Assembly (NCBI GenBank): GCA_015067885.1
Contig: SVLO01000001.1
Location: forward strand, 1-64,000
Direction: 5' to 3'
DNA length: 64,000 nucleotides
Origin: Oscillospiraceae bacterium
Lineage (GTDB): Bacteria > Bacillota > Clostridia > Oscillospirales > Oscillospiraceae
Position 1 is the first letter of the stretch. Each line of letters opens with the position of its first letter. The notes beneath the pieces are model-generated. The model searched no databases, was not told the origin of the DNA, and saw only the letters and a program-made list of their open reading frames with translations. Made by a program: the position numbers and the translations under genes. Positions 1-64,000 of this stretch are shown here, one piece after another.

Positions 1-707
<707 letters not shown>

Positions 708-723
708 TCGCATAGACTTTCTT

Positions 724-757
724 AACAAGACCGCCCAAATGGGCGGTCTTGTTTTAT
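724..757 (+). terminator. Intrinsic terminator of eno
   Basis: A 13-bp stem built on AACAAGACCGCCC with an AAAT loop is followed by a T-rich tail, 17 bases after the eno stop codon. Confidence 0.9.
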
Positions 758-1037
758 GTAGGGGCGGCCCCGTGTGGCCGCCCGATAGAGCCCTCCCCTT
801 GAGGGGAGGGTGGCATTTGCGCAGCAAATGACGGGTGAGGTGGCGTATAACGAGCAGCCCGATGTACCCGCAAGGGGTATGCCGCCCTGGGCAACCTCTG
901 TAAATCTATCGGTCTATCGCCCCCCGCCGACGATCAATCAAACCACCAGACTTGCGTAGGGGCGCATATCATGCGCCCGCCAACCACCGACCCCCGCCCG
1001 TGGGGCGCGACGACCCGGCGCGCCCGCCCCCAAATAC
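758..1037. repeat. Gene-free spacer with composite dispersed repeat (copy 1)
   Basis: No gene is supported here. The stretch is a mosaic of short palindromic modules that recur elsewhere in the window. One is a CCCTCCCC/GGGGAGGG hairpin followed by a GAGGTGGCGTATAACGAGC module (837-855), which recurs exactly, inverted, at 35389-35407. A GTAGGGGCG...CGCCCGC module (956-980) recurs at 53073-53097. A TGGGGCGCGACGACCCGGCG module (1001-1020) recurs with few changes at 53011-53030. This looks like a non-coding palindromic repeat family. Confidence 0.65.
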
Positions 1038-1040
1038 GCA

Positions 1041-1072
1041 ACAACGCCGCCCATGGGGCGGCGTTGTCTTTT
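1041..1072. terminator. Stem-loop between the eno spacer and the membrane-protein gene
   Basis: A perfect 12-bp stem (ACAACGCCGCCC with its complement, 3-base loop) lies just past the stop codon of the leftward gene at 1077. The T-run is better on the plus strand than on the minus strand, but position suggests it ends the leftward gene. Confidence 0.6.
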
Positions 1073-1076
1073 GTAT

Positions 1077-2360
1077 TTACTTCAAATCGTCGGTCAAGCT
1101 GTCGATGGCATCTTCCAAAACTTTCTTTTTTCTTTCCAGCCAAAAATCCCGGCCCAGGCCGATTTCAGAATCGATCTTCGCCACTTGCGCCCCAAGCGCA
1201 CCAATAAGCCAAATGCTCCCAACCTGGTTTGCCAGTTCGCACGTGGCAAGGGAAATATCCATATATGTCCTGAAAATCACCGACCGGGCGGCCAGGAACC
1301 CGGCAAAGGCGAAGAACGAAACGAACGCCGCAACCACCAGCAGGATCATCAGCACGGTGTGGAAGACGGTGTAGGCCTCCATCAGTGCCTCCAGCGCCAC
1401 GCCCAGCCCGAACACCAGCATGGCCACCACGCAGGAAACGATGACCTTGATCCAAAAAGTAGAAAACCCGTAGGCAAAATCAATATCCAGCAAGAGGGGC
1501 AGGAGCATGGAGAATATGTACAGCAGGCCGCACACACCCGTGGCAATGGAGGTGACGATCACCACCACGCTGCCAATGCCACCCTCCGCCGCCATGTCGC
1601 CGCCCACCAGAGCCAGGCCCATAATACCGATGGAAGTCGCCACCAGGCTCACGCCCCAAAGGATGGTGATGGTACTCAACCCCTCGTCCGTCATCTCCTG
1701 GCGCTTTTTGTGTACGAACCAGGCGTACAGGGTACAAACGATCATCAGCACAATGGGAACGATCCAGCGCGCGCCGCTGCCCTGCACAAGATTGTACATG
1801 ATGTGGTCAAAATCATTGCGCAGGATGGCGAAGAGGTTGGCGTGGGTCTGCTCGTACTCCTCCTGCAGGGCGTAGAATTCTTCGGCTGAATGGTAGTTGT
1901 AGGCCTCGTTCAGGGCAGCATTGTCCGTGTAGACAATCAAATCGCTGCCTTCCTGCTCGATGGGGTGGCAGGGGTTCAGAATCAAAATATGCTCCAGCTG
2001 CTGGCGGTTGGACACCGCCCGGTAATCAAGCCGTATCACGCCGCCGTATCGGAAGCAGTCCTCGGGTTCGTACTGGGAAAAATCCACCACGGCGCCCACG
2101 TACTGGTACCGCTTGGACACCTTTTCAAGGGTGATGACGTGTTCGGTCCAGTCGGCCCATTTACCTTCCCGCTCTTCAGGCGTGCTGGTGATGGTGGCGT
2201 ATTTGGTAAAATGCTTTTCGTTATGGAATGCGGTCAAATCGTTGCCGCCGATGAGTAAAAAGGACAAAATGAGACCAAAAACAACTACGAACAGGGAAAA
2301 ATTCCGCAAGGCCATAAGGGGCAGGGGAAGGGGCTTGTATTTCCGCTTTGTCTGTGCCAT
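1077..2360 (-). CDS. Multi-pass membrane protein of unknown function
   Basis: The product has 427 residues. ATG at 2360 is chosen because GGAGGTATTGTCCC lies directly before it; the open frame runs far upstream over ahcY in antisense and is not real there. Visible features are a basic N-terminus, one membrane segment at about residues 16-37, a polar presumably extracellular domain of about 140 residues, then five further hydrophobic segments (WIVPIVLMIVCTLYAWF onward) and a charged cytoplasmic tail with ERKKKVLEDAIDSL. I recognise no family. It has its own promoter and is divergent from ahcY, with no evident functional partner. Confidence 0.8.
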   Translation of the reverse strand: MAQTKRKYKPLPLPLMALRNFSLFVVVFGLILSFLLIGGNDLTAFHNEKHFTKYATITSTPEEREGKWADWTEHVITLEKVSKRYQYVGAVVDFSQYEPEDCFRYGGVIRLDYRAVSNRQQLEHILILNPCHPIEQEGSDLIVYTDNAALNEAYNYHSAEEFYALQEEYEQTHANLFAILRNDFDHIMYNLVQGSGARWIVPIVLMIVCTLYAWFVHKKRQEMTDEGLSTITILWGVSLVATSIGIMGLALVGGDMAAEGGIGSVVVIVTSIATGVCGLLYIFSMLLPLLLDIDFAYGFSTFWIKVIVSCVVAMLVFGLGVALEALMEAYTVFHTVLMILLVVAAFVSFFAFAGFLAARSVIFRTYMDISLATCELANQVGSIWLIGALGAQVAKIDSEIGLGRDFWLERKKKVLEDAIDSLTDDLK

Positions 2361-2387
2361 GGGACAATACCTCCGATTATTTTCCAC

Positions 2388-2417
2388 ATTGTAGCATATT
2401 TCGGCGGCCTTTGTAAA
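2388..2417 (-). promoter_or_regulatory. Sigma-A promoter of the leftward membrane-protein gene
   Basis: Read leftward: TTTACA (2417-2412), an 18-bp spacer, then TACAAT (2393-2388) preceded by TGC, an extended -10. It fires away from ahcY. Confidence 0.7.
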
Positions 2418-2424
2418 TATATGC

Positions 2425-2453
2425 TTTCCTTGCCGTGGCAATTGTGATACAAT
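2425..2453 (+). promoter_or_regulatory. Promoter of ahcY (extended -10)
   Basis: TGATACAAT at 2445-2453 is a good extended -10. The -35 candidate TTTCCT at 2425-2430 is weak but correctly spaced (17 bp). Confidence 0.6.
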
Positions 2454-2486
2454 AACCCCGAACTTGTGGGAAAGGAATGTTTCCGT

Positions 2487-3731
2487 ATGAGCATCGTCAA
2501 AGATATGTCCCTGGCGCCCTCCGGGCGGCAGAAAATCGAATGGGTCCGGGCCTTTATGCCCGCCCTGTCCGGCATCGAGGCCCGCTTTGAGAAGGAGCAG
2601 CCCTTCGCCGGCCTGCGCATCGCCGTGTCCGTCCATCTGGAGGCCAAGACTGCCAATTTGGGCTTGGTGCTGAAAAAGGGCGGCGCGGAGGTCTATCTCA
2701 CCGGCTGTAACCCTCTGTCCACCCAGGACGACGTGGCCGCCGCCGTGGCGGAGCTGGGGGTGGAGACCTTCGGCATCCACGGCGTCACCCCGGAGCAGTA
2801 CGAGGACCTGCTGGTGGAGACCCTGAAGAGCCACCCCCACATCGTCATTGACGACGGCGGCGACCTGATCCAGCTTTTGGACGGCAGATGCCGTGAGTAC
2901 GCCGACTGCCTCATCGGCGGCTGTGAGGAGACCACCACCGGCATCCACCGCCTGCAGGCCCGCCAGCGGGAGGGCCGTCTGCCCTGCCCCATGATGGCGG
3001 TGAACGACGCCAAGGCCAAGCACTACTACGACAACAAGTACGGCACCGGCCAGTCCGTCATGGATGGTATTATGCACACCACCAACCTGATTATCGCCGG
3101 CAAGACGGTAGTGGTGGCGGGCTACGGCTGGTGCGGCAGCGGCATCGCCCTGCGTGCCAAGGGCATGGGCGCCGACGTCATCGTCACCGAGGTGGACCCC
3201 TTCAAGGCGCTGGACGCCACCATGAACGGCTTCCGGGTCATGCCTATGGCCCAGGCGGCCCCCTTGGGTGACCTGTTCATCACCGCCACCGGCTGCAAGG
3301 ACGTTATCACGGCGGAGCATTTTGCTGCCATGAAGGACAACGCCCTGCTGTGCAACGCCGGTCACTTCGACTGCGAGGTGGACGTAGCCTGGCTGGAGGG
3401 CAACTGCACCCGCCGCACCGAGCGCCGGGCCAACATCGTGGGCTACACCCTGCCCAACGGCCGCACCCTGAACGTCATTGCCGACGGCCGGCTGGTCAAC
3501 CTGGCCGCGGGCAACGGACACCCCGCCGAGATTATGGATATGTCCTTCGCCGTGCAGGCCCTGGCCGCTGAATGGCTGGTCAAGCACAGGGCGGAGCTGG
3601 AAGTGAAGCTGTACGACATCCCCGAGGAGATCGACTATCAGATCGGCGTGACCAAGCTGGCGGCCCTGGGCCTTGCCATTGACGAGCTGACCGAGGAACA
3701 AAAGGCCTACCTGTCCGGCTGGCAGGTGTAA
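2487..3731 (+). CDS. ahcY: Adenosylhomocysteinase
   Basis: The enzyme hydrolyses S-adenosylhomocysteine to adenosine and homocysteine, recycling the by-product of SAM-dependent methylation. It has 414 residues, the short bacterial form without the insertion and without the usual C-terminal YRY tail (it ends in SGWQV). Motifs seen: the substrate and catalytic segment VNDAKAKHYYDNKYGTGQS, the NAD-binding GYGWCGSGIA, and NAGHFDCEVD. The start is ATG 2487, preceded by AAAGGAA at a good distance; an upstream in-frame GTG at 2466 has no ribosome site. The SGNH hydrolase gene follows 21 bases later and is probably cotranscribed. Confidence 0.95.
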   Translation: MSIVKDMSLAPSGRQKIEWVRAFMPALSGIEARFEKEQPFAGLRIAVSVHLEAKTANLGLVLKKGGAEVYLTGCNPLSTQDDVAAAVAELGVETFGIHGVTPEQYEDLLVETLKSHPHIVIDDGGDLIQLLDGRCREYADCLIGGCEETTTGIHRLQARQREGRLPCPMMAVNDAKAKHYYDNKYGTGQSVMDGIMHTTNLIIAGKTVVVAGYGWCGSGIALRAKGMGADVIVTEVDPFKALDATMNGFRVMPMAQAAPLGDLFITATGCKDVITAEHFAAMKDNALLCNAGHFDCEVDVAWLEGNCTRRTERRANIVGYTLPNGRTLNVIADGRLVNLAAGNGHPAEIMDMSFAVQALAAEWLVKHRAELEVKLYDIPEEIDYQIGVTKLAALGLAIDELTEEQKAYLSGWQV

Positions 3732-3752
3732 TTGCGAAAGAAGGTAATTATA

Positions 3753-4403
3753 ATGAAACGAATTCTGTTTATGGGCGATTCCATCACCGACTGCACCCGC
3801 GGTAAAGGCCCTTCCGAAAAGGACCCCCTGCTGAACCTGGGCAACGGCTACGCCGCCTTTATTGCCGGACGCATGGGCCTGGAGCATCCCGGCGAGTATG
3901 AGTTCATCAACCGCGGTATCAGCGGCAACCGCATCGTGGACGTCTACGCCCGCACCAAGCGGGACATCATCAGCCTGAAGCCCGACTATATGAGCATCCT
4001 CATCGGCATCAACGACGTGTGGCACGAGGTGTATGACCCCGAACACCCCCACGGCGTGGACGGCCCCAAGTACCTGAAGGTGTACGACCTGCTGCTGCAG
4101 GAATTGAAGGAAGAACTGCCCGACCTGAAGATCATGCTGATGGAACCCTTCGTGCTGGAGGGCCACGCCACCGCCGCGCGCATCGAGTGGTTCGAGGAGG
4201 AGACCGCCATCCGCGCCCAGGCGGTGCGGGAGCTGGCCGCCAAGCACGACCTGCCCCTCATCCCCCTGCAGGCTGACCTGCTGGAGCTGTGCGAAAAAGC
4301 CCCGGAGACCTACTGGCTGGCCGACGGCGTCCACCCCTGCGCCCCCTTCCACCAGTACATCGCTGACAAGTGGATGGAGACCTTCAAAAAATGCTATCTG
4401 TAA
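3753..4403 (+). CDS. SGNH/GDSL-family hydrolase
   Basis: A 216-residue single-domain esterase or lipase-like protein. Block I is MGDSITDC (nucleophile serine), block II is GISGN, block III is IGINDVWHE (oxyanion-hole Asn), and block V is DGVHP with the catalytic Asp-x-x-His. There is no signal peptide, so it is cytoplasmic. The start ATG 3753 has AAGAAGG eight bases upstream. The distance from the ahcY stop is only 21 bases and a terminator follows, so the two form one unit. The family deacylates or deacetylates many substrates; the substrate here cannot be told from sequence. Confidence 0.9.
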   Translation: MKRILFMGDSITDCTRGKGPSEKDPLLNLGNGYAAFIAGRMGLEHPGEYEFINRGISGNRIVDVYARTKRDIISLKPDYMSILIGINDVWHEVYDPEHPHGVDGPKYLKVYDLLLQELKEELPDLKIMLMEPFVLEGHATAARIEWFEEETAIRAQAVRELAAKHDLPLIPLQADLLELCEKAPETYWLADGVHPCAPFHQYIADKWMETFKKCYL

Positions 4404-4410
4404 GCTGATA

Positions 4411-4442
4411 AAAAATTGCCGCTCCGGCGGCAATTTTTTGTG
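4411..4442 (+). terminator. Intrinsic terminator of ahcY-SGNH unit
   Basis: An AAAAATTGCCGC stem with a three-base loop is followed by TTTTTT, eight bases after the stop codon. Confidence 0.92.
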
Positions 4443-4555
4443 TTTGGGGGCGGAAAATTCTTGCGATTTGGGACATAAAAGAGGGCGGCGGAATAGATTG
4501 AAAAAGAGCCGCAGCTATGCTAAATTGTGGTAAACCTATGCAGGAGGGACACGCT

Positions 4556-5248
4556 ATGATTTTGGGAATCGTACTTCGATACAAAAACCGCCCGGAGGAC
4601 GGCCACTGGGCAGAGAGCGCCGGAATTCCCTTTGACTTTTGGGAAATGGCCCGGCAGAACGACGTCACCCTGTGCGCCATTCTGAACCCGGCGGATGCCG
4701 GGCGGGTGTGCGACCTGTGCGACGGCCTCATCGTCCCCGGCAGCGGCAACACCGTCCTGCCCGAGTACTACGGCGGCGAACCCACCGACGAGGTCATCCC
4801 CTTTGACGAGTACGGCCACGACAGAGAGATTATCGACCTGTTCGTCAAGGCGGGCAAGCCGATTTTCGGTATCTGCCAGGGAATTCAGGTGCTGAACATC
4901 TACTTCGGCGGCAACATCAAGCGGGTGAATGTGAACTGGTCCCACGGCCTGCCCGGTATGGACGAAAAACGGATGCACCACATCAACATCGAGAAGGACA
5001 GTTTTGTGTACGATGTCTTTGGCGCCCAGCGGGCCCAGGTCAATTCCCACCACGGCTGGGGCATCGACCGGCTGGGCGAGGGCCTGCGTGTGGTGGCCAC
5101 GGCGGACGACGGCGTCATCGAGGCGGTGGACAACCGGGAAAAGAAGATCTTTGCCGTCCAGTGGCACCCGGAGCAGAACTTCCATGTGGGCGACCCCGTG
5201 GAACAGGAATTTTTCAAAAACTTCATTCGGGTCTGCAAACAAAACTGA
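4556..5248 (+). CDS. Class I glutamine amidotransferase-like hydrolase (gamma-glutamyl-GABA hydrolase / peptidase C26 family)
   Basis: The product has 230 residues. The nucleophile elbow FGICQGIQVLN carries the catalytic Cys, and QWHPEQ near the C-terminus supplies the His-Glu pair. This layout is typical of PuuD-like gamma-glutamyl hydrolases, which cleave gamma-glutamyl bonds without a synthetase partner. The start ATG 4556 is preceded by CAGGAGGGACACGCT; the longer frame from 4517 has no ribosome site. The gene is flanked by terminators on both sides and stands alone. The natural substrate is unknown; no putrescine-degradation neighbours are present. Confidence 0.88.
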   Translation: MILGIVLRYKNRPEDGHWAESAGIPFDFWEMARQNDVTLCAILNPADAGRVCDLCDGLIVPGSGNTVLPEYYGGEPTDEVIPFDEYGHDREIIDLFVKAGKPIFGICQGIQVLNIYFGGNIKRVNVNWSHGLPGMDEKRMHHINIEKDSFVYDVFGAQRAQVNSHHGWGIDRLGEGLRVVATADDGVIEAVDNREKKIFAVQWHPEQNFHVGDPVEQEFFKNFIRVCKQN

Positions 5249-5255
5249 CGCGGAG

Positions 5256-5297
5256 AAATGGCACAGCGATTTGGTTCGCTGTGCCATTTTGTTTTGT
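5256..5297 (+). terminator. Intrinsic terminator
   Basis: A long stem AAATGGCACAGCGA pairs with TCGCTGTGCCATTT and is followed by a T-rich tail, eight bases after the preceding stop. Confidence 0.9.
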
Positions 5298-5385
5298 GTG
5301 GCTGCGCTGAATAAATCGCCATTGCAATTTAGTGGTGGGCGTGGTAGACTTTGCGTTGTGTAATCCGGCGAAAAGAGGGGATAGG

Positions 5386-6246
5386 ATGAAAAAGCATTAC
5401 ATATTGGCTGGGACCTCTATCCTGCTTTGGTCCACCCTGGCCACCGTGTCCAAACTGCTGATGAATTCTATGAGCGCCCATCAGGTGCTGGGCGTCAGCG
5501 CCCTGTTTGCCGCGGCGGTGTTGCTTGTGTATAATGTTGCCACCGGCAAGCTGACGGTGATGAGGGGCTACCGGGCGAAGGACTATCTGATCATGGCACT
5601 CATCGGCCTGCCCGGGACGTTGTTTTATAATCTGTTTTACTATGCCGGGGCGGCGATTTTGCCGCCGTCCCAGGCATTCATCATCAACTACCTGTGGCCC
5701 ATTATGAGTGTGCTGTTTGCCTGCATCCTGCTGAAAGAGCGGCTGACGGGGCGCAAGGTGCTGGCCTTTGGCCTTTCGTTTTTGGGGGTGGCCACGGTGG
5801 CGGGCAGCGGTCTGCTGCGCTTTGAGGTGCAGACGTTGCAGGGCGTGCTGCTGTGCATGGGCGCGGCGGTCTCCTACGGCGCCTATACGGCGCTGAACCA
5901 GCGCTGGAGCTACGACAAGCAGGTGGCGGTCATGGTGGCCCACGCCGGCGCCTTTGTGCTGTGCGCAGGGATCAACTTGATCGCCCGCACACCCCTGCAG
6001 CTGACACCGGGGCAGATTTTGGGACTGGGCTGGAATGGCGTTGGCGTGATGGCGGTGGCCACCACCACCTGGGCCATGGCGCTGGACTCCGGCAAAACGG
6101 CGAAGATATCCAATTTGGCCTATATTACCCCCTTTTTGTCCCTTGTTTGGAACTTTTTGGTGCTGGGGGATGTGCCAAGCTACTGGGCCATCGGGGGTCT
6201 ATGTCTGATCGTGCTGGGTATTTTTGTCCAGCTAAAGGATAAATAA
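5386..6246 (+). CDS. EamA/DMT-family transporter
   Basis: An integral membrane protein of 286 residues with about ten hydrophobic helices in two tandem EamA halves. It opens with KHYILAGTSILLWSTLATVS and has the characteristic PSQAFIINYLWPIMSVLFACILLKERLTG junction between membrane segments and charged loop. The drug/metabolite transporter superfamily exports amino acids, nucleotides or other small metabolites. The start ATG 5386 follows GAGGGGATAGG; the longer frame from 5332 has no ribosome site. The gene is isolated between terminators, so the substrate cannot be inferred. Confidence 0.9.
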   Translation: MKKHYILAGTSILLWSTLATVSKLLMNSMSAHQVLGVSALFAAAVLLVYNVATGKLTVMRGYRAKDYLIMALIGLPGTLFYNLFYYAGAAILPPSQAFIINYLWPIMSVLFACILLKERLTGRKVLAFGLSFLGVATVAGSGLLRFEVQTLQGVLLCMGAAVSYGAYTALNQRWSYDKQVAVMVAHAGAFVLCAGINLIARTPLQLTPGQILGLGWNGVGVMAVATTTWAMALDSGKTAKISNLAYITPFLSLVWNFLVLGDVPSYWAIGGLCLIVLGIFVQLKDK

Positions 6247-6250
6247 TGCG

Positions 6251-6288
6251 AAAAAGCCGACCTATGTGAAACATAGGTCGGCTTTACA
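6251..6288 (+). terminator. Intrinsic terminator of the DMT transporter gene
   Basis: AAAGCCGACCTATGT with its perfect complement and a 3-base loop is followed by a T-containing tail. Confidence 0.85.
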
Positions 6289-6334
6289 TCTATTCCTAAT
6301 TTCTTTTTTGCATACCTGCCTGAGGATTGCGGAA

Positions 6335-6520
6335 CAAAAGCCTCCCTTGCGGGAGGTGTCCCGAAGGGGCGGAGGGATTGACCAAAACAGACTGAAACAA
6401 CCCCTCAGTCGGTCATTCGGCCGCCAGCTCAACCCGCAAGGGGCATGCCACATCCGTAAGGCGGCAAAGCCGCCAACGGCTGTGCAACCCTTACACAGGG
6501 GTCAGAAACACAAAGTCGAA
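6335..6520. repeat. Non-coding palindromic repeat block (copy 2) between convergent genes
   Basis: No gene is supported in 6289-6540. The stretch contains a CTCCC...GGGAG hairpin, a short GGAGGGATTG arm, CCGCAAGGGGCATGCC (compare CCGCAAGGGGTATGCC near 868) and a GGCGGCAAAGCCGCC hairpin. It belongs to the same loose family as the blocks near 780, 35300 and 53150. Confidence 0.5.
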
Positions 6521-6540
6521 TTGAGGCTGCGTTTATGCGG

Positions 6541-8139
6541 TCAGCTCTGCGGCTTCTGACTCTCCAGATACTCGTCGTAGGTCATCTTGCGGTCGATGAG
6601 CTTGCCCTCGGCGGTGAAGTCGAAGACACGGGTACAAACGGTCTGCACCAACTGATGGTCGTGGGAGGCCACCAGGATGTTGCACTTGACCGCCTCCAGG
6701 CCCTTGTTCAGGGCGGCGATGGACTCCAGGTCCAGGTGGTTGGTGGGCTGGTCCAGCATCAGCACGTTGGCGCCGGACATCATCATCCGGGACAGCATAC
6801 AGCGGACCTTCTCGCCGCCGGAGAGGACCTTGACGGGCTTATACACCTCGTCCCCGGAGAAGAGCATACGGCCCAGGAAGCCGCGCAGGAACTGCTCCTG
6901 GGGGTCGGGGGACCACTGGCGCAGCCACTGGACCAGGTTGTCCTCACAGCCGTCGAAGTAGGGGGTGTTGTCCTTGGGGAAGTAGGAGAAGGTGGCGGTC
7001 TGTCCCCACTTGACGGTACCCTCGTCAGGCTCCATCTCGCCGGACAAAATCTTGAACAGGGCGGTGTGGGCGTTCTCGTTGTCGCCCACGAAGGCGATCT
7101 TGTCGCCGTGTTCCACGATGAAGCTGACCTTATCCAGTACCTTCACGCCGTCGATGGTCTTGGACACATCGGTGACGAAGAGAATGTCCTTGCCCACCTC
7201 CCGGTCGGGGGTGAAGCCAACCCAGGGGTAGCGGCGGGAGGAGGCGGGCATCTCTTCCACCGTCAGCTTGTCCAGCAGCTTGCGCCGGGCGGTGGCCTGC
7301 TTGGACTTGGACTTGTTGGCGGAGAAGCGGGAGATAAACTCCTGCAATTCCTTGATCTTCTCCTCGTTGCGCTTATTCTGGTTCTTAATAAGCTGCTGCA
7401 CCAACTGGGAGGACTCGTACCAGAAGTCGTAGTTGCCCACGTACAGCTTGATCTTGTTGTAGTCGATATCCACGATGTGAGTGCAGACGGTGTTCAGGAA
7501 GTGGCGGTCGTGGGACACCACGATGACGGTGCCGGCAAAGTCCAGCAGGAAATCCTCCAGCCAGTTGACGGCGTCGATGTCCAGGTTGTTGGTAGGCTCG
7601 TCCATCATCAAAAGGTCGGGGTTGCCGAACAGCGCCTGGGCCAGCAGCACCTTTACCTTCAACCGGGCGTCCAGGGTGGCCATATCGTTGTAGTGCAGCT
7701 CGGTGCCAAGGCCAAGGCCCTGCAGGATGCGGCTGGCGTCGGACTCCGCCTCCCAGCCGCCCAGCTCAGCGTACTCCTCCTCCAACTGGCAGGCCAGCAT
7801 ACCGTCCTCGTCGGTCATCTCCTCCTTGGCGTAGAGGGCCTCCTTCTGCTTGCCGATCTCGTACAGACGCTGGTTGCCCATAATGACCGTGTCCATGACG
7901 TTGTAGGCATCGTAGGCGTTCTGGTCCTGCTTCAGCACGGACATACGGGTATTGGGCAGGATGTGTACCTCGCCGGTGGTGGACTCCAGCTCGCCGGACA
8001 GGATCTTCAGGAAGGTGGACTTGCCCGCGCCGTTGGCGCCGATGATGCCGTAACAGTTGCCGGGGGCGAACTGCAGATCCACGTGGGAGAACAGGGGGGT
8101 GCCGCTGTAATTCAAACTCAGGTCGGTAACCGTGATCAT
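6541..8139 (-). CDS. ABC-F family ATPase (ribosome-associated type)
   Basis: A 532-residue soluble protein with two ABC domains and no membrane segments. ABC-F proteins bind the ribosomal E site and modulate translation; some confer antibiotic resistance. Domain 1 has Walker A GANGAGKST and Walker B LLMMDEPTNNLD, but its signature reads TLDARLKV instead of LSGGQ. Domain 2 has a proper LSGGEKVRCMLSR signature and MLDQPTNHLD, but its Walker A position reads GDNENAHTAL, without the P-loop lysine. So each composite site lacks one element; I believe related Firmicutes proteins share this. The start ATG 8139 follows AAAGGAGTACACACT. No drug-resistance function can be asserted. Confidence 0.92.
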   Translation of the reverse strand: MITVTDLSLNYSGTPLFSHVDLQFAPGNCYGIIGANGAGKSTFLKILSGELESTTGEVHILPNTRMSVLKQDQNAYDAYNVMDTVIMGNQRLYEIGKQKEALYAKEEMTDEDGMLACQLEEEYAELGGWEAESDASRILQGLGLGTELHYNDMATLDARLKVKVLLAQALFGNPDLLMMDEPTNNLDIDAVNWLEDFLLDFAGTVIVVSHDRHFLNTVCTHIVDIDYNKIKLYVGNYDFWYESSQLVQQLIKNQNKRNEEKIKELQEFISRFSANKSKSKQATARRKLLDKLTVEEMPASSRRYPWVGFTPDREVGKDILFVTDVSKTIDGVKVLDKVSFIVEHGDKIAFVGDNENAHTALFKILSGEMEPDEGTVKWGQTATFSYFPKDNTPYFDGCEDNLVQWLRQWSPDPQEQFLRGFLGRMLFSGDEVYKPVKVLSGGEKVRCMLSRMMMSGANVLMLDQPTNHLDLESIAALNKGLEAVKCNILVASHDHQLVQTVCTRVFDFTAEGKLIDRKMTYDEYLESQKPQS

Positions 8140-8269
8140 AGTGTGTACTCCTTTATCATGTATAAACTCACAGTTGCACCAGTATAACACAAAATTCCCC
8201 GGAATAACAGCATAATTTCGCAGGAAAACAGGAAATTTTGTGCCGACAAGCTGTATGGAATGACTACGA

Positions 8270-8298
8270 TTGCAAAAGCCGTCGGAATGTGATACAAT
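8270..8298 (+). promoter_or_regulatory. Sigma-A promoter of the DEAD-box helicase gene
   Basis: TTGCAA (8270-8275), a 17-bp spacer, and TACAAT (8293-8298) with TGA before it (extended -10). The resulting 5' leader is about 110 bases, long for this genome. Confidence 0.8.
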
Positions 8299-8417
8299 AC
8301 AGCGAATGGGCGGGAAACTGCCCCGTGATTTGAGGCCGCGCCGGAGAAGGGCGTTTCGGACCGTGTGTCTGCGAGTGGAGGGCCTTGGATCGCAACACAG
8401 GAAAGGAACGAGTTATT

Positions 8418-9599
8418 ATGGAAATCAACGGCGAGATCGTAAACGACGTGGTGCGCTACGACCAACTGGGCCTGTCGGCGGAGATCATGCGTGCCATCGA
8501 CAAAAAGGGCTACGTGCAGGCTACGCCGGTGCAGGCCGGCGCCATCCCCTGTTTTTTGGAGTGGAAGGACGTCATTGCCAAGGCACCCACCGGCACGGGC
8601 AAGACCTTTGCCTTCGGCATCCCCATGGTGGAGCATATCGACCCCGAATGTGACGAGGTCCAGGGCCTTGTGCTGGCCCCCACCCGGGAACTGGCTATCC
8701 AAATTCAGGAGGAGCTGCGTGACCTGTGCGCCTTTAAGGAGGGCGTGCGCACCGTGTGCCTCTACGGTGGCCAGCCCATTGACAAGCAGATCACCCAACT
8801 GAAAAAGCGGCCCCAGATCGTGGTGGCCACCCCCGGCCGGCTCATGGACCACATGAAGCGGCGCACCGTCCGCCTGGACAAGGTACAGACCGTGGTGCTG
8901 GACGAGGCAGACCGTATGCTGGATATGGGTTTCGTCCGGGACGTGACCCGGATCCTGGACCAGATCAAGAACCGCAAAAATATGGGTATGTTCTCCGCCA
9001 CCATCTCCCGGGAGGTCATGGACATCTCCTGGGTCTATCAGCGTGACCCGGTGGAGATCACCGTCCGGGCCGACGAGCAGAACAAGCCCGACATCGCCCA
9101 GTACCGCCTGGACGTGGAGCGCAACGAAAAGGCGGACGTGGTTGCCCGGCTGCTGGAACTGGGCGAGTTCGAATTGGGTATCGCCTTCTGCAACACCAAG
9201 AATATGACCGACCGTCTGGCGGGCCTTTTGCGTATGCGTGGCATAAGCTGCGAGGCGATCCACGGCGACATTCAGCAGCGGGTCCGGGAAAAGACCCTGC
9301 AGAAATTCCGTGAGCGGCAGATGCGGGTGCTGGTGGCCACCGACGTGGCCGCCCGTGGCCTGGACATCGACGACGTGGACGTGGTCTTTAACTACGACAT
9401 TCCCGACGAAAATGAGTACTACATCCACCGCGTGGGCCGTACCGGCCGTGCCAAGCGCCACGGTGTGGCCTATTCCCTGGTGTCCAGCATTACCGAGGGC
9501 ATCCGTCTGGACGATATCAAAAAGAACACCGGCAACGACATTCAGCGGGTCTGCTTCGGCGCGGACGGCCAGCTTGTGCCGGTGGAGGAGAAGAAATAA
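8418..9599 (+). CDS. DEAD-box ATP-dependent RNA helicase
   Basis: A 393-residue helicase core with almost no extensions. In order: Q-motif region, motif I APTGTGKT, Ia PTRELAIQ, GGQ, TPGRLMDH, II LDEADRMLDMGF, III SAT, then the second RecA domain with VATDVAARGLDI (motif V) and HRVGRTGRA (motif VI). It unwinds short RNA duplexes, for example in ribosome assembly, mRNA decay or cold adaptation. The start ATG 8418 follows GGAAAGGAACG; the longer frame from TTG 8385 is not needed. It lacks the C-terminal RNA-binding tail of CshA or DbpA, so I give no symbol. A terminator follows directly. Confidence 0.95.
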   Translation: MEINGEIVNDVVRYDQLGLSAEIMRAIDKKGYVQATPVQAGAIPCFLEWKDVIAKAPTGTGKTFAFGIPMVEHIDPECDEVQGLVLAPTRELAIQIQEELRDLCAFKEGVRTVCLYGGQPIDKQITQLKKRPQIVVATPGRLMDHMKRRTVRLDKVQTVVLDEADRMLDMGFVRDVTRILDQIKNRKNMGMFSATISREVMDISWVYQRDPVEITVRADEQNKPDIAQYRLDVERNEKADVVARLLELGEFELGIAFCNTKNMTDRLAGLLRMRGISCEAIHGDIQQRVREKTLQKFRERQMRVLVATDVAARGLDIDDVDVVFNYDIPDENEYYIHRVGRTGRAKRHGVAYSLVSSITEGIRLDDIKKNTGNDIQRVCFGADGQLVPVEEKK

Positions 9600-9600
9600 C

Positions 9601-9635
9601 GGAATATCCCCACCGACAGGTGGGGATATTTTGAT
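9601..9635 (+). terminator. Intrinsic terminator after the helicase gene
   Basis: An AATATCCCCACC stem with a GACA loop and its complement is followed by a short T-run. The acetyltransferase gene begins 16 bases later. Confidence 0.8.
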
Positions 9636-9650
9636 AGAGGGGGTGCGCCT

Positions 9651-10490
9651 GTGAACGTCATATTGCGGCCGGCGACCGTGGGGGACCGCCCCCGGCTGCG
9701 GGCGCTTTGGAAGCTGGCTTTTGGGGACGGCGATGACTATATCGACTGCTTCTTCGCCGCCTGTCCGGACCCGGAGCGGGTGCTGGTGCTGGAGGACGGG
9801 GGCGGCGTGCAGGCCATGACCGCCTGGTTCGATATGCCCCTTGTGTCCACCAATGGCGGACAATGGCCGGGGGCGTATCTCTACGCCGTGGCCACTCACC
9901 CGGACTGCCGGGGGAGGGGCTACGCCGGGAACTTGCTGGCCTGGGCGGGGGAGTGGCTGCGCGCCAAAGGCTTTGCCTGCCTGACCACGGTACCGGCCAG
10001 CGACAGCCTGCACCGCTTTTTCGCCGCCAACGGCTTTGAAGAACAGTTTGCCCTTACGGAGGGGGAGGTCGTTCCCGACATTGCCCTTTGCCCCGCGCCC
10101 ATTCGGGCGGTGGAGGGGGCGGAGTACGGCCAACTGCGGGAGAAGCTCCTGTCCGGGACCGCCCACGCGGCCTGCGGGCCGGAGGGCCTTGCCTATCAGC
10201 AGGCGGTGTGCCGCCTGTCCGGGGGCGGCCTGTTTGCCGCCGGGACGGGCTGCGCCTGCGTGGAGCGGGCGGGGGACAGGGCGGTGGTCAAGGAACTGCT
10301 TGCCCCGGCGGAGGAACACGCCGCCATCCTTGCTGCCCTTGCAAAGGCCATACCTGCCAACCGCTGGCTGGTGCGCACGCCCTGTCAGAGCGGGCAGGAG
10401 GGGACACCCTTTGCCATGGTCCGCCGACTGGCCAAGCGGCCCGACCAATGGCCCCACGGCCCGGCCTACTTCGGCCTTGCCTTTGATTGA
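9651..10490 (+). CDS. GNAT-family N-acetyltransferase
   Basis: A 279-residue protein with an N-terminal GNAT domain. The acetyl-CoA-binding motif A reads VATHPDCRGRGYAGNLL, at about residues 83-100. The remaining C-terminal half resembles the extended GNAT proteins of Firmicutes (Eis-like layout) more than a small single-domain acetyltransferase, but I see no decisive motif there. GTG 9651 is the start, with GAGGGGGTG as ribosome site. It is cytoplasmic, with no transmembrane segment. The acceptor substrate is unknown. It is the last gene before a strong bidirectional terminator. Confidence 0.85.
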   Translation: MNVILRPATVGDRPRLRALWKLAFGDGDDYIDCFFAACPDPERVLVLEDGGGVQAMTAWFDMPLVSTNGGQWPGAYLYAVATHPDCRGRGYAGNLLAWAGEWLRAKGFACLTTVPASDSLHRFFAANGFEEQFALTEGEVVPDIALCPAPIRAVEGAEYGQLREKLLSGTAHAACGPEGLAYQQAVCRLSGGGLFAAGTGCACVERAGDRAVVKELLAPAEEHAAILAALAKAIPANRWLVRTPCQSGQEGTPFAMVRRLAKRPDQWPHGPAYFGLAFD

Positions 10491-10493
10491 AGT

Positions 10494-10533
10494 AAAAAAC
10501 CGCAGGAAAGCGATGCTTTCCTGCGGTTTTTTG
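10494..10533. terminator. Bidirectional intrinsic terminator
   Basis: AAAAAACCGCAGGAAAGC with its perfect complement, A-run on one side and T-run on the other, between convergent genes. Confidence 0.92.
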
Positions 10534-10902
10534 TCATTCTCCGTACCCCATGGTGACCATGTAGGCCAGGTTGTCCTGGTTGACGTCCATGCGGCCGTAC
10601 TGCACCACCACGTCCACGTCGCTGTGGATATACATGGAATATTGCACCATGATGTCCAGGCCGATGCCGCCGAACAGACGCTCGTCATCGGTGTAGAAGG
10701 CGCTGACCCGCTCGGCGGGGGCGGTGAAGGGGATGCCTTTCACCGGGGGCCGGTCCTCGAAGTAGATGTCGATGAGGCAGTGGGCATCCTGCTGGTTGCG
10801 GTTGAGGATGACCACGCACTCGTGGCCCCGGTAGTCCCTGCAGTCGCCCTTGTGTACCGGGGGACGGTATCCGTCCACGATGCTCCATTCTTTCTTGCCC
10901 AT
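10534..10902 (-). CDS. Sensory-rhodopsin-transducer-like small protein (PF07100-type)
   Basis: A 122-residue soluble protein. The order of conserved pieces matches the family named after the Anabaena sensory rhodopsin transducer: an N-terminal GYRPP, then CVVILN, DAHCLIDIYFEDRPPVKGI, PAERVSAFYTDD, and a terminal DVDVVVQYGRMDVNQ. Family members form small beta-sandwich oligomers. They are widespread in Firmicutes that lack rhodopsins, where their role is unknown; a sugar or ligand-binding role has been suggested. No rhodopsin gene is nearby. ATG 10902 follows AGGAAGTGACAGC. It is a monocistronic gene convergent with the acetyltransferase gene. Confidence 0.8.
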   Translation of the reverse strand: MGKKEWSIVDGYRPPVHKGDCRDYRGHECVVILNRNQQDAHCLIDIYFEDRPPVKGIPFTAPAERVSAFYTDDERLFGGIGLDIMVQYSMYIHSDVDVVVQYGRMDVNQDNLAYMVTMGYGE

Positions 10903-11003
10903 GCTGTCACTTCCTTTTCTGAATTTACTCCAGTATAACAGACAGGCGGCGGCTTTTTATGGATTTTTGGAGAAAAAATTGCCGCAGTTTGGGTACATTT
11001 TGC

Positions 11004-11882
11004 TTACTGCCCGGAAATTTCCGCGATAAACGCCTCGGCAAAGGCGGGCAACCACTTGTTTTTATGGCATAGCAGCTGGCAGCAGGCGAATTGCGTTTGG
11101 TGCGCCACATCAAGCTGCACCACCGCTCCATCCTTTACTGCGGTACTCATAGCGTGGCAGGGGAGGTAGGAAATGCTCTCGCTTTGGGGCAGCAGAGTGC
11201 AGATGGCGTTGAAGTTGTCCACGCTGATGTAGTGATTGACGGCTTGGCCGCAATGGGCGGCCAGTTGATGGAGCAGACCGGGACAAAGGCCGTTCGGCTC
11301 GGTGATGATGAAGGGGTAGGCGAATAATTGCTTCAGCGGGATGTTTTTCCGCCCCGCAAGGGGATGCCGGGGCCCGGCGAAAAAGCCCACCGCCTCCTGC
11401 CGCCGATAGCGGCACAGCAGGGCGGGGTCGGTGACGGGGGTGTAGGAAACAACGAGCAGATCCAAGTGGTTCTGCTTCAAAAGCGCGATCAGTTCGGTGG
11501 TTTGGCCGATTTTCAACTGGAAATCCACCTTGGGAAACCGGGTGTGCAGGCGGGGGAGAACGGGCAGCACGGAGGAAAACAGCAGCGACTCCGAAACGCC
11601 CACCCGCAGGGTGCCCTGCAGATCTTCATCGCTGTGCCCCAGGGCGCTGACCCGGCCCATAATGCGCAAAATTTCCGCCGCGTGGGGCAGAAATTCCTGC
11701 CCGGCGCTGGTCAGGTGGTTCTTGCGTCCGATGCGCTCGAACAGGGGAAAGCCCAGCTCCTCCTCCAGGCGTTGGATGCGCAGGGTAATGGTGGATTGGG
11801 CGTAGTTGAGCTCCTCGGCGGCCCGGGTGAAGCTCTCCTGCTCGGCCACTTCCAAAAAGGTTTTGATACTTTCCATGTCCAT
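11004..11882 (-). CDS. LysR-family transcriptional regulator
   Basis: A 292-residue regulator. The N-terminal winged HTH reads ESFTRAAEELNYAQSTIT and is followed by LEEELGFPLFERIGRK. The C-terminal two-lobed effector domain begins at about residue 90 (LRVGVSESLLFSSVLP). It is divergent from the aminotransferase gene, the usual arrangement in which a LysR protein controls its neighbour and itself. A T-N11-A palindrome lies between them. ATG 11882 follows AGGTGATGTT; a second in-frame ATG is six bases inside. The effector is unknown; an amino acid or keto acid is plausible from the neighbour. Confidence 0.92.
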   Translation of the reverse strand: MDMESIKTFLEVAEQESFTRAAEELNYAQSTITLRIQRLEEELGFPLFERIGRKNHLTSAGQEFLPHAAEILRIMGRVSALGHSDEDLQGTLRVGVSESLLFSSVLPVLPRLHTRFPKVDFQLKIGQTTELIALLKQNHLDLLVVSYTPVTDPALLCRYRRQEAVGFFAGPRHPLAGRKNIPLKQLFAYPFIITEPNGLCPGLLHQLAAHCGQAVNHYISVDNFNAICTLLPQSESISYLPCHAMSTAVKDGAVVQLDVAHQTQFACCQLLCHKNKWLPAFAEAFIAEISGQ

Positions 11883-11899
11883 AACATCACCTGCTATTT

Positions 11900-11914
11900 A
11901 TCGGAAAAACCGAT
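11900..11914. promoter_or_regulatory. Putative LysR-type operator (T-N11-A)
   Basis: ATCGG-AAAAA-CCGAT is a perfect 5-bp inverted repeat with the T-N11-A layout of LysR sites. It lies 17 bases upstream of the lysR start and about 23 bases upstream of the -35 of the aminotransferase promoter, the position expected for activation and autoregulation. Confidence 0.6.
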
Positions 11915-11936
11915 GGATAAAATAAAAACAATCAAT

Positions 11937-11965
11937 TTTACAAAATGATTTATACCATATAAAAT
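11937..11965 (+). promoter_or_regulatory. Sigma-A promoter of the aminotransferase gene
   Basis: TTTACA (11937-11942), a 17-bp spacer, TAAAAT (11960-11965). Confidence 0.7.
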
Positions 11966-12003
11966 GAGGCAAGTAAAGCGAAAACAAGAAAGAAGGATGC
12001 TCC

Positions 12004-12849
12004 ATGAAAAATTTGGGTTACTACAACGGCAGGTGCGACGAAATTGAGAACGTTCTCATTCCTATGTATGACCGTGCCTGCTTCTTCGGGGACGGCATTT
12101 ACGATGCCACCTGTAGCCGCAACCACAGGATCTTTGCCCTAGACGAGCATGTGGACCGCTTTTTCAGCAGTGCGGAGCTGCTGGCCATTGACCTGCCCTG
12201 CACCAAGCAGGAATTGAAGGACCTGCTGAACGACTTGGTCAAAAAGATGGACAGCGGCGAGAATTTCGTCTATTTTCAGGCCACCCGCGGCGGCGGCCCG
12301 GTGCGCAACCATACCTTTACCGAGGGGGCCAAGGCCAATCTGTGGGTCAATATGTTCCACAAGCCCATGATGGACATTTACAAAAAAATCACCCTCATTA
12401 CGTTGGAGGACACCCGCTTCTTCCACTGCAACATCAAGACCATCAACCTCATCCCCGCGGTGGTGGCGGCGGAGAAGGCCAAGCAGGCCGGATGCTTCGA
12501 GGCGGTGCTGCACCGCAGCGGCCGGGTCACCGAGGGCAGCCACAGCAACGTCCACATCATCAAGGACGGCACCCTCATTACCGCGCCGCTGGACAACCTG
12601 ATTTTGCCCGGTATCGCCCGCAAGCACATCATCAAGGCCTGCGGCGTGCTGGGTATCCCGGTGGAGGAGCGTCCCTATCAGGTGGAGGACCTGTTCGCCG
12701 CCGACGAGATTTTGGTGTCCTCCGCCAGCACCATGTGCCTGTCGGCCGAGGAGCTGGACGGCAAGTCCGTGGGCGGCAAGGCCCCGGAACTGCTGAAAAA
12801 GCTGCAGGATTACCTGATGGAAGAGTTTTTGAACGAAACCGCAGAGTAA
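12004..12849 (+). CDS. Class IV aminotransferase, D-amino-acid-transaminase-like
   Basis: A 281-residue PLP enzyme of fold type IV. The Schiff-base lysine lies in NIKTINLIPAV and the cofactor-binding glutamate in VTEGSHSNVHII. GDGIYDATC near the N-terminus and SSASTMCLSAEEL near the C-terminus are typical of D-alanine aminotransferases, although branched-chain aminotransferases and aminodeoxychorismate lyases share the fold. The D-amino-acid reading is an inference from overall length and the motif wording. AGAAAGAAGG precedes ATG 12004. It is divergent from a LysR gene that probably controls it, and it ends at a terminator that overlaps the 3' end of tRNA-Ala. Confidence 0.85.
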   Translation: MKNLGYYNGRCDEIENVLIPMYDRACFFGDGIYDATCSRNHRIFALDEHVDRFFSSAELLAIDLPCTKQELKDLLNDLVKKMDSGENFVYFQATRGGGPVRNHTFTEGAKANLWVNMFHKPMMDIYKKITLITLEDTRFFHCNIKTINLIPAVVAAEKAKQAGCFEAVLHRSGRVTEGSHSNVHIIKDGTLITAPLDNLILPGIARKHIIKACGVLGIPVEERPYQVEDLFAADEILVSSASTMCLSAEELDGKSVGGKAPELLKKLQDYLMEEFLNETAE

Positions 12850-12853
12850 ACAG

Positions 12854-12888
12854 AAAAGCTCGCTTGTCATTTGACAAGCGAGCTTTTT
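12854..12888. terminator. Terminator shared by the aminotransferase gene and tRNA-Ala
   Basis: AAAAGCTCGCTTGTC pairs with its complement around an ATTT loop and is followed by TTTTT. On the other strand it directly follows the tRNA CCA end, so it serves both units. Confidence 0.88.
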
Positions 12889-12963
12889 GGTGGACCTAAT
12901 CGGGATCGAACCGACGACCTTACGGATGCGAACCGTACGCTCTCCCAGCTGAGCTATAGGCCC
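12888..12963 (-). tRNA. tRNA-Ala (anticodon CGC)
   Basis: A 76-nt cloverleaf on the minus strand. The acceptor GGGCCTA pairs with TAGGTCC, and CCA is encoded. The D-arm is AGCTCAGCTGGGAGAGC, the anticodon stem is TACGG/CCGTA with loop TTCGCAT and anticodon CGC at 12930-12928. The T-arm is GTCGGTTCGATCCCGAT. It reads GCG codons, consistent with a GC-rich genome. Confidence 0.95.
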
Positions 12964-12979
12964 AAACAGAACACAACAC

Positions 12980-13008
12980 ATTATAAAGCACTTTGCTGCA
13001 TTTGTAAA
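12980..13008 (-). promoter_or_regulatory. Promoter of tRNA-Ala
   Basis: Read leftward: TTTACA (13008-13003), a 17-bp spacer, TATAAT (12985-12980). Confidence 0.8.
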
Positions 13009-13018
13009 GAGATTTTTG

Positions 13019-13047
13019 CAAAAATGGGCGGGTCTTTCGACCCGCCC
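13019..13047 (-). terminator. Terminator of the phage-derived lysis operon
   Basis: On the minus strand GGGCGGGTC-GAAA-GACCCGCCC is followed by ATTTTTG, 13 bases after the endolysin stop codon. It bounds the leftward operon on its distal side. Confidence 0.9.
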
Positions 13048-13059
13048 AAGGGCATTGGG

Positions 13060-13713
13060 TCAGCGGGCCGCCATGATCATGGTGGCCACCTCCTCCCGGG
13101 TGGCAAAGCTGCCCGGGCGGGTGCCGTCGGTGATGCCGGCGGCCTTGGCCTCCGCCATGCGGCTCCAACTGCTGGCGGGTTGGGCGGCCTGGCGGAGCAG
13201 CCAGGCAGTGAGCATGGCCTCAAATTGTTCCTGAGTCAAATCGGTGTCCTCCTCCTTATATGCGGGGCGGTAGGCCCCCACGATGTATTTTTTGTCCCGG
13301 GTGCGGCGCATGACCGCACCGCCGTTGGCCTCGTTCCCTGTGCCGGTGTTGCCGTCGATGGTGGTGATGCATCTACCATCCCAGCTCTCGCACAGGCCCA
13401 CGTGGGCGGCGTTGCCCCGGCCGTTGAAGTTGAAAAAGATAATGTCCCCGGGGCGGTAGTCCGTTACCCGCTGCTTTTTGTGGAAGTCCAGCAGGGCGGG
13501 GCAGTAGGCGGTCTGGCTGCCGCCGAAGAACAGCTCCGCCGCCCCGGCCTGACGGAACACCCACCACAGAAATGCGCAGCACCAGGGATAGGCGCTGCCC
13601 GATACCTCCCGCCGGTAGTAGGCGGTATTGTATTTGACACGGTTGGAGCCGGCGGGGGACTCCGTTACCCCCAGCTCGCCCCGGGCGACAGCCAAAATCC
13701 GTTCCGCGGTCAT
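13060..13713 (-). CDS. Phage-type endolysin with N-terminal CHAP amidase domain
   Basis: A 217-residue protein without signal peptide, expected to need a holin to reach the wall. The CHAP cysteine-peptidase/amidase domain has YPWCCAFLWWVF (catalytic Cys at about residue 46) and NAAHVGLCES (catalytic His at about 104), followed by TIDGNTG. The C-terminal ~55 residues (SSWSRMAEAKAAGITDGTRP, ending in REEVATMIMAAR) resemble one SLH-like repeat, a possible wall-binding piece. It is the last gene of the leftward cassette, overlaps the holin stop by four bases, and precedes a strong terminator. All key residues are present. Confidence 0.9.
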   Translation of the reverse strand: MTAERILAVARGELGVTESPAGSNRVKYNTAYYRREVSGSAYPWCCAFLWWVFRQAGAAELFFGGSQTAYCPALLDFHKKQRVTDYRPGDIIFFNFNGRGNAAHVGLCESWDGRCITTIDGNTGTGNEANGGAVMRRTRDKKYIVGAYRPAYKEEDTDLTQEQFEAMLTAWLLRQAAQPASSWSRMAEAKAAGITDGTRPGSFATREEVATMIMAAR

Positions 13714-14015
13714 TGGGCCTCCTCCGCTGCGGCGTGCAGCTTCAGCACGGCGGCCTCCACCGCGTCCCGCACCTGTCGCAGGTTCACGTCATAGCCCTGC
13801 TCAGCCAGCAGGGACAGGGCGTACTGCAGGCGCTCCTGACCGCTGCATTGGCTGAACAACTGCTGGGCCGCTGCCACGGCGACGTCCACCCAGCGCAGCA
13901 GGTCGCTGCGCTGTTCGGCGGTGGTTTTGCTGCGCAGCCAGGGGATAAGGAACAGGCTGACCGCTACCGCGGCCGCGGCCACCAGGGCGTTGATCAATGG
14001 GGTCAAATCAATCAT
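13710..14015 (-). CDS. Phage holin, LL-H-like
   Basis: A 101-residue protein with one N-terminal membrane segment (NALVAAAAVAVSLFLIPWLRS) and a charged helical remainder, matching the layout of LL-H-family holins (PF09682 type). Holins permeabilise the membrane and release endolysin. ATG 14015 is chosen because AAGGAGGTTTCCT lies before it; the longer frame to 14090 would overlap the upstream gene heavily. It overlaps the preceding small membrane gene by 8 bases and the following endolysin gene by 4, so the three are translationally coupled as a lysis module. Confidence 0.8.
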   Translation of the reverse strand: MIDLTPLINALVAAAAVAVSLFLIPWLRSKTTAEQRSDLLRWVDVAVAAAQQLFSQCSGQERLQYALSLLAEQGYDVNLRQVRDAVEAAVLKLHAAAEEAQ

Positions 14016-14247
14016 AGGAAACCTCCTTATTGGTGTGTTTTTTGTCGCAGAGGGCCGTTTTGGCGAACATGATGACAAGCTCGCCGCCAAAAAAGGCCAG
14101 GGTCACGCCCAGCAGGGCGGCGGGGTCGTGGCCGGTGCGGGACAGGATGCGAAAGGCCCAAAGGCAGCAGCCCGCCCCGCCCGCCACACAGACCACCACC
14201 ATTACCTTGCTGAACAGATGGGGGACGGACCTTATTTGCCCCAGCAC
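14008..14247 (-). CDS. Small membrane protein of the phage-derived cassette
   Basis: A 79-residue protein with two hydrophobic segments (SKVMVVVCVAGGAGCCLWAF and LLGVTLAFFGGELVIMF). GTG 14247 is the start, with GGAGG six bases upstream, and its first codons overlap the end of the 58-residue gene. Two-segment small proteins next to a holin are often a second holin or an antiholin, but no motif proves this. It overlaps the LL-H-like holin gene by 8 bases. Confidence 0.65.
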   Translation of the reverse strand: MLGQIRSVPHLFSKVMVVVCVAGGAGCCLWAFRILSRTGHDPAALLGVTLAFFGGELVIMFAKTALCDKKHTNKEVSYD

Positions 14248-14408
14248 GTGGTTGCCTCCTGTGTCTGGATGGCCTCATACTCTGTTTGGGGGATGGGATG
14301 GTAGCTGTCGGGGCTGGCACCCTCCGCCAGCCAAATGATCGTGCCATAGTCCCTGCCGTTGGTCAGCACCGTACCCTCATCGGCATACAAAACGGTTCTT
14401 ACTTTCAT
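14232..14408 (-). CDS. Small phage-type protein of unknown function (58 aa)
   Basis: An open frame of 58 codons starting MKVRTVLYADEGTVLTNG and ending TTCWGK. The ribosome site AAGGAGGATAACGT is one of the best in the window, so the gene is very likely translated. It overlaps the next gene by 16 bases. Small acidic proteins in this position, between tail/baseplate genes and the holin, are common in Clostridia phages; none that I can name matches clearly. Confidence 0.6.
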   Translation of the reverse strand: MKVRTVLYADEGTVLTNGRDYGTIIWLAEGASPDSYHPIPQTEYEAIQTQEATTCWGK

Positions 14409-14420
14409 ACGTTATCCTCC

Positions 14421-15113
14421 TTACGAAAGAACAAAGGTCCAATTGGGTTTTGCCGCGATCAGCGCCGCCCATTCATCGTCAGTGTACGCGGCGGTTACCT
14501 TGGCCTGATTGAGTGTGACCGTGCCGCTGCCGCTCAGCCGGTCAACAAAGGCGGCGATACGCTCCGCGTCCGTCTGCTCGGTGTATTTCACCAATACCAC
14601 GGTGTAGACGAAGCCCTCGGCGAATATTACGGTATCCCCCGTTTTGCCCACGTCATGAATGGTAACAACGCCGTCCTGCGTGCGGGAGTACCGTTCCGGG
14701 ATACGCTTGGTACCCATGGAAAAATATGTGATGGCATTGCTGGCCGGGTTGGCCTTCATGGTAAAACCGCCCGGCATACCGAAGGCTCTGTTGTCAAAGC
14801 AGAACAGCATCAAAGCGTCCTGCGTGTCGGAAGCAAGCGGGTCAAAACCGATGACCTGTACGGCGTCCGGCTCAAAGGGGCAATAGAAGGAAACCGAAGG
14901 GGTACCATCGCCCACAAAGCTATGGGCAAAGTGTTTGGCGGCGCAGATGGCTGCACCGGCGTCAATGCCGTCCGCCCTGCCCCGGTCATACTGCGCGGTC
15001 AGGTCCGCCGCGGTGTAGCCCTTGCCTGCCACAAGAATATTCCGGTCACAATATTTGCCCGCCGTGGGCAGCTCGATGGTGGTGCCGCCAGCCACTTCAA
15101 AGAGAAAGCTCAT
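14421..15113 (-). CDS. Phage tail/baseplate-like protein of unknown function
   Basis: A 230-residue protein, mostly predicted beta and soluble. The N-terminal stretch ILVAGKGYTAADLTAQYDRG resembles leader segments of phage structural proteins that sit just upstream of holins in Clostridia phages. I cannot name a family. It overlaps the upstream 193-residue gene by four bases and is followed after 12 bases by the 58-residue gene. The structural (tail-tip or fibre-like) role is inferred from position and wording only. Confidence 0.6.
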   Translation of the reverse strand: MSFLFEVAGGTTIELPTAGKYCDRNILVAGKGYTAADLTAQYDRGRADGIDAGAAICAAKHFAHSFVGDGTPSVSFYCPFEPDAVQVIGFDPLASDTQDALMLFCFDNRAFGMPGGFTMKANPASNAITYFSMGTKRIPERYSRTQDGVVTIHDVGKTGDTVIFAEGFVYTVVLVKYTEQTDAERIAAFVDRLSGSGTVTLNQAKVTAAYTDDEWAALIAAKPNWTFVLS

Positions 15114-15691
15114 GCCATCACCACCTCCCCCTGATAGGCGGGCAGGGCGGCCAGCACCGCCGCCACCAGGGCGGAGGTGTCCGCTTCGGTCAGCTCGTAG
15201 GCGGGTCCGATGGCGGGCAAACCGCTGTCCGTGTACGCCTCACCGTTCCACAGCCACCAGCGCTGCTCCCGAATGATGGGCGGGTGGTTGACATAACTCT
15301 CCGCATCCTTGCGAATGGCAAGGATGCGCTGCTCGGCATCGGAGAATTCCGTGGGCAGGGTGGGCCACTGCCTGTCCCCGCACAGGGAGCGGGGGACGAA
15401 CAGGGTGATGATGTTGGTGTGGCGGATCACCTCGCCCTGACTGCCACGCAGCTGCATACGGTAAAAACCGCCGGGGCCAAGCTGCTGGGCCGTGAGCAGG
15501 ACGGATACGTTGCCGTTTTGGCGCCGCTCCAGGGGCCAAAGGTCCATCCGGTCGTCCACCTGCACCAGCATGGTCCAGTCCCAGCCCTCGGGCAGGGGGC
15601 CGGTGACGGTCAGTTCCCGGCTCAGGTGGTCGTTTTGCTGCAGGGTGAACCGGGGGTCGGTCCAGATCTGCCAGTCGTTGAATTGAATCAT
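15110..15691 (-). CDS. Phage baseplate-like protein (upper-baseplate/BppU-like layout)
   Basis: A 193-residue protein. The N-terminus (MIQFNDWQIWTDPRF, then LTVTGPLPEGWDWTMLVQV) is Trp-rich and beta-structured. It resembles the N-terminal domain of baseplate proteins that handle RBP attachment in Gram-positive siphophages. RILAIRKDAESYVNHPP begins a helical C-terminal part. ATG 15691 is preceded by AAGGAGGTTTTCT. It lies between the sigma-like regulator and the 230-residue gene. The assignment rests on general resemblance, not on a catalytic motif. Confidence 0.55.
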   Translation of the reverse strand: MIQFNDWQIWTDPRFTLQQNDHLSRELTVTGPLPEGWDWTMLVQVDDRMDLWPLERRQNGNVSVLLTAQQLGPGGFYRMQLRGSQGEVIRHTNIITLFVPRSLCGDRQWPTLPTEFSDAEQRILAIRKDAESYVNHPPIIREQRWWLWNGEAYTDSGLPAIGPAYELTEADTSALVAAVLAALPAYQGEVVMA

Positions 15692-15702
15692 AGAAAACCT
15701 CC

Positions 15703-16026
15703 TTATTTCATGTGTTTGAGATAACGCTCGGCACCATAGCGCAGACAGCGCTGCAGCTTTCGTTCCCCGCGCAGGATGGTGCGGGAAACGGTGGAGGGGT
15801 CCACACCCAACCGGCGGGCGATTTCCGTCTGGCTGAGCTGCTGGACGTAATACATGGTCAGCAGCGTGCGCTGACGGGGGGTGATGTCCTCGTTCAGACA
15901 GCGGATCAAATTCTGCTTGAGCAGATTCAGGCTGTCGGTATTGGTATTTTCCTCGGACAGGCGGCGCATATAGGTCACCATGTCCCGGCTGTAGGGTTGC
16001 CCCCGTCGATAGCGCGGGTCAGCCAT
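15703..16026 (-). CDS. Sigma-region-4-like / ArpU-type phage regulator
   Basis: A 107-residue basic protein. Its C-terminal half is a clear sigma-70 region 4 HTH: RTLLTMYYVQQLSQTEIARR then LGVDPSTVSRTILRGERKL. There is no region 2, so it cannot be a complete sigma factor. Proteins of this kind (ArpU/RinA-like) often control late operons in Gram-positive phages. It overlaps the upstream 76-residue gene by 8 bases. Within this cassette it may act on its own operon or elsewhere on the chromosome; no second promoter is evident downstream of it. Confidence 0.75.
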   Translation of the reverse strand: MADPRYRRGQPYSRDMVTYMRRLSEENTNTDSLNLLKQNLIRCLNEDITPRQRTLLTMYYVQQLSQTEIARRLGVDPSTVSRTILRGERKLQRCLRYGAERYLKHMK

Positions 16027-16249
16027 GTGGGGTACCTCCTTTGTTGTAATAGCGCTCGCACACCCGGGCGGTCTGCTGCGCCTGGCGGCGCATCTCGATC
16101 AGCGGCGCCAGCCGCCCATCCAGCAAAATCTGCTCGGTGCGGTCCTGGGTCTTGCTACGGCGCAGGGTCAACTCCCTGATGCGCCCGGCCAGCAGCTGCG
16201 CCCCATGGCGGTATTGGGCCGCCAGCTCACTTAGGGTCAAATCTGCCAC
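16019..16249 (-). CDS. Small helical protein of the phage-derived cassette (76 aa)
   Basis: The translation begins MADLTLSELAAQYRHGAQLL and continues as a charged, probably coiled-coil helix to RVCERYYNKGG. GTG 16249 is the start because a GGAGGGGG site precedes it; the frame is open further upstream but there it overlaps the zinc-ribbon gene completely. It overlaps its neighbours by 13 bases upstream and 8 downstream, which suggests translational coupling. Similar small helical proteins occur beside ArpU-like genes in phages. The function is unknown. Confidence 0.6.
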   Translation of the reverse strand: MADLTLSELAAQYRHGAQLLAGRIRELTLRRSKTQDRTEQILLDGRLAPLIEMRRQAQQTARVCERYYNKGGTPHG

Positions 16250-16485
16250 CCCCCCTCCGGCGGAAGGACGCTTACCTGCATGGCAAGGGCTGCCTCCACC
16301 GGGAAACGCTCCAGCCAACGGCCCGCCAAGGCCCGGAAGCAGTCGGTGCAGATTGCCGCGCCTTCCCATACAAAGCGGCTCTCCCCGGGATACAGCTCCC
16401 CGCGACAACGGGGACACAGCCCTTCCGGCGGACATTGCTGCGCATCCCGCAGGGGGGACAGCAGCCCCGCGGTTCCCGGTGTCAC
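16237..16485 (-). CDS. Small zinc-ribbon protein (82 aa)
   Basis: Two CxxC pairs (CPRC and CTDC, 20 residues apart) frame a short beta segment, a zinc-ribbon or LIM-like knuckle. The remainder is helical. GTG 16485 is preceded by GGGAGGTGGGG and overlaps the stop codon of an 11-codon leader ORF in a GTGA arrangement. An alternative TTG start at 16506 lacks a ribosome site. It is the first real gene of the leftward cassette, in the position of a phage early gene. It could be a DNA- or RNA-binding or adaptor protein; nothing more can be said. Confidence 0.6.
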   Translation of the reverse strand: MTPGTAGLLSPLRDAQQCPPEGLCPRCRGELYPGESRFVWEGAAICTDCFRALAGRWLERFPVEAALAMQVSVLPPEGGWQI

Positions 16486-16517
16486 TTGGCCCCACCTCCC
16501 AAACAAATCAAATCCAT
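16482..16517 (-). CDS. Leader ORF of 11 codons coupled to the zinc-ribbon gene
   Basis: ATG 16517 has the best ribosome site of the operon (AAGGAGGAACACG). The frame encodes MDLICLGGGAK and its TGA overlaps the GTG start of the zinc-ribbon gene. Either it is a translational-coupling leader, or the peptide itself acts. Translation is inferred from the ribosome site alone. Confidence 0.45.
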   Translation of the reverse strand: MDLICLGGGAK

Positions 16518-16579
16518 CGTGTTCCTCCTTTCAGTCCCGATTATGGTACCTGTAATCTGCTATTCTGCAGACACAGACA

Positions 16580-16727
16580 ATTCAATTGAGTGTCAGCCAG
16601 CCGCGCAAACAACTCAATTGAGTAGTTACAAGCGTAATATAAACTCGATTGAGTAATTTGTCAAGAGGTAAAATGAAAAAATTACTCAATCTAGTAATTT
16701 CTTCTTGCAACAGAAACTCAATTGCGC
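16580..16727. promoter_or_regulatory. Five related operators of the XRE repressor switch
   Basis: Copies of ACTCAATTGAGT: site 1 about 16580-16592 (TTCAATTGAGT), site 2 16612-16623 (perfect), site 3 16643-16654 (ACTCGATTGAGT), site 4 16684-16695 (ACTCAATCTAGT), site 5 16716-16727 (ACTCAATTGCGC). Site 3 lies inside the spacer of the leftward promoter and site 5 inside the spacer of the rightward promoter. The arrangement is that of a lambdoid-like bistable switch, with the XRE protein encoded at 16781 as the obvious ligand. Confidence 0.85.
16636..16664 (-). promoter_or_regulatory. Leftward promoter of the lysis cassette
   Basis: Read leftward: TTGACA (16664-16659), a 17-bp spacer, TATATT (16641-16636). 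This is close to consensus, so the operon would be strongly transcribed unless repressed. Operator 3 occupies the spacer and operator 2 lies just past the start site. Confidence 0.88.
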
Positions 16728-16733
16728 TATAAT
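16705..16733 (+). promoter_or_regulatory. Rightward promoter of the repressor gene
   Basis: TTGCAA (16705-16710), a 17-bp spacer containing operator 5, TATAAT (16728-16733). The short 5' leader carries a perfect ACGGCG-AAA-CGCCGT hairpin at 16746-16760, just ahead of the ribosome site. Confidence 0.88.
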
Positions 16734-16780
16734 GGGGACAGAGAAACGGCGAAACGCCGTACCAGATGGGAGGACGCAAT

Positions 16781-17119
16781 ATGCCCCAGGTAGATTATTT
16801 GAAGGAAGAAATTTCCAGACAGTACGGAAACGTCTCCAAGTTTGCCGAGCATATCGGCGTGCCGGCCACCACCATCCGTAATATGTTTACCCGCGGGTTG
16901 GACGGCATAGGGACCGGGACCATGGTAAGAATCTGCGATGCGCTGCACATTGACATCAGCTCCCTTATGCGGGACGAGCCGAAAAAGCAGCTGGACTTCG
17001 ATGATTTTACCTACGCGCTTTACAATGAGTCCCGCGACCTGCCTGAGGAGAAGAAGCAAATGCTGCTGGAGATGGCGCGCTTCTTCAATAAGGAGCTGCA
17101 AAACGGAAAGGAAGGTTGA
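16781..17119 (+). CDS. XRE-family (cI-like) transcriptional repressor
   Basis: A 112-residue protein. The N-terminal HTH reads NVSKFAEHIGVPATTIRNMF at about residues 14-33, followed by an ICDALHIDISSLM helix typical of XRE domains. The C-terminal ~45 residues are acidic and helical (DDFTYALYNESRDLPEEKKQ), a likely oligomerisation or protease-recognition tail. It has no LexA/cI-type self-cleaving peptidase domain, so inactivation probably needs the ImmA-like protein encoded three bases downstream. The start ATG 16781 follows GGGAGGACGCAAT. An operator within its own promoter implies autoregulation. Confidence 0.92.
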   Translation: MPQVDYLKEEISRQYGNVSKFAEHIGVPATTIRNMFTRGLDGIGTGTMVRICDALHIDISSLMRDEPKKQLDFDDFTYALYNESRDLPEEKKQMLLEMARFFNKELQNGKEG

Positions 17120-17121
17120 CT

Positions 17122-17550
17122 ATGGATAAAACTCTGGCCCTGTATGACAAATTGAACCGCGCGGGGGTCAGATTTTACCACTGGGACTTGGATGACCGGC
17201 AGGCTGCCACCATTGAGCTGGACGGCCGGTATGCCATTTTCATGGATTTTGACAACATCCACACCAGCGCGGAAGAGCGGGTGTTGGTGGCGCACGAGGG
17301 GGGCCACGTGGCCACCGGCGCTACCCATCGGGTGAGCAGTCCCTACGATTTGATCGCCAAGCATGAGTACAAGGCGGACAAGTGGGCCATTGAGCAGCTG
17401 ATCCCGGCCCGGGAGCTGGATGCCGCCGTGGCGCAGGGGTACACCGATTTGTATAGCCTGGCGGAGCATTTCGATGTGACGGTGCCTTTTATGGAGAAGG
17501 CGGTCAGCCTGCACACCCATGGAAATCTGTCTACGCGCCTGAACTTTTAA
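17122..17550 (+). CDS. ImmA/IrrE-family metallopeptidase
   Basis: A 142-residue protein with the zinc-protease motif HEGGH at about residues 58-62 and a downstream EYKADKWA that supplies the third ligand. ImmA-type proteases cleave the cognate XRE repressor when activated, for example after DNA damage, as in ICEBs1. ATG 17122 follows GGAAGG and starts two bases after the repressor stop, a fixed repressor-protease pair. It faces the lysis cassette across the operator region. All catalytic residues seem intact. The activating signal cannot be read from sequence. Confidence 0.92.
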   Translation: MDKTLALYDKLNRAGVRFYHWDLDDRQAATIELDGRYAIFMDFDNIHTSAEERVLVAHEGGHVATGATHRVSSPYDLIAKHEYKADKWAIEQLIPARELDAAVAQGYTDLYSLAEHFDVTVPFMEKAVSLHTHGNLSTRLNF

Positions 17551-17568
17551 GAAAGGTGGTGGGTCTGC

Positions 17569-18324
17569 ATGGACCTGATTGCCATTGACAGCCATACCCA
17601 CATCAATCACGGACATCCGGAGGACGCCTCGGCGGAGCGGACCCCGGGTTACTCCGCCATGCCGGATTGGCTCTACCGGGTCAACGATGGGGCCGGGGTG
17701 GGGAAGATGCTCTGCTCCACCTTCGCCAGTGTCCGCACCACGGAGCATATTGTGGCGGAGAACGAGTACCTCTTCGACCTTGTAAGTCGGGAGGAGCGCC
17801 TGTACCAGTGGGTGGTCATGGACCCCCGTATCCCGGAGACCTTTGACCAGGCCGAGCGGATGCTGGCCGGGGACAAGACCGTTGGCATCAAGCTGCACCC
17901 CCTGTACCACAAATACTCTCTGCCCCGGTATGCCGACGCGCTGTTTTCCTTCGCCGCCCGGCGGCGGGCGGTGGTACTCATCCACCCGGAGGAGCAGCCG
18001 GACTATATTCTGCCCATTGCGGACCGCTACCCGGACGTGACCTTTATCGTGGCGCACCTGGGGGACGAGCATTATGTGGATGCGGTGGCCTACGCCCGCC
18101 ACGGCAACGTGTGGACGGACACCTCCGGCATTGCCAGCTCCAAAAACGCGCTGTTGGAGTACGCGGTGGGGCGCATCGGGTCGGAGCGTATCCTGTTCGG
18201 CACGGACACCTATTCCCCCGGGTTCCAGCGGGGGCGGGTGGACTACGCCCTGATCGACGAGGCGGACAAGCGCAACATCTTGCGCCACAATGCCCTGAAA
18301 CTGTTTGGTGACAAACTGAAGTGA
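17569..18324 (+). CDS. Amidohydrolase-family (metal-dependent) hydrolase
   Basis: A 251-residue TIM-barrel protein of the amidohydrolase_2 type. DSHTHI at residues 7-12 gives the HxH metal site, GIKLHPLYHKY and VLIHPEEQPDY follow on later strands, FIVAHLGDEH provides another His, and LFGTDTYSPG carries the terminal Asp. Relatives decarboxylate or hydrolyse cyclic or aromatic amides; the substrate is unknown. The ATG lies 18 bases after the ImmA-like stop with AAAGGTGGTGGG before it, and I see no terminator between, so it may be cotranscribed with the repressor pair. A strong terminator follows. Confidence 0.85.
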   Translation: MDLIAIDSHTHINHGHPEDASAERTPGYSAMPDWLYRVNDGAGVGKMLCSTFASVRTTEHIVAENEYLFDLVSREERLYQWVVMDPRIPETFDQAERMLAGDKTVGIKLHPLYHKYSLPRYADALFSFAARRRAVVLIHPEEQPDYILPIADRYPDVTFIVAHLGDEHYVDAVAYARHGNVWTDTSGIASSKNALLEYAVGRIGSERILFGTDTYSPGFQRGRVDYALIDEADKRNILRHNALKLFGDKLK

Positions 18325-18363
18325 AAAAAGCCGCCCCCTGTCCTACCAAAACAGGGGGCGGCA
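18325..18363 (+). terminator. Intrinsic terminator after the amidohydrolase gene
   Basis: AAAAAGCCGCCCCCTGT with its complement around a nine-base loop. There is no strong T-run on the plus side, so it may be partial. Confidence 0.7.
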
Positions 18364-18398
18364 TATCCTATAGGTAGGAAACCAAAGGGAGGAAGCCC

Positions 18399-19334
18399 AT
18401 GAATACCATGCCTTATTTTGATGCCCACTGCGATACCCTGTCCCGCTGCCTGGAGCAGGATGCCTGCCTGTGGGAAAACGACGGTCAGCTGGATTTGAAA
18501 CGGCTGGGCAGGTTCCCCAGGCGGGGACAGATTTTTGCCATCTACCACGACAGCGCGGTGTCCGTGGAGGGCGGGCTGTTCGCCGTCTGCCGACGCCAGC
18601 AGCAGTTGTTTGATCGATTTTGTAAAAACCACGCCAACGTGATGTGTCAGTGCCGCACCGGCGGGGACATTGACGCGACGGTGGCGGCGGGGAAACTGGC
18701 CGCCGTGCTGAGTGTGGAGGGGGGCGAGCTGCTGGACTGTGACCCCCATAAACTGGACTGGGCCCGGGAGGTGGGGGTGCGCTGCGTCAACCCCACCTGG
18801 AACCACGCCAACGCCCTGTCCGGCAGCAATGTGGAGGACCGGGACCGGGGATTGAGCGACGTGGGCCGGGAGTTTGTCCGCTTGGCCCAGCAGCACAACA
18901 TCCTGCTGGACGTGTCCCACCTGTCCGACCCCGGTTTTTGGGACCTGGTTGACATAACACAAAAACCGATCGTGGCCACCCACTCCAATGCCCGAACCCT
19001 ATGTGACCATACCCGCAACCTGACCGATGATATGTTCCGGGCCATTGTGGCCACCGGCGGTGTGGTTGGCATCAACTTTTGGGTGCGCTTCGTGAGGGAC
19101 ACCCCGCAGCCGACCATGGACGATTTGATTGCCCACATTGACCATTTCATGGACCTGGGCGGGGCCAAGCACCTGTGCCTGGGCGGTGATTTGGATGGCT
19201 GTGATGTGCTGGCCGGGGGTATGACCGGGGTGCAGGACGTGCCGCGGCTGTGGCAGGCTTTGGCCGACCGCGGCTATGGCGAGCGGGAGCTGGAGGATCT
19301 GTTCTTCCACAACCTGCGACGAGTGCTGGAATAA
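18399..19334 (+). CDS. Membrane-dipeptidase-family (M19) dipeptidase
   Basis: A 311-residue zinc dipeptidase of the renal-dipeptidase family. DAHCDT near the N-terminus gives the HxD site, LSVEGGELLD supplies the bridging glutamate, VSHLSDPGFW and ATHSNARTL supply the later His ligands, and LGGDLDGCD follows. Bacterial members cleave dipeptides, including ones with D-residues at the C-terminus. There is no signal peptide, so it is cytoplasmic. The ATG follows GGGAGGAAGCCC. It stands between two terminators and lies close to the D-amino-acid-transaminase-like gene region, but it is not in an operon with it. Confidence 0.9.
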   Translation: MNTMPYFDAHCDTLSRCLEQDACLWENDGQLDLKRLGRFPRRGQIFAIYHDSAVSVEGGLFAVCRRQQQLFDRFCKNHANVMCQCRTGGDIDATVAAGKLAAVLSVEGGELLDCDPHKLDWAREVGVRCVNPTWNHANALSGSNVEDRDRGLSDVGREFVRLAQQHNILLDVSHLSDPGFWDLVDITQKPIVATHSNARTLCDHTRNLTDDMFRAIVATGGVVGINFWVRFVRDTPQPTMDDLIAHIDHFMDLGGAKHLCLGGDLDGCDVLAGGMTGVQDVPRLWQALADRGYGERELEDLFFHNLRRVLE

Positions 19335-19335
19335 G

Positions 19336-19376
19336 AAAAAGCGGGGACTTTTCCACGGAAAGTCCCTGCTTTTTTG
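19336..19376 (+). terminator. Intrinsic terminator after the dipeptidase gene
   Basis: AAAAAGCGGGGACTTT and its near-perfect complement are followed by TTTTTT, two bases past the stop codon. Confidence 0.88.
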
Positions 19377-19443
19377 TGTCGGCACTTGACAAACGGAGGG
19401 GAAGCCATTAAAGTTGTGGGAGTGGATCAAAGGAGATGGGATC

Positions 19444-20046
19444 ATGATTGAATGGGTTAAAGGAATGTTGGCTGCCGTAACGATGGAGCAGGTGATCGTG
19501 CAGGCCATCGGTATTGTGGCTATGGCCTTCAATATTCTGTCCTTCCAGTGTAAAAAGCAGCGCAGCATTATTGTGATGCAGTTTTTCGGCTCGCTGTTTT
19601 TCTGTGTGCATTTCTATTTGGACGGGGCAATGACCGGCGCGCTGCTCAACGCGGTGGCGGTGGTCCGGGCCCTGGTGTACAGCAACAAGGAAAAGCTCAA
19701 GTCCGACCACGTGGCCTGGCTGGCGCTGTTTATCGGGGCCAGCATTGCCTGCTACCCTGTGGCATTCCTGTGGCTGGATGCGCCCACGGATAAGTGGTAT
19801 TATTTTGTGCTGGAGCTGCTGCCGGTTGTGGGCATGACCCTGTCCACCTTCTCCTTCCGGGCCGACGGGGCCAAGGGCCTGCGCCTGCTGTGGTTTTTCA
19901 GCTCACCCCTGTGGCTGATCTACAACATCTGCCACCACTCCATCGGCGGCACGGTATGCGAGTGCTTTGCCATCGTGTCCATTCTGACGGCCATGTTCCG
20001 GCTGGACCGTAAGCCGAAAGAAGAACCGACGCCCGAACTCAAATAA
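19444..20046 (+). CDS. YgjV-family inner-membrane protein
   Basis: A 200-residue membrane protein with about six hydrophobic helices. The N-terminal segment (EQVIVQAIGIVAMAFNILSF followed by QCKKQRSIIVMQFFGS) matches the order seen in the YgjV/Imp family, small membrane proteins of unknown function. ATG 19444 is preceded by AAAGGAGATGGG; the frame from 19414 upstream is not supported. It is monocistronic, ending at a bidirectional terminator. No substrate or partner is evident. Confidence 0.75.
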   Translation: MIEWVKGMLAAVTMEQVIVQAIGIVAMAFNILSFQCKKQRSIIVMQFFGSLFFCVHFYLDGAMTGALLNAVAVVRALVYSNKEKLKSDHVAWLALFIGASIACYPVAFLWLDAPTDKWYYFVLELLPVVGMTLSTFSFRADGAKGLRLLWFFSSPLWLIYNICHHSIGGTVCECFAIVSILTAMFRLDRKPKEEPTPELK

Positions 20047-20052
20047 CCAAAC

Positions 20053-20091
20053 AAAAAGCTGCAACCCAACAGGGTTGCAGCTTTTTTTATA
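20053..20091. terminator. Bidirectional terminator between the YgjV-like gene and gluQ
   Basis: AAAAAGCTGCAACCC with its complement, AACA loop and a T7 tail. On the other strand it ends the long rimP-to-gluQ operon. Confidence 0.9.
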
Positions 20092-21022
20092 TCAGCTTCG
20101 GCGCGATCAAATCGCCCTTTGGGACTTTGCTCCAGGCAAACAGGGGGATAAGGTCGGCGGGGGAGATGGGTGCCGGTTCCGGGATAAGTCCGGCCAGGTG
20201 GGCCAGGATACCCACCAGCTCGGCGGCGGTGTACTGCTGCTGCAGCTGGCCCAGCTCCAGATCCCGGTCCCGCTTGGCAAGCCGCCGACCATCCTCGGCC
20301 ATCAGCAGGGGGACGTGGGCGTACTCCGGGGTGGAGAAGCCAAGCTGCCGTCCCAGCCAAATCTGCCGGGGAGTGGAGTCCAGCAGGTCGCTGCCCCGCA
20401 CCACCTGAGTCACACCCATGAGGGCGTCGTCCACCACCACAGCAAGTTGATAGGCGTACACACCGTCGGACCGGCGCAGAATGAAGTCGCCGCAGCAGGT
20501 GTCCAGCCGGTGGGCGTAATGACCCCGGCACAGGTCGTGGAAACCGACCTCCACCTCGTCAACCGCGATACGCCAGGCGGGTTTGCGCTGGGCGGCACGC
20601 TCCCGCCGCTGCTCCATAGTCAGGGCGCGGCAACGCCCGTCGTAGACGGCAATGCCGTCGCTGCGGTGGGGGGCGGAGGCGGCCAGCAGTTGGTTGCGGG
20701 TGCAGTAGCAGGGGTAAACCAAGCCCTGCTGTTCCAGGGCGTGGAAATATTCCTCGTAAATGTGGCTGCGCCGGCTTTGCCAAACCGGCTCGTTGTCCCA
20801 ATCAAGACCCAGCCAGTCCAGGTCCCGCATGACCTGCTCGCAGAATTCGCTCCTGCAGCGGTCGGGGTCAAGATCCTCCAGCCGCAGCACCATGCGCCCG
20901 CCTGCGCTGCGGGCGGACAGCCACGCCAGCAGGCAGGACCACAGATTGCCAAGATGCATCCGTCCACTGGGGCTGGGGGCAAAGCGCCCGCAAGGGGGCG
21001 CGGTGAAACCTTGCGCGCTCAT
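20087..21022 (-). CDS. gluQ: Glutamyl-Q tRNA(Asp) synthetase
   Basis: A 311-residue truncated glutamyl-tRNA-synthetase paralogue that attaches glutamate to the queuosine base of tRNA-Asp. FAPSPSGRMHLGN is the HIGH-type motif, RRLAKRD replaces KMSKS, and CYC with a downstream YDGRC gives the zinc site. The anticodon-binding domain is missing, as expected for this family. Its ATG overlaps the stop of the upstream permease gene (ATGA), so it is probably translated by coupling. QueH, which completes queuosine synthesis, is encoded at 55.0 kb, so the organism plausibly makes queuosine. Confidence 0.93.
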   Translation of the reverse strand: MSAQGFTAPPCGRFAPSPSGRMHLGNLWSCLLAWLSARSAGGRMVLRLEDLDPDRCRSEFCEQVMRDLDWLGLDWDNEPVWQSRRSHIYEEYFHALEQQGLVYPCYCTRNQLLAASAPHRSDGIAVYDGRCRALTMEQRRERAAQRKPAWRIAVDEVEVGFHDLCRGHYAHRLDTCCGDFILRRSDGVYAYQLAVVVDDALMGVTQVVRGSDLLDSTPRQIWLGRQLGFSTPEYAHVPLLMAEDGRRLAKRDRDLELGQLQQQYTAAELVGILAHLAGLIPEPAPISPADLIPLFAWSKVPKGDLIAPKLI

Positions 21023-22122
21023 TCGCTTAACCGTGCGTTGACGTCCTGTTGCAGCAGTTTATAGCACACCGAAACGGTTGGGACGCTGATCAGCATACCC
21101 AAAAGACCGAACAGGCTGCCACCCACCAGCACGGCCACCAGCACCCAAAGGGCGGGCAGCCCGATGGAGTTGCCCACCACGCGGGGGTAGATCAGATTGC
21201 CCTCGATCTGTTGCAGCACAATAATAAATGCCAAAAAACCAAGGGCCTGGGGGGGCGAAACCATGACCAGCAGCAGGGCGGACAAAATGGCGCCGATATA
21301 CGAGCCGGCAACGGGGATGACGGCGGTGACGGCCACGATCACGCTGATAAGCGGCGCGTAATCAAAGCGCAGGATCACCATGCCCAAAAAGCACAGAAGA
21401 CCGAGAATGGCGGCCTCCAGCAGCTGACCGGACACAAAGCGGGTAAAGGTATCCGCCGTCAGCCGGGCCACCCGATTGACCTTGCGGGTGGTGGCGGGGG
21501 AGGTGTAGGCGCGCAGGATACGGCCGGCCTGGCGGACCAGCCGGGTCCGACCTGCCAGCATATACACGCTGAGTACCAGGGTGGTGATCAGCGTGACGGA
21601 AAGGGAGAACACGCTGCCGGTCAGGGACAGCAGGTGGGGCAGCATGGAGGACAGCGTGGTTATGGCACCGTCCACGATCTGGGACAGGGGAGGCAGCATT
21701 TCGGCAAGCTCCGTGCTGTCCAGGTTGAGTTGGGTCAACAGTTGATTCAGCGCGGTCTGCATGGCGGGCAGGTTGGCGTAGATGCGGGAAATAAGACCGC
21801 GGACGCTCTCGTACAACTGGGGCAACACCATGGTAAACACAAGGGCTACGACCACCAGCAGGCAGAGATAGGCCAGCAGTACAGAGAAAAATGTGGCCAC
21901 CCCATCCCGGACCCGGGGGAACAGACGGCGGAAGCACCGGTGGAAAAAGCTGCAGGGGCGGGAGAGGATGAAGGCCAAGGCAAAACCGAAGAAAAGGGGC
22001 TTGAAGGCGTGGAAAATCTGGTTCCAAAGGGACATAACGTCGTCCAGCCGCAGCGCCAGCAGAACCAGCACAGCAACCACGCCGGTCAGCATCAGGGCGG
22101 TTCGAAGAGATTTCTTATCCAT
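21019..22122 (-). CDS. AI-2E-family membrane permease (PerM-like)
   Basis: A 367-residue protein with about seven to eight hydrophobic segments arranged as in the AI-2E/PerM family. There are two N-terminal helices, a long amphipathic middle part (RGLISRIYANLPAMQTALNQ) and a C-terminal bundle with the conserved AVIPVAGSYIGAILSALL and VGNSIGLPALWVLVAV. Despite the name, members carry out diverse transport, including sodium/proton exchange. The ATG follows AGGAGGCTGACT, 21 bases after ribF; the gene is likely part of the same transcript. The substrate is unknown. Confidence 0.88.
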   Translation of the reverse strand: MDKKSLRTALMLTGVVAVLVLLALRLDDVMSLWNQIFHAFKPLFFGFALAFILSRPCSFFHRCFRRLFPRVRDGVATFFSVLLAYLCLLVVVALVFTMVLPQLYESVRGLISRIYANLPAMQTALNQLLTQLNLDSTELAEMLPPLSQIVDGAITTLSSMLPHLLSLTGSVFSLSVTLITTLVLSVYMLAGRTRLVRQAGRILRAYTSPATTRKVNRVARLTADTFTRFVSGQLLEAAILGLLCFLGMVILRFDYAPLISVIVAVTAVIPVAGSYIGAILSALLLVMVSPPQALGFLAFIIVLQQIEGNLIYPRVVGNSIGLPALWVLVAVLVGGSLFGLLGMLISVPTVSVCYKLLQQDVNARLSE

Positions 22123-22143
22123 AGTCAGCCTCCTGAATAAGGG

Positions 22144-23052
22144 TTATTGGTCCATTGCCTGAAAAAAGGCTTGGGCCTGACGGACATTTTCCTCAATTTC
22201 CTGTGACAAAGTGGCCAGGTCGGTGAACTGCTGCTCCGGACGCAGGAACTTGTAAAAGTCCAGGCGCAGAGCCTTGCCATACAGGTCGCCGTCAAAGTCC
22301 AGCAAAAAACTCTCGGCGGTGACGGCACCGTCGGTGTCCACCGTGGGTCGGATGCCCACGTTGGTCACGGCGTCGTAGGTGGAGCCGTCCACCGTCACCC
22401 GGGTGGCGTACACGCCGTGGGCGGGGACCAGCACCCCCTCGGGAATGGTCAGGTTGACCGTGGGGAACCCCAGGCTGCGGCCCAGCTTTTTTCCGTGGGT
22501 CACGGTACCGGACAGACAGTGGGGGTGGCCGAGAAAGCTGCCGGCCAGCGCCACCTCGCCCTGAGCCACCAGTTTGCGGATATAGGTGGAGGAAACGGTG
22601 ATACCGTCCTGCAACACCGGCTGAATGACGTCGCAGCCGAGGCCCAGCTCCCGGCACAGCGCCGCAAGCCGCTGGGGGTTGCCTTCGCCCCGGTAGCCGA
22701 AACGAAAGTCGTGACCCACCACAAGGTGGACGGCCCCCTGTTGGGCCACCAGATAGTCGGTGACGAAGTCACGCCAGGGCGTGCGCATCATCCGGGTGTC
22801 GTAATGGGCCACGATGACGTCGTGGATGTGGTACAGCCGCGCCATCAGTTCCCTGCGCTGGGCAAGGTCGGTGAGGACCGGGGTGGTGCGGCCGAAAATC
22901 AGACTTTCCGGGTGGATGTCAAAGGTGAAGGCGGCGGGGGAGGCGCCCAATTGCGCGGCGCGCTGCACCACGCATTGCAGCAGGGCGCCGTGTCCGATGT
23001 GTACGCCGTCGAAAAAACCAAGGGCGATGACCCGGCGTGGGGTGGTATTCAT
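22144..23052 (-). CDS. ribF: Bifunctional riboflavin kinase / FMN adenylyltransferase
   Basis: A 302-residue enzyme that makes FMN and FAD from riboflavin. The N-terminal nucleotidyltransferase domain begins ALGFFDGVHIGHGALL, with GHDFRFGYRGEG and ISSTYIRKL-like VSSTYIRKLV further on. The C-terminal kinase domain has GTVTHGKKLGRSLGFPTVN and later the ESFLLDFDGDLYG motif. ATG 23052 follows AAGGAGGGCGAGCGCCAA. It lies in its classic place after truB at the end of the nusA-infB operon. The flavin product serves the Bcd/EtfAB enzymes encoded later in this window. Confidence 0.96.
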   Translation of the reverse strand: MNTTPRRVIALGFFDGVHIGHGALLQCVVQRAAQLGASPAAFTFDIHPESLIFGRTTPVLTDLAQRRELMARLYHIHDVIVAHYDTRMMRTPWRDFVTDYLVAQQGAVHLVVGHDFRFGYRGEGNPQRLAALCRELGLGCDVIQPVLQDGITVSSTYIRKLVAQGEVALAGSFLGHPHCLSGTVTHGKKLGRSLGFPTVNLTIPEGVLVPAHGVYATRVTVDGSTYDAVTNVGIRPTVDTDGAVTAESFLLDFDGDLYGKALRLDFYKFLRPEQQFTDLATLSQEIEENVRQAQAFFQAMDQ

Positions 23053-23078
23053 TTGGCGCTCGCCCTCCTTTCGGCGTA

Positions 23079-23948
23079 TCACACGTTGAAAAAGCTCTTG
23101 ATGGTGGTCAGCTTGCCGCTTTGGCTGCGGCACAGGGCCAAAAACTCACCGCTTTGGCCGTACACCCGGTATTCGCCGGGGGCGACCGAGGGCATAACCA
23201 GGGTCATGCCGTTGCGTAGTTTGCGCTCCTCCCCCTCGGGGAGAATCAGTTGGGGCGAATGGGCAAACAGGCTGTCTGTACCCAGCAGCAGGGCGGCGGG
23301 GTCAGGTGCCGCCTGCACCTGCTCCAAAGTGACGGCCTGCTCCAGAGCAAATCCGGCGGCCATGGTGCGGCGCAGGCTGCTCATACAGCCGCCGCAGCCA
23401 AGGGCGGCGCCAATGTCGTGGCACAGGGTGCGCACGTAGGTGCCCTTGGAGCAGCGCACACGCAGGATGAACTCGTCCGGGGCGGGCTGCCCCTCCACCG
23501 TCAGGGAATGGATGGTGATGGGGCGGGCGGGGCGCTCCACCTGGCGGCCCTTGCGGGCCAGCTCGTAGAGCTTTTTGCCGTTGATTTTAATGGCGGAATA
23601 CATGGGGGGGATCTGCAGAATGTCCCCCCGGAATTGGGGCAGAACGGCCTCCAACTGCTCCGGGGTCACGTGGGCGGGGTGCTGCTCCAACACCTCACCG
23701 GAGGTGTCCTGGGTGTTGGTTACAAGGCCCAGCTTCAGCCCGGCCACGTACTCTTTGTCGCCCTTGTCGGCAAACTCCACCCCTCGGGTGGCCCGGCCGA
23801 CAAACACCGGCAGCACGCCGGTGGCCATGGGGTCAAGGGTGCCGGCGTGGCCCACTCGCTTTTCCCGCAGGATGCCCCGCAGCTTGGCGCATACGTCCAT
23901 GCTGGTCCAGCCCTCCGGCTTGTCGATGACGATAATTCCGTTGGGCAT
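23079..23948 (-). CDS. truB: tRNA pseudouridine(55) synthase
   Basis: A 289-residue enzyme that makes pseudouridine 55 in the T-loop of tRNAs. [15 protein letters not shown] opens the catalytic domain, the catalytic Asp lies in [17 protein letters not shown], and [16 protein letters not shown] is motif II. The C-terminal PUA-like remainder is present. Length is normal. The ATG has AAGGAGTAACTC before it and lies three bases from the nrnA stop. It is cotranscribed with rbfA, nrnA and ribF. Confidence 0.97.
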
Positions 23949-23951
23949 GAG

Positions 23952-24914
23952 TTACTCCTTGCTCGCCTGAACGGCGCGGACGGCACCGAGGATGGCGTCG
24001 CAGGCGTCCTGCACACCCATATTCAGGGTGACACCGGCGGCTGCCACATGGCCGCCGCCCCCCAGTTGGGCGCAGACCCGGCTGGCATCCAGCTCGGCGG
24101 GGTAGGTGCGCACGGAGATCTTGCAGCAATCGGGCGCCATCTGCCGGACCGTGATGCCGGTTTTGACCCCTTCCACCTGTCCCACGAAGGCGGAGATGTT
24201 GTCCACGTCCTCCTCGGTGGCCTGCAGGCGGTCCATCATGTCAAGGGTCAGGGTGACCATGGCCATGGTGCCGTCGTCAAACAGCCGCATACTCTCCACC
24301 AGCATACTTTCCAGTTTCATGCGCTTGAAGGACTTGGCCCGGAAGTGCCGGCGGTTGATGGGCATAAAGTCGATGCCGCAGGCCAGCAGGTCGGCGGCAA
24401 TGCGGTGACATTCGGGGGTGGTGTTGCTGTACACGAAACAGCCGCAGTCGGTGGACACCGCCATGTAGAGGGGAAGCGCTACCTCCGCGCTGACAGGACC
24501 CCAGCGGCGGACGATCTCGTAGATGATCTCACCGCAGGCGGCCCGGTCCGGCTCCACGCAGGTGTCCTTGGCGTAAAACTCCTGAGAGCCGTGGTGGTCG
24601 ATGGTCAGGTCTACCCGGTCCATATAGGGCTTTGCCCCCTCATGGAACATGGAGCGGGCGGCCATATCCACCGCCACCACCTTGTTCGGGGTGAAATCGG
24701 CAGGGGCCAGCAGCCCCTCCAAATGCATGGTAAACATACCGCTGGTACCCGGGTCGGACAGGATATAGGCGGTCTTGCCCTGTTCCCGCAGGGCCCGGCA
24801 CAGGCCGGCGGCACAGCCCACGGTGTCCCCGTCCGGGCGCACGTGGGTCAGAATGAGCAGGTCATCCCAGCCAAGCAGCAGATCGGCGGCCTGGGCGTAG
24901 GTCAGCTGAGCCAT
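23952..24914 (-). CDS. nrnA: DHH-family oligoribonuclease / pAp-phosphatase
   Basis: A 320-residue two-domain DHH-DHHA1 phosphoesterase. Motifs are [36 protein letters not shown] (the DHH motif) and, in the C-terminal DHHA1 domain, [12 protein letters not shown]. NrnA degrades nanoRNAs and dephosphorylates pAp, the by-product of sulfate activation. Position between rbfA and truB is the standard Firmicutes arrangement. It starts two bases after the rbfA stop. Confidence 0.94.
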
Positions 24915-24916
24915 AA

Positions 24917-25300
24917 TCAGTCCTCCAGTACGATGTGTTCGTTGGCGGGGTTGGCGGGCTTGACCACGGTGGGGTCCCGCAGAAGGTCCAAAATGTGGGC
25001 GCCCTGGTCGATGGAGTCGTCACGGACGAAGGTCAGCTCCGGGGTGGCCCGCAGGTTCAGGCTGCGGCCCAGCTCACGGCGCAGCCAGCCGGCGGCGGAC
25101 TTCAGACCCTTGAGTACCTGGTTGACGTCACTTTTGTCCAGCACGCTGATATAGACCTTGCAGAATTTCAGGTCGGGGGTGGTGTCCACGGCGGTGACGG
25201 AGATCAGGCCGGTGACACGGGGGTCTTTTACGGTACGGATGAGGTCAGACAGCTCCCGCTGAATTTCCTCGTTAATGCGACCGATACGATTGCTTGCCAT
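24917..25300 (-). CDS. rbfA: Ribosome-binding factor A
   Basis: A 127-residue KH-type protein that helps mature the 16S rRNA 5' end in the 30S subunit. It starts MASNRIGRINEEIQRELSDL, with DPRVTGLISVTAVDTTPD and the C-terminal ELTFVRDDSIDQGAHI typical of RbfA. The ATG follows AAGGAGTTTTCACT. It is separated from infB by about 194 bases that contain a palindromic element, unusual for this operon. Confidence 0.96.
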   Translation of the reverse strand: MASNRIGRINEEIQRELSDLIRTVKDPRVTGLISVTAVDTTPDLKFCKVYISVLDKSDVNQVLKGLKSAAGWLRRELGRSLNLRATPELTFVRDDSIDQGAHILDLLRDPTVVKPANPANEHIVLED

Positions 25301-25317
25301 AGTGAAAACTCCTTAAT

Positions 25318-25436
25318 TGAGATATGAGATATGAGATAAAAGATATGAGATGCGGTGTCCGGCGGAGCCGGACGATTGTAATGCGCCGCCTTGCGGATAC
25401 ATTAACTCCTATCTCCTATCTCATAACTCATATCTT
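25318..25436. repeat. Palindromic element between infB and rbfA
   Basis: Inverted arms of about 30 bp (25321-25350 and 25407-25434) built on GATATGAG-type units match in roughly four of five positions. Inside is a perfect GTCCGGC-GGA-GCCGGAC hairpin (about 25357-25373) and a GCGCCGCC block. The arm composition is unlike the surrounding genes. It looks like a small inserted repeat (MITE-like), and would fold in the operon mRNA. Confidence 0.6.
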
Positions 25437-25450
25437 GTGCAAAACAAACT

Positions 25451-25473
25451 GGGGCGGGCGAAACGCCCGCCCC
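25451..25473. terminator. Stem-loop just after infB
   Basis: GGGGCGGGCG-AAA-CGCCCGCCCC, a very stable hairpin 21 bases past the infB stop. The T-run on the minus strand is poor, so it may be a partial terminator or an mRNA 3' stabiliser rather than a full stop. Confidence 0.55.
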
Positions 25474-25494
25474 AACGATGGTGCTGTTGTTGAA

Positions 25495-27831
25495 TTAGAC
25501 CTCGATCTGCTCCATGATGAAGGCTTCGATGATGTCGCCCTCTTTAATATCCTGGAACTTCTCGAAGGTGATGCCGCACTCGTAGCCGGTGGCGACCTCC
25601 TTCACGCTGTCCTTGAAGCGCTGCAGGGAGGCGATGGCGCCGTCGTAGATGACCACGTTGTCACGCAGCAGGCGCATCTGGGCGTTGCGCTGCATTTTGC
25701 CCTCCACCACGTAGCAGCCGGCCACCATACCCACGTTGGTGATACGGAAGACGTTGCGCACCTCGGCACGGCCAAGCTCCACTTCCTTGAACTTGGGAGC
25801 CAGCATACCCTTCATGGCGGCCTCGATCTCGTTGATGGCGTCGTAGATCACGCGGTACATACGCATATCCACGTCCAGACGGGCGGAGGTCTCCTTGGCG
25901 TTGGAGTCGGGACGGACGTTGAAGCCCACGATGATGGCGCCGGCGGTGGCGGCCAGGGTGACGTCGGACTCGTTGATGGCGCCCACCCCGCTGTGGATGA
26001 CGCGGACGCGGACCTCCTCGTTGGTCAGCTTCTCCAGAGAAGCCTTGACCGCCTCGGCGGAACCCTGCACGTCGGCCTTGACGATGATGTTCAGGTTCTT
26101 CATATCGCCGGCCTGGATCTGGCTGAACAGGTCCTCCAGGGTGACCTTGCCCACGTTGCTGCCGATGGCGGCCTTCTGCTCGTGCTTGCGCTGCTCCACC
26201 AGCTCACGGGCCATGCGCTCGTCGGCCACGGCGTGGAAGTCGTCACCGGCGCCGGGCACCTCGCCCATACCGATGATCTCCACGGGGACGGAGGGGCCGG
26301 CCTGGGTCAGCTTCTTGCCCTTGGCGTCGGTCATGGCGCGGACACGGCCCACGGCGGTGCCGGCGATGATGACATCGCCCTGTTTCAGGGTGCCGTTCTG
26401 CACCAGCAGGGTGGCCACAGGGCCGCGGCCCTTGTCCAGGCGGGCCTCGATGACCGCGCCGTGAGCGGTGCGGTTGGGGTTGGCCTTCAGCTCCCGCATC
26501 TCGGCGGTCAGGGTGACCATGTCCAGCAGGTTGTCGATACCCATGCCGGTCTTGGCGGAGATGGGGCAGATAATGGTTTCGCCGCCCCACTCCTCGGGTA
26601 CCAGCTCATGCTCGGTCAACTGCTGCATGATGCGGTCGGGGTTGGCGGTGGGTTTATCCATCTTGTTGATGGCGACGATCAGAGGGATCTCGGCAGCCTT
26701 GGCGTGGCTGATGGACTCGATGGTCTGGGGCATGATGCCGTCGTCGGCAGCCACAACAAGGATGGCCACGTCGGTGATCATGGCACCGCGGGCGCGCATG
26801 GCGGTAAAGGCCTCGTGGCCGGGAGTGTCCAGGAAGGTGATGGGCTTGCCGTTGACCTCCACCTGGTAGGCGCCGATGTGCTGGGTGATGCCGCCGGCCT
26901 CGCCGGAGACCACGTTGGCGTTTCGGATGTAGTCCAGCAGAGAGGTCTTACCGTGGTCAACGTGGCCCATGACCACAACCACGGGGGCGCGCTCCTGCAG
27001 GTCCTCGTCCTTGTCCTCGGACACGTCGATGAGCTTTTCCTCGATGGTGACGATGACTTCCTTCTCCACCTTGCAGCCCAGTTCCTCGGCCACGAAGGCG
27101 GCGGTGTCGAAGTCGATGATCTCGCTGAGGGAGGCCATCACGCCGTTCATCATCAGGCACTTGACCACCTCGGCGCCGGTCTTTTTCATGCGGCTGGCCA
27201 GCTCACCCACGGCGATCTCGTCGGGGATCTTGACGGTGAGGGGGGTCTTCTTGGCGATCTCCAGCTGCAGGCGGCGGAGCTTCTCAGCCTCCTCCTGCTT
27301 GCGCTTGTTGCCGAACTGGGGCTGACGGCCCTGCTTGCCGCCCTTTTGGATCTTCTGCTTGCCGCCCCGGTCCTGATGACGCTGGTCGGTGAAGTTCTCC
27401 AACCGCTCGTCGTACTTGTCAAGGTTGACGTTGCCGCCCTTGCGGGTATCAACCACCTTTTTCTCAGGTACGCGGGTGGTGGGGGCCTGAGGCTTCTGCT
27501 CGGGCTTGGACTCGGCCTTGGGCTGAGCGGCCTTGGCGGGGGCAGCATCCACCTGCTTTTCGGCAGGCTTCTTCGCGGCGGGCTGCTCCGCCTCGGGGGC
27601 GGGAGCGGGCTGGGCCGCCTTGGGCTCGTGATACACGTCGGCAAAGACGCTCTCGATGGACTCGATCTGGTTGCGCTGGGTAATGGCCTCGAAAATGACG
27701 GCCAGCTCGAAATCGCCCAGTACCTGCATATGGTTCTTGGGGGTTTCGGTGTATCGGGTCATGATCTCGGCGATGTCCTTGGAGTTGAGCTTGAAGTCCT
27801 TTGCCACTTCGTGGACGCGGTATTTAATCAT
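25495..27831 (-). CDS. infB: Translation initiation factor IF-2
   Basis: A 778-residue GTPase that delivers initiator tRNA to the 30S subunit. The N-terminal ~270 residues are basic and rich in Ala, Pro, Lys and Gln (repeat-like [18 protein letters not shown]), then comes the IF2_N domain. The G domain has G1 [10 protein letters not shown]3 DTPGH and G4 NKMDK, followed by domains II, III and the C-terminal domain. Length is at the short end of the usual range for Firmicutes. The start overlaps the rplGB stop by four bases (ATGA) with AGGTGG before it. Confidence 0.98.
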
Positions 27832-28415
27832 TGAAAGCCACCTCGATTCTTAGGTTCCTGTGCTTTGTTTACGGGTTTGGAGCGTACTACCTTGCCGGTC
27901 ATACGCCGCCCGGCGGGGCCGGGCTTGGGGGCAGCCTTTTTCCCGGCTGCCGGCTCCTCCTTTTTGGGAGCGGGGGGCGGGGCCCAGGGCTTATGCTTGC
28001 CCTGGCGCAGGTTCTTCTCGTGCTGGCGCTGCTCCTTCTGTCGCTGGAGGGCCTTGGTAGCCTTGGTATCCAGCGCGGCGGCGGCAGCGGAATATTTTTC
28101 CGGGTCGGCGGCGGACAGCTTCTTGACCAGGGAGGCGGCAAAGCCGATGTCGGTCAGGGCCAGCATGGCCACGCTGCTGCGGCCCAGGGTGAAGCCGATC
28201 TCTTCCTTGCTTTGGGGCAGGGACAGCCAAAGGACGTTGCCCGCCTCGCCAAAGTGGGCGGCCCGGCGGCAGGTGTTGGGGGCGGCATCGCCAGCCACCA
28301 AGATCAGCTTGGCCTGTCGGGCCCGGCACACGGCGCCTACCGGCTCCTCGCCGATTTCCAACCGACCGGCTTTTTTTGCCAAACCGATCAGATGAAGGAT
28401 GGGGTCATTGGCCAT
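27828..28415 (-). CDS. rplGB: L7Ae-family ribosomal-like protein with long basic tail (YlxQ/RplGB-type)
   Basis: The N-terminal ~105 residues ([20 protein letters not shown], then [11 protein letters not shown]) are an L7Ae/L30e RNA-binding domain, as encoded between rnpM and infB in most Firmicutes. The usual protein is about 100 residues long; here a ~90-residue Lys/Pro/Ala-rich extension follows ([17 protein letters not shown], ending near NRGGFQ), probably disordered and nucleic-acid binding. The start overlaps the rnpM stop by 11 bases. Function: RNA-binding partner of the ribosome or RNase P; the tail's role is unknown. Confidence 0.88.
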
Positions 28416-28683
28416 CTGCGGGCACCTCCTTCATCTGCGCCTCCAGCGCGTCGTAGACCTCCGGGGGCAGGGTCAGCTCAAAGGCACGCTCCAGCGCCCG
28501 GGATTTGCGGGCCCGGGCCAGACACTCCGCCTTAGGGCAGACGTAGGCGCCCCGGCCGGGCAGCTTGCCCTTGAAGTCGAGGGAAACCACGCCCTCGGGG
28601 GAGCGGACCACGCGGATCAGCTCTTTCTTGGGCAGCATTTCACGGCAGCCAAGACACTGACGCATGGGTATTTTCTTCGGCAT
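28405..28683 (-). CDS. rnpM: RnpM/YlxR family RNA-binding protein (DUF448)
   Basis: A 92-residue protein. MRQCLGCREMLPKKELIRVV and GRGAYVCPKAECLARAR are the hallmark of the YlxR family, recently linked to RNase P RNA binding. ATG 28683 is preferred because AGGAGGTGTCCCGT lies before it; the in-frame GTG at 28692 is part of that ribosome site. Position after nusA and before rplGB is the conserved order. Confidence 0.93.
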   Translation of the reverse strand: MPKKIPMRQCLGCREMLPKKELIRVVRSPEGVVSLDFKGKLPGRGAYVCPKAECLARARKSRALERAFELTLPPEVYDALEAQMKEVPADGQ

Positions 28684-28718
28684 ACGGGACACCTCCTTGC
28701 AAGTTGATTATATTGGGA

Positions 28719-29843
28719 TTACTCCGCCTCGTCCTCGGCAGGCTCCTGGTCGGGGGCGGACTCGGGCTTGATGTCGATCTTCCAGCCGGTGAGCTTGGCG
28801 GCCAGGCGGGCGTTTTGACCCTCCTTGCCGATGGCCAAAGACAACTGGTCGTCGGGTACGATGACGCGGCAGCTCTTGCCCTCCTCCAGCACGGTGACGC
28901 TGATAACGTCGGCGGGGGAGAGGGCGGCGGCGATATACTCGGCGGGATCGTCGGAGAACTTGATGATGTCCACCTTCTCACCCTTCAGCTCGGCCACGAT
29001 GTTGTTCACGCGGGCGCCACGGGGGCCGACGCAGGCGCCGATGGGGTCCACGTTGGGGTCGGCGGACCAAACGGCCAGCTTGGTGCGGCTGCCCGCCTCG
29101 CGGGCGATGGACTTGACCTCTACGGTGCCGTCGTAGATCTCGGGTACTTCCAGCTCGAACAGGCGCTTGACAAGGCCCGGGTGGGTGCGGGAAATGAGTA
29201 CCTGAGGACCGCGGGTGGCCTTGCGCACCTCTACCACGTAGACCTTCAGGCGGGAACCCTCGCCGTAGCTTTCACCCTTGACCTGCTCGTTGGCGGTCAG
29301 GTAGGCGTCGGTGTACTCGCCGCCGCTGGTGATGCGCAGGGAGATGGCGCCGGTGCGGGGGTCCACCCGGGTGACGATGCCGGTGAGAATTTCATGCTCC
29401 TTGGAGGTGAACTCGTCGTAGATCATGCCCTGCTCGGCCTCGCGGATACCCTGGATGATGACCTGGCGGGCGGTCTGGGCGGCGATGCGGCCGAAGTTCT
29501 TGGGCTTGATCTCCATACGGATGACGTCGCCAAGCTGGGCCCGGGGCAGGGCCAGCTGCGCCTCCTCCAGGCTGATCTCCATGCCGGGGTTATCCACCGT
29601 TTCCACGACTTCCTTCTTCAGGAACATACGCACGGTGCCCTTTTCCTCGTCGGTCTCCATGGTCAGGTTGTCGCCCACACCCTCGTGGTCGCGCCGATAG
29701 GCGGACAGCATGGCCTGGGTGATCTTCTCCATCATGTAGCCGGGCTTGATGCCCTTTTCCTTTTCGATCTGTGCGATGGCGGCGAAAAACTCCTTGCCGT
29801 CCATCTCGGCGCTAGCGGCCTTCTTGGTGGTTCTCTTAGCCAT
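28719..29843 (-). CDS. nusA: Transcription termination/antitermination factor NusA
   Basis: A 374-residue protein that binds RNA polymerase and nascent RNA. Domains in order: N-terminal RNAP-binding domain (GYMMEKITQAMLSAYRRDHE), S1 domain with LTGIVTRVDPRTGAISLRI-like segment, then two KH domains (GACVGPRGARVNNIVAEL and LAIGKEGQNARLAAKLTGW). There are no C-terminal acidic repeats, as usual in Firmicutes. The ATG follows GGAGGAATTTACA, 14 bases after rimP. NusA can feed back on its own operon, whose leader contains a stem-loop. Confidence 0.97.
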   Translation of the reverse strand: MAKRTTKKAASAEMDGKEFFAAIAQIEKEKGIKPGYMMEKITQAMLSAYRRDHEGVGDNLTMETDEEKGTVRMFLKKEVVETVDNPGMEISLEEAQLALPRAQLGDVIRMEIKPKNFGRIAAQTARQVIIQGIREAEQGMIYDEFTSKEHEILTGIVTRVDPRTGAISLRITSGGEYTDAYLTANEQVKGESYGEGSRLKVYVVEVRKATRGPQVLISRTHPGLVKRLFELEVPEIYDGTVEVKSIAREAGSRTKLAVWSADPNVDPIGACVGPRGARVNNIVAELKGEKVDIIKFSDDPAEYIAAALSPADVISVTVLEEGKSCRVIVPDDQLSLAIGKEGQNARLAAKLTGWKIDIKPESAPDQEPAEDEAE

Positions 29844-29857
29844 TGTAAATTCCTCCG

Positions 29858-30316
29858 TTAAAAGCGTACATACAGGCGGACCTGTGCCAGCTCTTTTTTC
29901 TCAAATGTGGTGGGGGTGCCGGCCACGTCAAGGGTGACGGAGCCGTCCCGGTCATAGGCGTTTAGGATGCCGACGTGTTCCTTTCGACCGTCCCGGGGAC
30001 GGTAGAGCTTGACCTCTACCTCGGTGCCGATGAACTGCAGGAACTGCTCCGGCTTTTTCAGGACCCGGTCGGCCCCGGCGGAGGACACCTCCAGCGTGTA
30101 GCTGCCCTCGATGGGATCCACCTCGTCCAGTTTGTCGGACAGGGGGCGGGAGACCGCCTCGCAATCCTCGATGGACACGCCGCCCTCTTTGTCGATGTAG
30201 ATGCGTAAAAACCAACTGCCGGCCTCTTTGACGTACTCCACGTCCCAAAGGGTGCAGCCTGCCTGTTCCACCAGCGGCTGGGCCAACTGGGCAGTCAGGT
30301 CGGTGACCTTTGCCAT
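29858..30316 (-). CDS. rimP: Ribosome maturation factor RimP
   Basis: A 152-residue factor needed for 30S subunit maturation. LAQPLVEQAGCTLWDVEYVKE and WFLRIYIDKEGGVSIEDCEAVSR belong to the N-terminal domain, and YTLEVSSAGADRVLKKPEQF to the conserved junction. The C-terminal SH3-like domain follows. The ATG has AGGAGGTCTTACCC before it. It is the first gene of the nusA-infB operon. Confidence 0.96.
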   Translation of the reverse strand: MAKVTDLTAQLAQPLVEQAGCTLWDVEYVKEAGSWFLRIYIDKEGGVSIEDCEAVSRPLSDKLDEVDPIEGSYTLEVSSAGADRVLKKPEQFLQFIGTEVEVKLYRPRDGRKEHVGILNAYDRDGSVTLDVAGTPTTFEKKELAQVRLYVRF

Positions 30317-30450
30317 GGGTAAGACCTCCTGTTCCGGCTGCGTGGGCAGCCGTTTTTTTCCATCAAAAAGAGCGGAGCCGAAACCCCACTCTGTCCAATA
30401 CTTACCTTAATTTACACAGGTACTATACCATAAAAGATAAGCGCGCGCAA
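30317..30450 (-). promoter_or_regulatory. Promoter and leader of the rimP-nusA-infB operon
   Basis: Read leftward: TTGCGC (30450-30445), a 17-bp spacer, TATAGT (30427-30422). The ~100-base leader contains CGGCTGC-CCAC-GCAGCCG at about 30334-30352, next to the ribosome site. No clear anti-terminator was recognised. Confidence 0.7.
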
Positions 30451-30524
30451 GTCTTTTTATACATTATATTAAGAAAAAAGCGAAAAAATCCGCAGCCGAG
30501 TGGTTCGACTGCGGATTTTCGGCG

Positions 30525-31106
30525 TTATTTGATTTGCAGGGGAGGTCCGTCTAGACGAATGACGTGGTCGGCCAGCTCCGCCACCTCAGGCTCGTGGCTG
30601 ACCAAAACGACCGGGGCATCCAGCCCACGCAGGACCTCCATCAGCCGGCGCCGCCGGGGCAGGTCGATGCCGGTAAAAGGCTCGTCCAGCAGGTAGAGGT
30701 CACCACCCAAAGCCAGCGCCCGGACCAGGGCCAACCGCCGGCACATACCGCCGGACAGCTGCCGGGGCAGATAGTGGGTCTCCTCGGTCAGTTCTGCGAA
30801 GGCCAGCCAGCGGGCCAGTTCGTCCTGTCGTTGACGGGGCAGAACGTCGGTCAGATGCTGGGCCACCGTGCGGTGAGGCAGCAGGCGGTCCTCCTGAAAC
30901 AGCACGGCGGTGCGCTTGGGGTCAACACCACCAACAGCACCGCTCTGGGGCGTTTCCAAACCGGCCAGCAGCCGCAGCAGGGTGGTCTTTCCACAGCCGG
31001 AAGGGCCGGCCAGCACCGTTACGCCCCCCTCGGGCAGGGTCAGAGAGAAATTGTCCAGCACGCGTTTGCCCCCGTAACCGGCGCAGACGTGTTCCAGCTT
31101 GATCAT
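30525..31106 (-). CDS. ABC transporter ATP-binding protein (SsuB/TauB-type)
   Basis: A 193-residue ATPase, short for this class (usually ~240-260). Walker A is [12 protein letters not shown]-loop [11 protein letters not shown], signature [15 protein letters not shown], Walker [13 protein letters not shown] and the H-loop VVLVSHE. The sequence wording (one QEDRLLP loop, no long C-terminus) fits nitrate/sulfonate/taurine importers. ATG 31106 overlaps the permease stop by four bases; the longer frame upstream is antisense to the permease's reading and not real. It forms an operon with permease, binding protein and Crp/Fnr regulator. Confidence 0.88.
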
Positions 31107-31864
31107 GCTGCGTCCCTCCCTTCGACCCGACGGACCAGCAGGGCGATCAGCCGCTCCAGCCCAAGGCTGAGCAGGATGACCACCAGGGTCCAGGCGAACA
31201 GGTCCGGCGTTTCGAAGTACAGCTTGGTGTTGTAGATCTGTGTGCCGATGGCCAGCTTGGGCCAGCACAGAGCCTCCGCCGCCACGCCGGATTTCCACGC
31301 AAGGCCCATGGCGGTGGTCACGGCGCTGAAGAAGTAGGGGCGCACACTGGGCAGGATGATCAACCGGACAGTTTTCCACCGGGAAAAGCGATAGACGTGA
31401 GCCAGCTCCAACAGCTTGGGGTCGGTCTCCCGAATGCCGCGGGTGACGTTGCCGTACACGATGGGCAGCACCATCAGCGCGGCGATGATGACGGGGACCT
31501 GACCCTTATCCGTCCACAGGAACACCAGCAGGATGAAGGAGGCCACCGGGGTGGCGCGGATCACGCTCACGGCGGGGGACAGGATGGTGTCCGCCCAACG
31601 GAAGGCGCAGGTCAGCGCCCCGAGGACCACGCCCAGAAGCGTGCCCAAAAGCATACCCAGGGCCACCCGCAGCAGGCTGAACAGCGCGGTCTGCCAAAAG
31701 GCGGCGGTGGCGGTCAGGGCGGCAAGTCGCCGCAACACCTGCAGGGGGGTGGGCAGGAAGAGGATGCTGTCCACCCGCATGGCGGCAAGCTGCCACACCG
31801 CAAGCCAAAACAGCAGCGCCAGTGTGCCGCGGACGATGCCCTTAAGGGATATAGTAGAACCCAT
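31103..31864 (-). CDS. ABC transporter permease (SsuC/TauC-type)
   Basis: A 253-residue membrane protein with six hydrophobic helices. The EAA-like loop lies around [20 protein letters not shown] and [21 protein letters not shown], the latter typical of nitrate/sulfonate/bicarbonate permeases. Its start codon overlaps the end of the binding-protein gene by 23 bases, and its stop overlaps the ATPase start by four, so the genes are tightly coupled. The substrate is not known; sulfonates, aromatic amines or thiamine precursors are all possible for this family. Confidence 0.88.
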
Positions 31865-32876
31865 CGTCGGGAATGCCGCCGCCGATGGAGGCGGGGTTGG
31901 CCTCGAAGAGGACCTCGTAGTAGGACTGGATGGCGTCGCGCATCTCGGTGCCGCTTATAAAGACCAGGTTGCACTGGGGGATAGCCTTGGCGGCGATGGC
32001 GGCGTTGGCGGCGATGCCGAACTGGGCCACGTACTCAGCGCCGGCGGCCAGGTTGGCCTCGTCCGTCATATAGTTGATGGAGGCCTCGTAATCAGCCAGG
32101 AACTGTTCCACCAGCTCGGGATGTTCCTGCAGGAAGGCGTTGCGGACTACGGCGCAGCCCATGACCAGGGGGGACTGGGAAACCTTGTCCCACTCGGTGC
32201 CTACGTTCAAAGCCTCGCGCACGGTGGAGTCCTTGACCATCAGGGCGGTGGCGGCGGGGACGGGCAGCAGGCACACGCCGTCGGTGGATTGGACCATCTT
32301 GGCAGTGACCTCTTGAGCGGTCATCCACTGGATGTCCACGTCCGTGGCGGGGTCAAGACCGTTGGAGGTCAGCAGGTGGTTGAGGACGAACTCGGGGTTG
32401 GCGCCCTGACCGGTGGCGTAGATGGTCTTACCACGCAGGGAGGCCACGTCGGTCACAGTGTTGCCCTTTTCCATAATATACAGCACGCCCAGGGTGTTGA
32501 CGGCCAGTACGGTGAGGTTGCCGGTTTTGTTATAAAGGTTGGCGGCCACAGGGGTGGCGATACAGGCGATGTCCACCTCGCCCTTGGCCAGGGCGGCGCC
32601 CACCTCGTCGTTGGCGGCCACCACGGAGAAGTTGTAGGTGGCGCCATCACCGGCCGCGGCGCTGTCCGCCATCAGCTTGGCGGCGCCCACACCGGTGGGG
32701 CCGGTCATGGCCATAACGTTGACTACGGTTTCGGGAGCGGGGGTGCTGACAGCGCCGGAAACGTCGCCGGAGAGGTCGCCGGAAGCGGAGCCGGAACCGG
32801 CAGGTTCCTTGCCGCAGGCGGCAAGACCCAGCATCATCACGGCGCACAGCAGGAGAGCGAGAGTACGTTTTTTCAT
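31842..32876 (-). CDS. ABC transporter substrate-binding lipoprotein
   Basis: A 344-residue lipoprotein. The signal peptide ends in LGLAACGKE, with the lipobox Cys at about residue 21, followed by a Ser/Gly-rich linker and two lobes of an NMT1/SsuA-like periplasmic-type binding protein (for example VMAMTGPTGVGAAKLMADS and LVMGCAVVRNAFLQEHPELV). It is displayed on the outer face of the membrane and passes ligand to the permease encoded next. It begins 38 bases after the Crp/Fnr gene. The ligand is unknown. Confidence 0.9.
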   Translation of the reverse strand: MKKRTLALLLCAVMMLGLAACGKEPAGSGSASGDLSGDVSGAVSTPAPETVVNVMAMTGPTGVGAAKLMADSAAAGDGATYNFSVVAANDEVGAALAKGEVDIACIATPVAANLYNKTGNLTVLAVNTLGVLYIMEKGNTVTDVASLRGKTIYATGQGANPEFVLNHLLTSNGLDPATDVDIQWMTAQEVTAKMVQSTDGVCLLPVPAATALMVKDSTVREALNVGTEWDKVSQSPLVMGCAVVRNAFLQEHPELVEQFLADYEASINYMTDEANLAAGAEYVAQFGIAANAAIAAKAIPQCNLVFISGTEMRDAIQSYYEVLFEANPASIGGGIPDDGFYYIP

Positions 32877-32914
32877 GTTGAAACATCCTTTCTTTGGTTC
32901 AAAAAGTTGACAGA

Positions 32915-33583
32915 TTAAAGGGGATAGGACTCCAAACCGGCAAAGTCGGTCACCCGGAGGGTGCGGTTTTCGTGGGTGATAAGACCCCGGTTTTCCAACA
33001 GCTCAAAGGCCCGGTACAGGGAGGCGCGGCTGATACCCAACCGCCGGGCAAGCTCGGCGGAGGCCACGTTCAGCACCGGCTGGTCCGGGGTCAGACGGCC
33101 CAGCAGGAAGCGGGCCAGCTTTCCGTCCACGCCGGGGGCGGCAAGGGACTGGACCTTGCCGGTGAGAAAGCGGATACGGCCGGACAGGTAACGGATGTAG
33201 TTGTCCCGAATTCGGGCATCCTCGTCCATCAGCCGGCTGACCAGCGCCTGCTCCAGCAGTACCACCCGGCAGGGGGCGGCGGCGGTCAGGGTGGTTGCGT
33301 AGTCGGGCAGGTCGTTGAACAGGGCGGCGGCCCCGAACAGCTCCCCGGGGGCCAGCACGCTGATGACCAGCGCGTCCCGGGTCACCCGCACGCTGCCGGA
33401 AAGCAGCACGCCCAGGCTGCGGGAAAAGCGATGGGGCTGGTACAGGATCTGCCCGGTTTCAAACTGGGCCACGGTACAGCCGCCATCCCGGAGGGCGCGG
33501 TGGATGGCCCCCTCGTCACAGCCCGCGAACAGGGGACAGCGGGCCAGCAGCTCCATCTGTGGGGCGGGGAGAGTGAAGTCCAT
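32915..33583 (-). CDS. Crp/Fnr-family transcriptional regulator
   Basis: A 222-residue protein. The N-terminal cyclic-nucleotide-binding-like barrel spans about residues 15-125 (CPLFAGCDEG, GELFGAAALFND). The C-terminal winged HTH is VASAELARRLGISRASLYRAFELLENRGL. The N-terminus shows no FNR-like iron-sulfur Cys cluster. It is the first gene of the ABC operon and so very likely controls ligand uptake. A perfect 12-bp inverted repeat overlaps its start site region. ATG 33583 follows AGGTGATAT. Confidence 0.92.
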   Translation of the reverse strand: MDFTLPAPQMELLARCPLFAGCDEGAIHRALRDGGCTVAQFETGQILYQPHRFSRSLGVLLSGSVRVTRDALVISVLAPGELFGAAALFNDLPDYATTLTAAAPCRVVLLEQALVSRLMDEDARIRDNYIRYLSGRIRFLTGKVQSLAAPGVDGKLARFLLGRLTPDQPVLNVASAELARRLGISRASLYRAFELLENRGLITHENRTLRVTDFAGLESYPL

Positions 33584-33593
33584 GATATCACCT

Positions 33594-33619
33594 CAAACTG
33601 TCTTAAATAAGACAGTTTG
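33594..33619. promoter_or_regulatory. Perfect palindrome at the Crp/Fnr-ABC promoter
   Basis: CAAACTGTCTTA and its exact complement are separated by AA (12-bp arms). The site lies directly downstream of the -10 element, over the expected transcription start, consistent with autorepression. Unlike Crp (TGTGA) or Fnr (TTGAT), the half-site contains CTGTCTTA, a non-standard sequence. Confidence 0.75.
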
Positions 33620-33648
33620 ATTGTACTGCGACCCAAATGGAATGTCAA
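33620..33648 (-). promoter_or_regulatory. Promoter of the Crp/Fnr-ABC operon
   Basis: Read leftward: TTGACA (33648-33643), a 17-bp spacer, TACAAT (33625-33620), near consensus. Confidence 0.85.
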
Positions 33649-33661
33649 GGGCGGTCTGCAC

Positions 33662-33694
33662 AAAAATGGTGGCCATCACCGGGATGGCCACCAC
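33662..33694 (-). terminator. Terminator of the dpaA-dpaB unit
   Basis: On the minus strand GGTGGCCATC pairs with its complement and is followed by ATTTTTG, shortly after the dpaB stop codon. Confidence 0.85.
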
Positions 33695-33696
33695 TA

Positions 33697-34275
33697 TTAT
33701 GCCCGCAAAAGCAGGGGCTGAACCTGCCGGCCGAAAAATGCGGCCTCCACGGTGGCAGGTAGCTGAGTAAAGTCGGCGATGAGGGAGGTGGGCTTGTTGT
33801 GGGCGTCGTCCTGGCCGAAGGGGACGAAGTAGACGTTTTTCCGCATGAGCAGTTGGCCCAGGGCGGGGGCGGAGGCGGACAGACCGTCGTTGGAGGCCAC
33901 GCACACCACCACCGGCCGACCGTTGCGAAGCTGGGCCTTGGCGGCCATGGTGACGGCGCTGTCGGTGATGCCGGCGGCCATCTTGCTCAGGGTGTTGCCG
34001 GTGCAGGGGGCGATGACCAGCAGATCCAAAAGCCCCTTTGGGCCAATGGGTTCCGTGTCCTTCACCGTGGTCAATGGGGGCTGACCGCACAACTGGGTCA
34101 TGCGGTCACGCAGCGCCTGTGCGGTGCCGAAGCGGGTGTCCGTGGCGGCCACGATCTCGGACACGATGGGGATGATGTGGGTGTATTGGGCGGTTAACGT
34201 TTCCAGTGCGGCAAGGGCCCGGCTGTGGGTGCAGAAGGAGCCGCAAATGGCAAACCCGATGGTCTTATTTTCCAA
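33697..34275 (-). CDS. dpaB: Dipicolinate synthase subunit B
   Basis: A 192-residue flavoprotein-like subunit. KTIGFAICGSFCTHSR and DLLVIAPCTGNTLSKMA are characteristic of SpoVFB/DpaB. With DpaA it oxidises dihydrodipicolinate to dipicolinic acid, the calcium-binding compound of the spore core, made in the mother cell. The dpaB start overlaps the dpaA stop by 11 bases. Presence of this pair says the organism makes endospores or descends from spore formers. Confidence 0.95.
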   Translation of the reverse strand: MENKTIGFAICGSFCTHSRALAALETLTAQYTHIIPIVSEIVAATDTRFGTAQALRDRMTQLCGQPPLTTVKDTEPIGPKGLLDLLVIAPCTGNTLSKMAAGITDSAVTMAAKAQLRNGRPVVVCVASNDGLSASAPALGQLLMRKNVYFVPFGQDDAHNKPTSLIADFTQLPATVEAAFFGRQVQPLLLRA

Positions 34276-35146
34276 GTTGATCTTCCTTTCGGGGACTGGA
34301 TTGGGTTGCGGACAGCAGACCGTAGACCGCGTCCCGGATGTAGCCGGCGGCGGATACGGGGGCCACTTTGCCCGGCAGACCGGGGGCGTGGGTCACGCGG
34401 CAGGCGAACTCGGCCCGGCAGTCCGGCGCCAGACCGCCGGGGGCGGAGGCCAGGTCGAGAATGGGGCAGGTGGGGGACAATTGGGACAGGACCTCCCGCC
34501 CCAAAATTGGGGCGGGTACAGTGTTGACCACAAGCTGGAATTGCTCCAAGCCGTTGCAGGACAATGGGAGCGGGCGAGCGCCAAACCCCTCGGTCCTGGC
34601 CCAGGCCTGCTGCTGGACACGCCGGGCGGCCACGGTGACCCGGGCGCCCAAAGCGCTAAAACGCCGGGCGGTCACCCGCCCCACCCGGCCATAACCCAAA
34701 ATGAGTACCGGCAGGTCGTGGATGGTGACGGGTAGCTGCTCCATGGCAAGCTGTACCGCCCCCTCGGCGGTGGGGACGGCGTTGGCCACCGTCAGCTCCT
34801 CCAGGGCAAAATAGTCCGTCAGAGCAAGGCCCCGCACGGCAAAGCGGCTGCGGGTGTCCTCATCCGGGCGGCCCCCGCACAGCAGTTGTCCCGGGTGCAG
34901 GAGGTCCAGCAACGGGTCTATGGGCTGGTCTGCACCGGACAGAGGTGCGGACAGCAGACCGGGGGCGGAACACACCGGCAGGGGGAAGATAACGCAGTCG
35001 GCACCGGAAAGCTCCGACAGGTCGGCGGCAGCGGCTTCAGGCATGGCGTGGGTGAATACCCGGTGACCGTCCGCGGTCAACAACCGGGATAGATACACCT
35101 GGCGCATATCGCCGCCAAGGACCCCGAATGTGTATGATTTGTTCAT
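34265..35146 (-). CDS. dpaA: Dipicolinate synthase subunit A
   Basis: A 293-residue protein with a Rossmann fold: FGVLGGDMRQVYLSRLL near the N-terminus and the dinucleotide-binding VLILGYGRVGRVTARRFSAL in the middle. It is the NAD(P)-binding partner of DpaB. ATG 35146 follows GGGGGAGGAGTTTGCT; the frame to 35164 is not needed. A sigma-K-like -10 sequence lies about 30 bases upstream, as expected for a mother-cell sporulation gene. Confidence 0.95.
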   Translation of the reverse strand: MNKSYTFGVLGGDMRQVYLSRLLTADGHRVFTHAMPEAAAADLSELSGADCVIFPLPVCSAPGLLSAPLSGADQPIDPLLDLLHPGQLLCGGRPDEDTRSRFAVRGLALTDYFALEELTVANAVPTAEGAVQLAMEQLPVTIHDLPVLILGYGRVGRVTARRFSALGARVTVAARRVQQQAWARTEGFGARPLPLSCNGLEQFQLVVNTVPAPILGREVLSQLSPTCPILDLASAPGGLAPDCRAEFACRVTHAPGLPGKVAPVSAAGYIRDAVYGLLSATQSSPRKEDQLGK

Positions 35147-35176
35147 AGCAAACTCCTCCCCCACGGTGTTGTATGC

Positions 35177-35204
35177 TATCCTATGCGGAGGGAGAAATAA
35201 GAGT
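35177..35204 (-). promoter_or_regulatory. Sigma-K-like promoter of dpaA
   Basis: Read leftward, CATAGGATA (35185-35177) fits the sigma-K -10 consensus CATANNNTA, with CAC about 17 bp upstream as the AC-type -35. No sigma-A elements are evident. Confidence 0.55.
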
Positions 35205-35486
35205 GAGGAATTAGGAATTAGGAGTTAGGAATTAAGAGTGGAGAGTAGAGAACTTTGTTCTGCGGGGTGGGACGTTTCTGTTTGGGGTGGGCGAAAGGCT
35301 TCTCCTTGAGGAGAAGCTGTCAGCCGTAGGCTGACTGATGAGGTGGCGTAAATGCGGCCCGACGTGCCCTTTGTGGACGCATTGGGTCGCTCGTTATACG
35401 CCACCTCATCCGACCTTGCTTCGCTCGGGCACCTTCCCCTCGAGGGGAAGGCTTTTTTTGCGTGGGGCGCGCCGGCACAAAAATGC
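35205..35486. repeat. Gene-free spacer with inverted palindromic repeats (copy 3)
   Basis: No gene is supported here. It begins with degenerate direct copies of an AATTAGG/GTTAGG unit (about 35207-35236). A large inverted structure follows. CTTCTCCTTGAGGAGAAG at about 35298 and CTTCCCCTCGAGGGGAAG at about 35434 are the outer hairpins. GATGAGGTGGCGTAA (35337-35351) and TTATACGCCACCTCATC (35394-35410) are the inner arms. The arm GAGGTGGCGTATAACGAGC is identical to that at 837-855. This is a non-coding dispersed element between the dpaAB and etfA transcription units. Confidence 0.65.
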
Positions 35487-35525
35487 AAAAAACCACCCCA
35501 TCTGCACGGCAGATGGGGTGGTTTC
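35487..35525 (-). terminator. Terminator of the hbd-bcd-etfBA operon
   Basis: On the minus strand AAACCACCCCATCTGC pairs with its complement and is followed by TTTTTTG, about 18 bases after the etfA stop codon. Confidence 0.9.
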
Positions 35526-35542
35526 GATACAAATACAGGGTC

Positions 35543-36655
35543 TTACTTGGCGGCCTTGGCAGCCTTAATAGCCTCGATCATCATAGGTACGACCTTGAAC
35601 AGGTCGCCCTCGATGCCGTAGTCGGCGCACTCGAAGATGGGGGCGGCGGCGTTCTTGTTGACGGCGATGATACACTCGGCGTCCTGCATACCGGCCTTGT
35701 GCTGGATGGCGCCGGAGATGCCCAGGGCCACGTAGATGCGGGGGTGGACGGTCTTGCCGGTCTGACCAACCTGATGGTCGGCGGAGATCCAGCCGGAGTC
35801 CACCACGGCGCGGGAGGCGCCAACCACGCCGCCCAGCACCTCGGCCAGCTCCTCGGCCAGCTTCAGGCCGGTCTGGACGTCCTTGGAGATGCCGCGGCCC
35901 ACGGAAACCACAACCTCGGCACCGATCAGGTCCACCAGCTTCTTGGCGGCCTTGACCACCTCGGTGACCTGGGTCTGCATATCAGCCTCGGTCAGGGTGA
36001 ACTCGGGCTTGATGATCTCACAGGCGTCAGCGCGGGCCTTATCAAACTCGTTCTTCTTCATCACGCCGGGGCGCACGGTGGCCATGGCGGGACGGAAACG
36101 GGGGCAGATGATGGTGGCCATCAGGTGACCGCCGAAAGCGGGACGGGTCATCTTCAGGTTGCGGTCGTCTTCCTTAATGGCGTCGATCATGTTGGGGGCC
36201 AGGGTGGAGGAGGAACGCAGGAACTCCTTGTACTTGGGTACGTCGATGTCCAGGTGGGTGCAGTCGGCGCACAGACCGGTGTGCAGACGGGCGGCACAGC
36301 GGGGGCCCAAATCGCGGCCGATGTTGGTGGCACCGATGAGGAACACCTCGGGCTTGTACTGCTCCACCACGTCGCAGATGACCTTGGTGTAGCCGTCGGT
36401 GGTGTAGTTTTTCAGCAGGGGGGACTGGCAGACGTACACGCCGTCGGCGCCGTAGCCGCCCAGCTCACGGGCCAGGCCCTCCACGTCGTCGCCCAGCAGG
36501 ATGCCGTACAGCTTGGAACCCAGTTCGTCGGCCAGCTTGCGGCCCTCGCTGATCAGCTCGAAGGAGGTGGACATCATCTCGCCCTGGCGCTGCTCACAGA
36601 ATACCCAAACGCCGCCGTTGAACTCCTCGATGGCGGCACTGTTAAAGTTAGACAT
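35543..36655 (-). CDS. etfA: Electron transfer flavoprotein subunit alpha
   Basis: A 370-residue FAD-binding subunit. The C-terminal FAD domain has VSVGRGISKDVQTG, VGASRAVVDSGWISADHQVG and LGISGAIQHKAGMQDAECII. With EtfB and Bcd it forms the complex that, in butyrate formers, couples crotonyl-CoA reduction to ferredoxin reduction by bifurcation. Last gene of hbd-bcd-etfB-etfA, followed by a strong terminator. Slightly longer than the usual 330-350 residues because of the N-terminus. Confidence 0.96.
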   Translation of the reverse strand: MSNFNSAAIEEFNGGVWVFCEQRQGEMMSTSFELISEGRKLADELGSKLYGILLGDDVEGLARELGGYGADGVYVCQSPLLKNYTTDGYTKVICDVVEQYKPEVFLIGATNIGRDLGPRCAARLHTGLCADCTHLDIDVPKYKEFLRSSSTLAPNMIDAIKEDDRNLKMTRPAFGGHLMATIICPRFRPAMATVRPGVMKKNEFDKARADACEIIKPEFTLTEADMQTQVTEVVKAAKKLVDLIGAEVVVSVGRGISKDVQTGLKLAEELAEVLGGVVGASRAVVDSGWISADHQVGQTGKTVHPRIYVALGISGAIQHKAGMQDAECIIAVNKNAAAPIFECADYGIEGDLFKVVPMMIEAIKAAKAAK

Positions 36656-36674
36656 ATCTTCTCTCTCCCTTCTG

Positions 36675-37475
36675 TCAGATCAGGTGCTTGGCGGCCAGCA
36701 GGCCGGCCAGCTGCTCGCAGGTGGCCTTGTCAGCACCCTCCATCATCATGCCCGCGCCCTTCTGAGGGGGAGTAAAGGACTTGAAGATGTTGGTGGGAGA
36801 ACCCTTCAGACCGATGGTGGTGGCGTCGATGAGGGGATCGTCCTTCAGAGTTTCGTAATCAAAGACCTCGTAGGGCTTGGAGTAGCACTCGAAGATGCCG
36901 GACACGCTCATGTAGCGAGGCTCGTTCAGCTCCTTGATGCAGGTCAGCAGGCAGGGCGTGTTGACCTTGATGGTCATGTAGCCGTCCTCCAGCATACGCT
37001 TGATGGTCAGGGTCTTGCCGTCCTTCTTGATGTCGGCGGCGTAGGACACCTGGGGAAGGTTCAGCTTCTCGGCGATCTGGGGACCCACCTGAGCGGTGTC
37101 GCCGTCGATGGCCTGACGGCCGCAGAGAACGATGTCCTCGTCCTCCAAACCGATCTTGTTGATGGCGGCGGCCAGGATCTGGGAGGTGGCGTAGGTATCG
37201 GAGCCGCCGAACTCACGGCCGGACACCAGCACGGCGCGGTCGGCACCCCGGGCCATCAGCTCGCGCAGCATACCCTCGGCGGGAGGGGGACCCATGGAGA
37301 TGACCACCACTTCGGCGCCGGTCTGCTCCTTCAGGGTCAGGGCGGCCTCCACGGCGTTCAGGTCATCGGGGTTGGTGATGGTGGCCATAGAGGCGCGGTT
37401 CAGGGTGCCGTCGGGATTGACGGCCACCTTGCCGGAGGTATCGGGGACCTGCTTGACACAAACGATGATTTTCAT
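36675..37475 (-). CDS. etfB: Electron transfer flavoprotein subunit beta
   Basis: A 266-residue partner of EtfA. KIIVCVKQVPDTSGKVAVNP opens the protein, NPDDLNAVEAALTLKE and GADRAVLVSGREFGGSDTYATS follow, and CGRQAIDGDTAQVGPQIAEK is the conserved signature. In bifurcating Etf this subunit carries the second FAD and interacts with NADH. The ATG follows AAGGAGGTAGAGGAAA. It stands between bcd and etfA. Confidence 0.96.
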   Translation of the reverse strand: MKIIVCVKQVPDTSGKVAVNPDGTLNRASMATITNPDDLNAVEAALTLKEQTGAEVVVISMGPPPAEGMLRELMARGADRAVLVSGREFGGSDTYATSQILAAAINKIGLEDEDIVLCGRQAIDGDTAQVGPQIAEKLNLPQVSYAADIKKDGKTLTIKRMLEDGYMTIKVNTPCLLTCIKELNEPRYMSVSGIFECYSKPYEVFDYETLKDDPLIDATTIGLKGSPTNIFKSFTPPQKGAGMMMEGADKATCEQLAGLLAAKHLI

Positions 37476-37492
37476 TTTCCTCTACCTCCTTC

Positions 37493-38641
<1,149 letters not shown>

Positions 38642-38700
38642 GTTTTTCTCCTCCTAAATGTCTATTTCCATTTCTATTTTCCGATTTTACGCGGGGGAAA

Positions 38701-39549
38701 TTACTTGCTGTAGTCGTAGAAGCCCTTGCCGGTCTTGCGGCCCAGCAGGCCGCCCCGGACCATCTTGCGCAGCAGCAGGGCGGCGCGGTACTTGCTGTCG
38801 CCGGTCTCGGCGTACAGGGTGTCCATAATGGCAAGGCACACGTCCAGACCCACCAGATCGCCCAAAGCCAGGGGACCCATGGGGTGGTTGGCGCCCAGTT
38901 TCATGGCGGTGTCGATGCCCTCGGGCGTGGCAACGCCGGTCTCCACAAGGCCGATGGCCTCGTTGATCATGGGGATCAGGATCTTGTTGACCACGAAACC
39001 GGGGGCCTCAGCTACCTCCACCGGCTCCTTCTCGATTTTTTGAGACAGGGCATAGACGGCATCGAAGGTCTCCTGAGAGGTGTGTACGCCACGGATGACC
39101 TCCACCAGCTTCATAATGGTGGCGGGGTTGAAGAAGTGCATACCGATGAAGCGGTCGGGCCGCTGGGTGGCGGAGGCGATGGCGGTGATGGAGATGGACG
39201 AGGTGTTGGTGGCGAAGATGGTCTCCGGCTTGCACAGCTTGTCCAGCTCGGCAAAGATGCTCTGCTTGATTTCCAGCTTCTCCACGGCGGCCTCCACCAC
39301 CAAATCGGCGTCGGCGGCCAGGGAGATGTCGGTGGTGAAGGTGATGGCGGACAGGATGGCGGACTTCTTTTCCTCGTCCAGCTTGCCCTTGGCTACCAGC
39401 TTGGAAAGGGAGGCCTCCAGCCGGGCGGCGGCCTTGTCGGCCAGCTCCTGCTTGATCTCGCGGACGATGACGGTGTGGCCGGTGCGGGCAAAGACGTTGG
39501 CGATGTCCAGACCCATGGTACCTCCGCCGATGACAACGATCTTTTTCAT
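38701..39549 (-). CDS. hbd: 3-hydroxybutyryl-CoA dehydrogenase
   Basis: A 282-residue NAD(P)-dependent enzyme that reduces acetoacetyl-CoA to 3-hydroxybutyryl-CoA. The Rossmann motif is [17 protein letters not shown]. The catalytic His lies in the [18 protein letters not shown] region, and [20 protein letters not shown] marks the C-terminal domain. It is the first gene of hbd-bcd-etfB-etfA, behind its own promoter and a Rex-type palindrome. The ATG follows AAAAGGAGCAGTACATC. Confidence 0.96.
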
Positions 39550-39578
39550 GATGTACTGCTCCTTTTCGTTTATAGATT

Positions 39579-39596
39579 TTGTTATTTAATTAACGA
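39579..39596. promoter_or_regulatory. Putative Rex operator upstream of hbd
   Basis: TTGTTATTTAATTAACGA fits the Rex consensus TTGTTAANNNNTTAACAA at 12 of 14 fixed positions. It lies about 30 bases upstream of the hbd start and about 80 bases downstream of the predicted start site. Rex senses the NADH/NAD ratio and controls butyrate genes in Clostridia. Confidence 0.65.
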
Positions 39597-39684
39597 GTTG
39601 ACGCCCGAAAAAGCGCAACCCCGAGCCGTGGCCCGTTGTTGCGGACAAAAACTGACATCGACACAGTACAGTACATCACCGCCT

Positions 39685-39713
39685 ATTATAACGGCTTTTT
39701 GCCCGATAAGCAA
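39685..39713 (-). promoter_or_regulatory. Promoter of the hbd-bcd-etfBA operon
   Basis: Read leftward: TTGCTT (39713-39708), a 17-bp spacer, TATAAT (39690-39685). It gives a leader of about 130 bases that includes the Rex-like site. Confidence 0.75.
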
Positions 39714-39814
39714 GAAAATACTGTTGGGAAAATGCACAGTTTTTGCAAACTTTTTCGAAAAAAACAGGGGAATTCGCGGTTGGATGTTACAAAACCGGCG
39801 CAGGGGCGAAAAAG

Positions 39815-40591
39815 TTAACGGTTTTTGTAGCCGGACAGCTGCTCCTTGTTCAGGAAGGCCTGCATGGAGTCCTTCTGATCCTCGGTGGAGAAGCACAGGC
39901 CGAAAGCCTCCGACTCGAAGGCCAGGGCGGAACTCATGTCGATCTGAGTGCCGATACGGATAGCCTGCTTGACCTGCCGGACGGCCACCTGCGCCTTGGA
40001 GGCGATGATCTGGGCCAGCTCAAAGGCCCGGTCCAGCATCTCCCCGGCGGGGTAGAGGTGGTTGATCAGACCGATCTGCAGGGCCTCCTGCGCGTCGATG
40101 GTGCGGCCGGTCAGCACCAGCTCGGTGGCGGTGGACATACCCACGATGCGGGCCAGACGCTGGGTGCCGCCGAAGCCGGGGGTGATGCCCAGGCCCACCT
40201 CGGGCATACCGAATTTGGCGTGTTCGCTGCCGATACGGATGTCGCAGCTCATGGCCAGCTCGCAGCCGCCGCCCAGGGCGTAGCCGTTGATGGCGGCGAT
40301 GATGGGCCGGGGGAAGCGGGTCATGCGCAGCAGCACGTTGTTGCCGCGGCGACTGAAGGTCTTGGCATCGGCGGCGGTGAAGTCCACCATTTCGCCGATG
40401 TCGGCACCGGCCACGAAGGCGCGGCCCGCGCCGGTGATGATCAGCACGTAGATCTCCTCATCGCTTTCCACGCGGTCCAGGATGTCGTCCAGCTCCCGCA
40501 GGGCCTGTACGTTCAGGGCGTTGAGTACCTCGGGCCGGTTGATGGTGATCAGACCCACATGACCGCGTTGTTCTAACTCTACAAGGGCCAT
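39815..40591 (-). CDS. crt: 3-hydroxybutyryl-CoA dehydratase (crotonase)
   Basis: A 258-residue enoyl-CoA hydratase that forms crotonyl-CoA from 3-hydroxybutyryl-CoA. FVAGADIGEMVDFTA gives one oxyanion-hole element. NGYALGGGCELAMSCDIRIG then GMPEVGLGITPGFGGTQRL is the crotonase signature with the catalytic glutamates. The ATG follows GTAAGGAGGATACAAT. It lies upstream of hbd in the same direction but with its own promoter and a 265-base gap. Confidence 0.94.
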   Translation of the reverse strand: MALVELEQRGHVGLITINRPEVLNALNVQALRELDDILDRVESDEEIYVLIITGAGRAFVAGADIGEMVDFTAADAKTFSRRGNNVLLRMTRFPRPIIAAINGYALGGGCELAMSCDIRIGSEHAKFGMPEVGLGITPGFGGTQRLARIVGMSTATELVLTGRTIDAQEALQIGLINHLYPAGEMLDRAFELAQIIASKAQVAVRQVKQAIRIGTQIDMSSALAFESEAFGLCFSTEDQKDSMQAFLNKEQLSGYKNR

Positions 40592-40637
40592 ATTGTATCC
40601 TCCTTACATAGGTGTAGAGCGAAATTACTACATCTTA

Positions 40638-40666
40638 ATAATAAAACATTTTTTCACTTTGGGCAA
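40638..40666 (-). promoter_or_regulatory. Promoter of crt
   Basis: Read leftward: TTGCCC (40666-40661), a 17-bp spacer, TATTAT (40643-40638). A weak Rex-like sequence overlaps the -10 element but matches only 9 of 14 positions. Confidence 0.65.
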
Positions 40667-40783
40667 GCGCTGTCGGGCGAAAAGCAAAGATGTGCCACTT
40701 TTTTGGCAATAAGCGCAAAAAACGCATAGTGTCTGCCGGGGCGGAATACCAGTAAAGGGAAAACAAGGGTTGGGGGGAGAAGG

Positions 40784-42310
40784 GTGTCACGTAGCACGGC
40801 GCGGAGCAGCGCGATTTTTTTGACGGCATTGAGTGTTGTGTCCCAGGTGTTGGGGTTTTGCTATCGGGTGGGGCTGTCCCGCGTCGTGGGGGCGGAGGTC
40901 ATGGGCCTTTATCAGCTGGTCATGCCGGTGTACTCGGTGCTGATGTCTGTTGTGTCGGTGGGGCTGACGGCGGCGGTGGCCACTCTGTCGGCCAGGTATC
41001 TTGCCCTGGGGCAGGATAATGTTGCGCGGCGGACGGTGGGTGTGGCCCTTGGTATATTCGTTTGGCTGATGCTGCCTGTGGCGGCGGTGGTGCTGGTGCT
41101 GTATGACCCCATCTCGGTCTGCCTGCTGGGGGATGCCCGTACCCAGCTTGCCCTGATCTTGCTGCTGCCATGTGTGGCGCTGACCGCGGTGGAAAACATC
41201 CACAAGCACTACTTTTACGGCATTGGCCGCGTGCGGCCCCCGGCCATTATCGAGCTGACGGAACAGGTGATCCGTGCCGGTGCGGTGCTGGGCCTGCTGC
41301 TGGTGTTCCTGCCCCAAAATCCGGAGCGGACGGTGGGCGTTATCGTGCTGGGCATGATCGTGTGCGAGGTGTTTTCCGCCCTTGCGCTGGTGGTGCTGTT
41401 CGGCAGGAGGACGGGCTGTACCCGGACCGAGCGGGGACCGGAGGTCCGGACCGTGATTTCCATTGCCTGGCCGGTGGCCCTGACAGCCCTGCTGGGCAAC
41501 GTGATGGGGGCGGCCAATGCCGCCGTTGTACCCCGGATGCTCATTGGCGGCATGACCCGGGAGCAGGCGGTGTCGGCCTTTGGTGTGGTCAGCGGTATGA
41601 CCCTGCCTATGCTGTCGGTCCCCACTCTGTTTTTGGGCGCGTTGAACTTGGTTATGATGCCCCGGGTGGCGCGGTACTGCGCCCTTGGTCAGCGGGAGCG
41701 GACCAAGGGGGTGGTGGGCCGGGCGCTGACGGTGGTGTGCGTCACCATCCAGCCCTGTATGGCCCTGTTGTGTGCGGTGGGGCCGGAACTGGGTCGGCTG
41801 CTGTTTGGTCGGGAGGATGTGGGGCGATACCTGCCGCTGCTGGCGGCGGCTGTGGCCTGCGGAGCGGTGCAAAGTGTGCTGTCCGGGGTGCTGAACGGCG
41901 GCGGGCGGCAGGGGACGGCGGCCACCATCGCTCTTGTCTGCGACGTGGTGCAGCTGGGGACCACGCTGCTGGTCATGGGTCGGCCCGGTGGCGGGCTGGA
42001 GGGGTTCGCGGCAGCCCTTGCGGTGTCGGGTGTGTTGGGTGTACTGCTGTGTGATTGGGCGGTACGGCGACGCATGGGGGTGCAGACCAAACTGCTGCGC
42101 CTTGCGGCACTGCCCGCCCTTGGCGCGGTGCTGGCGGGACAGACCGCCCGGCTGCTGCTGGAGCGGCTGCGGTCGGCGGGAATGGATGGGTGGCCCGCTG
42201 TGACCGTGACGCTGCTGTTCGGCGGGGCGGTGTATGTGGCGGCGCTGCACGCCCTTGGCGTGCGCCCCGGATTTTTGCGCCGGGCGGGGAAAAAGAAGAT
42301 TGACAAATGA
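40784..42310 (+). CDS. SpoVB-like polysaccharide/lipid flippase (MATE/MurJ superfamily)
   Basis: A 508-residue protein with about fourteen hydrophobic helices. It begins RSSAIFLTALSVVSQVLGFCYRVGLSRVVGAEVMG, the pattern of SpoVB/polysaccharide-biosynthesis flippases that move lipid-linked wall precursors. GTG 40784 follows GGGGGGAGAAGG. In spore formers SpoVB is needed for cortex formation; vegetative MurJ-like roles are also possible, so I give no symbol. Its stop codon lies inside the tRNA-Leu promoter. Confidence 0.88.
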   Translation: MSRSTARSSAIFLTALSVVSQVLGFCYRVGLSRVVGAEVMGLYQLVMPVYSVLMSVVSVGLTAAVATLSARYLALGQDNVARRTVGVALGIFVWLMLPVAAVVLVLYDPISVCLLGDARTQLALILLLPCVALTAVENIHKHYFYGIGRVRPPAIIELTEQVIRAGAVLGLLLVFLPQNPERTVGVIVLGMIVCEVFSALALVVLFGRRTGCTRTERGPEVRTVISIAWPVALTALLGNVMGAANAAVVPRMLIGGMTREQAVSAFGVVSGMTLPMLSVPTLFLGALNLVMMPRVARYCALGQRERTKGVVGRALTVVCVTIQPCMALLCAVGPELGRLLFGREDVGRYLPLLAAAVACGAVQSVLSGVLNGGGRQGTAATIALVCDVVQLGTTLLVMGRPGGGLEGFAAALAVSGVLGVLLCDWAVRRRMGVQTKLLRLAALPALGAVLAGQTARLLLERLRSAGMDGWPAVTVTLLFGGAVYVAALHALGVRPGFLRRAGKKKIDK

Positions 42311-42328
42311 ACCAAAGAACATTATAAT
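42300..42328 (+). promoter_or_regulatory. Consensus promoter of tRNA-Leu
   Basis: TTGACA (42300-42305), exactly 17 bp, TATAAT (42323-42328): a perfect sigma-A promoter. The -35 lies within the last codons of the flippase gene. Confidence 0.92.
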
Positions 42329-42358
42329 AGCGGAGCAACCTTGCGTGGGTTGCGTTTT

Positions 42359-42445
42359 GCGGCTGTGTTGGAATTGGTAGACAAGCCAGCTTGAGGTGCT
42401 GGTGCTCTAACAGGCGTACGGGTTCGACTCCCGTCAGCCGCACCA
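42359..42445 (+). tRNA. tRNA-Leu (anticodon GAG)
   Basis: An 87-nt class II tRNA. The acceptor GCGGCTG pairs with CAGCCGC, and CCA is encoded. The anticodon stem is CCAGC/GCTGG with loop TTGAGGT and anticodon GAG at 42393-42395. The long variable arm (TGCTCTAACAGGCGT) and the T-arm ACGGGTTCGACTCCCGT are present. Confidence 0.96.
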
Positions 42446-42482
42446 AAAACACCCTTTGTCAGTTTGGCAAAGGGTGTTTTTT
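42446..42482 (+). terminator. Terminator after tRNA-Leu
   Basis: AAAAACACCCTTTG and its complement around TCAGTTTGG, followed by TTTTTT. It starts directly after CCA. Confidence 0.9.
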
Positions 42483-42499
42483 GTAAGGAGGTACTGTGA

Positions 42500-42886
42500 G
42501 TGAACGACCGACCGATTGATTTTTATATCAAGGGTCTGCCCTTTGACGACCGGCAGGAGATTTTCAAACGGATGGACGCCTGCCTTGCCGGGAAAATGGA
42601 CAAGCTGATGGAAAAGCCTGTTGGGTATCCCACCTTTCGCAGTTTGGGCTACGGCGAGGAGGAGATCGCCCGGCAGGAGGCAAAGAGTACGGCGCGTTTT
42701 CGGGCGGTGAACGAGTATATGCACGCCTGCGGCCGCCCCGGCCTGTTTTCCGAACCGGAGGACACCTGTCAATCGGCCAAGGAATATGTGGCCGTGATGG
42801 CCAAGACGTCAAAAGAGGCCCTGCAGGAGCGGTTCGGCTGTACCTGGGAGGAGTATGTCCCTGAGGTATGGCCGGCGAAAGAATAG
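42500..42886 (+). CDS. Conserved-looking protein of unknown function (128 aa)
   Basis: A soluble, charged, mostly helical protein without recognisable motifs. GTG 42500 has AAGGAGG at a good distance, so translation is likely. Segments such as FDDRQEIFKRMDACLAGKMD and RFGCTWEEYVPEVWP do not remind me of a named family. It is a single gene between the tRNA-Leu terminator and a bidirectional terminator shared with the HAD gene. No partner can be inferred. Confidence 0.65.
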   Translation: MNDRPIDFYIKGLPFDDRQEIFKRMDACLAGKMDKLMEKPVGYPTFRSLGYGEEEIARQEAKSTARFRAVNEYMHACGRPGLFSEPEDTCQSAKEYVAVMAKTSKEALQERFGCTWEEYVPEVWPAKE

Positions 42887-42889
42887 CAC

Positions 42890-42936
42890 AAAAAACGACC
42901 GCCGGAGCTCGTTTGAACTTCGGCGGTCGTTTCTTT
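42890..42936. terminator. Bidirectional terminator
   Basis: AAAAAACGACCGCCG pairs with CGGCGGTCGTTTCTTT around a 16-base loop, between convergent genes. Confidence 0.85.
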
Positions 42937-42939
42937 GCG

Positions 42940-43716
42940 TTATTCGATCAGCCCAAAGTGCTGGAAGGCCTCCAGCACGCCCTGTTCCTCCACGGGGGGA
43001 CAGACGTAGTCCGCCGCCGCCTTCACGTGGTCGCCGGCGTTGCCGGTGGCTACGCCGATGTGGGCCAGTTGCAGCATGGAGATGTCGTTGCCGCCGTCCC
43101 CAAAGGCCATGATCTCCTCGGGGGTCAGGCCCAGGTGGTCCAAAACAGCCTGCACGCCGGTGGCCTTGCCGCCGCCGGGGGCCAGGGCGTCCAAAAAGCC
43201 CGGGTGCCAGCGGGTGGTGGTCAGGTGGGCGGCCCGGTCCAGCAGGAGGTGGTCCTCTTCGGGCGCCAGCAGGACGATGACCTGATAAATTTCGCGACCC
43301 AATGCGTACTCCAGGGGCATAGTGGGGGGCGCGGCCACGTTGAATTCCTCCAAAAAGGCGCGGGCGGCGTCGTTGGCCATGTTGGTCCAACCCTCCGCCG
43401 CGGCCAAAAAGATGCAGGAAAAGTGTTCTGCCGCGGCGGCCTCTACAATTTCGCGCACACCCTGGGCGGGAATGGGGTTGCCGCATACCGTTTTGTCGCC
43501 GCAGACAAAGAGCTGGCCGTTCATGGTGCCGTAACCGTCGAACTCAAAATCGGCCCGGATGCCGTCCAGCATACTGATATGCCGCCCGGTGGCGATGAAC
43601 AGGTGGATGCCTTTACGGCGCAGTTCTTTCAGGGCGCAGAGGGTCTCGGCGGGCAGGGTCTGACCGCCGCTGGGCACCAGTGTGCCGTCCACATCGAAGA
43701 AAATAGCCTTTATCAT
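42940..43716 (-). CDS. HAD-superfamily hydrolase, Cof/IIB type
   Basis: A 258-residue phosphatase. Motif I is FFDVDGTLV, motif II FIATGRH, motif III a Lys in APGGGKATGVQ and motif IV MAFGDGGNDISML. The large cap domain between motifs II and III is typical of Cof-type sugar-phosphate or flavin-phosphate phosphatases. The ATG follows GCAGGAGCAAACC. Substrate unknown; genes of this family are often promiscuous. Confidence 0.92.
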   Translation of the reverse strand: MIKAIFFDVDGTLVPSGGQTLPAETLCALKELRRKGIHLFIATGRHISMLDGIRADFEFDGYGTMNGQLFVCGDKTVCGNPIPAQGVREIVEAAAAEHFSCIFLAAAEGWTNMANDAARAFLEEFNVAAPPTMPLEYALGREIYQVIVLLAPEEDHLLLDRAAHLTTTRWHPGFLDALAPGGGKATGVQAVLDHLGLTPEEIMAFGDGGNDISMLQLAHIGVATGNAGDHVKAAADYVCPPVEEQGVLEAFQHFGLIE

Positions 43717-43786
43717 GGTTTGCTCCTGCCTTTGATTTTGTCGAGATTTTTCTCTATTATAGCATAGGTTTAGGCAAAATTGAATA

Positions 43787-43814
43787 TGGACAATTCGTAT
43801 TTCTGTGCTATAAT
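43787..43814 (+). promoter_or_regulatory. Promoter of the ClC transporter gene
   Basis: TGGACA (43787-43792), a 16-bp spacer, TATAAT (43809-43814) preceded by TGC (extended -10). Confidence 0.7.
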
Positions 43815-43858
43815 GTCCGCTTGTGCGAATTGTGTTGATCCGGAATGGAGGTGTTGAG

Positions 43859-45118
43859 ATGAAGGGAACCTACGACAAGTGCAAACAGGTGGCCGGGCTG
43901 CTGGGCAGCTTTGTGCGCTGGGTGCTGCTGGCCTGTGTGCTGGGCGGAGGGATCGGCGTGGTGTCGGTGCTGTTCCACCACGGTATCGAGCTGGCTACCG
44001 AACTGCGCATGGACCACCCGTGGGTGCTGCTGCTTCTGCCCGCGGCGGGCGCGGCTATCGTGATGCTGTACCGGATCTGTGACATGGCCCACGACCGGGG
44101 TACCAATCAGATTTTTCTCTGCGTGCGAGAGGGCAAACCGGTGCGGCTTCGCACTGCGCCGCTGATCTTTATTTCCACCATCCTGACCCATTTGGTGGGC
44201 GGCTCTGCCGGGCGGGAGGGCGCAGCCCTGCAGCTGGGCGGCTCCCTGGCCGGGAAGGCGGGGCAGCTGCTCCGCCTGGATGAGAAGGACCGGCGGATTT
44301 TGATCATGTGCGGTATGTCCGCCGCATTTTCCGGCCTGTTTGGCACGCCCCTGACAGCGGCGGTGTTCGCCCTGGAAGTGGTCAGCGTGGGCGTGATGTA
44401 CCACGCGGCTTTGGTACCCTGCCTGTGTGCCGCCCTGATGGCGGCGGAGGCGGCCAAACTGCTGGGCGCCCCGGCGGCGGGTTATGCCCTGACCGCCGTT
44501 CCGGATATGACTCTGCCTGCCATGGGGCAGGCGGCGGTGCTGGGCGTGCTGTGCGCGCTGGTGTCGGTGCTGTTTTGCCGGGTGGTCCACGCCGCCCCGG
44601 GACTGTACGCCAAGATCCCCGTCCACTCCGCCCTGCGGGGCGTGCTGGGCGGAGTGCTGGTGCTGGGACTGACCATTGCGGTGGGCAGCCAGGACTACAA
44701 CGGCGCGGGCGGTCACATCATCGCTCGTGCGGTGGAGCAGGGGCAGGCGGTACCCTGGGCCTTCCTGCTGAAAATCCTGTTTACGGCGGTGGCGTTGGGG
44801 GCCGGCTTCCGGGGGGGCGAGATCGTTCCCGTGCTGTTTACCGGCGCCACCTTCGGCTGCACGGTTGCCCCGGTGCTGGGGCTGGACCCCGGCTTTGGCG
44901 GGGCGCTGGGTATGGTGGCCCTGTTCTGCGGTACGACCAACTGTCCGGTCGCCTCCATCCTGCTGTCCGTGGAGCTGTTCGGGGCCAAGGGGCTGCCGCT
45001 GTTCGCCCTGGCCTGCGCGGTGGCCTATATGACCTCCGGCTATCACGGACTGTACAGCGAGCAGAAAATCATGTATTCCAAATTCCGCACCGAGTGGGTG
45101 GGGAAAAACGCGCATTAA
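43859..45118 (+). CDS. ClC-family chloride channel / proton antiporter
   Basis: A 419-residue membrane protein. The selectivity and gating signature GGSAGREGAALQLG contains the gating glutamate (GREGA variant of GxEGP). FRGGEIVPVLFTGATFG forms the second conserved loop, and TNCPVASILLSVELFG follows. The family exchanges chloride for protons or conducts anions, and a subset exports fluoride; the CLC-F hallmark is not evident. ATG 43859 follows GGAGGTGTTGAG. It stands alone between terminators. Confidence 0.92.
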   Translation: MKGTYDKCKQVAGLLGSFVRWVLLACVLGGGIGVVSVLFHHGIELATELRMDHPWVLLLLPAAGAAIVMLYRICDMAHDRGTNQIFLCVREGKPVRLRTAPLIFISTILTHLVGGSAGREGAALQLGGSLAGKAGQLLRLDEKDRRILIMCGMSAAFSGLFGTPLTAAVFALEVVSVGVMYHAALVPCLCAALMAAEAAKLLGAPAAGYALTAVPDMTLPAMGQAAVLGVLCALVSVLFCRVVHAAPGLYAKIPVHSALRGVLGGVLVLGLTIAVGSQDYNGAGGHIIARAVEQGQAVPWAFLLKILFTAVALGAGFRGGEIVPVLFTGATFGCTVAPVLGLDPGFGGALGMVALFCGTTNCPVASILLSVELFGAKGLPLFALACAVAYMTSGYHGLYSEQKIMYSKFRTEWVGKNAH

Positions 45119-45157
45119 AAATATCCGCTCTCCTGCAGGAGAGCGGATATTTTTTAC
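45117..45157. terminator. Bidirectional terminator
   Basis: AAAATATCCGCTCTCC and its perfect complement, with T6, between the ClC gene and the chromate transporter genes. Confidence 0.92.
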
Positions 45158-45735
45158 AGCTTGAAGATAATACCTGCCAAAGCGGAGATGCCGATGAATA
45201 CGATGGGGTGCAGCTTGCCCAAAGGCTTGATTTTCATCAGCAGGAAGATGGCCACGGCCAAAATTACCAGGGGCCAGCTGATGGAAAAGGTCCGGGCGGG
45301 GATGTCGATGGCCAAAGCCAGCACCTCCTGCGCAACGCTCAGACCCGCGGCGGCGATCAGGGCGGTGGAGGCCGGGCGCAGACCGTAGAACACGCTGTCC
45401 ACCAGTTTGGACTGGCGGAACTTCTGCAAAAAGCCGGAGATGATCAAAATGACGATGATGGAGGGGGTGATAAGGCCCAGGGTGGCGATGACGGCGCCGG
45501 GGATACCGCCCACCTCAAAGCCCACGTAAGTGGCCATGTTGACACCGATGGGGCCGGGGGTGGACTCGGACACGGCGATCATGGTGGTCAGGTCCTCGGT
45601 GGTGAACCAGCCCAGGTCGGGGTTGGTGGCCATAGCCTCCAAAAACGGAATGGTGGCAAGACCGCCGCCCACGGCGAACAGACCGACCTTGAAAAACTCG
45701 TAGAACAGGCGCAGCAGAGTGAGTGCGTAAATCAT
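45154..45735 (-). CDS. Chromate transporter, second half-size subunit (ChrA family)
   Basis: A 193-residue membrane protein of the CHR family, short form. FFKVGLFAVGGGLATIPFLE and STPGPIGVNMATYVGFEVGG are the family signature. Short CHR proteins occur in pairs and form the transporter together; they export chromate or related oxyanions, though the real substrate in anaerobes is unsure. The ATG overlaps the stop of the upstream partner by four bases (ATGA). Confidence 0.9.
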   Translation of the reverse strand: MIYALTLLRLFYEFFKVGLFAVGGGLATIPFLEAMATNPDLGWFTTEDLTTMIAVSESTPGPIGVNMATYVGFEVGGIPGAVIATLGLITPSIIVILIISGFLQKFRQSKLVDSVFYGLRPASTALIAAAGLSVAQEVLALAIDIPARTFSISWPLVILAVAIFLLMKIKPLGKLHPIVFIGISALAGIIFKL

Positions 45736-46292
45736 TTCTCCTCACCCTCCTTTTTGCAGCGTGCGGTAACGCAGCGAATCAGCCAGCCTACCGCGCCGGC
45801 AGCCACCACCAAAATGACCGGGGAGACCCCGAACACAAAGGAGCAGACCAGTACCACGGCGAAGATGAGCCAGCACCAGGCGTCCTTCAGGGTGGACTTG
45901 CCCAGCTTGGTAACGCTGGTGACGATCAGGGCCAGCACGCAGGCGTTCACGCCGGTCAGAGCGTGCTGCACCAGCTTGATTTTAGCAAAGCTCTGCAAAA
46001 AAGCGGCGATGACGGTGATGATGACCACCGAGGGGAACACCACGCCAATGGTGGCCAAAATACCGCCCAAAGCCCCCTTGAGCTTGTGGCCGATAAAGGT
46101 GGCCAAATTGACGGCGATGATGCCGGGGGTACACTGGCTGATGGCATAGTAGTCGGTCAGTTCCCCCGCCGTGGCCCAGCCCTTTTTGTCCACGATCTCC
46201 CGCTGGAGAATGGGCAGCATGGCGATGCCGCCGCCGAAGGTACACACGCCGATGCGGGCGAAGGTGAGAAATAAGTCGAGATAGATATTCAA
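45732..46292 (-). CDS. Chromate transporter, first half-size subunit (ChrA family)
   Basis: A 186-residue membrane protein: FARIGVCTFGGGIAMLPILQ and YAISQCTPGIIAVNLATFIG are the CHR motifs. TTG 46292 is taken as start because AAGGAAG precedes it by seven bases; the frame is open to 46355, but that portion is not CHR-like. It is paired with the downstream CHR gene by an ATGA overlap. Confidence 0.88.
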   Translation of the reverse strand: MNIYLDLFLTFARIGVCTFGGGIAMLPILQREIVDKKGWATAGELTDYYAISQCTPGIIAVNLATFIGHKLKGALGGILATIGVVFPSVVIITVIAAFLQSFAKIKLVQHALTGVNACVLALIVTSVTKLGKSTLKDAWCWLIFAVVLVCSFVFGVSPVILVVAAGAVGWLIRCVTARCKKEGEEK

Positions 46293-46376
46293 AGCAACAC
46301 TTCCTTGTCTGCGGTTTGCGTCCCCTATCATACCCCAAATAAATCCGCTTTGCAACAGGGGAAATTCGTCCGACCC

Positions 46377-46405
46377 TTGACCGCGGGGTGGCTATCCTTT
46401 ATAAT
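46377..46405 (+). promoter_or_regulatory. Promoter of mtaB
   Basis: TTGACC (46377-46382), 17 bp, TATAAT (46400-46405). Confidence 0.85.
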
Positions 46406-46440
46406 TTACCCAACGAAGTTTGAAGGGAGGCGCCCCGGCA

Positions 46441-47727
46441 ATGAAAGTGGCCTTTTACACCCTGGGCTGCAAGGTCAATCAGTATGAAACCCAGGCCCTG
46501 GAGCAGGAGTTTGTCCGCCGGGGCCACACCCTGACCGACTTTGACGGTCCGGCGGACGTGTACGTCATCAACACCTGCTCCGTCACCGCCGTCAGCGATA
46601 AGAAGTCCCGGCAGGTCATTCGCCGGGCGCGGAAAGAAAATCCCAACGCCGTGGTGGCGGTGTGCGGCTGCTACCCCCAGACCCATCCCAAGGAGATGGA
46701 CGAGCTGCCTGTGGACCTGGTGTGCGGCACCGGGGACCGCCTTGCCTTTGTGGAGCTGACCGAACAGGCGGCGGCCTGTACTCAGACCATCACCGCCCTG
46801 GACGACGCTTTTGCCCGCACGGAGTTTGAGGTGCTGCCCGCCGGCGGGCTGGAGGGCCGCACCCGGGCCATGCTGAAGGTGGAGGACGGCTGTGTCAACT
46901 TCTGCTCCTACTGCATCATCCCCTACGCCCGGGGGCGTATTCGATCCCTGCCGACGGACATGGCAAGGCAGCAGGCGGCCCAGCTACAGGCCAAGGGGTA
47001 TCGTGAGATCGTGCTGACCGGTATCGAGATCTCCTCCTGGGGCCGGGATCTGCGGACCGGGGAAGAGCTGGCCGATTTGGTGGAGGCGGTCTGTGCCGCC
47101 GCACCGGAGTGCCGCGTCCGCCTCGGCTCGCTGGAGCCGCGGACCATCACGGAGGAATTCTGCGCCCGCCTGGCCCGGCTGGACAATCTGTGTCCCCACT
47201 TCCATCTGTCCATGCAGTCCGGCTGCGACAGCGTGCTTGTCCGTATGAACCGCAAGTATGATACCGCCCGGTATCTTCAGTCGGTGGAGCTGCTGCGGCA
47301 GTACTTTACCGACCCGGCCATCACCACCGACCTCATCGTGGGTTTCCCCGGGGAAACGGAGGAGGAATTTGCCCAAACCCTGGGCTTCGTCCGTGGTTGC
47401 GCCTTTTCCGCCATGCACGTGTTCCCCTACTCCAAGCGGCCCGGCACCCCGGCGGCCCAAATGCCAAACCAACTGCCCAACACCGTGAAGGCTCAGCGGG
47501 CGGAGCGGGCGGCGCAGGTGGCGGCGGAGATGGAACAGGCCTACCTTGACCGATTTGTGGGGCGGGTCGTCCCGGTACTCTTTGAGGAGGAGCGGGAGGG
47601 CCTGTGGTGGGGCCACACCCCCAACTACATCCCTGTGTCGGTGACCGGTGCCGACCTGCACAACCGGGTGGTGGACGTCCGGATTTTTGAGGTGGAACAC
47701 GGCACAGCCCGGGGCGAATTGGTATGA
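46441..47727 (+). CDS. mtaB: tRNA t6A37 methylthiotransferase
   Basis: A 428-residue radical-SAM enzyme that converts t6A to ms2t6A at position 37 of ANN-decoding tRNAs. The N-terminal cluster domain has FYTLGCKVNQYETQ, INTCSVT and VCGCYPQ. The radical-SAM motif is CVNFCSYC. The C-terminal TRAM-like domain includes GHTPNYIPV. ATG 46441 follows GGAGGCGCCCCGGCA; the upstream in-frame ATG at 46420 is less well placed. It has its own promoter and terminator. Confidence 0.95.
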   Translation: MKVAFYTLGCKVNQYETQALEQEFVRRGHTLTDFDGPADVYVINTCSVTAVSDKKSRQVIRRARKENPNAVVAVCGCYPQTHPKEMDELPVDLVCGTGDRLAFVELTEQAAACTQTITALDDAFARTEFEVLPAGGLEGRTRAMLKVEDGCVNFCSYCIIPYARGRIRSLPTDMARQQAAQLQAKGYREIVLTGIEISSWGRDLRTGEELADLVEAVCAAAPECRVRLGSLEPRTITEEFCARLARLDNLCPHFHLSMQSGCDSVLVRMNRKYDTARYLQSVELLRQYFTDPAITTDLIVGFPGETEEEFAQTLGFVRGCAFSAMHVFPYSKRPGTPAAQMPNQLPNTVKAQRAERAAQVAAEMEQAYLDRFVGRVVPVLFEEEREGLWWGHTPNYIPVSVTGADLHNRVVDVRIFEVEHGTARGELV

Positions 47728-47763
47728 AAAAGCTGCACAGGCGGTTGCCTGTGCAGCTTTTGG
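47726..47763. terminator. Bidirectional terminator
   Basis: AAAAAGCTGCACAGGC with its complement around GGTT, then TTTT; it lies between convergent genes. Confidence 0.88.
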
Positions 47764-47769
47764 CGTATG

Positions 47770-48183
47770 TCAGCGGTCGGTGTCCACCAAAATGTTGTCG
47801 ATGCCGTGCTGTTCAAACTCGGCGATATAGGCCTCGATCCGGCTGGTCAGTTCGGCATAGTTGCTCTCGTCAATGGGCGGGTCGTCCATGTCCCGGCGGG
47901 CCAGCTCTTCGGCCAAAATGTCGAAAAAGACGTTGTTTTCGTACTCGGCGATGGCCTCGTGAATACCGCCCTCGGCAAAGGCGCGGGAGGGGATGATCTC
48001 GCCCTCGTACAGCTCGGCCAGAGAGGGCATACCCTCCACGGCGGCCCGGGCGAACAGCAGGGACTCCACCTGGTCGTAGTCGGTAAAGCGGTTCTCGCCC
48101 CGGGTGGAGTTCAAAATCCAGTTGCCGATATACACCAGGTCCAGCAGACGGCGGAATTGTTTGTTTGTCAGTTCGATCTTCAT
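47770..48183 (-). CDS. Protein of unknown function (137 aa)
   Basis: A soluble acidic helical protein. MKIELTNKQFRRLLDLVYIG, the Asp/Glu-rich middle (SLAELYEGEIIPSRAFAE) and DILVDTDR-like end (NILVDTDR) are visible, but no catalytic motif is. It resembles conserved hypothetical proteins of Clostridia that I cannot name. A weak ribosome site (AAAGGCAGGGTAAGACT) precedes ATG 48183. No operon partner. Confidence 0.7.
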   Translation of the reverse strand: MKIELTNKQFRRLLDLVYIGNWILNSTRGENRFTDYDQVESLLFARAAVEGMPSLAELYEGEIIPSRAFAEGGIHEAIAEYENNVFFDILAEELARRDMDDPPIDESNYAELTSRIEAYIAEFEQHGIDNILVDTDR

Positions 48184-48304
48184 AGTCTTACCCTGCCTTT
48201 GGGGGAGTTTGAGGATATATTATAGGAAAGCTGTCGGTTTGTCAAATGTATCGGGAGAAAACTGTGTGGAAATTACCCCTTGTTTTTCCGGCGAAAATAC
48301 TATA

Positions 48305-48333
48305 TTGTATAGCAAGGCTTTTCGATGTATAAT
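48305..48333 (+). promoter_or_regulatory. Promoter of the DUF1934-argS unit
   Basis: TTGTAT (48305-48310), 17 bp, TATAAT (48328-48333). Confidence 0.8.
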
Positions 48334-48368
48334 GTTTGTGTATGCACCAAAAGGGAGGAGGTCCCGGT

Positions 48369-48815
48369 ATGGCACAGGAAGTTATGATCAGCGTAAAGGG
48401 CATCCAGCAGTTTGATGCCATGGATAAGGACAGCATTGAGCTGGTCACCCGGGGCAGTCTGGACCGGGAGGGTGGCAAGCTCACCCTGCAGTATGAGGAG
48501 AGCGAGCTGACCGGGCTGGAGGGTACCCTGACCACCATTCAGGTGGAGCCGGAGCGGGTGACCATGCTGCGCACCGGGCAGGTGAACACCCAAATGGTCT
48601 TTCAGGAGGGGCGGCGTCACCTCTCCATGTACAATACACCTTATGGCGCCATGACTGTGGGTGTGAATACCCGCCACCTGTATGCCGAGCTGGACGAGGA
48701 CGGCGGCGAGATTGAGATCGACTACAATATCGAGATCGACCACGCGGTCACCGGACGCAACGTGTTTCGTATCAATGTGAAAAAAGTTCCTGCGGGAGTG
48801 AATATCCCCTGTTAA
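48369..48815 (+). CDS. DUF1934 (YwiB-like) protein
   Basis: A 148-residue small beta-barrel protein. VMISVKGIQQFDAMDKDSIE, then GGKLTLQYEESELTGLEG and VGVNTRHLYAELDEDGGEIE with IDYNIEIDHAVTGRN match the DUF1934 pattern. The family is lipocalin-like and lies beside argS in many Firmicutes, as here; its function is unknown. ATG 48369 follows GGAGGAGGTCCCGGT. Confidence 0.88.
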   Translation: MAQEVMISVKGIQQFDAMDKDSIELVTRGSLDREGGKLTLQYEESELTGLEGTLTTIQVEPERVTMLRTGQVNTQMVFQEGRRHLSMYNTPYGAMTVGVNTRHLYAELDEDGGEIEIDYNIEIDHAVTGRNVFRINVKKVPAGVNIPC

Positions 48816-48848
48816 ACGATAAAAAACATCTGAAAAGGTGATAGAATT

Positions 48849-50597
48849 ATGAGTAACATGATCCAACTGGCCAAGGAGCAGGTGGCCGCCCTGACCGCCG
48901 CCGCCTACGAAAAGGCCGCCGCTGCCGGCACCCTGCCCGCCGGCGCCGAGGTGAAGGCCACCATCGAAATCCCCAAGGACACCGCCCACGGTGACTACGC
49001 CTCATCCTTCGCCATGGCGGGGGCCAAGGCCCTGCACATGGCCCCCCGGGCCATCGCCCAGATCATCATGGACAATCTGGAGCTGGAGGGCAGCTTCTTC
49101 GACAAGGTGGAGATCGCCGGCCCCGGCTTTCTGAACTTTACCCTGGGTGCCAAGTGGTACGGCGATGTGCTGGCCGCCATCGAGGCCGAGGGCGCAAACT
49201 ACGGTGCCACCGACGAGGGCGCCGGCCGTAAGGTGATGGTGGAGTTCGTGTCTGCCAACCCCACCGGCCCCATGCACATGGGCAACGCCCGTGGCGGCGT
49301 GCTGGGTGACACCCTGGCCAACGTCCTGGCCAAGGACGGCTGCGACACGTGGAAGGAGTTTTATGTAAACGATGCCGGCAATCAGATCCACAAGTTCGCC
49401 GTGTCCATCAACGCCCGGTATATGCAGCTCATCTTGGGTGAGGACGGCTTCGAGTTCCCCGAGGAGGGCTACCACGGCAACGACATCCGCGAGCTGGCCC
49501 AGGCTATCTACGCCGAGCATGGCGATAGCTGGAAGGACCTTGCCGAGCAGGAGCGGCTGGACCGCATGGCGGAGTACGGCCTGAAGGTCAACATCCCCAA
49601 GATGCAGGCCGACCTGCGCCGCTATGGCATCGAGTATGACCAGTGGTTCTTCGAGTCCGAGCTGCACGACAGCGGCTATGTGGCTGAAACGGTGCAGATG
49701 CTGACCGACAAGGGTTGGACCTACGAAAAGGACGGCGCCCTGTGGCTGGACACCACCCGCCTGCTGAAGGAAAAGTTCATGCGGGAGGGCAAGACCCAGG
49801 AGCAGGTGGACAAGCTGGACCTGAAGGACGACGTGCTGCGCCGTGCCAACGGTTTCTACACCTACTTCGCCGCCGACATCGCCTACCACCGCAACAAGCT
49901 GGACGTGCGCGGCTTTGACACCGCCATCAACATTTGGGGCGCCGACCACCACGGCCACGTGGCCCGTCTGCAGGCGGCCCTGGACGGCCTGGGGCTGGAC
50001 GGCTCCCACCGGCTGGTCATCGTGCTGATGCAGCTTGTGAACCTGCTGCAGGACGGCAAGCCCGTGCGTATGTCCAAGCGCTCCGGCAAGGCCATCGCCC
50101 TCCACGACCTGCTGGACGAGATCAGCGTGGATGCCGCCCGGTACTTCTTCAACTCCCGGTCCTCCACCACGCCGCTGGACTTCGATTTGGACCTGGCGGT
50201 GCGTCAGGACAGCGAGAATCCTGTGTACTACGTCCAGTACGCCCACGCCCGTATCTGCTCCCTGATCGCCAATTTGGCCGTCGAGGGGGAGGGGGTCAAG
50301 GCCGCCAACGCCATCGACGCCGCCGTGTTCACCGACCCGGCGGAGCGGGCGCTGATCAAGGCCCTGTCCCAGTTGCCTGACGAAATTCATCAGGCCGCCA
50401 AGACCTACGACCCCAGCCGCATCAACCGCTATTTGGTCGGTTTGGCCGGTGACTTCCACCGGTTCTATAACGCCTGCCGCATCAAGGGTGAGGAGCCTGC
50501 GGTGCTGGCCGCCCGACTGAAGCTGGCCGACAGCGTGCGCAGCGTCATCGCCAACTGCCTGACCCTGCTGGGCGTGGCGGCTCCGGAGAAAATGTAA
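48849..50597 (+). CDS. argS: Arginyl-tRNA synthetase
   Basis: A 582-residue class I synthetase. The N-terminal arginine-tRNA recognition domain is followed by the HIGH-type motif SANPTGPMHMGNARGG, then WGADHHGHVARLQAAL, then MSKRSGKAIALHDLLDEI (KMSKS equivalent) and the anticodon-binding helical domain ending at APEKM. Length is normal. The ATG follows AAGGTGATAG. It lies 33 bases after the DUF1934 gene, as in Bacillus. Confidence 0.97.
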   Translation: MSNMIQLAKEQVAALTAAAYEKAAAAGTLPAGAEVKATIEIPKDTAHGDYASSFAMAGAKALHMAPRAIAQIIMDNLELEGSFFDKVEIAGPGFLNFTLGAKWYGDVLAAIEAEGANYGATDEGAGRKVMVEFVSANPTGPMHMGNARGGVLGDTLANVLAKDGCDTWKEFYVNDAGNQIHKFAVSINARYMQLILGEDGFEFPEEGYHGNDIRELAQAIYAEHGDSWKDLAEQERLDRMAEYGLKVNIPKMQADLRRYGIEYDQWFFESELHDSGYVAETVQMLTDKGWTYEKDGALWLDTTRLLKEKFMREGKTQEQVDKLDLKDDVLRRANGFYTYFAADIAYHRNKLDVRGFDTAINIWGADHHGHVARLQAALDGLGLDGSHRLVIVLMQLVNLLQDGKPVRMSKRSGKAIALHDLLDEISVDAARYFFNSRSSTTPLDFDLDLAVRQDSENPVYYVQYAHARICSLIANLAVEGEGVKAANAIDAAVFTDPAERALIKALSQLPDEIHQAAKTYDPSRINRYLVGLAGDFHRFYNACRIKGEEPAVLAARLKLADSVRSVIANCLTLLGVAAPEKM

Positions 50598-50605
50598 TAT
50601 GTCCA

Positions 50606-50642
50606 AAAGGACGGGCCTGCCACCGCAGGCTCGTCCTTTATG
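50606..50642 (+). terminator. Terminator of the argS unit
   Basis: AAAGGACGGGCCTGC pairs with GCAGGCTCGTCCTTT around CACC. Confidence 0.8.
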
Positions 50643-50669
50643 TTGTAAAGACAGAGGACAAGATTTTGC

Positions 50670-50698
50670 TTGCGATTTGGGAGAAAATGGTATATAAT
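50670..50698 (+). promoter_or_regulatory. Promoter of the BspA-like gene
   Basis: TTGCGA (50670-50675), 17 bp, TATAAT (50693-50698). Confidence 0.8.
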
Positions 50699-50724
50699 AC
50701 CGCCATGATAACGGGCCCGTTTCA

Positions 50725-50746
50725 CATTGTCCCCCGGGGGACAATG
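50725..50746. promoter_or_regulatory. Perfect 22-bp palindrome in the leader of the BspA-like gene
   Basis: CATTGTCCCCC is followed at once by its exact complement, about 20 bases past the predicted start site and 35 bases before the ATG. As DNA it could be a dimeric operator; as RNA a hairpin with almost no loop is less stable, which slightly favours an operator. Confidence 0.6.
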
Positions 50747-50781
50747 ATTTTCCTGCCCAACGAGAGAAAGGGAGAGCGTAT

Positions 50782-52950
50782 ATGAGAAAGAACGTGTTCC
50801 GCTGGCTGATTGCTTTGGCAATCCTGCTGCCCTGTCTGGTGATTTCCGCCTCGGCGGAAACGGAGGGGTATTATACGTATTTCGTGTCAAACGGGGAAGC
50901 AATGATAACGGACGTGGATATCATCAATATATCCGGAGCTGTTACGATTCCGTCCACTTTGGGCGGCTATCCGGTGACCGGCATCGGGGACAGGGCGTTC
51001 TACAGCTGCGACGGCCTGACCTCAGTGACCATCCCGGACAGTGTGACCAGCATCGGGGACGGTGCGTTCTCCGGCTGCTACAGCCTGACCTCGGTGACCA
51101 TCGGCAACAGCGTGACGAGCATCGGGGAGGGGGCGTTCTACTACTGCGACAGCCTGACCTCTGTGACCATCGGCAACAGCGTGACGAGCATCGGGGAGGG
51201 GGCGTTCTACTACTGCACCAGCCTGACCCAAATCGAGGTTGCGGCAGGCAACACGGCATACTGCGATGTGGATGGCGTGCTGTTTAGCAAGGATAAGACC
51301 CAGCTTGTACAGTGCCCGGGAGGCAGAAGTGGCAGCTATACCATCCCGGACAGTGTGACCAGCATCGGGTACTCTGCGTTCTACTGCTGCTACAGCCTGA
51401 CCAGTGTGACCATCCCGGACGGTGTGACCAGCATCGGGGACTATGCGTTCTACTGCTGCTACAGCCTGACCTCTGTGACCATCCCTGACAGCGTGACGAG
51501 CATCGGGTACAGGGCGTTCTACAACTGCGACGGCCTGACCCAGATCGAGGTTGCGGAGGGCAATGCCGCTTACTGTGATGTGGATGGCGTGCTGTTTAGC
51601 AAGGATAAGACCCAGCTTGTACAGTGCCCGGGAGGCAGAAGTGGCAGCTATACCATCCCGGACAGCGTGACGAGCATCGGGGAGGATGCGTTCTACGGCT
51701 GCTCCGGCCTGACCTCTGTGACCATCGGAAACGGCGTGACGAGCATCGGGTCCTCTGCGTTCTACTACTGCACCGGCCTGACCAGTGTGACCATCCCGGA
51801 CGGTGTGACCAGCATCGGGGACTATGCGTTCTACAACTGCGACAGCCTGACCTCGGTGACCATCGGCAACAGCGTGACGAGCATCGGGTACAGGGCGTTC
51901 TACAGCTGCGACGGCCTGACCCAAATCGAGGTTGCGGAGGGCAATGCCGCTTACTGTGATGTGAACGGAGTTCTGTTCAGCGGAGATAAGACCTTGCTTG
52001 TGCAGTACCCGGTCGGTAAAAGGGGTAGTTATACCATCCCGGACAGCGTGACGAGCATCGGGGAGGGGGCGTTCCGGGACTGCGACAGCCTGACCTCTGT
52101 GACCATCCCGGACAGCGTGACGAGCATCGGGGAGGGGGCGTTCCGGGACTGCACCGGCCTGACCTCGGTGACCATCCCGGACGGTGTGACCAGCATCGGG
52201 GACAGTGCGTTCTACTACTGCGACGGCCTGACCTCTGTGACCATCGGCAACAGCGTGACCAGCATCGGGGACAGTGCGTTCTACTACTGCGACGGCCTGA
52301 CCTCGGTGACCATCGGCAACAGCGTGACCAGCATCGGGGACAGTGCGTTCTACTACTGCGACGGCCTGACCTCTGTGACCATCCCGGACAGCGTGACGAG
52401 GATCGGGAACAATGCGTTCTGGGGCTGCGACAGCCTGACCCGTGTGGACTTCCTGTGCGATATGCCGACATCGGTAGGTACTGCTGTGTTCGCATCTTAC
52501 GATAAAGTAACCCTGTACTACCATGCTGGAACCAGCGGCTGGCCCACGGACGGGACCTGGCAGGGACGGCCTTTGGAAATGCAACCTCACACGGAAGCGG
52601 TGTTGTCTGCGGTTTCTCCCACATGTGGGGCAACTGGATTGACAGAGGGTAGCTACTGTGATGTGTGCGGCGAGGTGTTGCTGGCCCAGACGGAAATTCC
52701 GGCCCTGGGGCACGACTATATCGACCACGCGGCCAAGGCACCCACCACGGAGAGCGTGGGTTGGGAGGCCTATCAGACCTGCTCGCGCTGCGACTACACC
52801 ACATACAAGGAGCTGCCCAAGCTGGAGGAGGACAAGCCGGTGGTTTCGGCTGCCAAGTTCAAGTTCTCCCTTGAAGTGGTGGGTACCGTCAAGCAAAACG
52901 GCCAAACCGTGGAGATCTGCCGCTGGGTTTGGACACCGGTTGAGGAATAA
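50782..52950 (+). CDS. Secreted BspA-type leucine-rich-repeat protein
   Basis: A 722-residue protein. The signal peptide (MRKNVFRWLIALAILLPCLV, cleavage near ASA-ET) is followed by about seventeen ~23-residue LRR_5/BspA repeats (consensus VTSIGDxAFYxCxxLTSVTI) in blocks of 4, 3, 4 and 6. Three near-identical modules with GNxAYCDV and GVLFSxDKTxLVQ divide the blocks. The C-terminal region has paired CxxC knuckles (YCDVCGEVL and TCSRCDYTT). No sorting signal or anchor is visible. Such proteins bind host or microbial surfaces in gut bacteria. The repeats are also nearly identical at DNA level. Confidence 0.92.
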   Translation: MRKNVFRWLIALAILLPCLVISASAETEGYYTYFVSNGEAMITDVDIINISGAVTIPSTLGGYPVTGIGDRAFYSCDGLTSVTIPDSVTSIGDGAFSGCYSLTSVTIGNSVTSIGEGAFYYCDSLTSVTIGNSVTSIGEGAFYYCTSLTQIEVAAGNTAYCDVDGVLFSKDKTQLVQCPGGRSGSYTIPDSVTSIGYSAFYCCYSLTSVTIPDGVTSIGDYAFYCCYSLTSVTIPDSVTSIGYRAFYNCDGLTQIEVAEGNAAYCDVDGVLFSKDKTQLVQCPGGRSGSYTIPDSVTSIGEDAFYGCSGLTSVTIGNGVTSIGSSAFYYCTGLTSVTIPDGVTSIGDYAFYNCDSLTSVTIGNSVTSIGYRAFYSCDGLTQIEVAEGNAAYCDVNGVLFSGDKTLLVQYPVGKRGSYTIPDSVTSIGEGAFRDCDSLTSVTIPDSVTSIGEGAFRDCTGLTSVTIPDGVTSIGDSAFYYCDGLTSVTIGNSVTSIGDSAFYYCDGLTSVTIGNSVTSIGDSAFYYCDGLTSVTIPDSVTRIGNNAFWGCDSLTRVDFLCDMPTSVGTAVFASYDKVTLYYHAGTSGWPTDGTWQGRPLEMQPHTEAVLSAVSPTCGATGLTEGSYCDVCGEVLLAQTEIPALGHDYIDHAAKAPTTESVGWEAYQTCSRCDYTTYKELPKLEEDKPVVSAAKFKFSLEVVGTVKQNGQTVEICRWVWTPVEE

Positions 52951-52961
52951 TTGCAAAAACG

Positions 52962-52998
52962 AAACAGCGCCCTACAGTCGTCGGCTGTGGGGCGCTTT
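52962..52998 (+). terminator. Weak stem-loop after the BspA-like gene
   Basis: AAACAGCGCCCTACAG pairs with CTGTGGGGCGCTTTGC; the T-run is poor. Confidence 0.55.
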
Positions 52999-53004
52999 GC
53001 TGTG

Positions 53005-53255
53005 TGGCCGTGGGGCCCGACGACTCGGCGGGCCGGGGTCGTCCCGCCCTGCACAAGCAGTGTGTGGTTGACGTAGGGGCGTATACCATGCGCCCGCGGG
53101 CGCGCAAAGCGCGCCCCTACAAAGGTTACCCCGGGGATCGGGCCGACGGCTGCGCAGCCGTGACGGAGGGGTTGCCGTATAGAGGACGATCCCCCAGTCA
53201 CCGCTATGCGGCGACAGCCCCCTTTACACAAGGGGGCCTTGAACAGTCTATTCGT
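53005..53255. repeat. Composite palindromic repeat block (copy 4)
   Basis: No gene is supported in 52951-53454. Modules seen are TGGGGCCCGACGACTCGGCG (53011-53030, like 1001-1020), an inverted GTAGGGGCG...GCGCCCCTAC unit (53073-53120, partly like 956-980), GACGGCTGCGCAGCCGT, and CCCCCTTTACACAAGGGGG at the end. From 53256 to the promoter at 53373 I see nothing. Confidence 0.6.
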
Positions 53256-53372
53256 AAGTGATTGTGTGCAGCCGGTAGTTTTAGGGTTATGTTCGAAGAT
53301 AAAGTGTTTTCTGCTACGAGGGGATTTTTCGTGAACAGAGTGTAAAAGGAGAGGGGAAACGGGAAATTCCCC

Positions 53373-53401
53373 TTGCAACCGGGGCGCAAATCTTGTATAA
53401 T
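53373..53401 (+). promoter_or_regulatory. Promoter of the parvulin foldase gene
   Basis: TTGCAA (53373-53378), 17 bp, TATAAT (53396-53401). Confidence 0.85.
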
Positions 53402-53454
53402 ACAACAAGTTGGTTCCCCAGCGAAACCCCAACAAATGAGAGGAATGAAACAAC

Positions 53455-54999
53455 ATGAGTGCATCCCGTGAAAAGAAGTCCCGCCAGAGCAAGTTGGACG
53501 AACTGAATGAAAAGCGGCAGTTGGAAGCGCAGAAGGCTGCAAAGGAAAAGCGCAAGAGCATTGTCTATACCGTGATCGGTGTGGTGTGCGCCCTGTTGGT
53601 GGCCGCCCTGTTGATTTGGGATTCCGGCGTTATCCAAAGCCGCAAGCCCGCGGTGAAGGTGAATGGCGAGAGCTATACCGCCGCCCAGGTGAGCTATTTC
53701 TACAATGATATGCTCATGCAGTATTACTACAGCTCCATGCTCGGCGGCGTATCCAGCTACGATCCCCAAACGGACCCCGCCCAGCAGATTTACGATGCCA
53801 CCACCGGCAAGACCTGGCATGATTTCTTCTTGGATGAGTCCCTGGACTCCCTGACGGAGATCAGCACCCTGGTCGCCAAGGCGGAGGAAGAGGGCGTGAC
53901 CCTGTCCGATGAGGGCAAGCAGCAGGTCAAGGAAAATATGGCGACTTTGAAGAGTACTGCCAGAGAAAGCGGCTTTACCTCCGTTACCTCCTACCTGAAG
54001 GCGGCCTATGGCCCCGGCATGACCAAGGGCGTGTATAAGCAGCTGATGGGCGATGTTATGCTTGCCAGTGAGATGGCGAGCAATTACACCGACACGCTGA
54101 CCTACACCGACGAGCAGGTCGAGGAGTACTACGCCGAGCATGCTGACGAGCTGGATCTGTTTACCTACTCCTTCGCCAAGTTCTCCGGCACGCCCGAGGC
54201 TACCACCGATGAGGACGGCAATAAGGTCGAACCCACCGATAAGGAAAAGGACGATGCCAAGGCTCAGGCCTACACCAAGGGTGAGGCGTTCCGCGCCAAG
54301 CTGGCCCGCGGCGGCGACTTTATGGAGCTGATGGAGGAGCTGGCCGAGGATAAGACCGTCACCTCCAACACCCGTGTGACCGCCTCCGGCACCACCGTGC
54401 TGTACGCGCTGGACAGCTGGCTGAAGGAAGACGGCCGTCAGGCCGGCGACGTGGGTCTGGTCCAGTTGGAGGCCGACACCTACGTGGTGGAGTTCCACGG
54501 CCGTGAGCGCGACAACGAGCTGCCCGGCGACGTGCGCCACATCCTGGTGGCTGCCGAGCAGGACGAGGGCGCTACCGAGCCTACCGAGGCCCAGTACGAC
54601 GCCGCCAAGGCTAAGGCCCAGCAGATGCTGGACGAGTGGGAGGCCGGCGAGGCCACCGAGGACAGCTTTGCCAAGCTGGCCGAGAAGGAGAGTGCCGATC
54701 CCGGCTCTGCCGCCAACGGTGGCCTGTATGAGGACGTGTCCTCTTCCACCGGCTTTATCGAGGACTTTGCCAACTGGGTGGTGGACCCCGGCCGTCAGGT
54801 GGGTGACACCGGCCTGGTGAAGAACACCCAAAGCGGCACCAAGGGCTGGCATATCATGTACTACTGCGGCAACGACGGTGTACCCGTGTGGAAGGCCACG
54901 GTGGAAAACGCCCTGGCCACCGAGGATACCTCTGCTTGGCTGGAGGAACTGATTGCCGATGTCCAGGTGGAGCGTCTGGACGCGCTGAACAACATCTGA
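53455..54999 (+). CDS. Membrane-anchored parvulin-type peptidyl-prolyl isomerase (PrsA/SurA-like)
   Basis: A 514-residue protein with a charged cytoplasmic N-terminus rich in Lys and Arg, one membrane segment (VYTVIGVVCALLVAALLIW, about residues 37-55) and a large external part. A SurA_N-like helical domain is followed by a parvulin domain starting DVRHILVAAEQDE and ending GWHIMYYCGN. There is no lipobox, unlike PrsA, so it is membrane-tethered rather than a lipoprotein. It helps fold secreted proteins. It lies next to the secreted LRR gene but has its own promoter. The acidic composition of the extracellular domain is marked. Confidence 0.9.
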   Translation: MSASREKKSRQSKLDELNEKRQLEAQKAAKEKRKSIVYTVIGVVCALLVAALLIWDSGVIQSRKPAVKVNGESYTAAQVSYFYNDMLMQYYYSSMLGGVSSYDPQTDPAQQIYDATTGKTWHDFFLDESLDSLTEISTLVAKAEEEGVTLSDEGKQQVKENMATLKSTARESGFTSVTSYLKAAYGPGMTKGVYKQLMGDVMLASEMASNYTDTLTYTDEQVEEYYAEHADELDLFTYSFAKFSGTPEATTDEDGNKVEPTDKEKDDAKAQAYTKGEAFRAKLARGGDFMELMEELAEDKTVTSNTRVTASGTTVLYALDSWLKEDGRQAGDVGLVQLEADTYVVEFHGRERDNELPGDVRHILVAAEQDEGATEPTEAQYDAAKAKAQQMLDEWEAGEATEDSFAKLAEKESADPGSAANGGLYEDVSSSTGFIEDFANWVVDPGRQVGDTGLVKNTQSGTKGWHIMYYCGNDGVPVWKATVENALATEDTSAWLEELIADVQVERLDALNNI

Positions 55000-55006
55000 A
55001 CAAAAT

Positions 55007-55043
55007 AAAAGTGAGGCAAGCCATTGGCTTGCCTCGCTTTTTT
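55007..55043. terminator. Bidirectional terminator
   Basis: AAAAGTGAGGCAAGCC-ATT-GGCTTGCCTCGCTTTTTT between convergent genes. Confidence 0.92.
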
Positions 55044-55581
55044 ACTTTTTGCGTTTTTTGTAGCGATCCTCCTCGCTGTAGATGCAGCCGCAGTACTTTT
55101 GCATATACATCCCATGCTCCCGGGCGAAGTCCTGACCGGCCCGGAACAGGGGTCGGAAGTCCCGGTAGAGGAACTCCACGCCATACTGCTCCGCCGCCTT
55201 GCGGGCTACGGCGCAGATGGCCTCGTGGTCCTGGTAGGGGCTGATGAGCAGGGAGGTGGTGAAGGCGGCGTAGCCGTTCTCGGCAGCGTACTTGGCCGTG
55301 GCCTCCATGCGGCAGCGGTAGCAGTAGCCGCAGCGATGGTCCGGGTCGTTAGCCACGGCGGACAAAAAGGGCCGCAGATCGTAAGTGCCGCCAATGACCA
55401 GCTTCATGCCGATTTCTTTGGAATACTCCTCCAAAGTGCGCTTGCGGGCCTGATACTCCGTATAGGGGTGGATGTTGGGGTTGTACCAAAAGCCCACCGG
55501 CTCCAGACCCTCCTCCCGCAGGGCGGCGATGGGGTGGTTGGCGCAGGGGGCGCAGCAGATGTGCATTAAGACTTTTTCCAT
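55042..55581 (-). CDS. queH: Epoxyqueuosine reductase QueH
   Basis: A 179-residue iron-sulfur enzyme that finishes queuosine synthesis in tRNA. MHICCAPCANHPI at the N-terminus, RCGYCYRCRMEATAKYA in the middle and KYCGCIYSEEDR near the end supply the Cys ligands of the QueH (DUF208) family. ATG 55581 is chosen because GGAGTGAGTCCT precedes it. It fits with gluQ in this window. It lies five bases after the stop codon of the DUF1273 gene and is probably cotranscribed with it. Confidence 0.93.
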   Translation of the reverse strand: MEKVLMHICCAPCANHPIAALREEGLEPVGFWYNPNIHPYTEYQARKRTLEEYSKEIGMKLVIGGTYDLRPFLSAVANDPDHRCGYCYRCRMEATAKYAAENGYAAFTTSLLISPYQDHEAICAVARKAAEQYGVEFLYRDFRPLFRAGQDFAREHGMYMQKYCGCIYSEEDRYKKRKK

Positions 55582-55586
55582 AGGAC

Positions 55587-56090
55587 TCACTCCGGTCGGA
55601 TAATATCGGTGGTCAAATCGTGCTTCAGGGCGTAGGCCAGGGTGGAGGCGGTACCCCCGGAGGGGATGCCGTCGTACAGAGCGATGATGCGGCAGGAACG
55701 GTCCACCATGTAGCGGTTGCGGCGCATCATACAGTTCCAGTCATAGTGGTGCTGCACCATGGTCTCAAAATCGCAGCGGTCCAGCAGCTCGGCCCGGCGC
55801 GCCTGTTCGGCGGCGGGCCAGCGGTCCGCCTGGCTTTGGCAGGGAATGGACCCCTCCACCGTGACGCCGGGTCGGCGGTCGCGCAGGTCCAGGGCCGCCC
55901 GGCAGAACAGCAGGTCGCCACCCCGGGCCATGCCGCAAATAAAATGGCGGCAGCCGGCCTCGTAGGCTCGGTCCAAAGCGGCGGTCAACTGCGCGAACAC
56001 CGCCGCGCAGCGGGGGTCGCTCTCGTCCGCCCCCCAGGGCAGCTTGTTCGGTCGGTGTCCGGTGAAGCAGCAAGTGTGTTCGCGGTCCAT
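55587..56090 (-). CDS. DUF1273 / YpsA-like SLOG-family protein
   Basis: A 167-residue Rossmann-like (SLOG) protein. CCFTGHRPNKLPWG and FICGMARGGDLLFCRAAL are the YpsA-type motifs, and LYDGIPSGGTASTLAYAL is the nucleotide-binding end. YpsA-like proteins are linked to cell division and morphology; the ligand is unknown (NAD-derived or ADP-ribose-like signals have been proposed for SLOG proteins). ATG 56090 follows AAAGGAGGGCGGCTT; the longer frame is not needed. Confidence 0.85.
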   Translation of the reverse strand: MDREHTCCFTGHRPNKLPWGADESDPRCAAVFAQLTAALDRAYEAGCRHFICGMARGGDLLFCRAALDLRDRRPGVTVEGSIPCQSQADRWPAAEQARRAELLDRCDFETMVQHHYDWNCMMRRNRYMVDRSCRIIALYDGIPSGGTASTLAYALKHDLTTDIIRPE

Positions 56091-56159
56091 AAGCCGCCCT
56101 CCTTTCCGCATGATGGAACTATTGTAATCCATTCCCAGCGGGAAGTCAACTAAAAAATA

Positions 56160-56171
56160 GAACATTCGTTT
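56160..56171. promoter_or_regulatory. Putative LexA (SOS) box of dinB
   Basis: GAAC-ATTC-GTTT matches the Firmicutes LexA box GAACN4GTTC at 7 of 8 positions and overlaps the -35 element of dinB, a position expected for SOS control of this polymerase. Confidence 0.5.
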
Positions 56172-56198
56172 GACTTTTTGCACCAGAGGGTGTATGAT
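56170..56198 (+). promoter_or_regulatory. Promoter of dinB
   Basis: TTGACT (56170-56175), 17 bp, TATGAT (56193-56198). Confidence 0.75.
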
Positions 56199-56224
56199 AA
56201 GAAAAAACGGAAGGGGGCGCGGGG

Positions 56225-57436
56225 ATGGACCGGGTGATTTTCCACTGTGATTTGAACAGCTTTTTTGCCTCAGTGGAGCTGCTGGACCATCCCGAGCTGC
56301 GCCACCTGCCTGTGGCGGTGTGCGGCGACCCGGCCCAGCGCCACGGCATTATTTTGGCAAAAAACGAGCCGGCCAAAGCCTTCGGCGTAAAGACGGCGGA
56401 GACCATTTGGCAGGCCAAACGCAAGTGTCCGGATCTGGTGCTGTTGCCCTCCCACCATAACCGGTACGAGGAATATTCCAAAAAGGTAAACGCCATTTAC
56501 GAGCAGTACACCGATTTGGTGGAGCCGTTCGGCATCGACGAAAGCTGGCTGGACGTGACGGGGACGCTCCATTTGTTCGGGGACGACCCACGGGCCATGG
56601 CCGACCGCATCCGGGACCATATCCGGCAGGAACTGGGGCTGACGGTTTCGGTTGGGGTGTCCTTCAACAAAGTGTTTGCCAAGCTGGGCAGCGACTATAA
56701 AAAGCCGGACGCCACCACCGTTATCCGTCGGGAAGATGTGGAACGTATCGTGTGGCCTCTGCCGGTGAGCGATCTGTTGTTTGTAGGGCGGGCGGCGGCC
56801 AGGGAGCTGGCCCGGTACGGCGTGACCACCATTGGACAGCTTGCGGCCTTTGATCGGGAAGCGCTGGGGCAGTTGCTGGGCCAGCACGGCCTGCAGCTGC
56901 ACGACTACGCCAATGGGGTGGATCGCAGTCCCGTGCGTCCGGCGGGGGAATACGTACCCCCTAAGTCCGTGGGTAACGGTACGACCTTTCCTCACGATTT
57001 GGTGGGGGAGGCGGCGGTGCGCTCCGGCGTGACGCTGCTGGCCGACTCGGTGGCCCAGCGGCTGCGGGGCCACGACCTGAAATGCACCACGGTGCAGGTG
57101 ACCATACGCAGCCCGGAATTTCACGACATCAGCCGCCAGCGGCGGCTGACCACCCCCACCTTTGTCACGGCGGAGCTGGCCGAATGTGCCATGGCGCTGA
57201 TTCGGGAGAACTGGAACCTGTCCGCCCCCATTCGGGCCATCACCATCACTGCCAGCAACCTGATCGGACAGGAACAGGCGGCCCAGCAGATGGATTTGTT
57301 TGCCATGGGGCAGGACACCTGCCGCCGGGACAAGCAGGAGCGGCTGGGCCATACCCTTGACCAGATCCGCCACCGCTTTGGCGGCCATGCCATCGGCCCG
57401 GCCAGCGGGGTGGAGGGGGAAACGGCGGAGGAATGA
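56225..57436 (+). CDS. dinB: DNA polymerase IV (Y family)
   Basis: A 403-residue translesion polymerase. The catalytic residues lie in IFHCDLNSFFASVE and GIDESWLDVTGT. VSVGVSFNKVFAKLGSDYKKP follows, then HhH thumb (LFVGRAAARELARYGV) and the little-finger domain (KSVGNGTTFPHDLV). There is no beta-clamp tail at the very end, but QQMDLF at about residue 358 is a plausible clamp-binding motif. ATG 56225 has GGGGGCGCGGGG before it. A LexA-like box sits at the promoter. Confidence 0.95.
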   Translation: MDRVIFHCDLNSFFASVELLDHPELRHLPVAVCGDPAQRHGIILAKNEPAKAFGVKTAETIWQAKRKCPDLVLLPSHHNRYEEYSKKVNAIYEQYTDLVEPFGIDESWLDVTGTLHLFGDDPRAMADRIRDHIRQELGLTVSVGVSFNKVFAKLGSDYKKPDATTVIRREDVERIVWPLPVSDLLFVGRAAARELARYGVTTIGQLAAFDREALGQLLGQHGLQLHDYANGVDRSPVRPAGEYVPPKSVGNGTTFPHDLVGEAAVRSGVTLLADSVAQRLRGHDLKCTTVQVTIRSPEFHDISRQRRLTTPTFVTAELAECAMALIRENWNLSAPIRAITITASNLIGQEQAAQQMDLFAMGQDTCRRDKQERLGHTLDQIRHRFGGHAIGPASGVEGETAEE

Positions 57437-57450
57437 GCGAAGGTCAACAT

Positions 57451-57486
57451 AAAACCCCTGACCCGGTCCGGGTCAGGGGTTTTCTT
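57451..57486. terminator. Bidirectional terminator
   Basis: AAAACCCCTGACCC pairs with GGGTCAGGGGTTTT around GGTCC, between dinB and recR. Confidence 0.92.
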
Positions 57487-57494
57487 GCTTGAGG

Positions 57495-58097
57495 TCACAT
57501 CTCCCGGCGGCCCTCCAGGGCGCGCATAAGGGTGGCGTCGTCGGCAAATTCCAGATGGCTGCCCACGGGGATGCCGTAGGCCAGGCGGGTGACCTTGACC
57601 TGGAACGGCTTGAGCAGGCGGGAGAGGTACATGGCGGTGGCCTCGCCCTCCGTGTCCGGGTTGGTGGCCATGATGACCTCCCGGATCTCGCCGGAGGACA
57701 CCCGCTCTACCAGGGACTTGATGTGCAGGTCGTCGGGTCCTACGTGGTTCATGGGGGAGATGACGCCGTGCAGCACATGGAACAGGCCGTTGTATTCCCG
57801 GGAGCGCTCCATGGCGATGACGTCCTTGGGTTCGGCAACCACGCAGATGACACTGCCGTCCCGGCGGGGACTGGCGCAGATGGCGCAGGGACCGTCACCC
57901 TGGGTCAGATTTTGACACACGGGGCAGCAGTGGATGGCTTTTTTTGCCTCTGTGATGGCCCGGGCGAAGTTGGCCGCCTCCTCCTCCGTCAGGGACAGGA
58001 CGTAGAAGGCCAGCCGCTGGGCGGACTTGGTCCCCACGCCGGGCAGGCGGGCGAACTGTTCCACCAGCGCCTCAAGGGCGGGGGGGAAGTGTTGCAT
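57495..58097 (-). CDS. recR: Recombination mediator RecR
   Basis: A 200-residue DNA-repair protein that works with RecF/RecO. The helix-hairpin-helix reads LARLPGVGTKSAQRLA-like (FARLPGVGTKSAQR), the zinc finger is CPVCQNL / PCAICAS, and the TOPRIM segment is VVAEPKDVIAMERSREYNGL with ATNPDTEGEATAMYL. Length is normal. The ATG follows GGAGGTTTCTGCT. It lies 24 bases after rpe, an unusual pairing; in many genomes recR follows dnaX and a YbaB gene instead. Confidence 0.96.
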   Translation of the reverse strand: MQHFPPALEALVEQFARLPGVGTKSAQRLAFYVLSLTEEEAANFARAITEAKKAIHCCPVCQNLTQGDGPCAICASPRRDGSVICVVAEPKDVIAMERSREYNGLFHVLHGVISPMNHVGPDDLHIKSLVERVSSGEIREVIMATNPDTEGEATAMYLSRLLKPFQVKVTRLAYGIPVGSHLEFADDATLMRALEGRREM

Positions 58098-58121
58098 AGC
58101 AGAAACCTCCGGGTGGGAGAA

Positions 58122-58766
58122 TTAGCCGCGCAGGGTGCGGATAGCGGCCTCGATGTCGGCCGCGCCGTAGACGGCGGAGCCGGCCACCAGTACGTTGGCA
58201 CCGGCCTCGATGACCAGGGGGGCGGTGTCGGGGGCAATGCCGCCGTCCACCTCCAGCTCGCAGGCGGGGTTATACTTGTTGATGATCTCGCGCACCTCAC
58301 GGATGGTGTCCAGCTGGGCGGGCATGAAGGCCTGGCCGCCGAAGCCGGGCTCCACGGTCATGATCAGCACCAGGTCCAGGTTCTCCACATAGGGCAGGAT
58401 GGCCTTGGGAGAGGTGATGGGGCGCAGGGCCACGGCCTTTTTCACCTTGCACTCGTCCATGATGCGCAGGGCCTCGGCAATGCGGGTGGGGTGGTCAGCC
58501 TCCAAATGGATGGACAGCAGGTCGGCGCCGGCCTTGGCAAACTGCTCCACGTAGCGCACGGGCTTTTCGATCATCAGGTGTACGTCCAAAAACATATCGG
58601 TACACTGGCGCAGGGACTTGACCACCGGCATACCGATGGACATATTGGGGACGAAGGCGCCGTCCATCACGTCCACGTGGATGTAGTCGGCGGTGGCGAT
58701 CTTCTTGACGTCGCGCTCCAGGTTGGCGAAGTCGGCGGAGAGGATGGAGGGGGCAATTTTAATCAT
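58122..58766 (-). CDS. rpe: Ribulose-phosphate 3-epimerase
   Basis: A 214-residue TIM-barrel enzyme of the pentose-phosphate pathway. IAPSILSADFANLERDV, HVDVMDGAFVPNMSIG, MTVEPGFGGQAFMP and VDGGIAPDTAP carry the metal and phosphate-binding residues. ATG 58766 follows AAAGGAAGCATTACC. The frame is open to 58862, but that part is the structured leader and has no ribosome site. It is the first gene of an rpe-recR unit. Confidence 0.96.
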   Translation of the reverse strand: MIKIAPSILSADFANLERDVKKIATADYIHVDVMDGAFVPNMSIGMPVVKSLRQCTDMFLDVHLMIEKPVRYVEQFAKAGADLLSIHLEADHPTRIAEALRIMDECKVKKAVALRPITSPKAILPYVENLDLVLIMTVEPGFGGQAFMPAQLDTIREVREIINKYNPACELEVDGGIAPDTAPLVIEAGANVLVAGSAVYGAADIEAAIRTLRG

Positions 58767-58943
58767 GGTAATGCTTCCTTTCGTTGTATGGGTGACCGGA
58801 CAAGAACGTCCGGCATAGGATACAGGGCGCGGAAAGTCGGGGCGACCCGGCGGTGACGCCATGGCAGTCTGCCGCGTTTGAGATACCCGGTCGCCGGAGG
58901 TCTGTCCCCCGGCGGCCGGGAGATGTCAGGACACAGACCTCAA
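58767..58943 (-). ncRNA. Long structured leader RNA of rpe-recR, class not recognised
   Basis: About 177 bases between the predicted start site and the rpe ATG. On the transcript strand I see three helices. The first is GAGGTCTGT pairing with ACAGACCTC, with an inner CCCGGC hairpin, at about 58893-58942. The second is GGCGACC pairing with GGTCGCC, enclosing a GCGG/CCGC stem. The third is CCGGAC-GTTCTT-GTCCGG at 58796-58813, just ahead of the ribosome site. It does not match T-box, FMN, TPP, SAM, cobalamin or ZTP patterns as I know them. It could be a riboswitch, a protein-binding leader or an independent small RNA. Confidence 0.5.
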
Positions 58944-58949
58944 CAATAA

Positions 58950-58978
58950 ATGATACCCTTGCAGGTGGAAAAAGTCAA
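58950..58978 (-). promoter_or_regulatory. Promoter of the rpe-recR leader
   Basis: Read leftward: TTGACT (58978-58973), 17 bp, TATCAT (58955-58950). The -35 overlaps the stop codon of the LtaS-like gene. Confidence 0.8.
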
Positions 58979-60840
58979 TCGTTTCGGGGGCGGCTTGTGT
59001 AATTTTTGCCGAAAACCCGGTCGTAGGTGATATATTCCATGCTCCTGGCGAAGGGGGCGATGTCGTCGGTCAGCTCCATGCCCAGGCGCACGTTGTAAAT
59101 GGGAGTTACGGAATAGAAATCCTGCAGCAGCGCCATATACGGTGTGCGGGCCATGCCGGTGGACAGGGCCACGGAGTTGAGCAGGTTATAATCGCTGACG
59201 CGGTTGTCGGTGCGCGCGTCAAACAGGCCGGGGTCCAGCGTGCGGTTGGAGTAGATGAGGAACGGTGTGGCATACATGGTGGCAAGCTCCTCGCCATCCA
59301 AGCCGTCGTAAGAGTTGAACAGCCCGCTTTCGTTATAGGCCAGGTGGTTGCTGCCCAGAGTGGGCATGTGGTCGCCAAAGAAGACCAGTACCGTGGGCCG
59401 CTCACGATTGTCGATCCATGCAGCCAAATCACCCAGCATTTTGTCCGCGTCGTACAGGCCCTGGGTATAGGTGGTCAGGGCGGTGAGGGCCGGCTCGCTG
59501 AGCCGGTCGTTGGCCACCTCGATCTGCATGAGGGAGGGGTCAATGCCGTCGTAGGGCTGGTGGTTCTGCATGGTGATGGCGAAGAGAAACAGGGGGTCCT
59601 GAGTATTGTCCGCGCAGTGGGTAATGGCACGCAGGGTGGACTCGTCGGTGACGTAGCCGCGCTTATACTCGGCGTAAATGGTGTTGGCGATCTCGTCCTG
59701 GCCCCAGAACTGGTCAAAACCCAGGTTGCCGTAAGCATTGCTGCGGGAGTAGAAGTGCTTGTTGTAGGGGTGCATGGCCACGGTGGTGTAACCGGCGTCG
59801 TTGTAGTTGGACACGTAGGTGGAGATGGGCTGGGAGATGTAGCGATACGGAGTGGGTACACTGGGGATATAGTCGCAGGTCAGGCCGGTCAGCACACCGA
59901 ACTCCGGGCGGACTGTGCCGCCGCCGATGGCGGTGGTGTACAGGCTGCCGCTGACGGTGCGGGGGTTTTTCAGCAGGCGGTCGTAGTTGGGCAGGGGATT
60001 TTGGGAGAAGGTGGTGCCGGGCAGGATGCGGGCGTCGAAAAAGCTCTCGCTCAAAATGACGATGACGTCGAAATGCTCGGCGGTTTCGCCGGCGGGGACG
60101 GCCTCGTAGCCGGTCAGCATGGCCTGCACGGTTTCCACGTCGTACCCCTCCGGCTGAACTACGTTCAGGCTGAGCAGGTTGACGGTGAAGCCGCCCACAA
60201 AACCGTTGGCGGTGTAGTTGGAACTCTGCAGGGCAGAGTCAAACACCGACATATTGAACTTGCTTAACATAACATCGGCGTGGTCGATGTCGCGTCCGGG
60301 TAGCCACGCCAGCACGACGATCAAAATCGCCAGCGGGAAGCGGAGAAACCACCGCAGGGGCAGACGAATGTCGGTCAAGGCGAAAAAGACGATAGAAAGC
60401 AGCAAAATGAAGCAGAGAAGCAGGAACAGCGGGGGGAGATTGCCGCTGATGAAGCTGGTCAGCTCCCCGGCGTGGGAGAGCATCAGCATATCCTGCGGCA
60501 CGAAGTAGTCGCCATTCAGCGCGACCTTGGTATAGTTTACATAAGAAAAAATGATGGAGATTAGGCCCAGGGTGCCGGCGGCCAGCCACACCCGGCGGAG
60601 GACAAGCCCCAGTACAAGGCTCAGCAGGGCCATGACCAAAAGCTCGAACCACACCGCCCCGGGAAAGCTCTGCCAAAAGATCTGCATATTTTCCAGCTTG
60701 CCGCCGAAGTTCATAAAGTCCATGGTAAACAGGCACAGCAGGGGAAACAGGGGTACGCCGAGCCAGGCCAGCACCCGGGGCAGGCGCCGGGTGCGCAGGA
60801 CGGTCAGGAGGGTATGGAGTTTTTGACGGAAGTTGCCCAT
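58975..60840 (-). CDS. LtaS-family sulfatase (lipoteichoic acid synthase-like)
   Basis: A 621-residue membrane enzyme. Five N-terminal hydrophobic helices (up to about residue 195) are followed by an external alkaline-phosphatase-like domain. VIVILSESFFDARI gives the first metal site, TAIGGGTVRPEFGVLTGL the nucleophile Thr, and VLVFFGDHMPTLG the second metal motif. This architecture makes polyglycerolphosphate or modifies glycans with glycerol phosphate. ATG 60840 follows AAAGGGGTACCCCC; an upstream ATG at 60864 has a poor ribosome site. Divergent from lysA. Confidence 0.9.
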   Translation of the reverse strand: MGNFRQKLHTLLTVLRTRRLPRVLAWLGVPLFPLLCLFTMDFMNFGGKLENMQIFWQSFPGAVWFELLVMALLSLVLGLVLRRVWLAAGTLGLISIIFSYVNYTKVALNGDYFVPQDMLMLSHAGELTSFISGNLPPLFLLLCFILLLSIVFFALTDIRLPLRWFLRFPLAILIVVLAWLPGRDIDHADVMLSKFNMSVFDSALQSSNYTANGFVGGFTVNLLSLNVVQPEGYDVETVQAMLTGYEAVPAGETAEHFDVIVILSESFFDARILPGTTFSQNPLPNYDRLLKNPRTVSGSLYTTAIGGGTVRPEFGVLTGLTCDYIPSVPTPYRYISQPISTYVSNYNDAGYTTVAMHPYNKHFYSRSNAYGNLGFDQFWGQDEIANTIYAEYKRGYVTDESTLRAITHCADNTQDPLFLFAITMQNHQPYDGIDPSLMQIEVANDRLSEPALTALTTYTQGLYDADKMLGDLAAWIDNRERPTVLVFFGDHMPTLGSNHLAYNESGLFNSYDGLDGEELATMYATPFLIYSNRTLDPGLFDARTDNRVSDYNLLNSVALSTGMARTPYMALLQDFYSVTPIYNVRLGMELTDDIAPFARSMEYITYDRVFGKNYTSRPRND

Positions 60841-60884
60841 GGGGGTACCCCTTTCTGTATTCATCCGTGTACGGATTAAACTTC

Positions 60885-60913
60885 ATTATATCAAAAGACG
60901 ACGGAAAATGCAA
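60885..60913 (-). promoter_or_regulatory. Promoter of the LtaS-like gene
   Basis: Read leftward: TTGCAT (60913-60908), 17 bp, TATAAT (60890-60885). A GCGGGCGGCT...AGCCGCCC hairpin at about 60932-60955 fills the gap to the lysA promoter; nothing else is seen there. Confidence 0.8.
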
Positions 60914-61016
60914 TTGCGGCTTGCGCTGGCCGCGGGCGGCTGAGGACAGCCGCCCCCACGAGGGGCCAAAAGAGAAATCCTCCTCCCGGGAAGCCTATAT
61001 TTATCCCCATCAAACA

Positions 61017-61045
61017 TTGACAATTCGGGCCAAAACGGATATGAT
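61017..61045 (+). promoter_or_regulatory. Promoter of lysA
   Basis: TTGACA (61017-61022), 17 bp, TATGAT (61040-61045). The short leader leaves no room for a lysine riboswitch. Confidence 0.85.
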
Positions 61046-61076
61046 TATCTGTAATCGTATTCAAGGAGTGAATGCT

Positions 61077-62336
61077 ATGAAAAAGACCTTTGTGAACAAG
61101 GGGCAGCTGGAGGCTATTGCCGCCGAATATCCCACCCCCTTTTACCTCTACGACGAGCAGGGCATCCGGGAAAATGCCCGGCGACTGAACGCCGCCTTTG
61201 CCTGGAACCCCGGCTTTAAGGAGTACTTCGCCGTCAAGGCCACCCCCAACCCCCAAATTTTGAAGATCCTGCGGGAGGAGGGCTGCGGCACCGACTGCTC
61301 CTCCCTGACCGAGCTTATCATGTCCGACCGCTGCGGGTTTAAGGGCGGGGAGATCATGTTCTCCTCCAACGACACCCCTGCCGAGGAGTTCAAGCTGGCC
61401 GCCGAGCTGGGTGCCACCATCAATTTGGACGACATCACCCACATTGATTTTCTGAAGGATACCATCGGCTACATCCCCAAGAAGGTCTGCTGCCGCTACA
61501 ATCCCGGCGGTGTGTTCACCCTGGGTGAGAGCAAAGAAGGCTTTCAGGTCATGGACAACCCCGGCGACGCCAAGTACGGCATGACCCGGGCCCAAATTTC
61601 TGAGGCATATAAGCGCATGAAGGAGCTGGGGGCCGAGGAGTTCGGCATCCACGCCTTCCTTGCCTCCAACACCCTGTCCAACGACTACTATCCCGCCCTG
61701 GCCCGTATTCTGTTCCAGCTTGCTGTGGAGCTGAAGGAGGAGACCGGCTGTCACATCACCTTCATCAACCTGTCCGGCGGCGTGGGTGTACCCTACAAGC
61801 CCGAGCAGACCGAGAACGACATCGCCGTCATCGGTGAGGGCGTGCGCCGTGCCTACGAGGAGGTCCTCGTTCCCGCCGGTATGGGCGACGTGTCCATCTG
61901 CACCGAGCTGGGCCGGTTCATGCTGGCGCCCTACGGTGTGCTGGTCACCCGGGCCACCCACGAAAAACACACCTACAAGGAGTACATCGGTGTGGACGCC
62001 TGCGCCTCCAACCTGATGCGCCCGGCTATTTACGGCGCCTACCACCACATCACTGTCATGGGCAAGGAGGATCAGCCCTGCGACCACAAGTACGACGTCA
62101 CCGGCGCCCTGTGTGAGAACTGCGACAAGTTTGCCGTGGACCGTATGCTGCCCCGCATTGACAAGGGCGACCTGCTGGTCATTCACGACGCCGGCGCCCA
62201 CGGCCACGCCATGGGCTATCAGTACAACGGCCGTCTGCGTTCGGCGGAGATCCTGCTGCAGCCCGACGGCTCCACCCGACTCATTCGCCGGGCCGAGGTG
62301 CCGGAGGACTACTTCGCCACCGCCATTTGGGACTGA
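61077..62336 (+). CDS. lysA: Diaminopimelate decarboxylase-family protein
   Basis: A 419-residue PLP enzyme of the alanine-racemase-like fold III. YFAVKATPNPQILKIL holds the Schiff-base lysine, GIHAFLASNTL aligns with the conserved His region, the PLP phosphate loop is LSGGVGVPYKPEQ, and ALCENCDKFAVDR carries the catalytic Cys of the second subunit. It makes lysine from meso-diaminopimelate. Some close relatives decarboxylate other amino acids, so the substrate is a strong inference. ATG 61077 follows AAGGAGTGAATGCT; the long frame upstream is not real. Confidence 0.9.
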   Translation: MKKTFVNKGQLEAIAAEYPTPFYLYDEQGIRENARRLNAAFAWNPGFKEYFAVKATPNPQILKILREEGCGTDCSSLTELIMSDRCGFKGGEIMFSSNDTPAEEFKLAAELGATINLDDITHIDFLKDTIGYIPKKVCCRYNPGGVFTLGESKEGFQVMDNPGDAKYGMTRAQISEAYKRMKELGAEEFGIHAFLASNTLSNDYYPALARILFQLAVELKEETGCHITFINLSGGVGVPYKPEQTENDIAVIGEGVRRAYEEVLVPAGMGDVSICTELGRFMLAPYGVLVTRATHEKHTYKEYIGVDACASNLMRPAIYGAYHHITVMGKEDQPCDHKYDVTGALCENCDKFAVDRMLPRIDKGDLLVIHDAGAHGHAMGYQYNGRLRSAEILLQPDGSTRLIRRAEVPEDYFATAIWD

Positions 62337-62349
62337 GGGAGCGCCGCCG

Positions 62350-62721
62350 ATGAACGTAGTCGGTCAGATCGCACTGATTTTCGGTGTGTGCCTTGCGGGG
62401 GAGGGAATCGCCGCCCTGCTGCCGGTGAAGTTCCCCGCCAGCGTGATCGCCATGATCCTGCTGGCCATCCTGCTGCTGACCCGGGTGGTCAAGCCCCGGC
62501 ACATTGAGCGGGTATCCAACGTGATGCTGGCCAACATGGCCCTTGCGTTTGTACCCGCCTGTACCAGTGTGATGGACAAGTTTGAATACATCAAACCCGT
62601 TTTGCTGCCCTTTCTGCTTATCTGTGTGGTCACCACCCCGGTGGTGTTCCTTATTACGGCGTGGACGGTGCAGTTGGTGCTGAAGCTACAGCGGGGAAAG
62701 GGGGCGAAGGGCCGTGCTTAA
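62350..62721 (+). CDS. CidA/LrgA-family holin-like protein
   Basis: A 123-residue protein with four hydrophobic helices. GQIALIFGVCLAGEGIAALL and KFPASVIAMILLAILL match the LrgA/CidA pattern. These proteins were named as holin-like regulators of murein hydrolase activity and cell death; newer work ties them to pyruvate or small-acid transport. The gene starts 13 bases after lysA and overlaps the LrgB-type gene by eight bases. Confidence 0.9.
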   Translation: MNVVGQIALIFGVCLAGEGIAALLPVKFPASVIAMILLAILLLTRVVKPRHIERVSNVMLANMALAFVPACTSVMDKFEYIKPVLLPFLLICVVTTPVVFLITAWTVQLVLKLQRGKGAKGRA

Positions 62722-63394
62722 AACATTGGCATCCTCCCCCATGTTTGGATTGACCCTGTCGGTGCTGGCTTTCTGCCTTGGCCGCTGGGTGCAGAAAAAG
62801 ACCAAATTCGTGCTGTGCAACCCCCTGCTCATCGCGGTGGCCTGCATTATCATTTTCCTGTCCGTGACCGGAATTCCCTACGCCGACTTTGCAAAGGGCG
62901 GCGACATCATCAACATGATGCTGGGACCCGTCACCGCGGTGCTGGCCCTGAACGTCTACAACCAGCGTAAGGTGCTGGGGGAGTACTTCCTGCCGGTACT
63001 GATCGGCTGTCTTGTGGGCAGCGCGGTGAGTTTGTTCGGCGTGCTGGGCCTGTGCAAGCTGATGAATCTGGACCAGCTGATGACCATGTCCCTGACCCCC
63101 AAAAGCTGCACCTCCGCCATCGCCATCGCCATTGCGGAGAGCCATGGCGGTGATGCGGGGCTTGCCTCCGCCGGCGTGCTGGCGGCGGGCCTGACCGGGG
63201 CGGTGCTTTCCCCCCTGTTTGTCAAGCTGTTCCGCATCAAGGACCCGGTGGCCCAAGGTTTGGGCATCGGCGCCTGCAGCCACGCCCTCGGCACCACCAA
63301 GGCCATGGAACTGGGTGAAATTCAGGGCGCCATGAGCAGCATCGCCATCTGCGTCTGCGGTATCATTTCCAGCGTGCTTGCGCTGTTTGTGTAA
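62714..63394 (+). CDS. CidB/LrgB-family membrane protein
   Basis: A 226-residue membrane protein. LGPVTAVLALNVYNQRKVLG-like segment, then MSLTPKSCTSAIAIAIAE and GLGIGACSHALGTTKAME are LrgB hallmarks. GTG 62714 overlaps the LrgA-type gene. It forms a pair with it; whether they transport organic acids or influence autolysis here is open. The lysA-lrgA-lrgB-pyrE direction suggests cotranscription. Confidence 0.92.
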   Translation: MLKTLASSPMFGLTLSVLAFCLGRWVQKKTKFVLCNPLLIAVACIIIFLSVTGIPYADFAKGGDIINMMLGPVTAVLALNVYNQRKVLGEYFLPVLIGCLVGSAVSLFGVLGLCKLMNLDQLMTMSLTPKSCTSAIAIAIAESHGGDAGLASAGVLAAGLTGAVLSPLFVKLFRIKDPVAQGLGIGACSHALGTTKAMELGEIQGAMSSIAICVCGIISSVLALFV

Positions 63395-63414
63395 CGAAAG
63401 AGAGGAGAATTATC

Positions 63415-64000
63415 ATGACTGCTTATCAGCAAGAGTTTATTACCTTTATGGTGCGCTCCGGCGTGCTGACCTTTGGTGACTTTACCACCAAGTCCGGCCG
63501 CAAGACCCCCTATTTCATCAACACCGGCAACTACAAGACCGGCGCCCAGGCCGCCCGCCTGGGCGACTACTACGCCGCCTGTATTCAGGATAACCTGCCC
63601 GATGGCGTGACCGCTCTGTTCGGCCCGGCCTACAAGGGTATCCCTCTGGCGGTGACCGCCGCGGCCAGCCTGTACCGCAACTATGAGCGGGACCTGCCCT
63701 ACTGCTTCAACCGCAAGGAGGCCAAGGACCACGGTGAGGGCGGCTCCATGGTGGGATATAAGCCCCAGGATGGGGACGACATCGTCATCGTGGAGGACGT
63801 GGTCACCGCCGGTACCGCCGTGCGGGAGACCATCGAGCTGTTCAAGCACGTGGCTGACGTAAATCTGAAGGCGCTGATCGTGTCCGTGGACCGCATGGAG
63901 CGGGGTACCGGCGACTGCACCACCCTGGACGAGCTGCGCCGGGACCACGGCATCGCCGTCTATCCCATTGTCACCGTCCGGGACATCATCGCCTACCTCC
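63415..64000 (+). CDS. pyrE: Orotate phosphoribosyltransferase, 5' part (runs off the window)
   Basis: About 195 residues are visible. GVLTFGDFTTKSGRKTPYFI opens the protein and CFNRKEAKDHGEGG follows. The PRPP-binding loop is DIVIVEDVVTAGTAVRE, which identifies OPRT, the enzyme making OMP from orotate. ATG 63415 has AGAGGAGAATTATC before it, 20 bases after the LrgB-type gene. No stop codon is reached by base 64000, so the C-terminus lies outside. Confidence 0.94.
   Translation, partial: MTAYQQEFITFMVRSGVLTFGDFTTKSGRKTPYFINTGNYKTGAQAARLGDYYAACIQDNLPDGVTALFGPAYKGIPLAVTAAASLYRNYERDLPYCFNRKEAKDHGEGGSMVGYKPQDGDDIVIVEDVVTAGTAVRETIELFKHVADVNLKALIVSVDRMERGTGDCTTLDELRRDHGIAVYPIVTVRDIIAYL

Follow-up and report, generated by a model that had tools for sequence, protein, structure and literature searches.

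A control, fibre and lysis cassette of an Oscillospiraceae bacterium as a probable part of a split, domesticated phage-like particle

Introduction

What is released by a bacterium with a compact set of phage-derived regulatory, fibre and lysis genes that has no capsid gene beside it? This question is raised by a cassette lying between a tRNA-Ala gene and an amidohydrolase gene in the window, i.e., the stretch of 64,000 nucleotides of an Oscillospiraceae genome (contig SVLO01000001.1) analyzed here. A preliminary description presented the cassette as a self-contained, domesticated and inducible lysis device without virion genes.

Composition of the cassette

All genes of the preliminary description were found at their positions (Table 1), with HMM support for the CHAP endolysin, the holin, the sigma region 4 protein, the XRE repressor and the ImmA protease; its operon promoter and terminator were borne out as well. 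Adjacent genes overlap by 4–16 bases or are separated by gaps of 11–12 bases. The holin start was corrected to ATG 14015. For the zinc-ribbon gene, GTG 16485 is the most likely start, giving a four-base overlap with the end of the leader ORF (start 16517). This overlap is maintained in relatives, and the sequence of the leader peptide is not. For two products, p193 and p230, Pfam and PHROG gave no match at E ≤ 1. Their genes are present as described, but the earlier name "baseplate-like" finds no match in these collections and "tail-fibre-type" fits better. The latter is preferred for p193 because its first ~160 residues also head fibre proteins of 666–766 aa elsewhere.

Table 1. Features of the cassette and its switch (positions in the window)
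Feature	Position	Strand	Remarks
tRNA-Ala(CGC)	12888..12963	-	boundary at the lysis side; also adjoins the cassette in L026 and L027
Intrinsic terminator of the operon	13025..13048	-	10-bp stem and T-run
CHAP endolysin, 217 aa	13060..13713	-	Pfam 2.6e-10; PHROG endolysin 4.5e-31
LLH-type holin, 101 aa	13710..14015	-	PF09682 1.9e-10; PHROG 2.9e-21
TM2, two-helix membrane protein, 79 aa	14008..14247	-	
58-aa protein (p58)	14232..14408	-	in L026; no match in L027
p230, putative tail-tip/receptor-binding-type protein	14421..15113	-	
p193, tail-fibre-type protein with N-terminal adaptor domain, 193 aa	15110..15691	-	
sig, sigma-region-4-like activator	15703..16026	-	PF08281 1.1e-12
73-aa helical protein	16019..16240	-	adjoins sig in many relatives
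Zinc-ribbon protein, 82 aa	16237..16485	-	likely start GTG 16485
Short leader ORF	16482..16517	-	overlaps zinc-ribbon start
Five operator-like palindromes	16580..16727		at 16580, 16612, 16643, 16684, 16716
Operon promoter TTGACA-17-TATATT	16636..16664	-	11/12 consensus bases; operator between -35 and -10
Promoter-like site of the switch genes	16705..16733	+	
XRE-type repressor	16766..17119	+	HTH_26 4.7e-5
ImmA/IrrE-type metalloprotease	17116..17550	+	PHROG metalloprotease 9.9e-19; Peptidase_M78 2.9e-7

The operator-like palindrome ACTCAATTGAGT occurs at five sites with at most two mismatches, all within 16580–16727, and at this threshold no site was found in the rest of the 64 kb. At one mismatch, seven strand-counted matches were obtained vs 0.31 expected (0/100 shuffles). 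ImmA (E ≤ 1e-15) was not found in the five other genomes of the same genus, and the switch is therefore not ancestral.

Conservation and selection

The preliminary description proposed, as a check, looking in relatives for the same gene order at the tRNA-Ala and amidohydrolase flanks and calculating dN/dS. The cassette was indeed found between these neighbours in two related goat-caecum MAGs, G300 (contig L026) and G301 (contig L027). Both contigs carry five similarly spaced operator-like palindromes and the same promoter layout, in which -35 and -10 enclose an operator. The amino acid identity in these contigs is 89–90% for the endolysin (dN/dS 0.06–0.13), 81–82% for the holin, 91% for the repressor (dN/dS 0.08–0.10) and 96–97% for ImmA (dN/dS 0.02–0.03); over the cassette genes, dN/dS is 0.02–0.29. 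The switch, activator and lysis genes are under purifying selection. No stops were found within the cassette genes of L026 and L027, and the single stop in the alignments of the zinc-ribbon gene precedes its start codon. Intact frames, purifying selection and a conserved site, as found here, are features of a domesticated locus. The earlier opinion that this is not a decaying prophage agrees with these data, and a full prophage at the locus, named as the observation that would speak against it, was seen in neither L026 nor L027.

The fibre region differs between the relatives. L027 lacks p230, p58 and TM2 and has a fibre protein of 714 aa headed by a p193-type N-terminus; judged by eye, this large protein is repeated and lectin-like. 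TM2 has no match in the cassette of either MAG and stands beside the holin in the IMG/VR contigs L028–L030. The N-terminus of p230 is shared with a late gene of the same contigs (43% over 70 columns), the C-terminus of which is different. In the same-genus genome G039 and the g23 genomes G232 and G271, a p193-type fibre and an amidase stand alone among host genes; in G039, this fibre appears to be broken. Of the 12 genomes matching p193 strongly (E < 1e-20), three lack the capsid gene, and relatives of p193 occur also in a contractile phage region of the ordinary kind (L112). No match to p193 was obtained in solved structures.

The structural cluster

The genome of the window (G000), G300 and G301 each possess exactly one contractile particle cluster away from the cassette (one sheath match per genome). 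On contig C12 of G000, this cluster comprises TerL, portal, protease-like, decoration, capsid, connector, sheath and tube genes and a short tape region, followed by LysM, gpD, V, W, J and I. It spans TerL to gpI in all three genomes, with GBE/glgA and hemW as flanks. TerL, portal and capsid were identified by HMM, and decoration, J, hub, LysM and sheath by Pfam/PHROG. The protease, the tube (without a Pfam or PHROG function) and some of the small genes are named from position only. The tape-measure family PF10145 had no match in these three genomes and was present in three of the eight genomes searched. On reading the ORFs, no fibre, lysis, integrase or repressor genes were recognised in the three clusters, nor were replication or integration genes seen by eye at either locus. 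The gaps of the particle cluster are filled in part by the cassette.

The cassette is thus not self-contained, since the same genome holds a head and contractile-tail cluster with complementary gaps. The absence of virion genes is a property of the locus and not of the genome. The proposed lysis device is phage-derived, intact, inducible-looking and conserved, but it is not self-contained. Once the cluster had been found by searching for sheath and capsid, the explanation as an orphan lysis cassette was given up. Among the options listed earlier, a helper for a tailocin elsewhere comes closest; since its partner also encodes a head and a packaging ATPase, however, a GTA- or PBSX-like particle is favoured over a plain tailocin. 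R-tailocins are tails without head genes, whereas TerL, portal and capsid are present and conserved here. Among G000, G300 and G301, capsid and portal show 96% and 93–94% identity with no stops and dN/dS of 0.05–0.07. TerL has dN/dS of 0.11–0.16, and the head genes rank with the best-conserved genes of the cluster.

The TerL-side flank GBE and glgA is common to G000, G300, G301, G039, G275 and G128, with GBE also in G237; on the gpI side, the lineage of the window is unlike the others. G000, G300 and G301 have two loci (cassette and cluster), and G039 has three sites. An apparent stop or split frame occurs in the clusters of some relatives (TerL of G173; L161, L164 and L165). In L192 and L195, from another family of the order, head genes were found and the tail queries had no match.

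Distribution of the capsid and sig genes

The capsid gene has strong matches in 106 of the 300 family genomes (G000 included), i.e., it is kept in about one third of the sample, and it was found in 42 genomes from other families of the order. It is single-copy in the strong genomes except for G103 (two contig-end pieces) and G150 (second, weak match). The structural cluster occurs in many genera at 56–81% capsid identity. Capsid identity tracks RpoB identity (Spearman 0.75, n = 61); this value covers 61 of the 106 capsid-positive genomes, with the first RpoB piece covering about residues 1–823, and leaves out the same-genus and g44 rows, which have nearly full-query RpoB alignments.

The sig family (E ≤ 1e-6) is present in 96/106 capsid-positive vs 20/194 capsid-negative genomes, with the fragment or weak capsid matches of G081, G216, G235 and G295 counted as negative. 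Within 21 mixed genera (87 genomes, G235 and G295 taken as negative), both genes occurred together in 42 genomes vs 28.4 expected, and none of 100,000 permutations was as high (p ≤ 1e-5). The exceptions at E ≤ 1e-6 were six capsid-negative genomes with sig and three capsid-positive genomes without it. The genus and E-value lists for these tests and for the RpoB correlation were transcribed by hand, and 13 of the 300 genomes are absent from the genus listing, so a mixed genus may miss a member. The sig family is gained and lost with the capsid gene within genera.

In three contigs of other genera (L147, L149, L153), among eight chosen for holding both sig and the capsid gene, sig lies on the same strand at most 1.8 kb downstream of gpI. 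A GH25-lysozyme-looking ORF follows sig in L147, L148 and L149 (3/3 read). Gene-by-gene reading of eight sig loci revealed no recognisable fibre or lysis genes, and the p193, holin and endolysin of the window had no tblastn match at 20 sig loci (L088–L107). No operator-like palindromes were found in the structural cluster, and inspection by eye of the regions preceding TerL and the fibre genes gave no convincing common promoter motif. Sig is therefore linked to the cluster by statistics.

Packaging genes and viral collections

GTA-type packaging goes with a TerS that lacks its DNA-binding half. In relatives, a TerS-like gene lies directly upstream of TerL. One of two such proteins scanned matched PF03592 below the cut-off (positions 59–128 of 141), and one of four gave a weak PHROG TerS match (E 0.23). 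No TerS-like gene was found in G000, G300 or G301, either in the cluster or elsewhere.

Among 50,697 phage records, close relatives of sig were represented by one weak record, and p193 by one record (34%). Phages do have more distant families with sigma region 4 (best PHROG match 6.5e-9). Capsid relatives were found in 11 records. Six are named phages (22–27%), and five are unannotated faecal "Bacteriophage sp." (54–68%; two examined). One faecal "Bacteriophage sp." record of 46.7 kb consists of chromosomal DNA around a related head cluster, which may hint at packaging of host DNA. In IMG/VR, 19 of 20 capsid relatives were on contigs of 4.0–14.1 kb holding the cluster or part of it with at most bits of host flank; single-protein scans confirmed no close relatives of sig and found none of p193. 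Such scans find close relatives only, so distant relatives of p193, capsid and sig may be present in IMG/VR.

Possible function of the two loci

The cassette probably serves a split, domesticated, GTA-like phage particle as the locus for its control, fibres and release. Judging from the anatomy of the switch, the XRE repressor on its five operators would shut the operon promoter, and ImmA, as its family suggests, would remove the repressor after stress. Sig, by its co-occurrence and linkage, may then turn on the unlinked structural cluster. The C12 cluster would make a headed contractile particle, probably packaging host DNA. Since no fibre gene was recognised in the cluster up to its end at gpI, p193 and p230 would finish the baseplate, and the holin and endolysin, made last, would burst the cell. 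Several observations count against this reading: no TerS-like gene in the lineage of the window, no operators or common promoter motif at the cluster, exceptions to the pairing of sig with the capsid gene, p193 relatives in genomes without the capsid gene and in the phage region L112, sig loci with no recognised fibre or lysis genes, a switch that is not ancestral, distant sigma-region-4 families in phages, and apparent stops, split frames or a broken fibre in some relatives.

A wider proposal is put forward tentatively, at somewhat below even chances: a contractile gene transfer agent passed on vertically throughout the order Oscillospirales. A single fixed capsid/tail cluster would be fired by sig, the fibre/lysis cassette would serve as a movable second module, and the XRE/ImmA stress switch would have been captured in the lineage of the window. 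Exchange of fibres would set the DNA-sharing partners, and the agent would include the GTA of Oscillospiraceae that sequencing of packaged DNA has pointed to.

The same two loci might instead build a PBSX- or tailocin-like contractile particle puncturing rivals, the swappable fibre setting the target and any packaged DNA being a by-product. The sheath and baseplate, the exchange of fibres between close relatives and the lack of a TerS-like gene in the lineage of the window agree with such a weapon; it is nevertheless rather unlikely, as the head genes are all present under strong constraint and L192 and L195 keep them where tail queries match nothing. Much less credible is a stand-alone device with no partner particle that would lyse cells altruistically, to form vesicles or to set free its own fibre or lectin-like proteins, for which type 10 secretion offers a parallel. 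The compact, intact cassette conserved in three genomes and the lectin-like protein of L027 would suit it, whereas each of these genomes keeps one particle cluster without recognised fibre or lysis genes, and sig co-varies with the particle. A chance-decaying remnant of one or two ordinary prophages, with the cassette as a leftover right end, was dropped on dN/dS and conservation. All parts do look phage-derived, and adjoining genes of L028–L030 match TM2, holin and endolysin at 61%, 67% and 76% identity, but the unbroken, constrained genes at one site in three genomes and the spread of the cluster over many genera make it very improbable. Least probable of all is a phage satellite or helper-dependent island borrowing the tails of incoming phages, which the regulators, fibre and lysis genes without a capsid would resemble: no integrase or primase was seen by eye among the cassette ORFs, the site is fixed and the genome has its own cluster.

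For the preferred GTA-like particle, the analysis supplies candidate genes for both halves, along with a testable regulator and switch. If DNA is transferred, this would be a built-in, stress-gated gene exchange with a partner range changeable by swapping one fibre gene; if the particle kills, it would be a widespread contractile weapon.

Comparison with known systems

The ImmR/ImmA pair of ICEBs1 is similar in that repressor and protease stand beside an operator array and a divergent operon. In ICEBs1, the switch serves a conjugative element, whereas here it faces an operon of activator, fibre and lysis genes. PBSX of Bacillus subtilis is a defective headed contractile particle with repressor-controlled induction and lysis genes; it forms one continuous locus, in contrast to the two or three loci here. 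To our knowledge, few GTAs have been found outside Alphaproteobacteria, and no description of a contractile GTA in Oscillospirales was found in the literature searched. The present system has some attributes of a GTA: particle proteins derived from tailed phages, chromosomal genes at several loci and no replication or integration genes seen. RcGTA and CcGTA belong to Alphaproteobacteria, another host phylum; their tails are non-contractile, and the activators of both are of a family different from sig. As far as the available part of the source goes (PMC9662315), they have particle genes at several loci, as here, together with vertical inheritance, a dedicated activator and release by lysis, which are proposed for the present system as well.

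The nearest published system is FpGTA I and II of Faecalibacterium prausnitzii (Nat Commun 2026, PMC12946183). According to the available part of this paper, which also states that PBSX does not inject its packaged DNA, GTA-like packaging was seen in Oscillospiraceae (Onthomonas), with a strong candidate operon reported only in F. prausnitzii. The structural operon of FpGTA contains TerS (with no obvious DNA-binding domain), TerL, portal, scaffold and capsid. A second operon of 5.5 kb, ~125 kb away in one strain, contains baseplate, tail fibre, RBP, holin and endolysin. By gene content and description, the likeness consists in separate structural and fibre/holin/endolysin loci in gut Clostridia. 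FpGTA is described there as most likely podovirus-like, while the cluster described here has a sheath and Baseplate_J; the words sheath, myovirus and repressor are absent from the available main text. As compared with that account of FpGTA, the second locus described here adds a repressor/ImmA switch, a sigma-like activator and operators.

The particle genes

The cassette had been taken as self-contained and without virion genes. This view was revised by a sheath search of 20 genomes, which gave one match each in G000 (the genome of the window) and in G300 and G301 (two related MAGs with the cassette), and by ORF reading, by which G000 bears a compact head and contractile-tail cluster at another locus. 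The neighbours of the particle cluster in all three genomes are glycogen genes (GBE, glgA) and hemW; none of its ORFs was recognised as a fibre, lysis, integrase or repressor gene, and a search with PF10145 gave no tape measure. Because G000 is 87% complete, absences in it are not absolute. The cassette and the cluster of G300 apparently lie on a single 250,163-base contig, roughly 70 kb apart. The order is identical in the same-genus G039, G275, G128 and G237 and in G232 of another genus, with no fibre or lysis gene recognised downstream of gpI in these five. The GBE/glgA side is common to the genus; the gpI side differs.

Genes of the particle cluster of G000, in order on one strand, and other located features
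Feature	Coordinates	Basis or remark
TerL		PHROG 3.8e-45; identical gene in locus L168
Portal		PHROG 2.3e-160
Protease-like		presumed (gene order)
Decoration		PHROG virion structural protein 3.1e-18
Capsid		PHROG 8.3e-114
Three connector-size ORFs		
Sheath		profile match, G300 copy
Tube		presumed (gene order)
XkdN-like		presumed (gene order)
85-aa ORF		
Short variable ORF		at tape-measure position
LysM		profile match, G300 copy
gpD (hub)		profile match, G300 copy
V, W		presumed (gene order)
J		profile match, G300 copy
I		presumed (gene order)
Cassette (window)	13019..17550	
Palindrome ACTCAATTGAGT	16580-16727	five copies, <=2 mismatches
Fibre gene of G039	L123:9635-10132	matches p193 over first ~69 residues only, then appears out of frame
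S24-type phage repressor-like ORF	L149:14962-15747	by eye; opposite strand, adjoining gpI

An ORF of ~100 aa lies directly upstream of TerL in relatives. Of the two scanned, one matched Terminase_2, at E 2.9e-4 and under the cut-off; the match spans positions 59-128 of 141 and leaves out the N-terminal half, and the name TerS is therefore tentative. For the TerS of FpGTA, the published gene transfer agent (GTA) of Faecalibacterium prausnitzii, PMC12946183 reports that an obvious DNA-binding domain is absent. The TerS-like ORF is found in 4/4 other same-genus genomes searched, once with an internal TGA within the match, and in 0/3 cassette-bearing genomes, upstream of TerL included. In G000 a divergent host gene seems to adjoin TerL on its upstream side. 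The cassette lineage would either package without TerS, have TerS replaced by another small protein, or have lost packaging; the low dN/dS of capsid, portal and TerL (0.05-0.16) marks strong constraint and speaks against the loss.

Conservation and control of the cassette

Relatives of p193, the tail-fibre-type protein, were confirmed at 2 of 25 candidate stretches in genome_contigs, both goat-caecum MAGs labelled Oscillospiraceae. As anticipated for a domesticated element, the cassette in both lies between tRNA-Ala (lysis side) and an amidohydrolase/dipeptidase (switch side), and its genes show dN/dS of 0.02-0.29 vs 0.09-0.19 for four flanking genes compared; past tRNA-Ala the gene order departs from that of the window. 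Amino acid identity to the relatives is 91% for the repressor, 96-97% for ImmA, 80-81% for the sigma-region-4-like activator (sig), 81-82% for the holin and 89-90% for the endolysin. The single stop in the zinc-ribbon alignments is located upstream of the relatives' start codon. In the G301 cassette the p193 N-terminus is the start of a 714-aa protein, in which two repeated segments look lectin-like by eye, and no match was found to p230 (tail-tip/receptor-binding type), the 58-aa protein or the two-helix membrane protein TM2, the last of which is also unmatched in the G300 cassette. With a variable middle and conserved ends among the three cassettes, switch, activator and lysis genes are the fixed parts and the fibre the exchangeable one. 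The window lineage has brought activator, fibre and lysis together under one switch, for whose ImmA a search at E<=1e-15 gave no match in the five other same-genus genomes sampled.

The genes, order, overlaps, promoter and terminator of the preliminary description were all recovered at the coordinates given there, with Pfam/PHROG profile support for endolysin, holin, sigma region 4, XRE repressor and ImmA. Scanning of the whole 64-kb window at <=2 mismatches gave no palindrome copy beyond the promoter-region group, and one mismatch gave 7 strand-counted matches vs 0.31 expected. In the window and both relatives the -35 and -10 boxes of the operon promoter enclose one copy, the layout expected for a predicted repressor-blocked promoter.

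Distribution of the capsid and of sig

The capsid is strong in 106/300 sampled family genomes (G000 counted; the others at 56-81% identity), with four further matches weak or a fragment. Order-wide, 345 genomes gave 58 matches at E<=1e-20, 42 of them outside the family and the lowest at 31% identity. Capsid identity to G000 tracks RpoB identity (Spearman 0.75, n=61 genomes). Of 20 IMG/VR capsid loci, 19 are 4.0-14.1 kb contigs with the whole or part of the cluster and host flank bits at most; the remaining one is a 79-kb contig (39% identity). MT835508.1, a 46.7-kb faecal 'Bacteriophage sp.', reads as bacterial chromosome: by eye, its TerL-portal-protease-capsid relatives have Rnf/ABC-transporter-like genes on one side and genes for ribosomal proteins on the other. 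Two loci of another family of the order (L192, L195) have head genes, beside which tail queries gave no match; these clusters are possibly related to the podovirus-like type that FpGTA represents, and the L192 head genes adjoin a glycogen phosphorylase gene.

In the same 300 genomes, the sig family (E<=1e-6) is present in 96/106 capsid-positive vs 20/194 capsid-negative genomes. Genus effects were removed by permutation within the 21 genera holding both capsid states (87 genomes: 42 with both, 3 capsid only, 6 sig only, 36 neither); the 42 observed compare with 28.4 expected and were reached in 0/100,000 permutations. Eight contigs were picked for holding both genes; in three of them sig follows gpI on the same strand at a distance of <=1.8 kb. 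An ORF resembling GH25 lysozyme comes after sig in all three of the sig surroundings read there (L147-L149). The S24-type-like ORF of L149 could serve the particle of that genus as an alternative switch. Close sig relatives in phages amount to one weak record among 50,697, and none was confirmed in IMG/VR; distant sigma-region-4 families do exist in PHROGs. We take sig to be a regulator that the host retains and that is linked to the particle.

Origin of the fibre and lysis genes

A tblastn search of 20 fetched sig loci with the window's holin, endolysin and p193 gave no match, and gene-by-gene reading of eight sig loci brought no recognisable fibre or lysis genes. Three IMG/VR contigs (L028-L030) carry adjacent genes 61% (TM2), 67% (holin) and 76% (endolysin) identical to those of the cassette, and a protein sharing the N-terminus of p230 with a different C-terminus. 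Longer fibres of other family members, some of them collagen-rich, also begin with the p193 N-terminal domain, and the domain is present in L112, a contractile phage region that contains sheath, tube and baseplate J. In G039 a fibre, an LRR protein and an amidase occupy a further site that lacks regulators; the reading frame of this fibre is apparently broken, by real decay or assembly error. In G271, of genus g23, a collagen fibre and an amidase are preceded by a second pair of the type formed by sig and the 73-aa helical protein p73. G232, with two sheath matches, has an isolated group among host genes: a collagen-rich fibre of the p193 type, an amidase and a holin (PF05105).

Comparison with known systems

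The GTA criteria applied were taken from PMC9662315. A killing particle, instead of a GTA-like one, is a serious rival. According to PMC12946183, GTA-like packaging in Oscillospiraceae was seen for Onthomonas (3/25 events); of its MAG and three others searched, that of F. prausnitzii alone was reported to have a strong candidate operon. FpGTA was shown there to make particles of ~40 nm with ~9 kb DNA. Both systems are split in two, FpGTA having a structural operon and one for baseplate, fibre, RBP, holin and endolysin; FpGTA is described as most likely podovirus-like (PMC12946183), whereas the system of the window lineage is contractile. By this comparison we file the latter as GTA-like, contractile and with an integrated stress switch, its packaging and delivery being putative.
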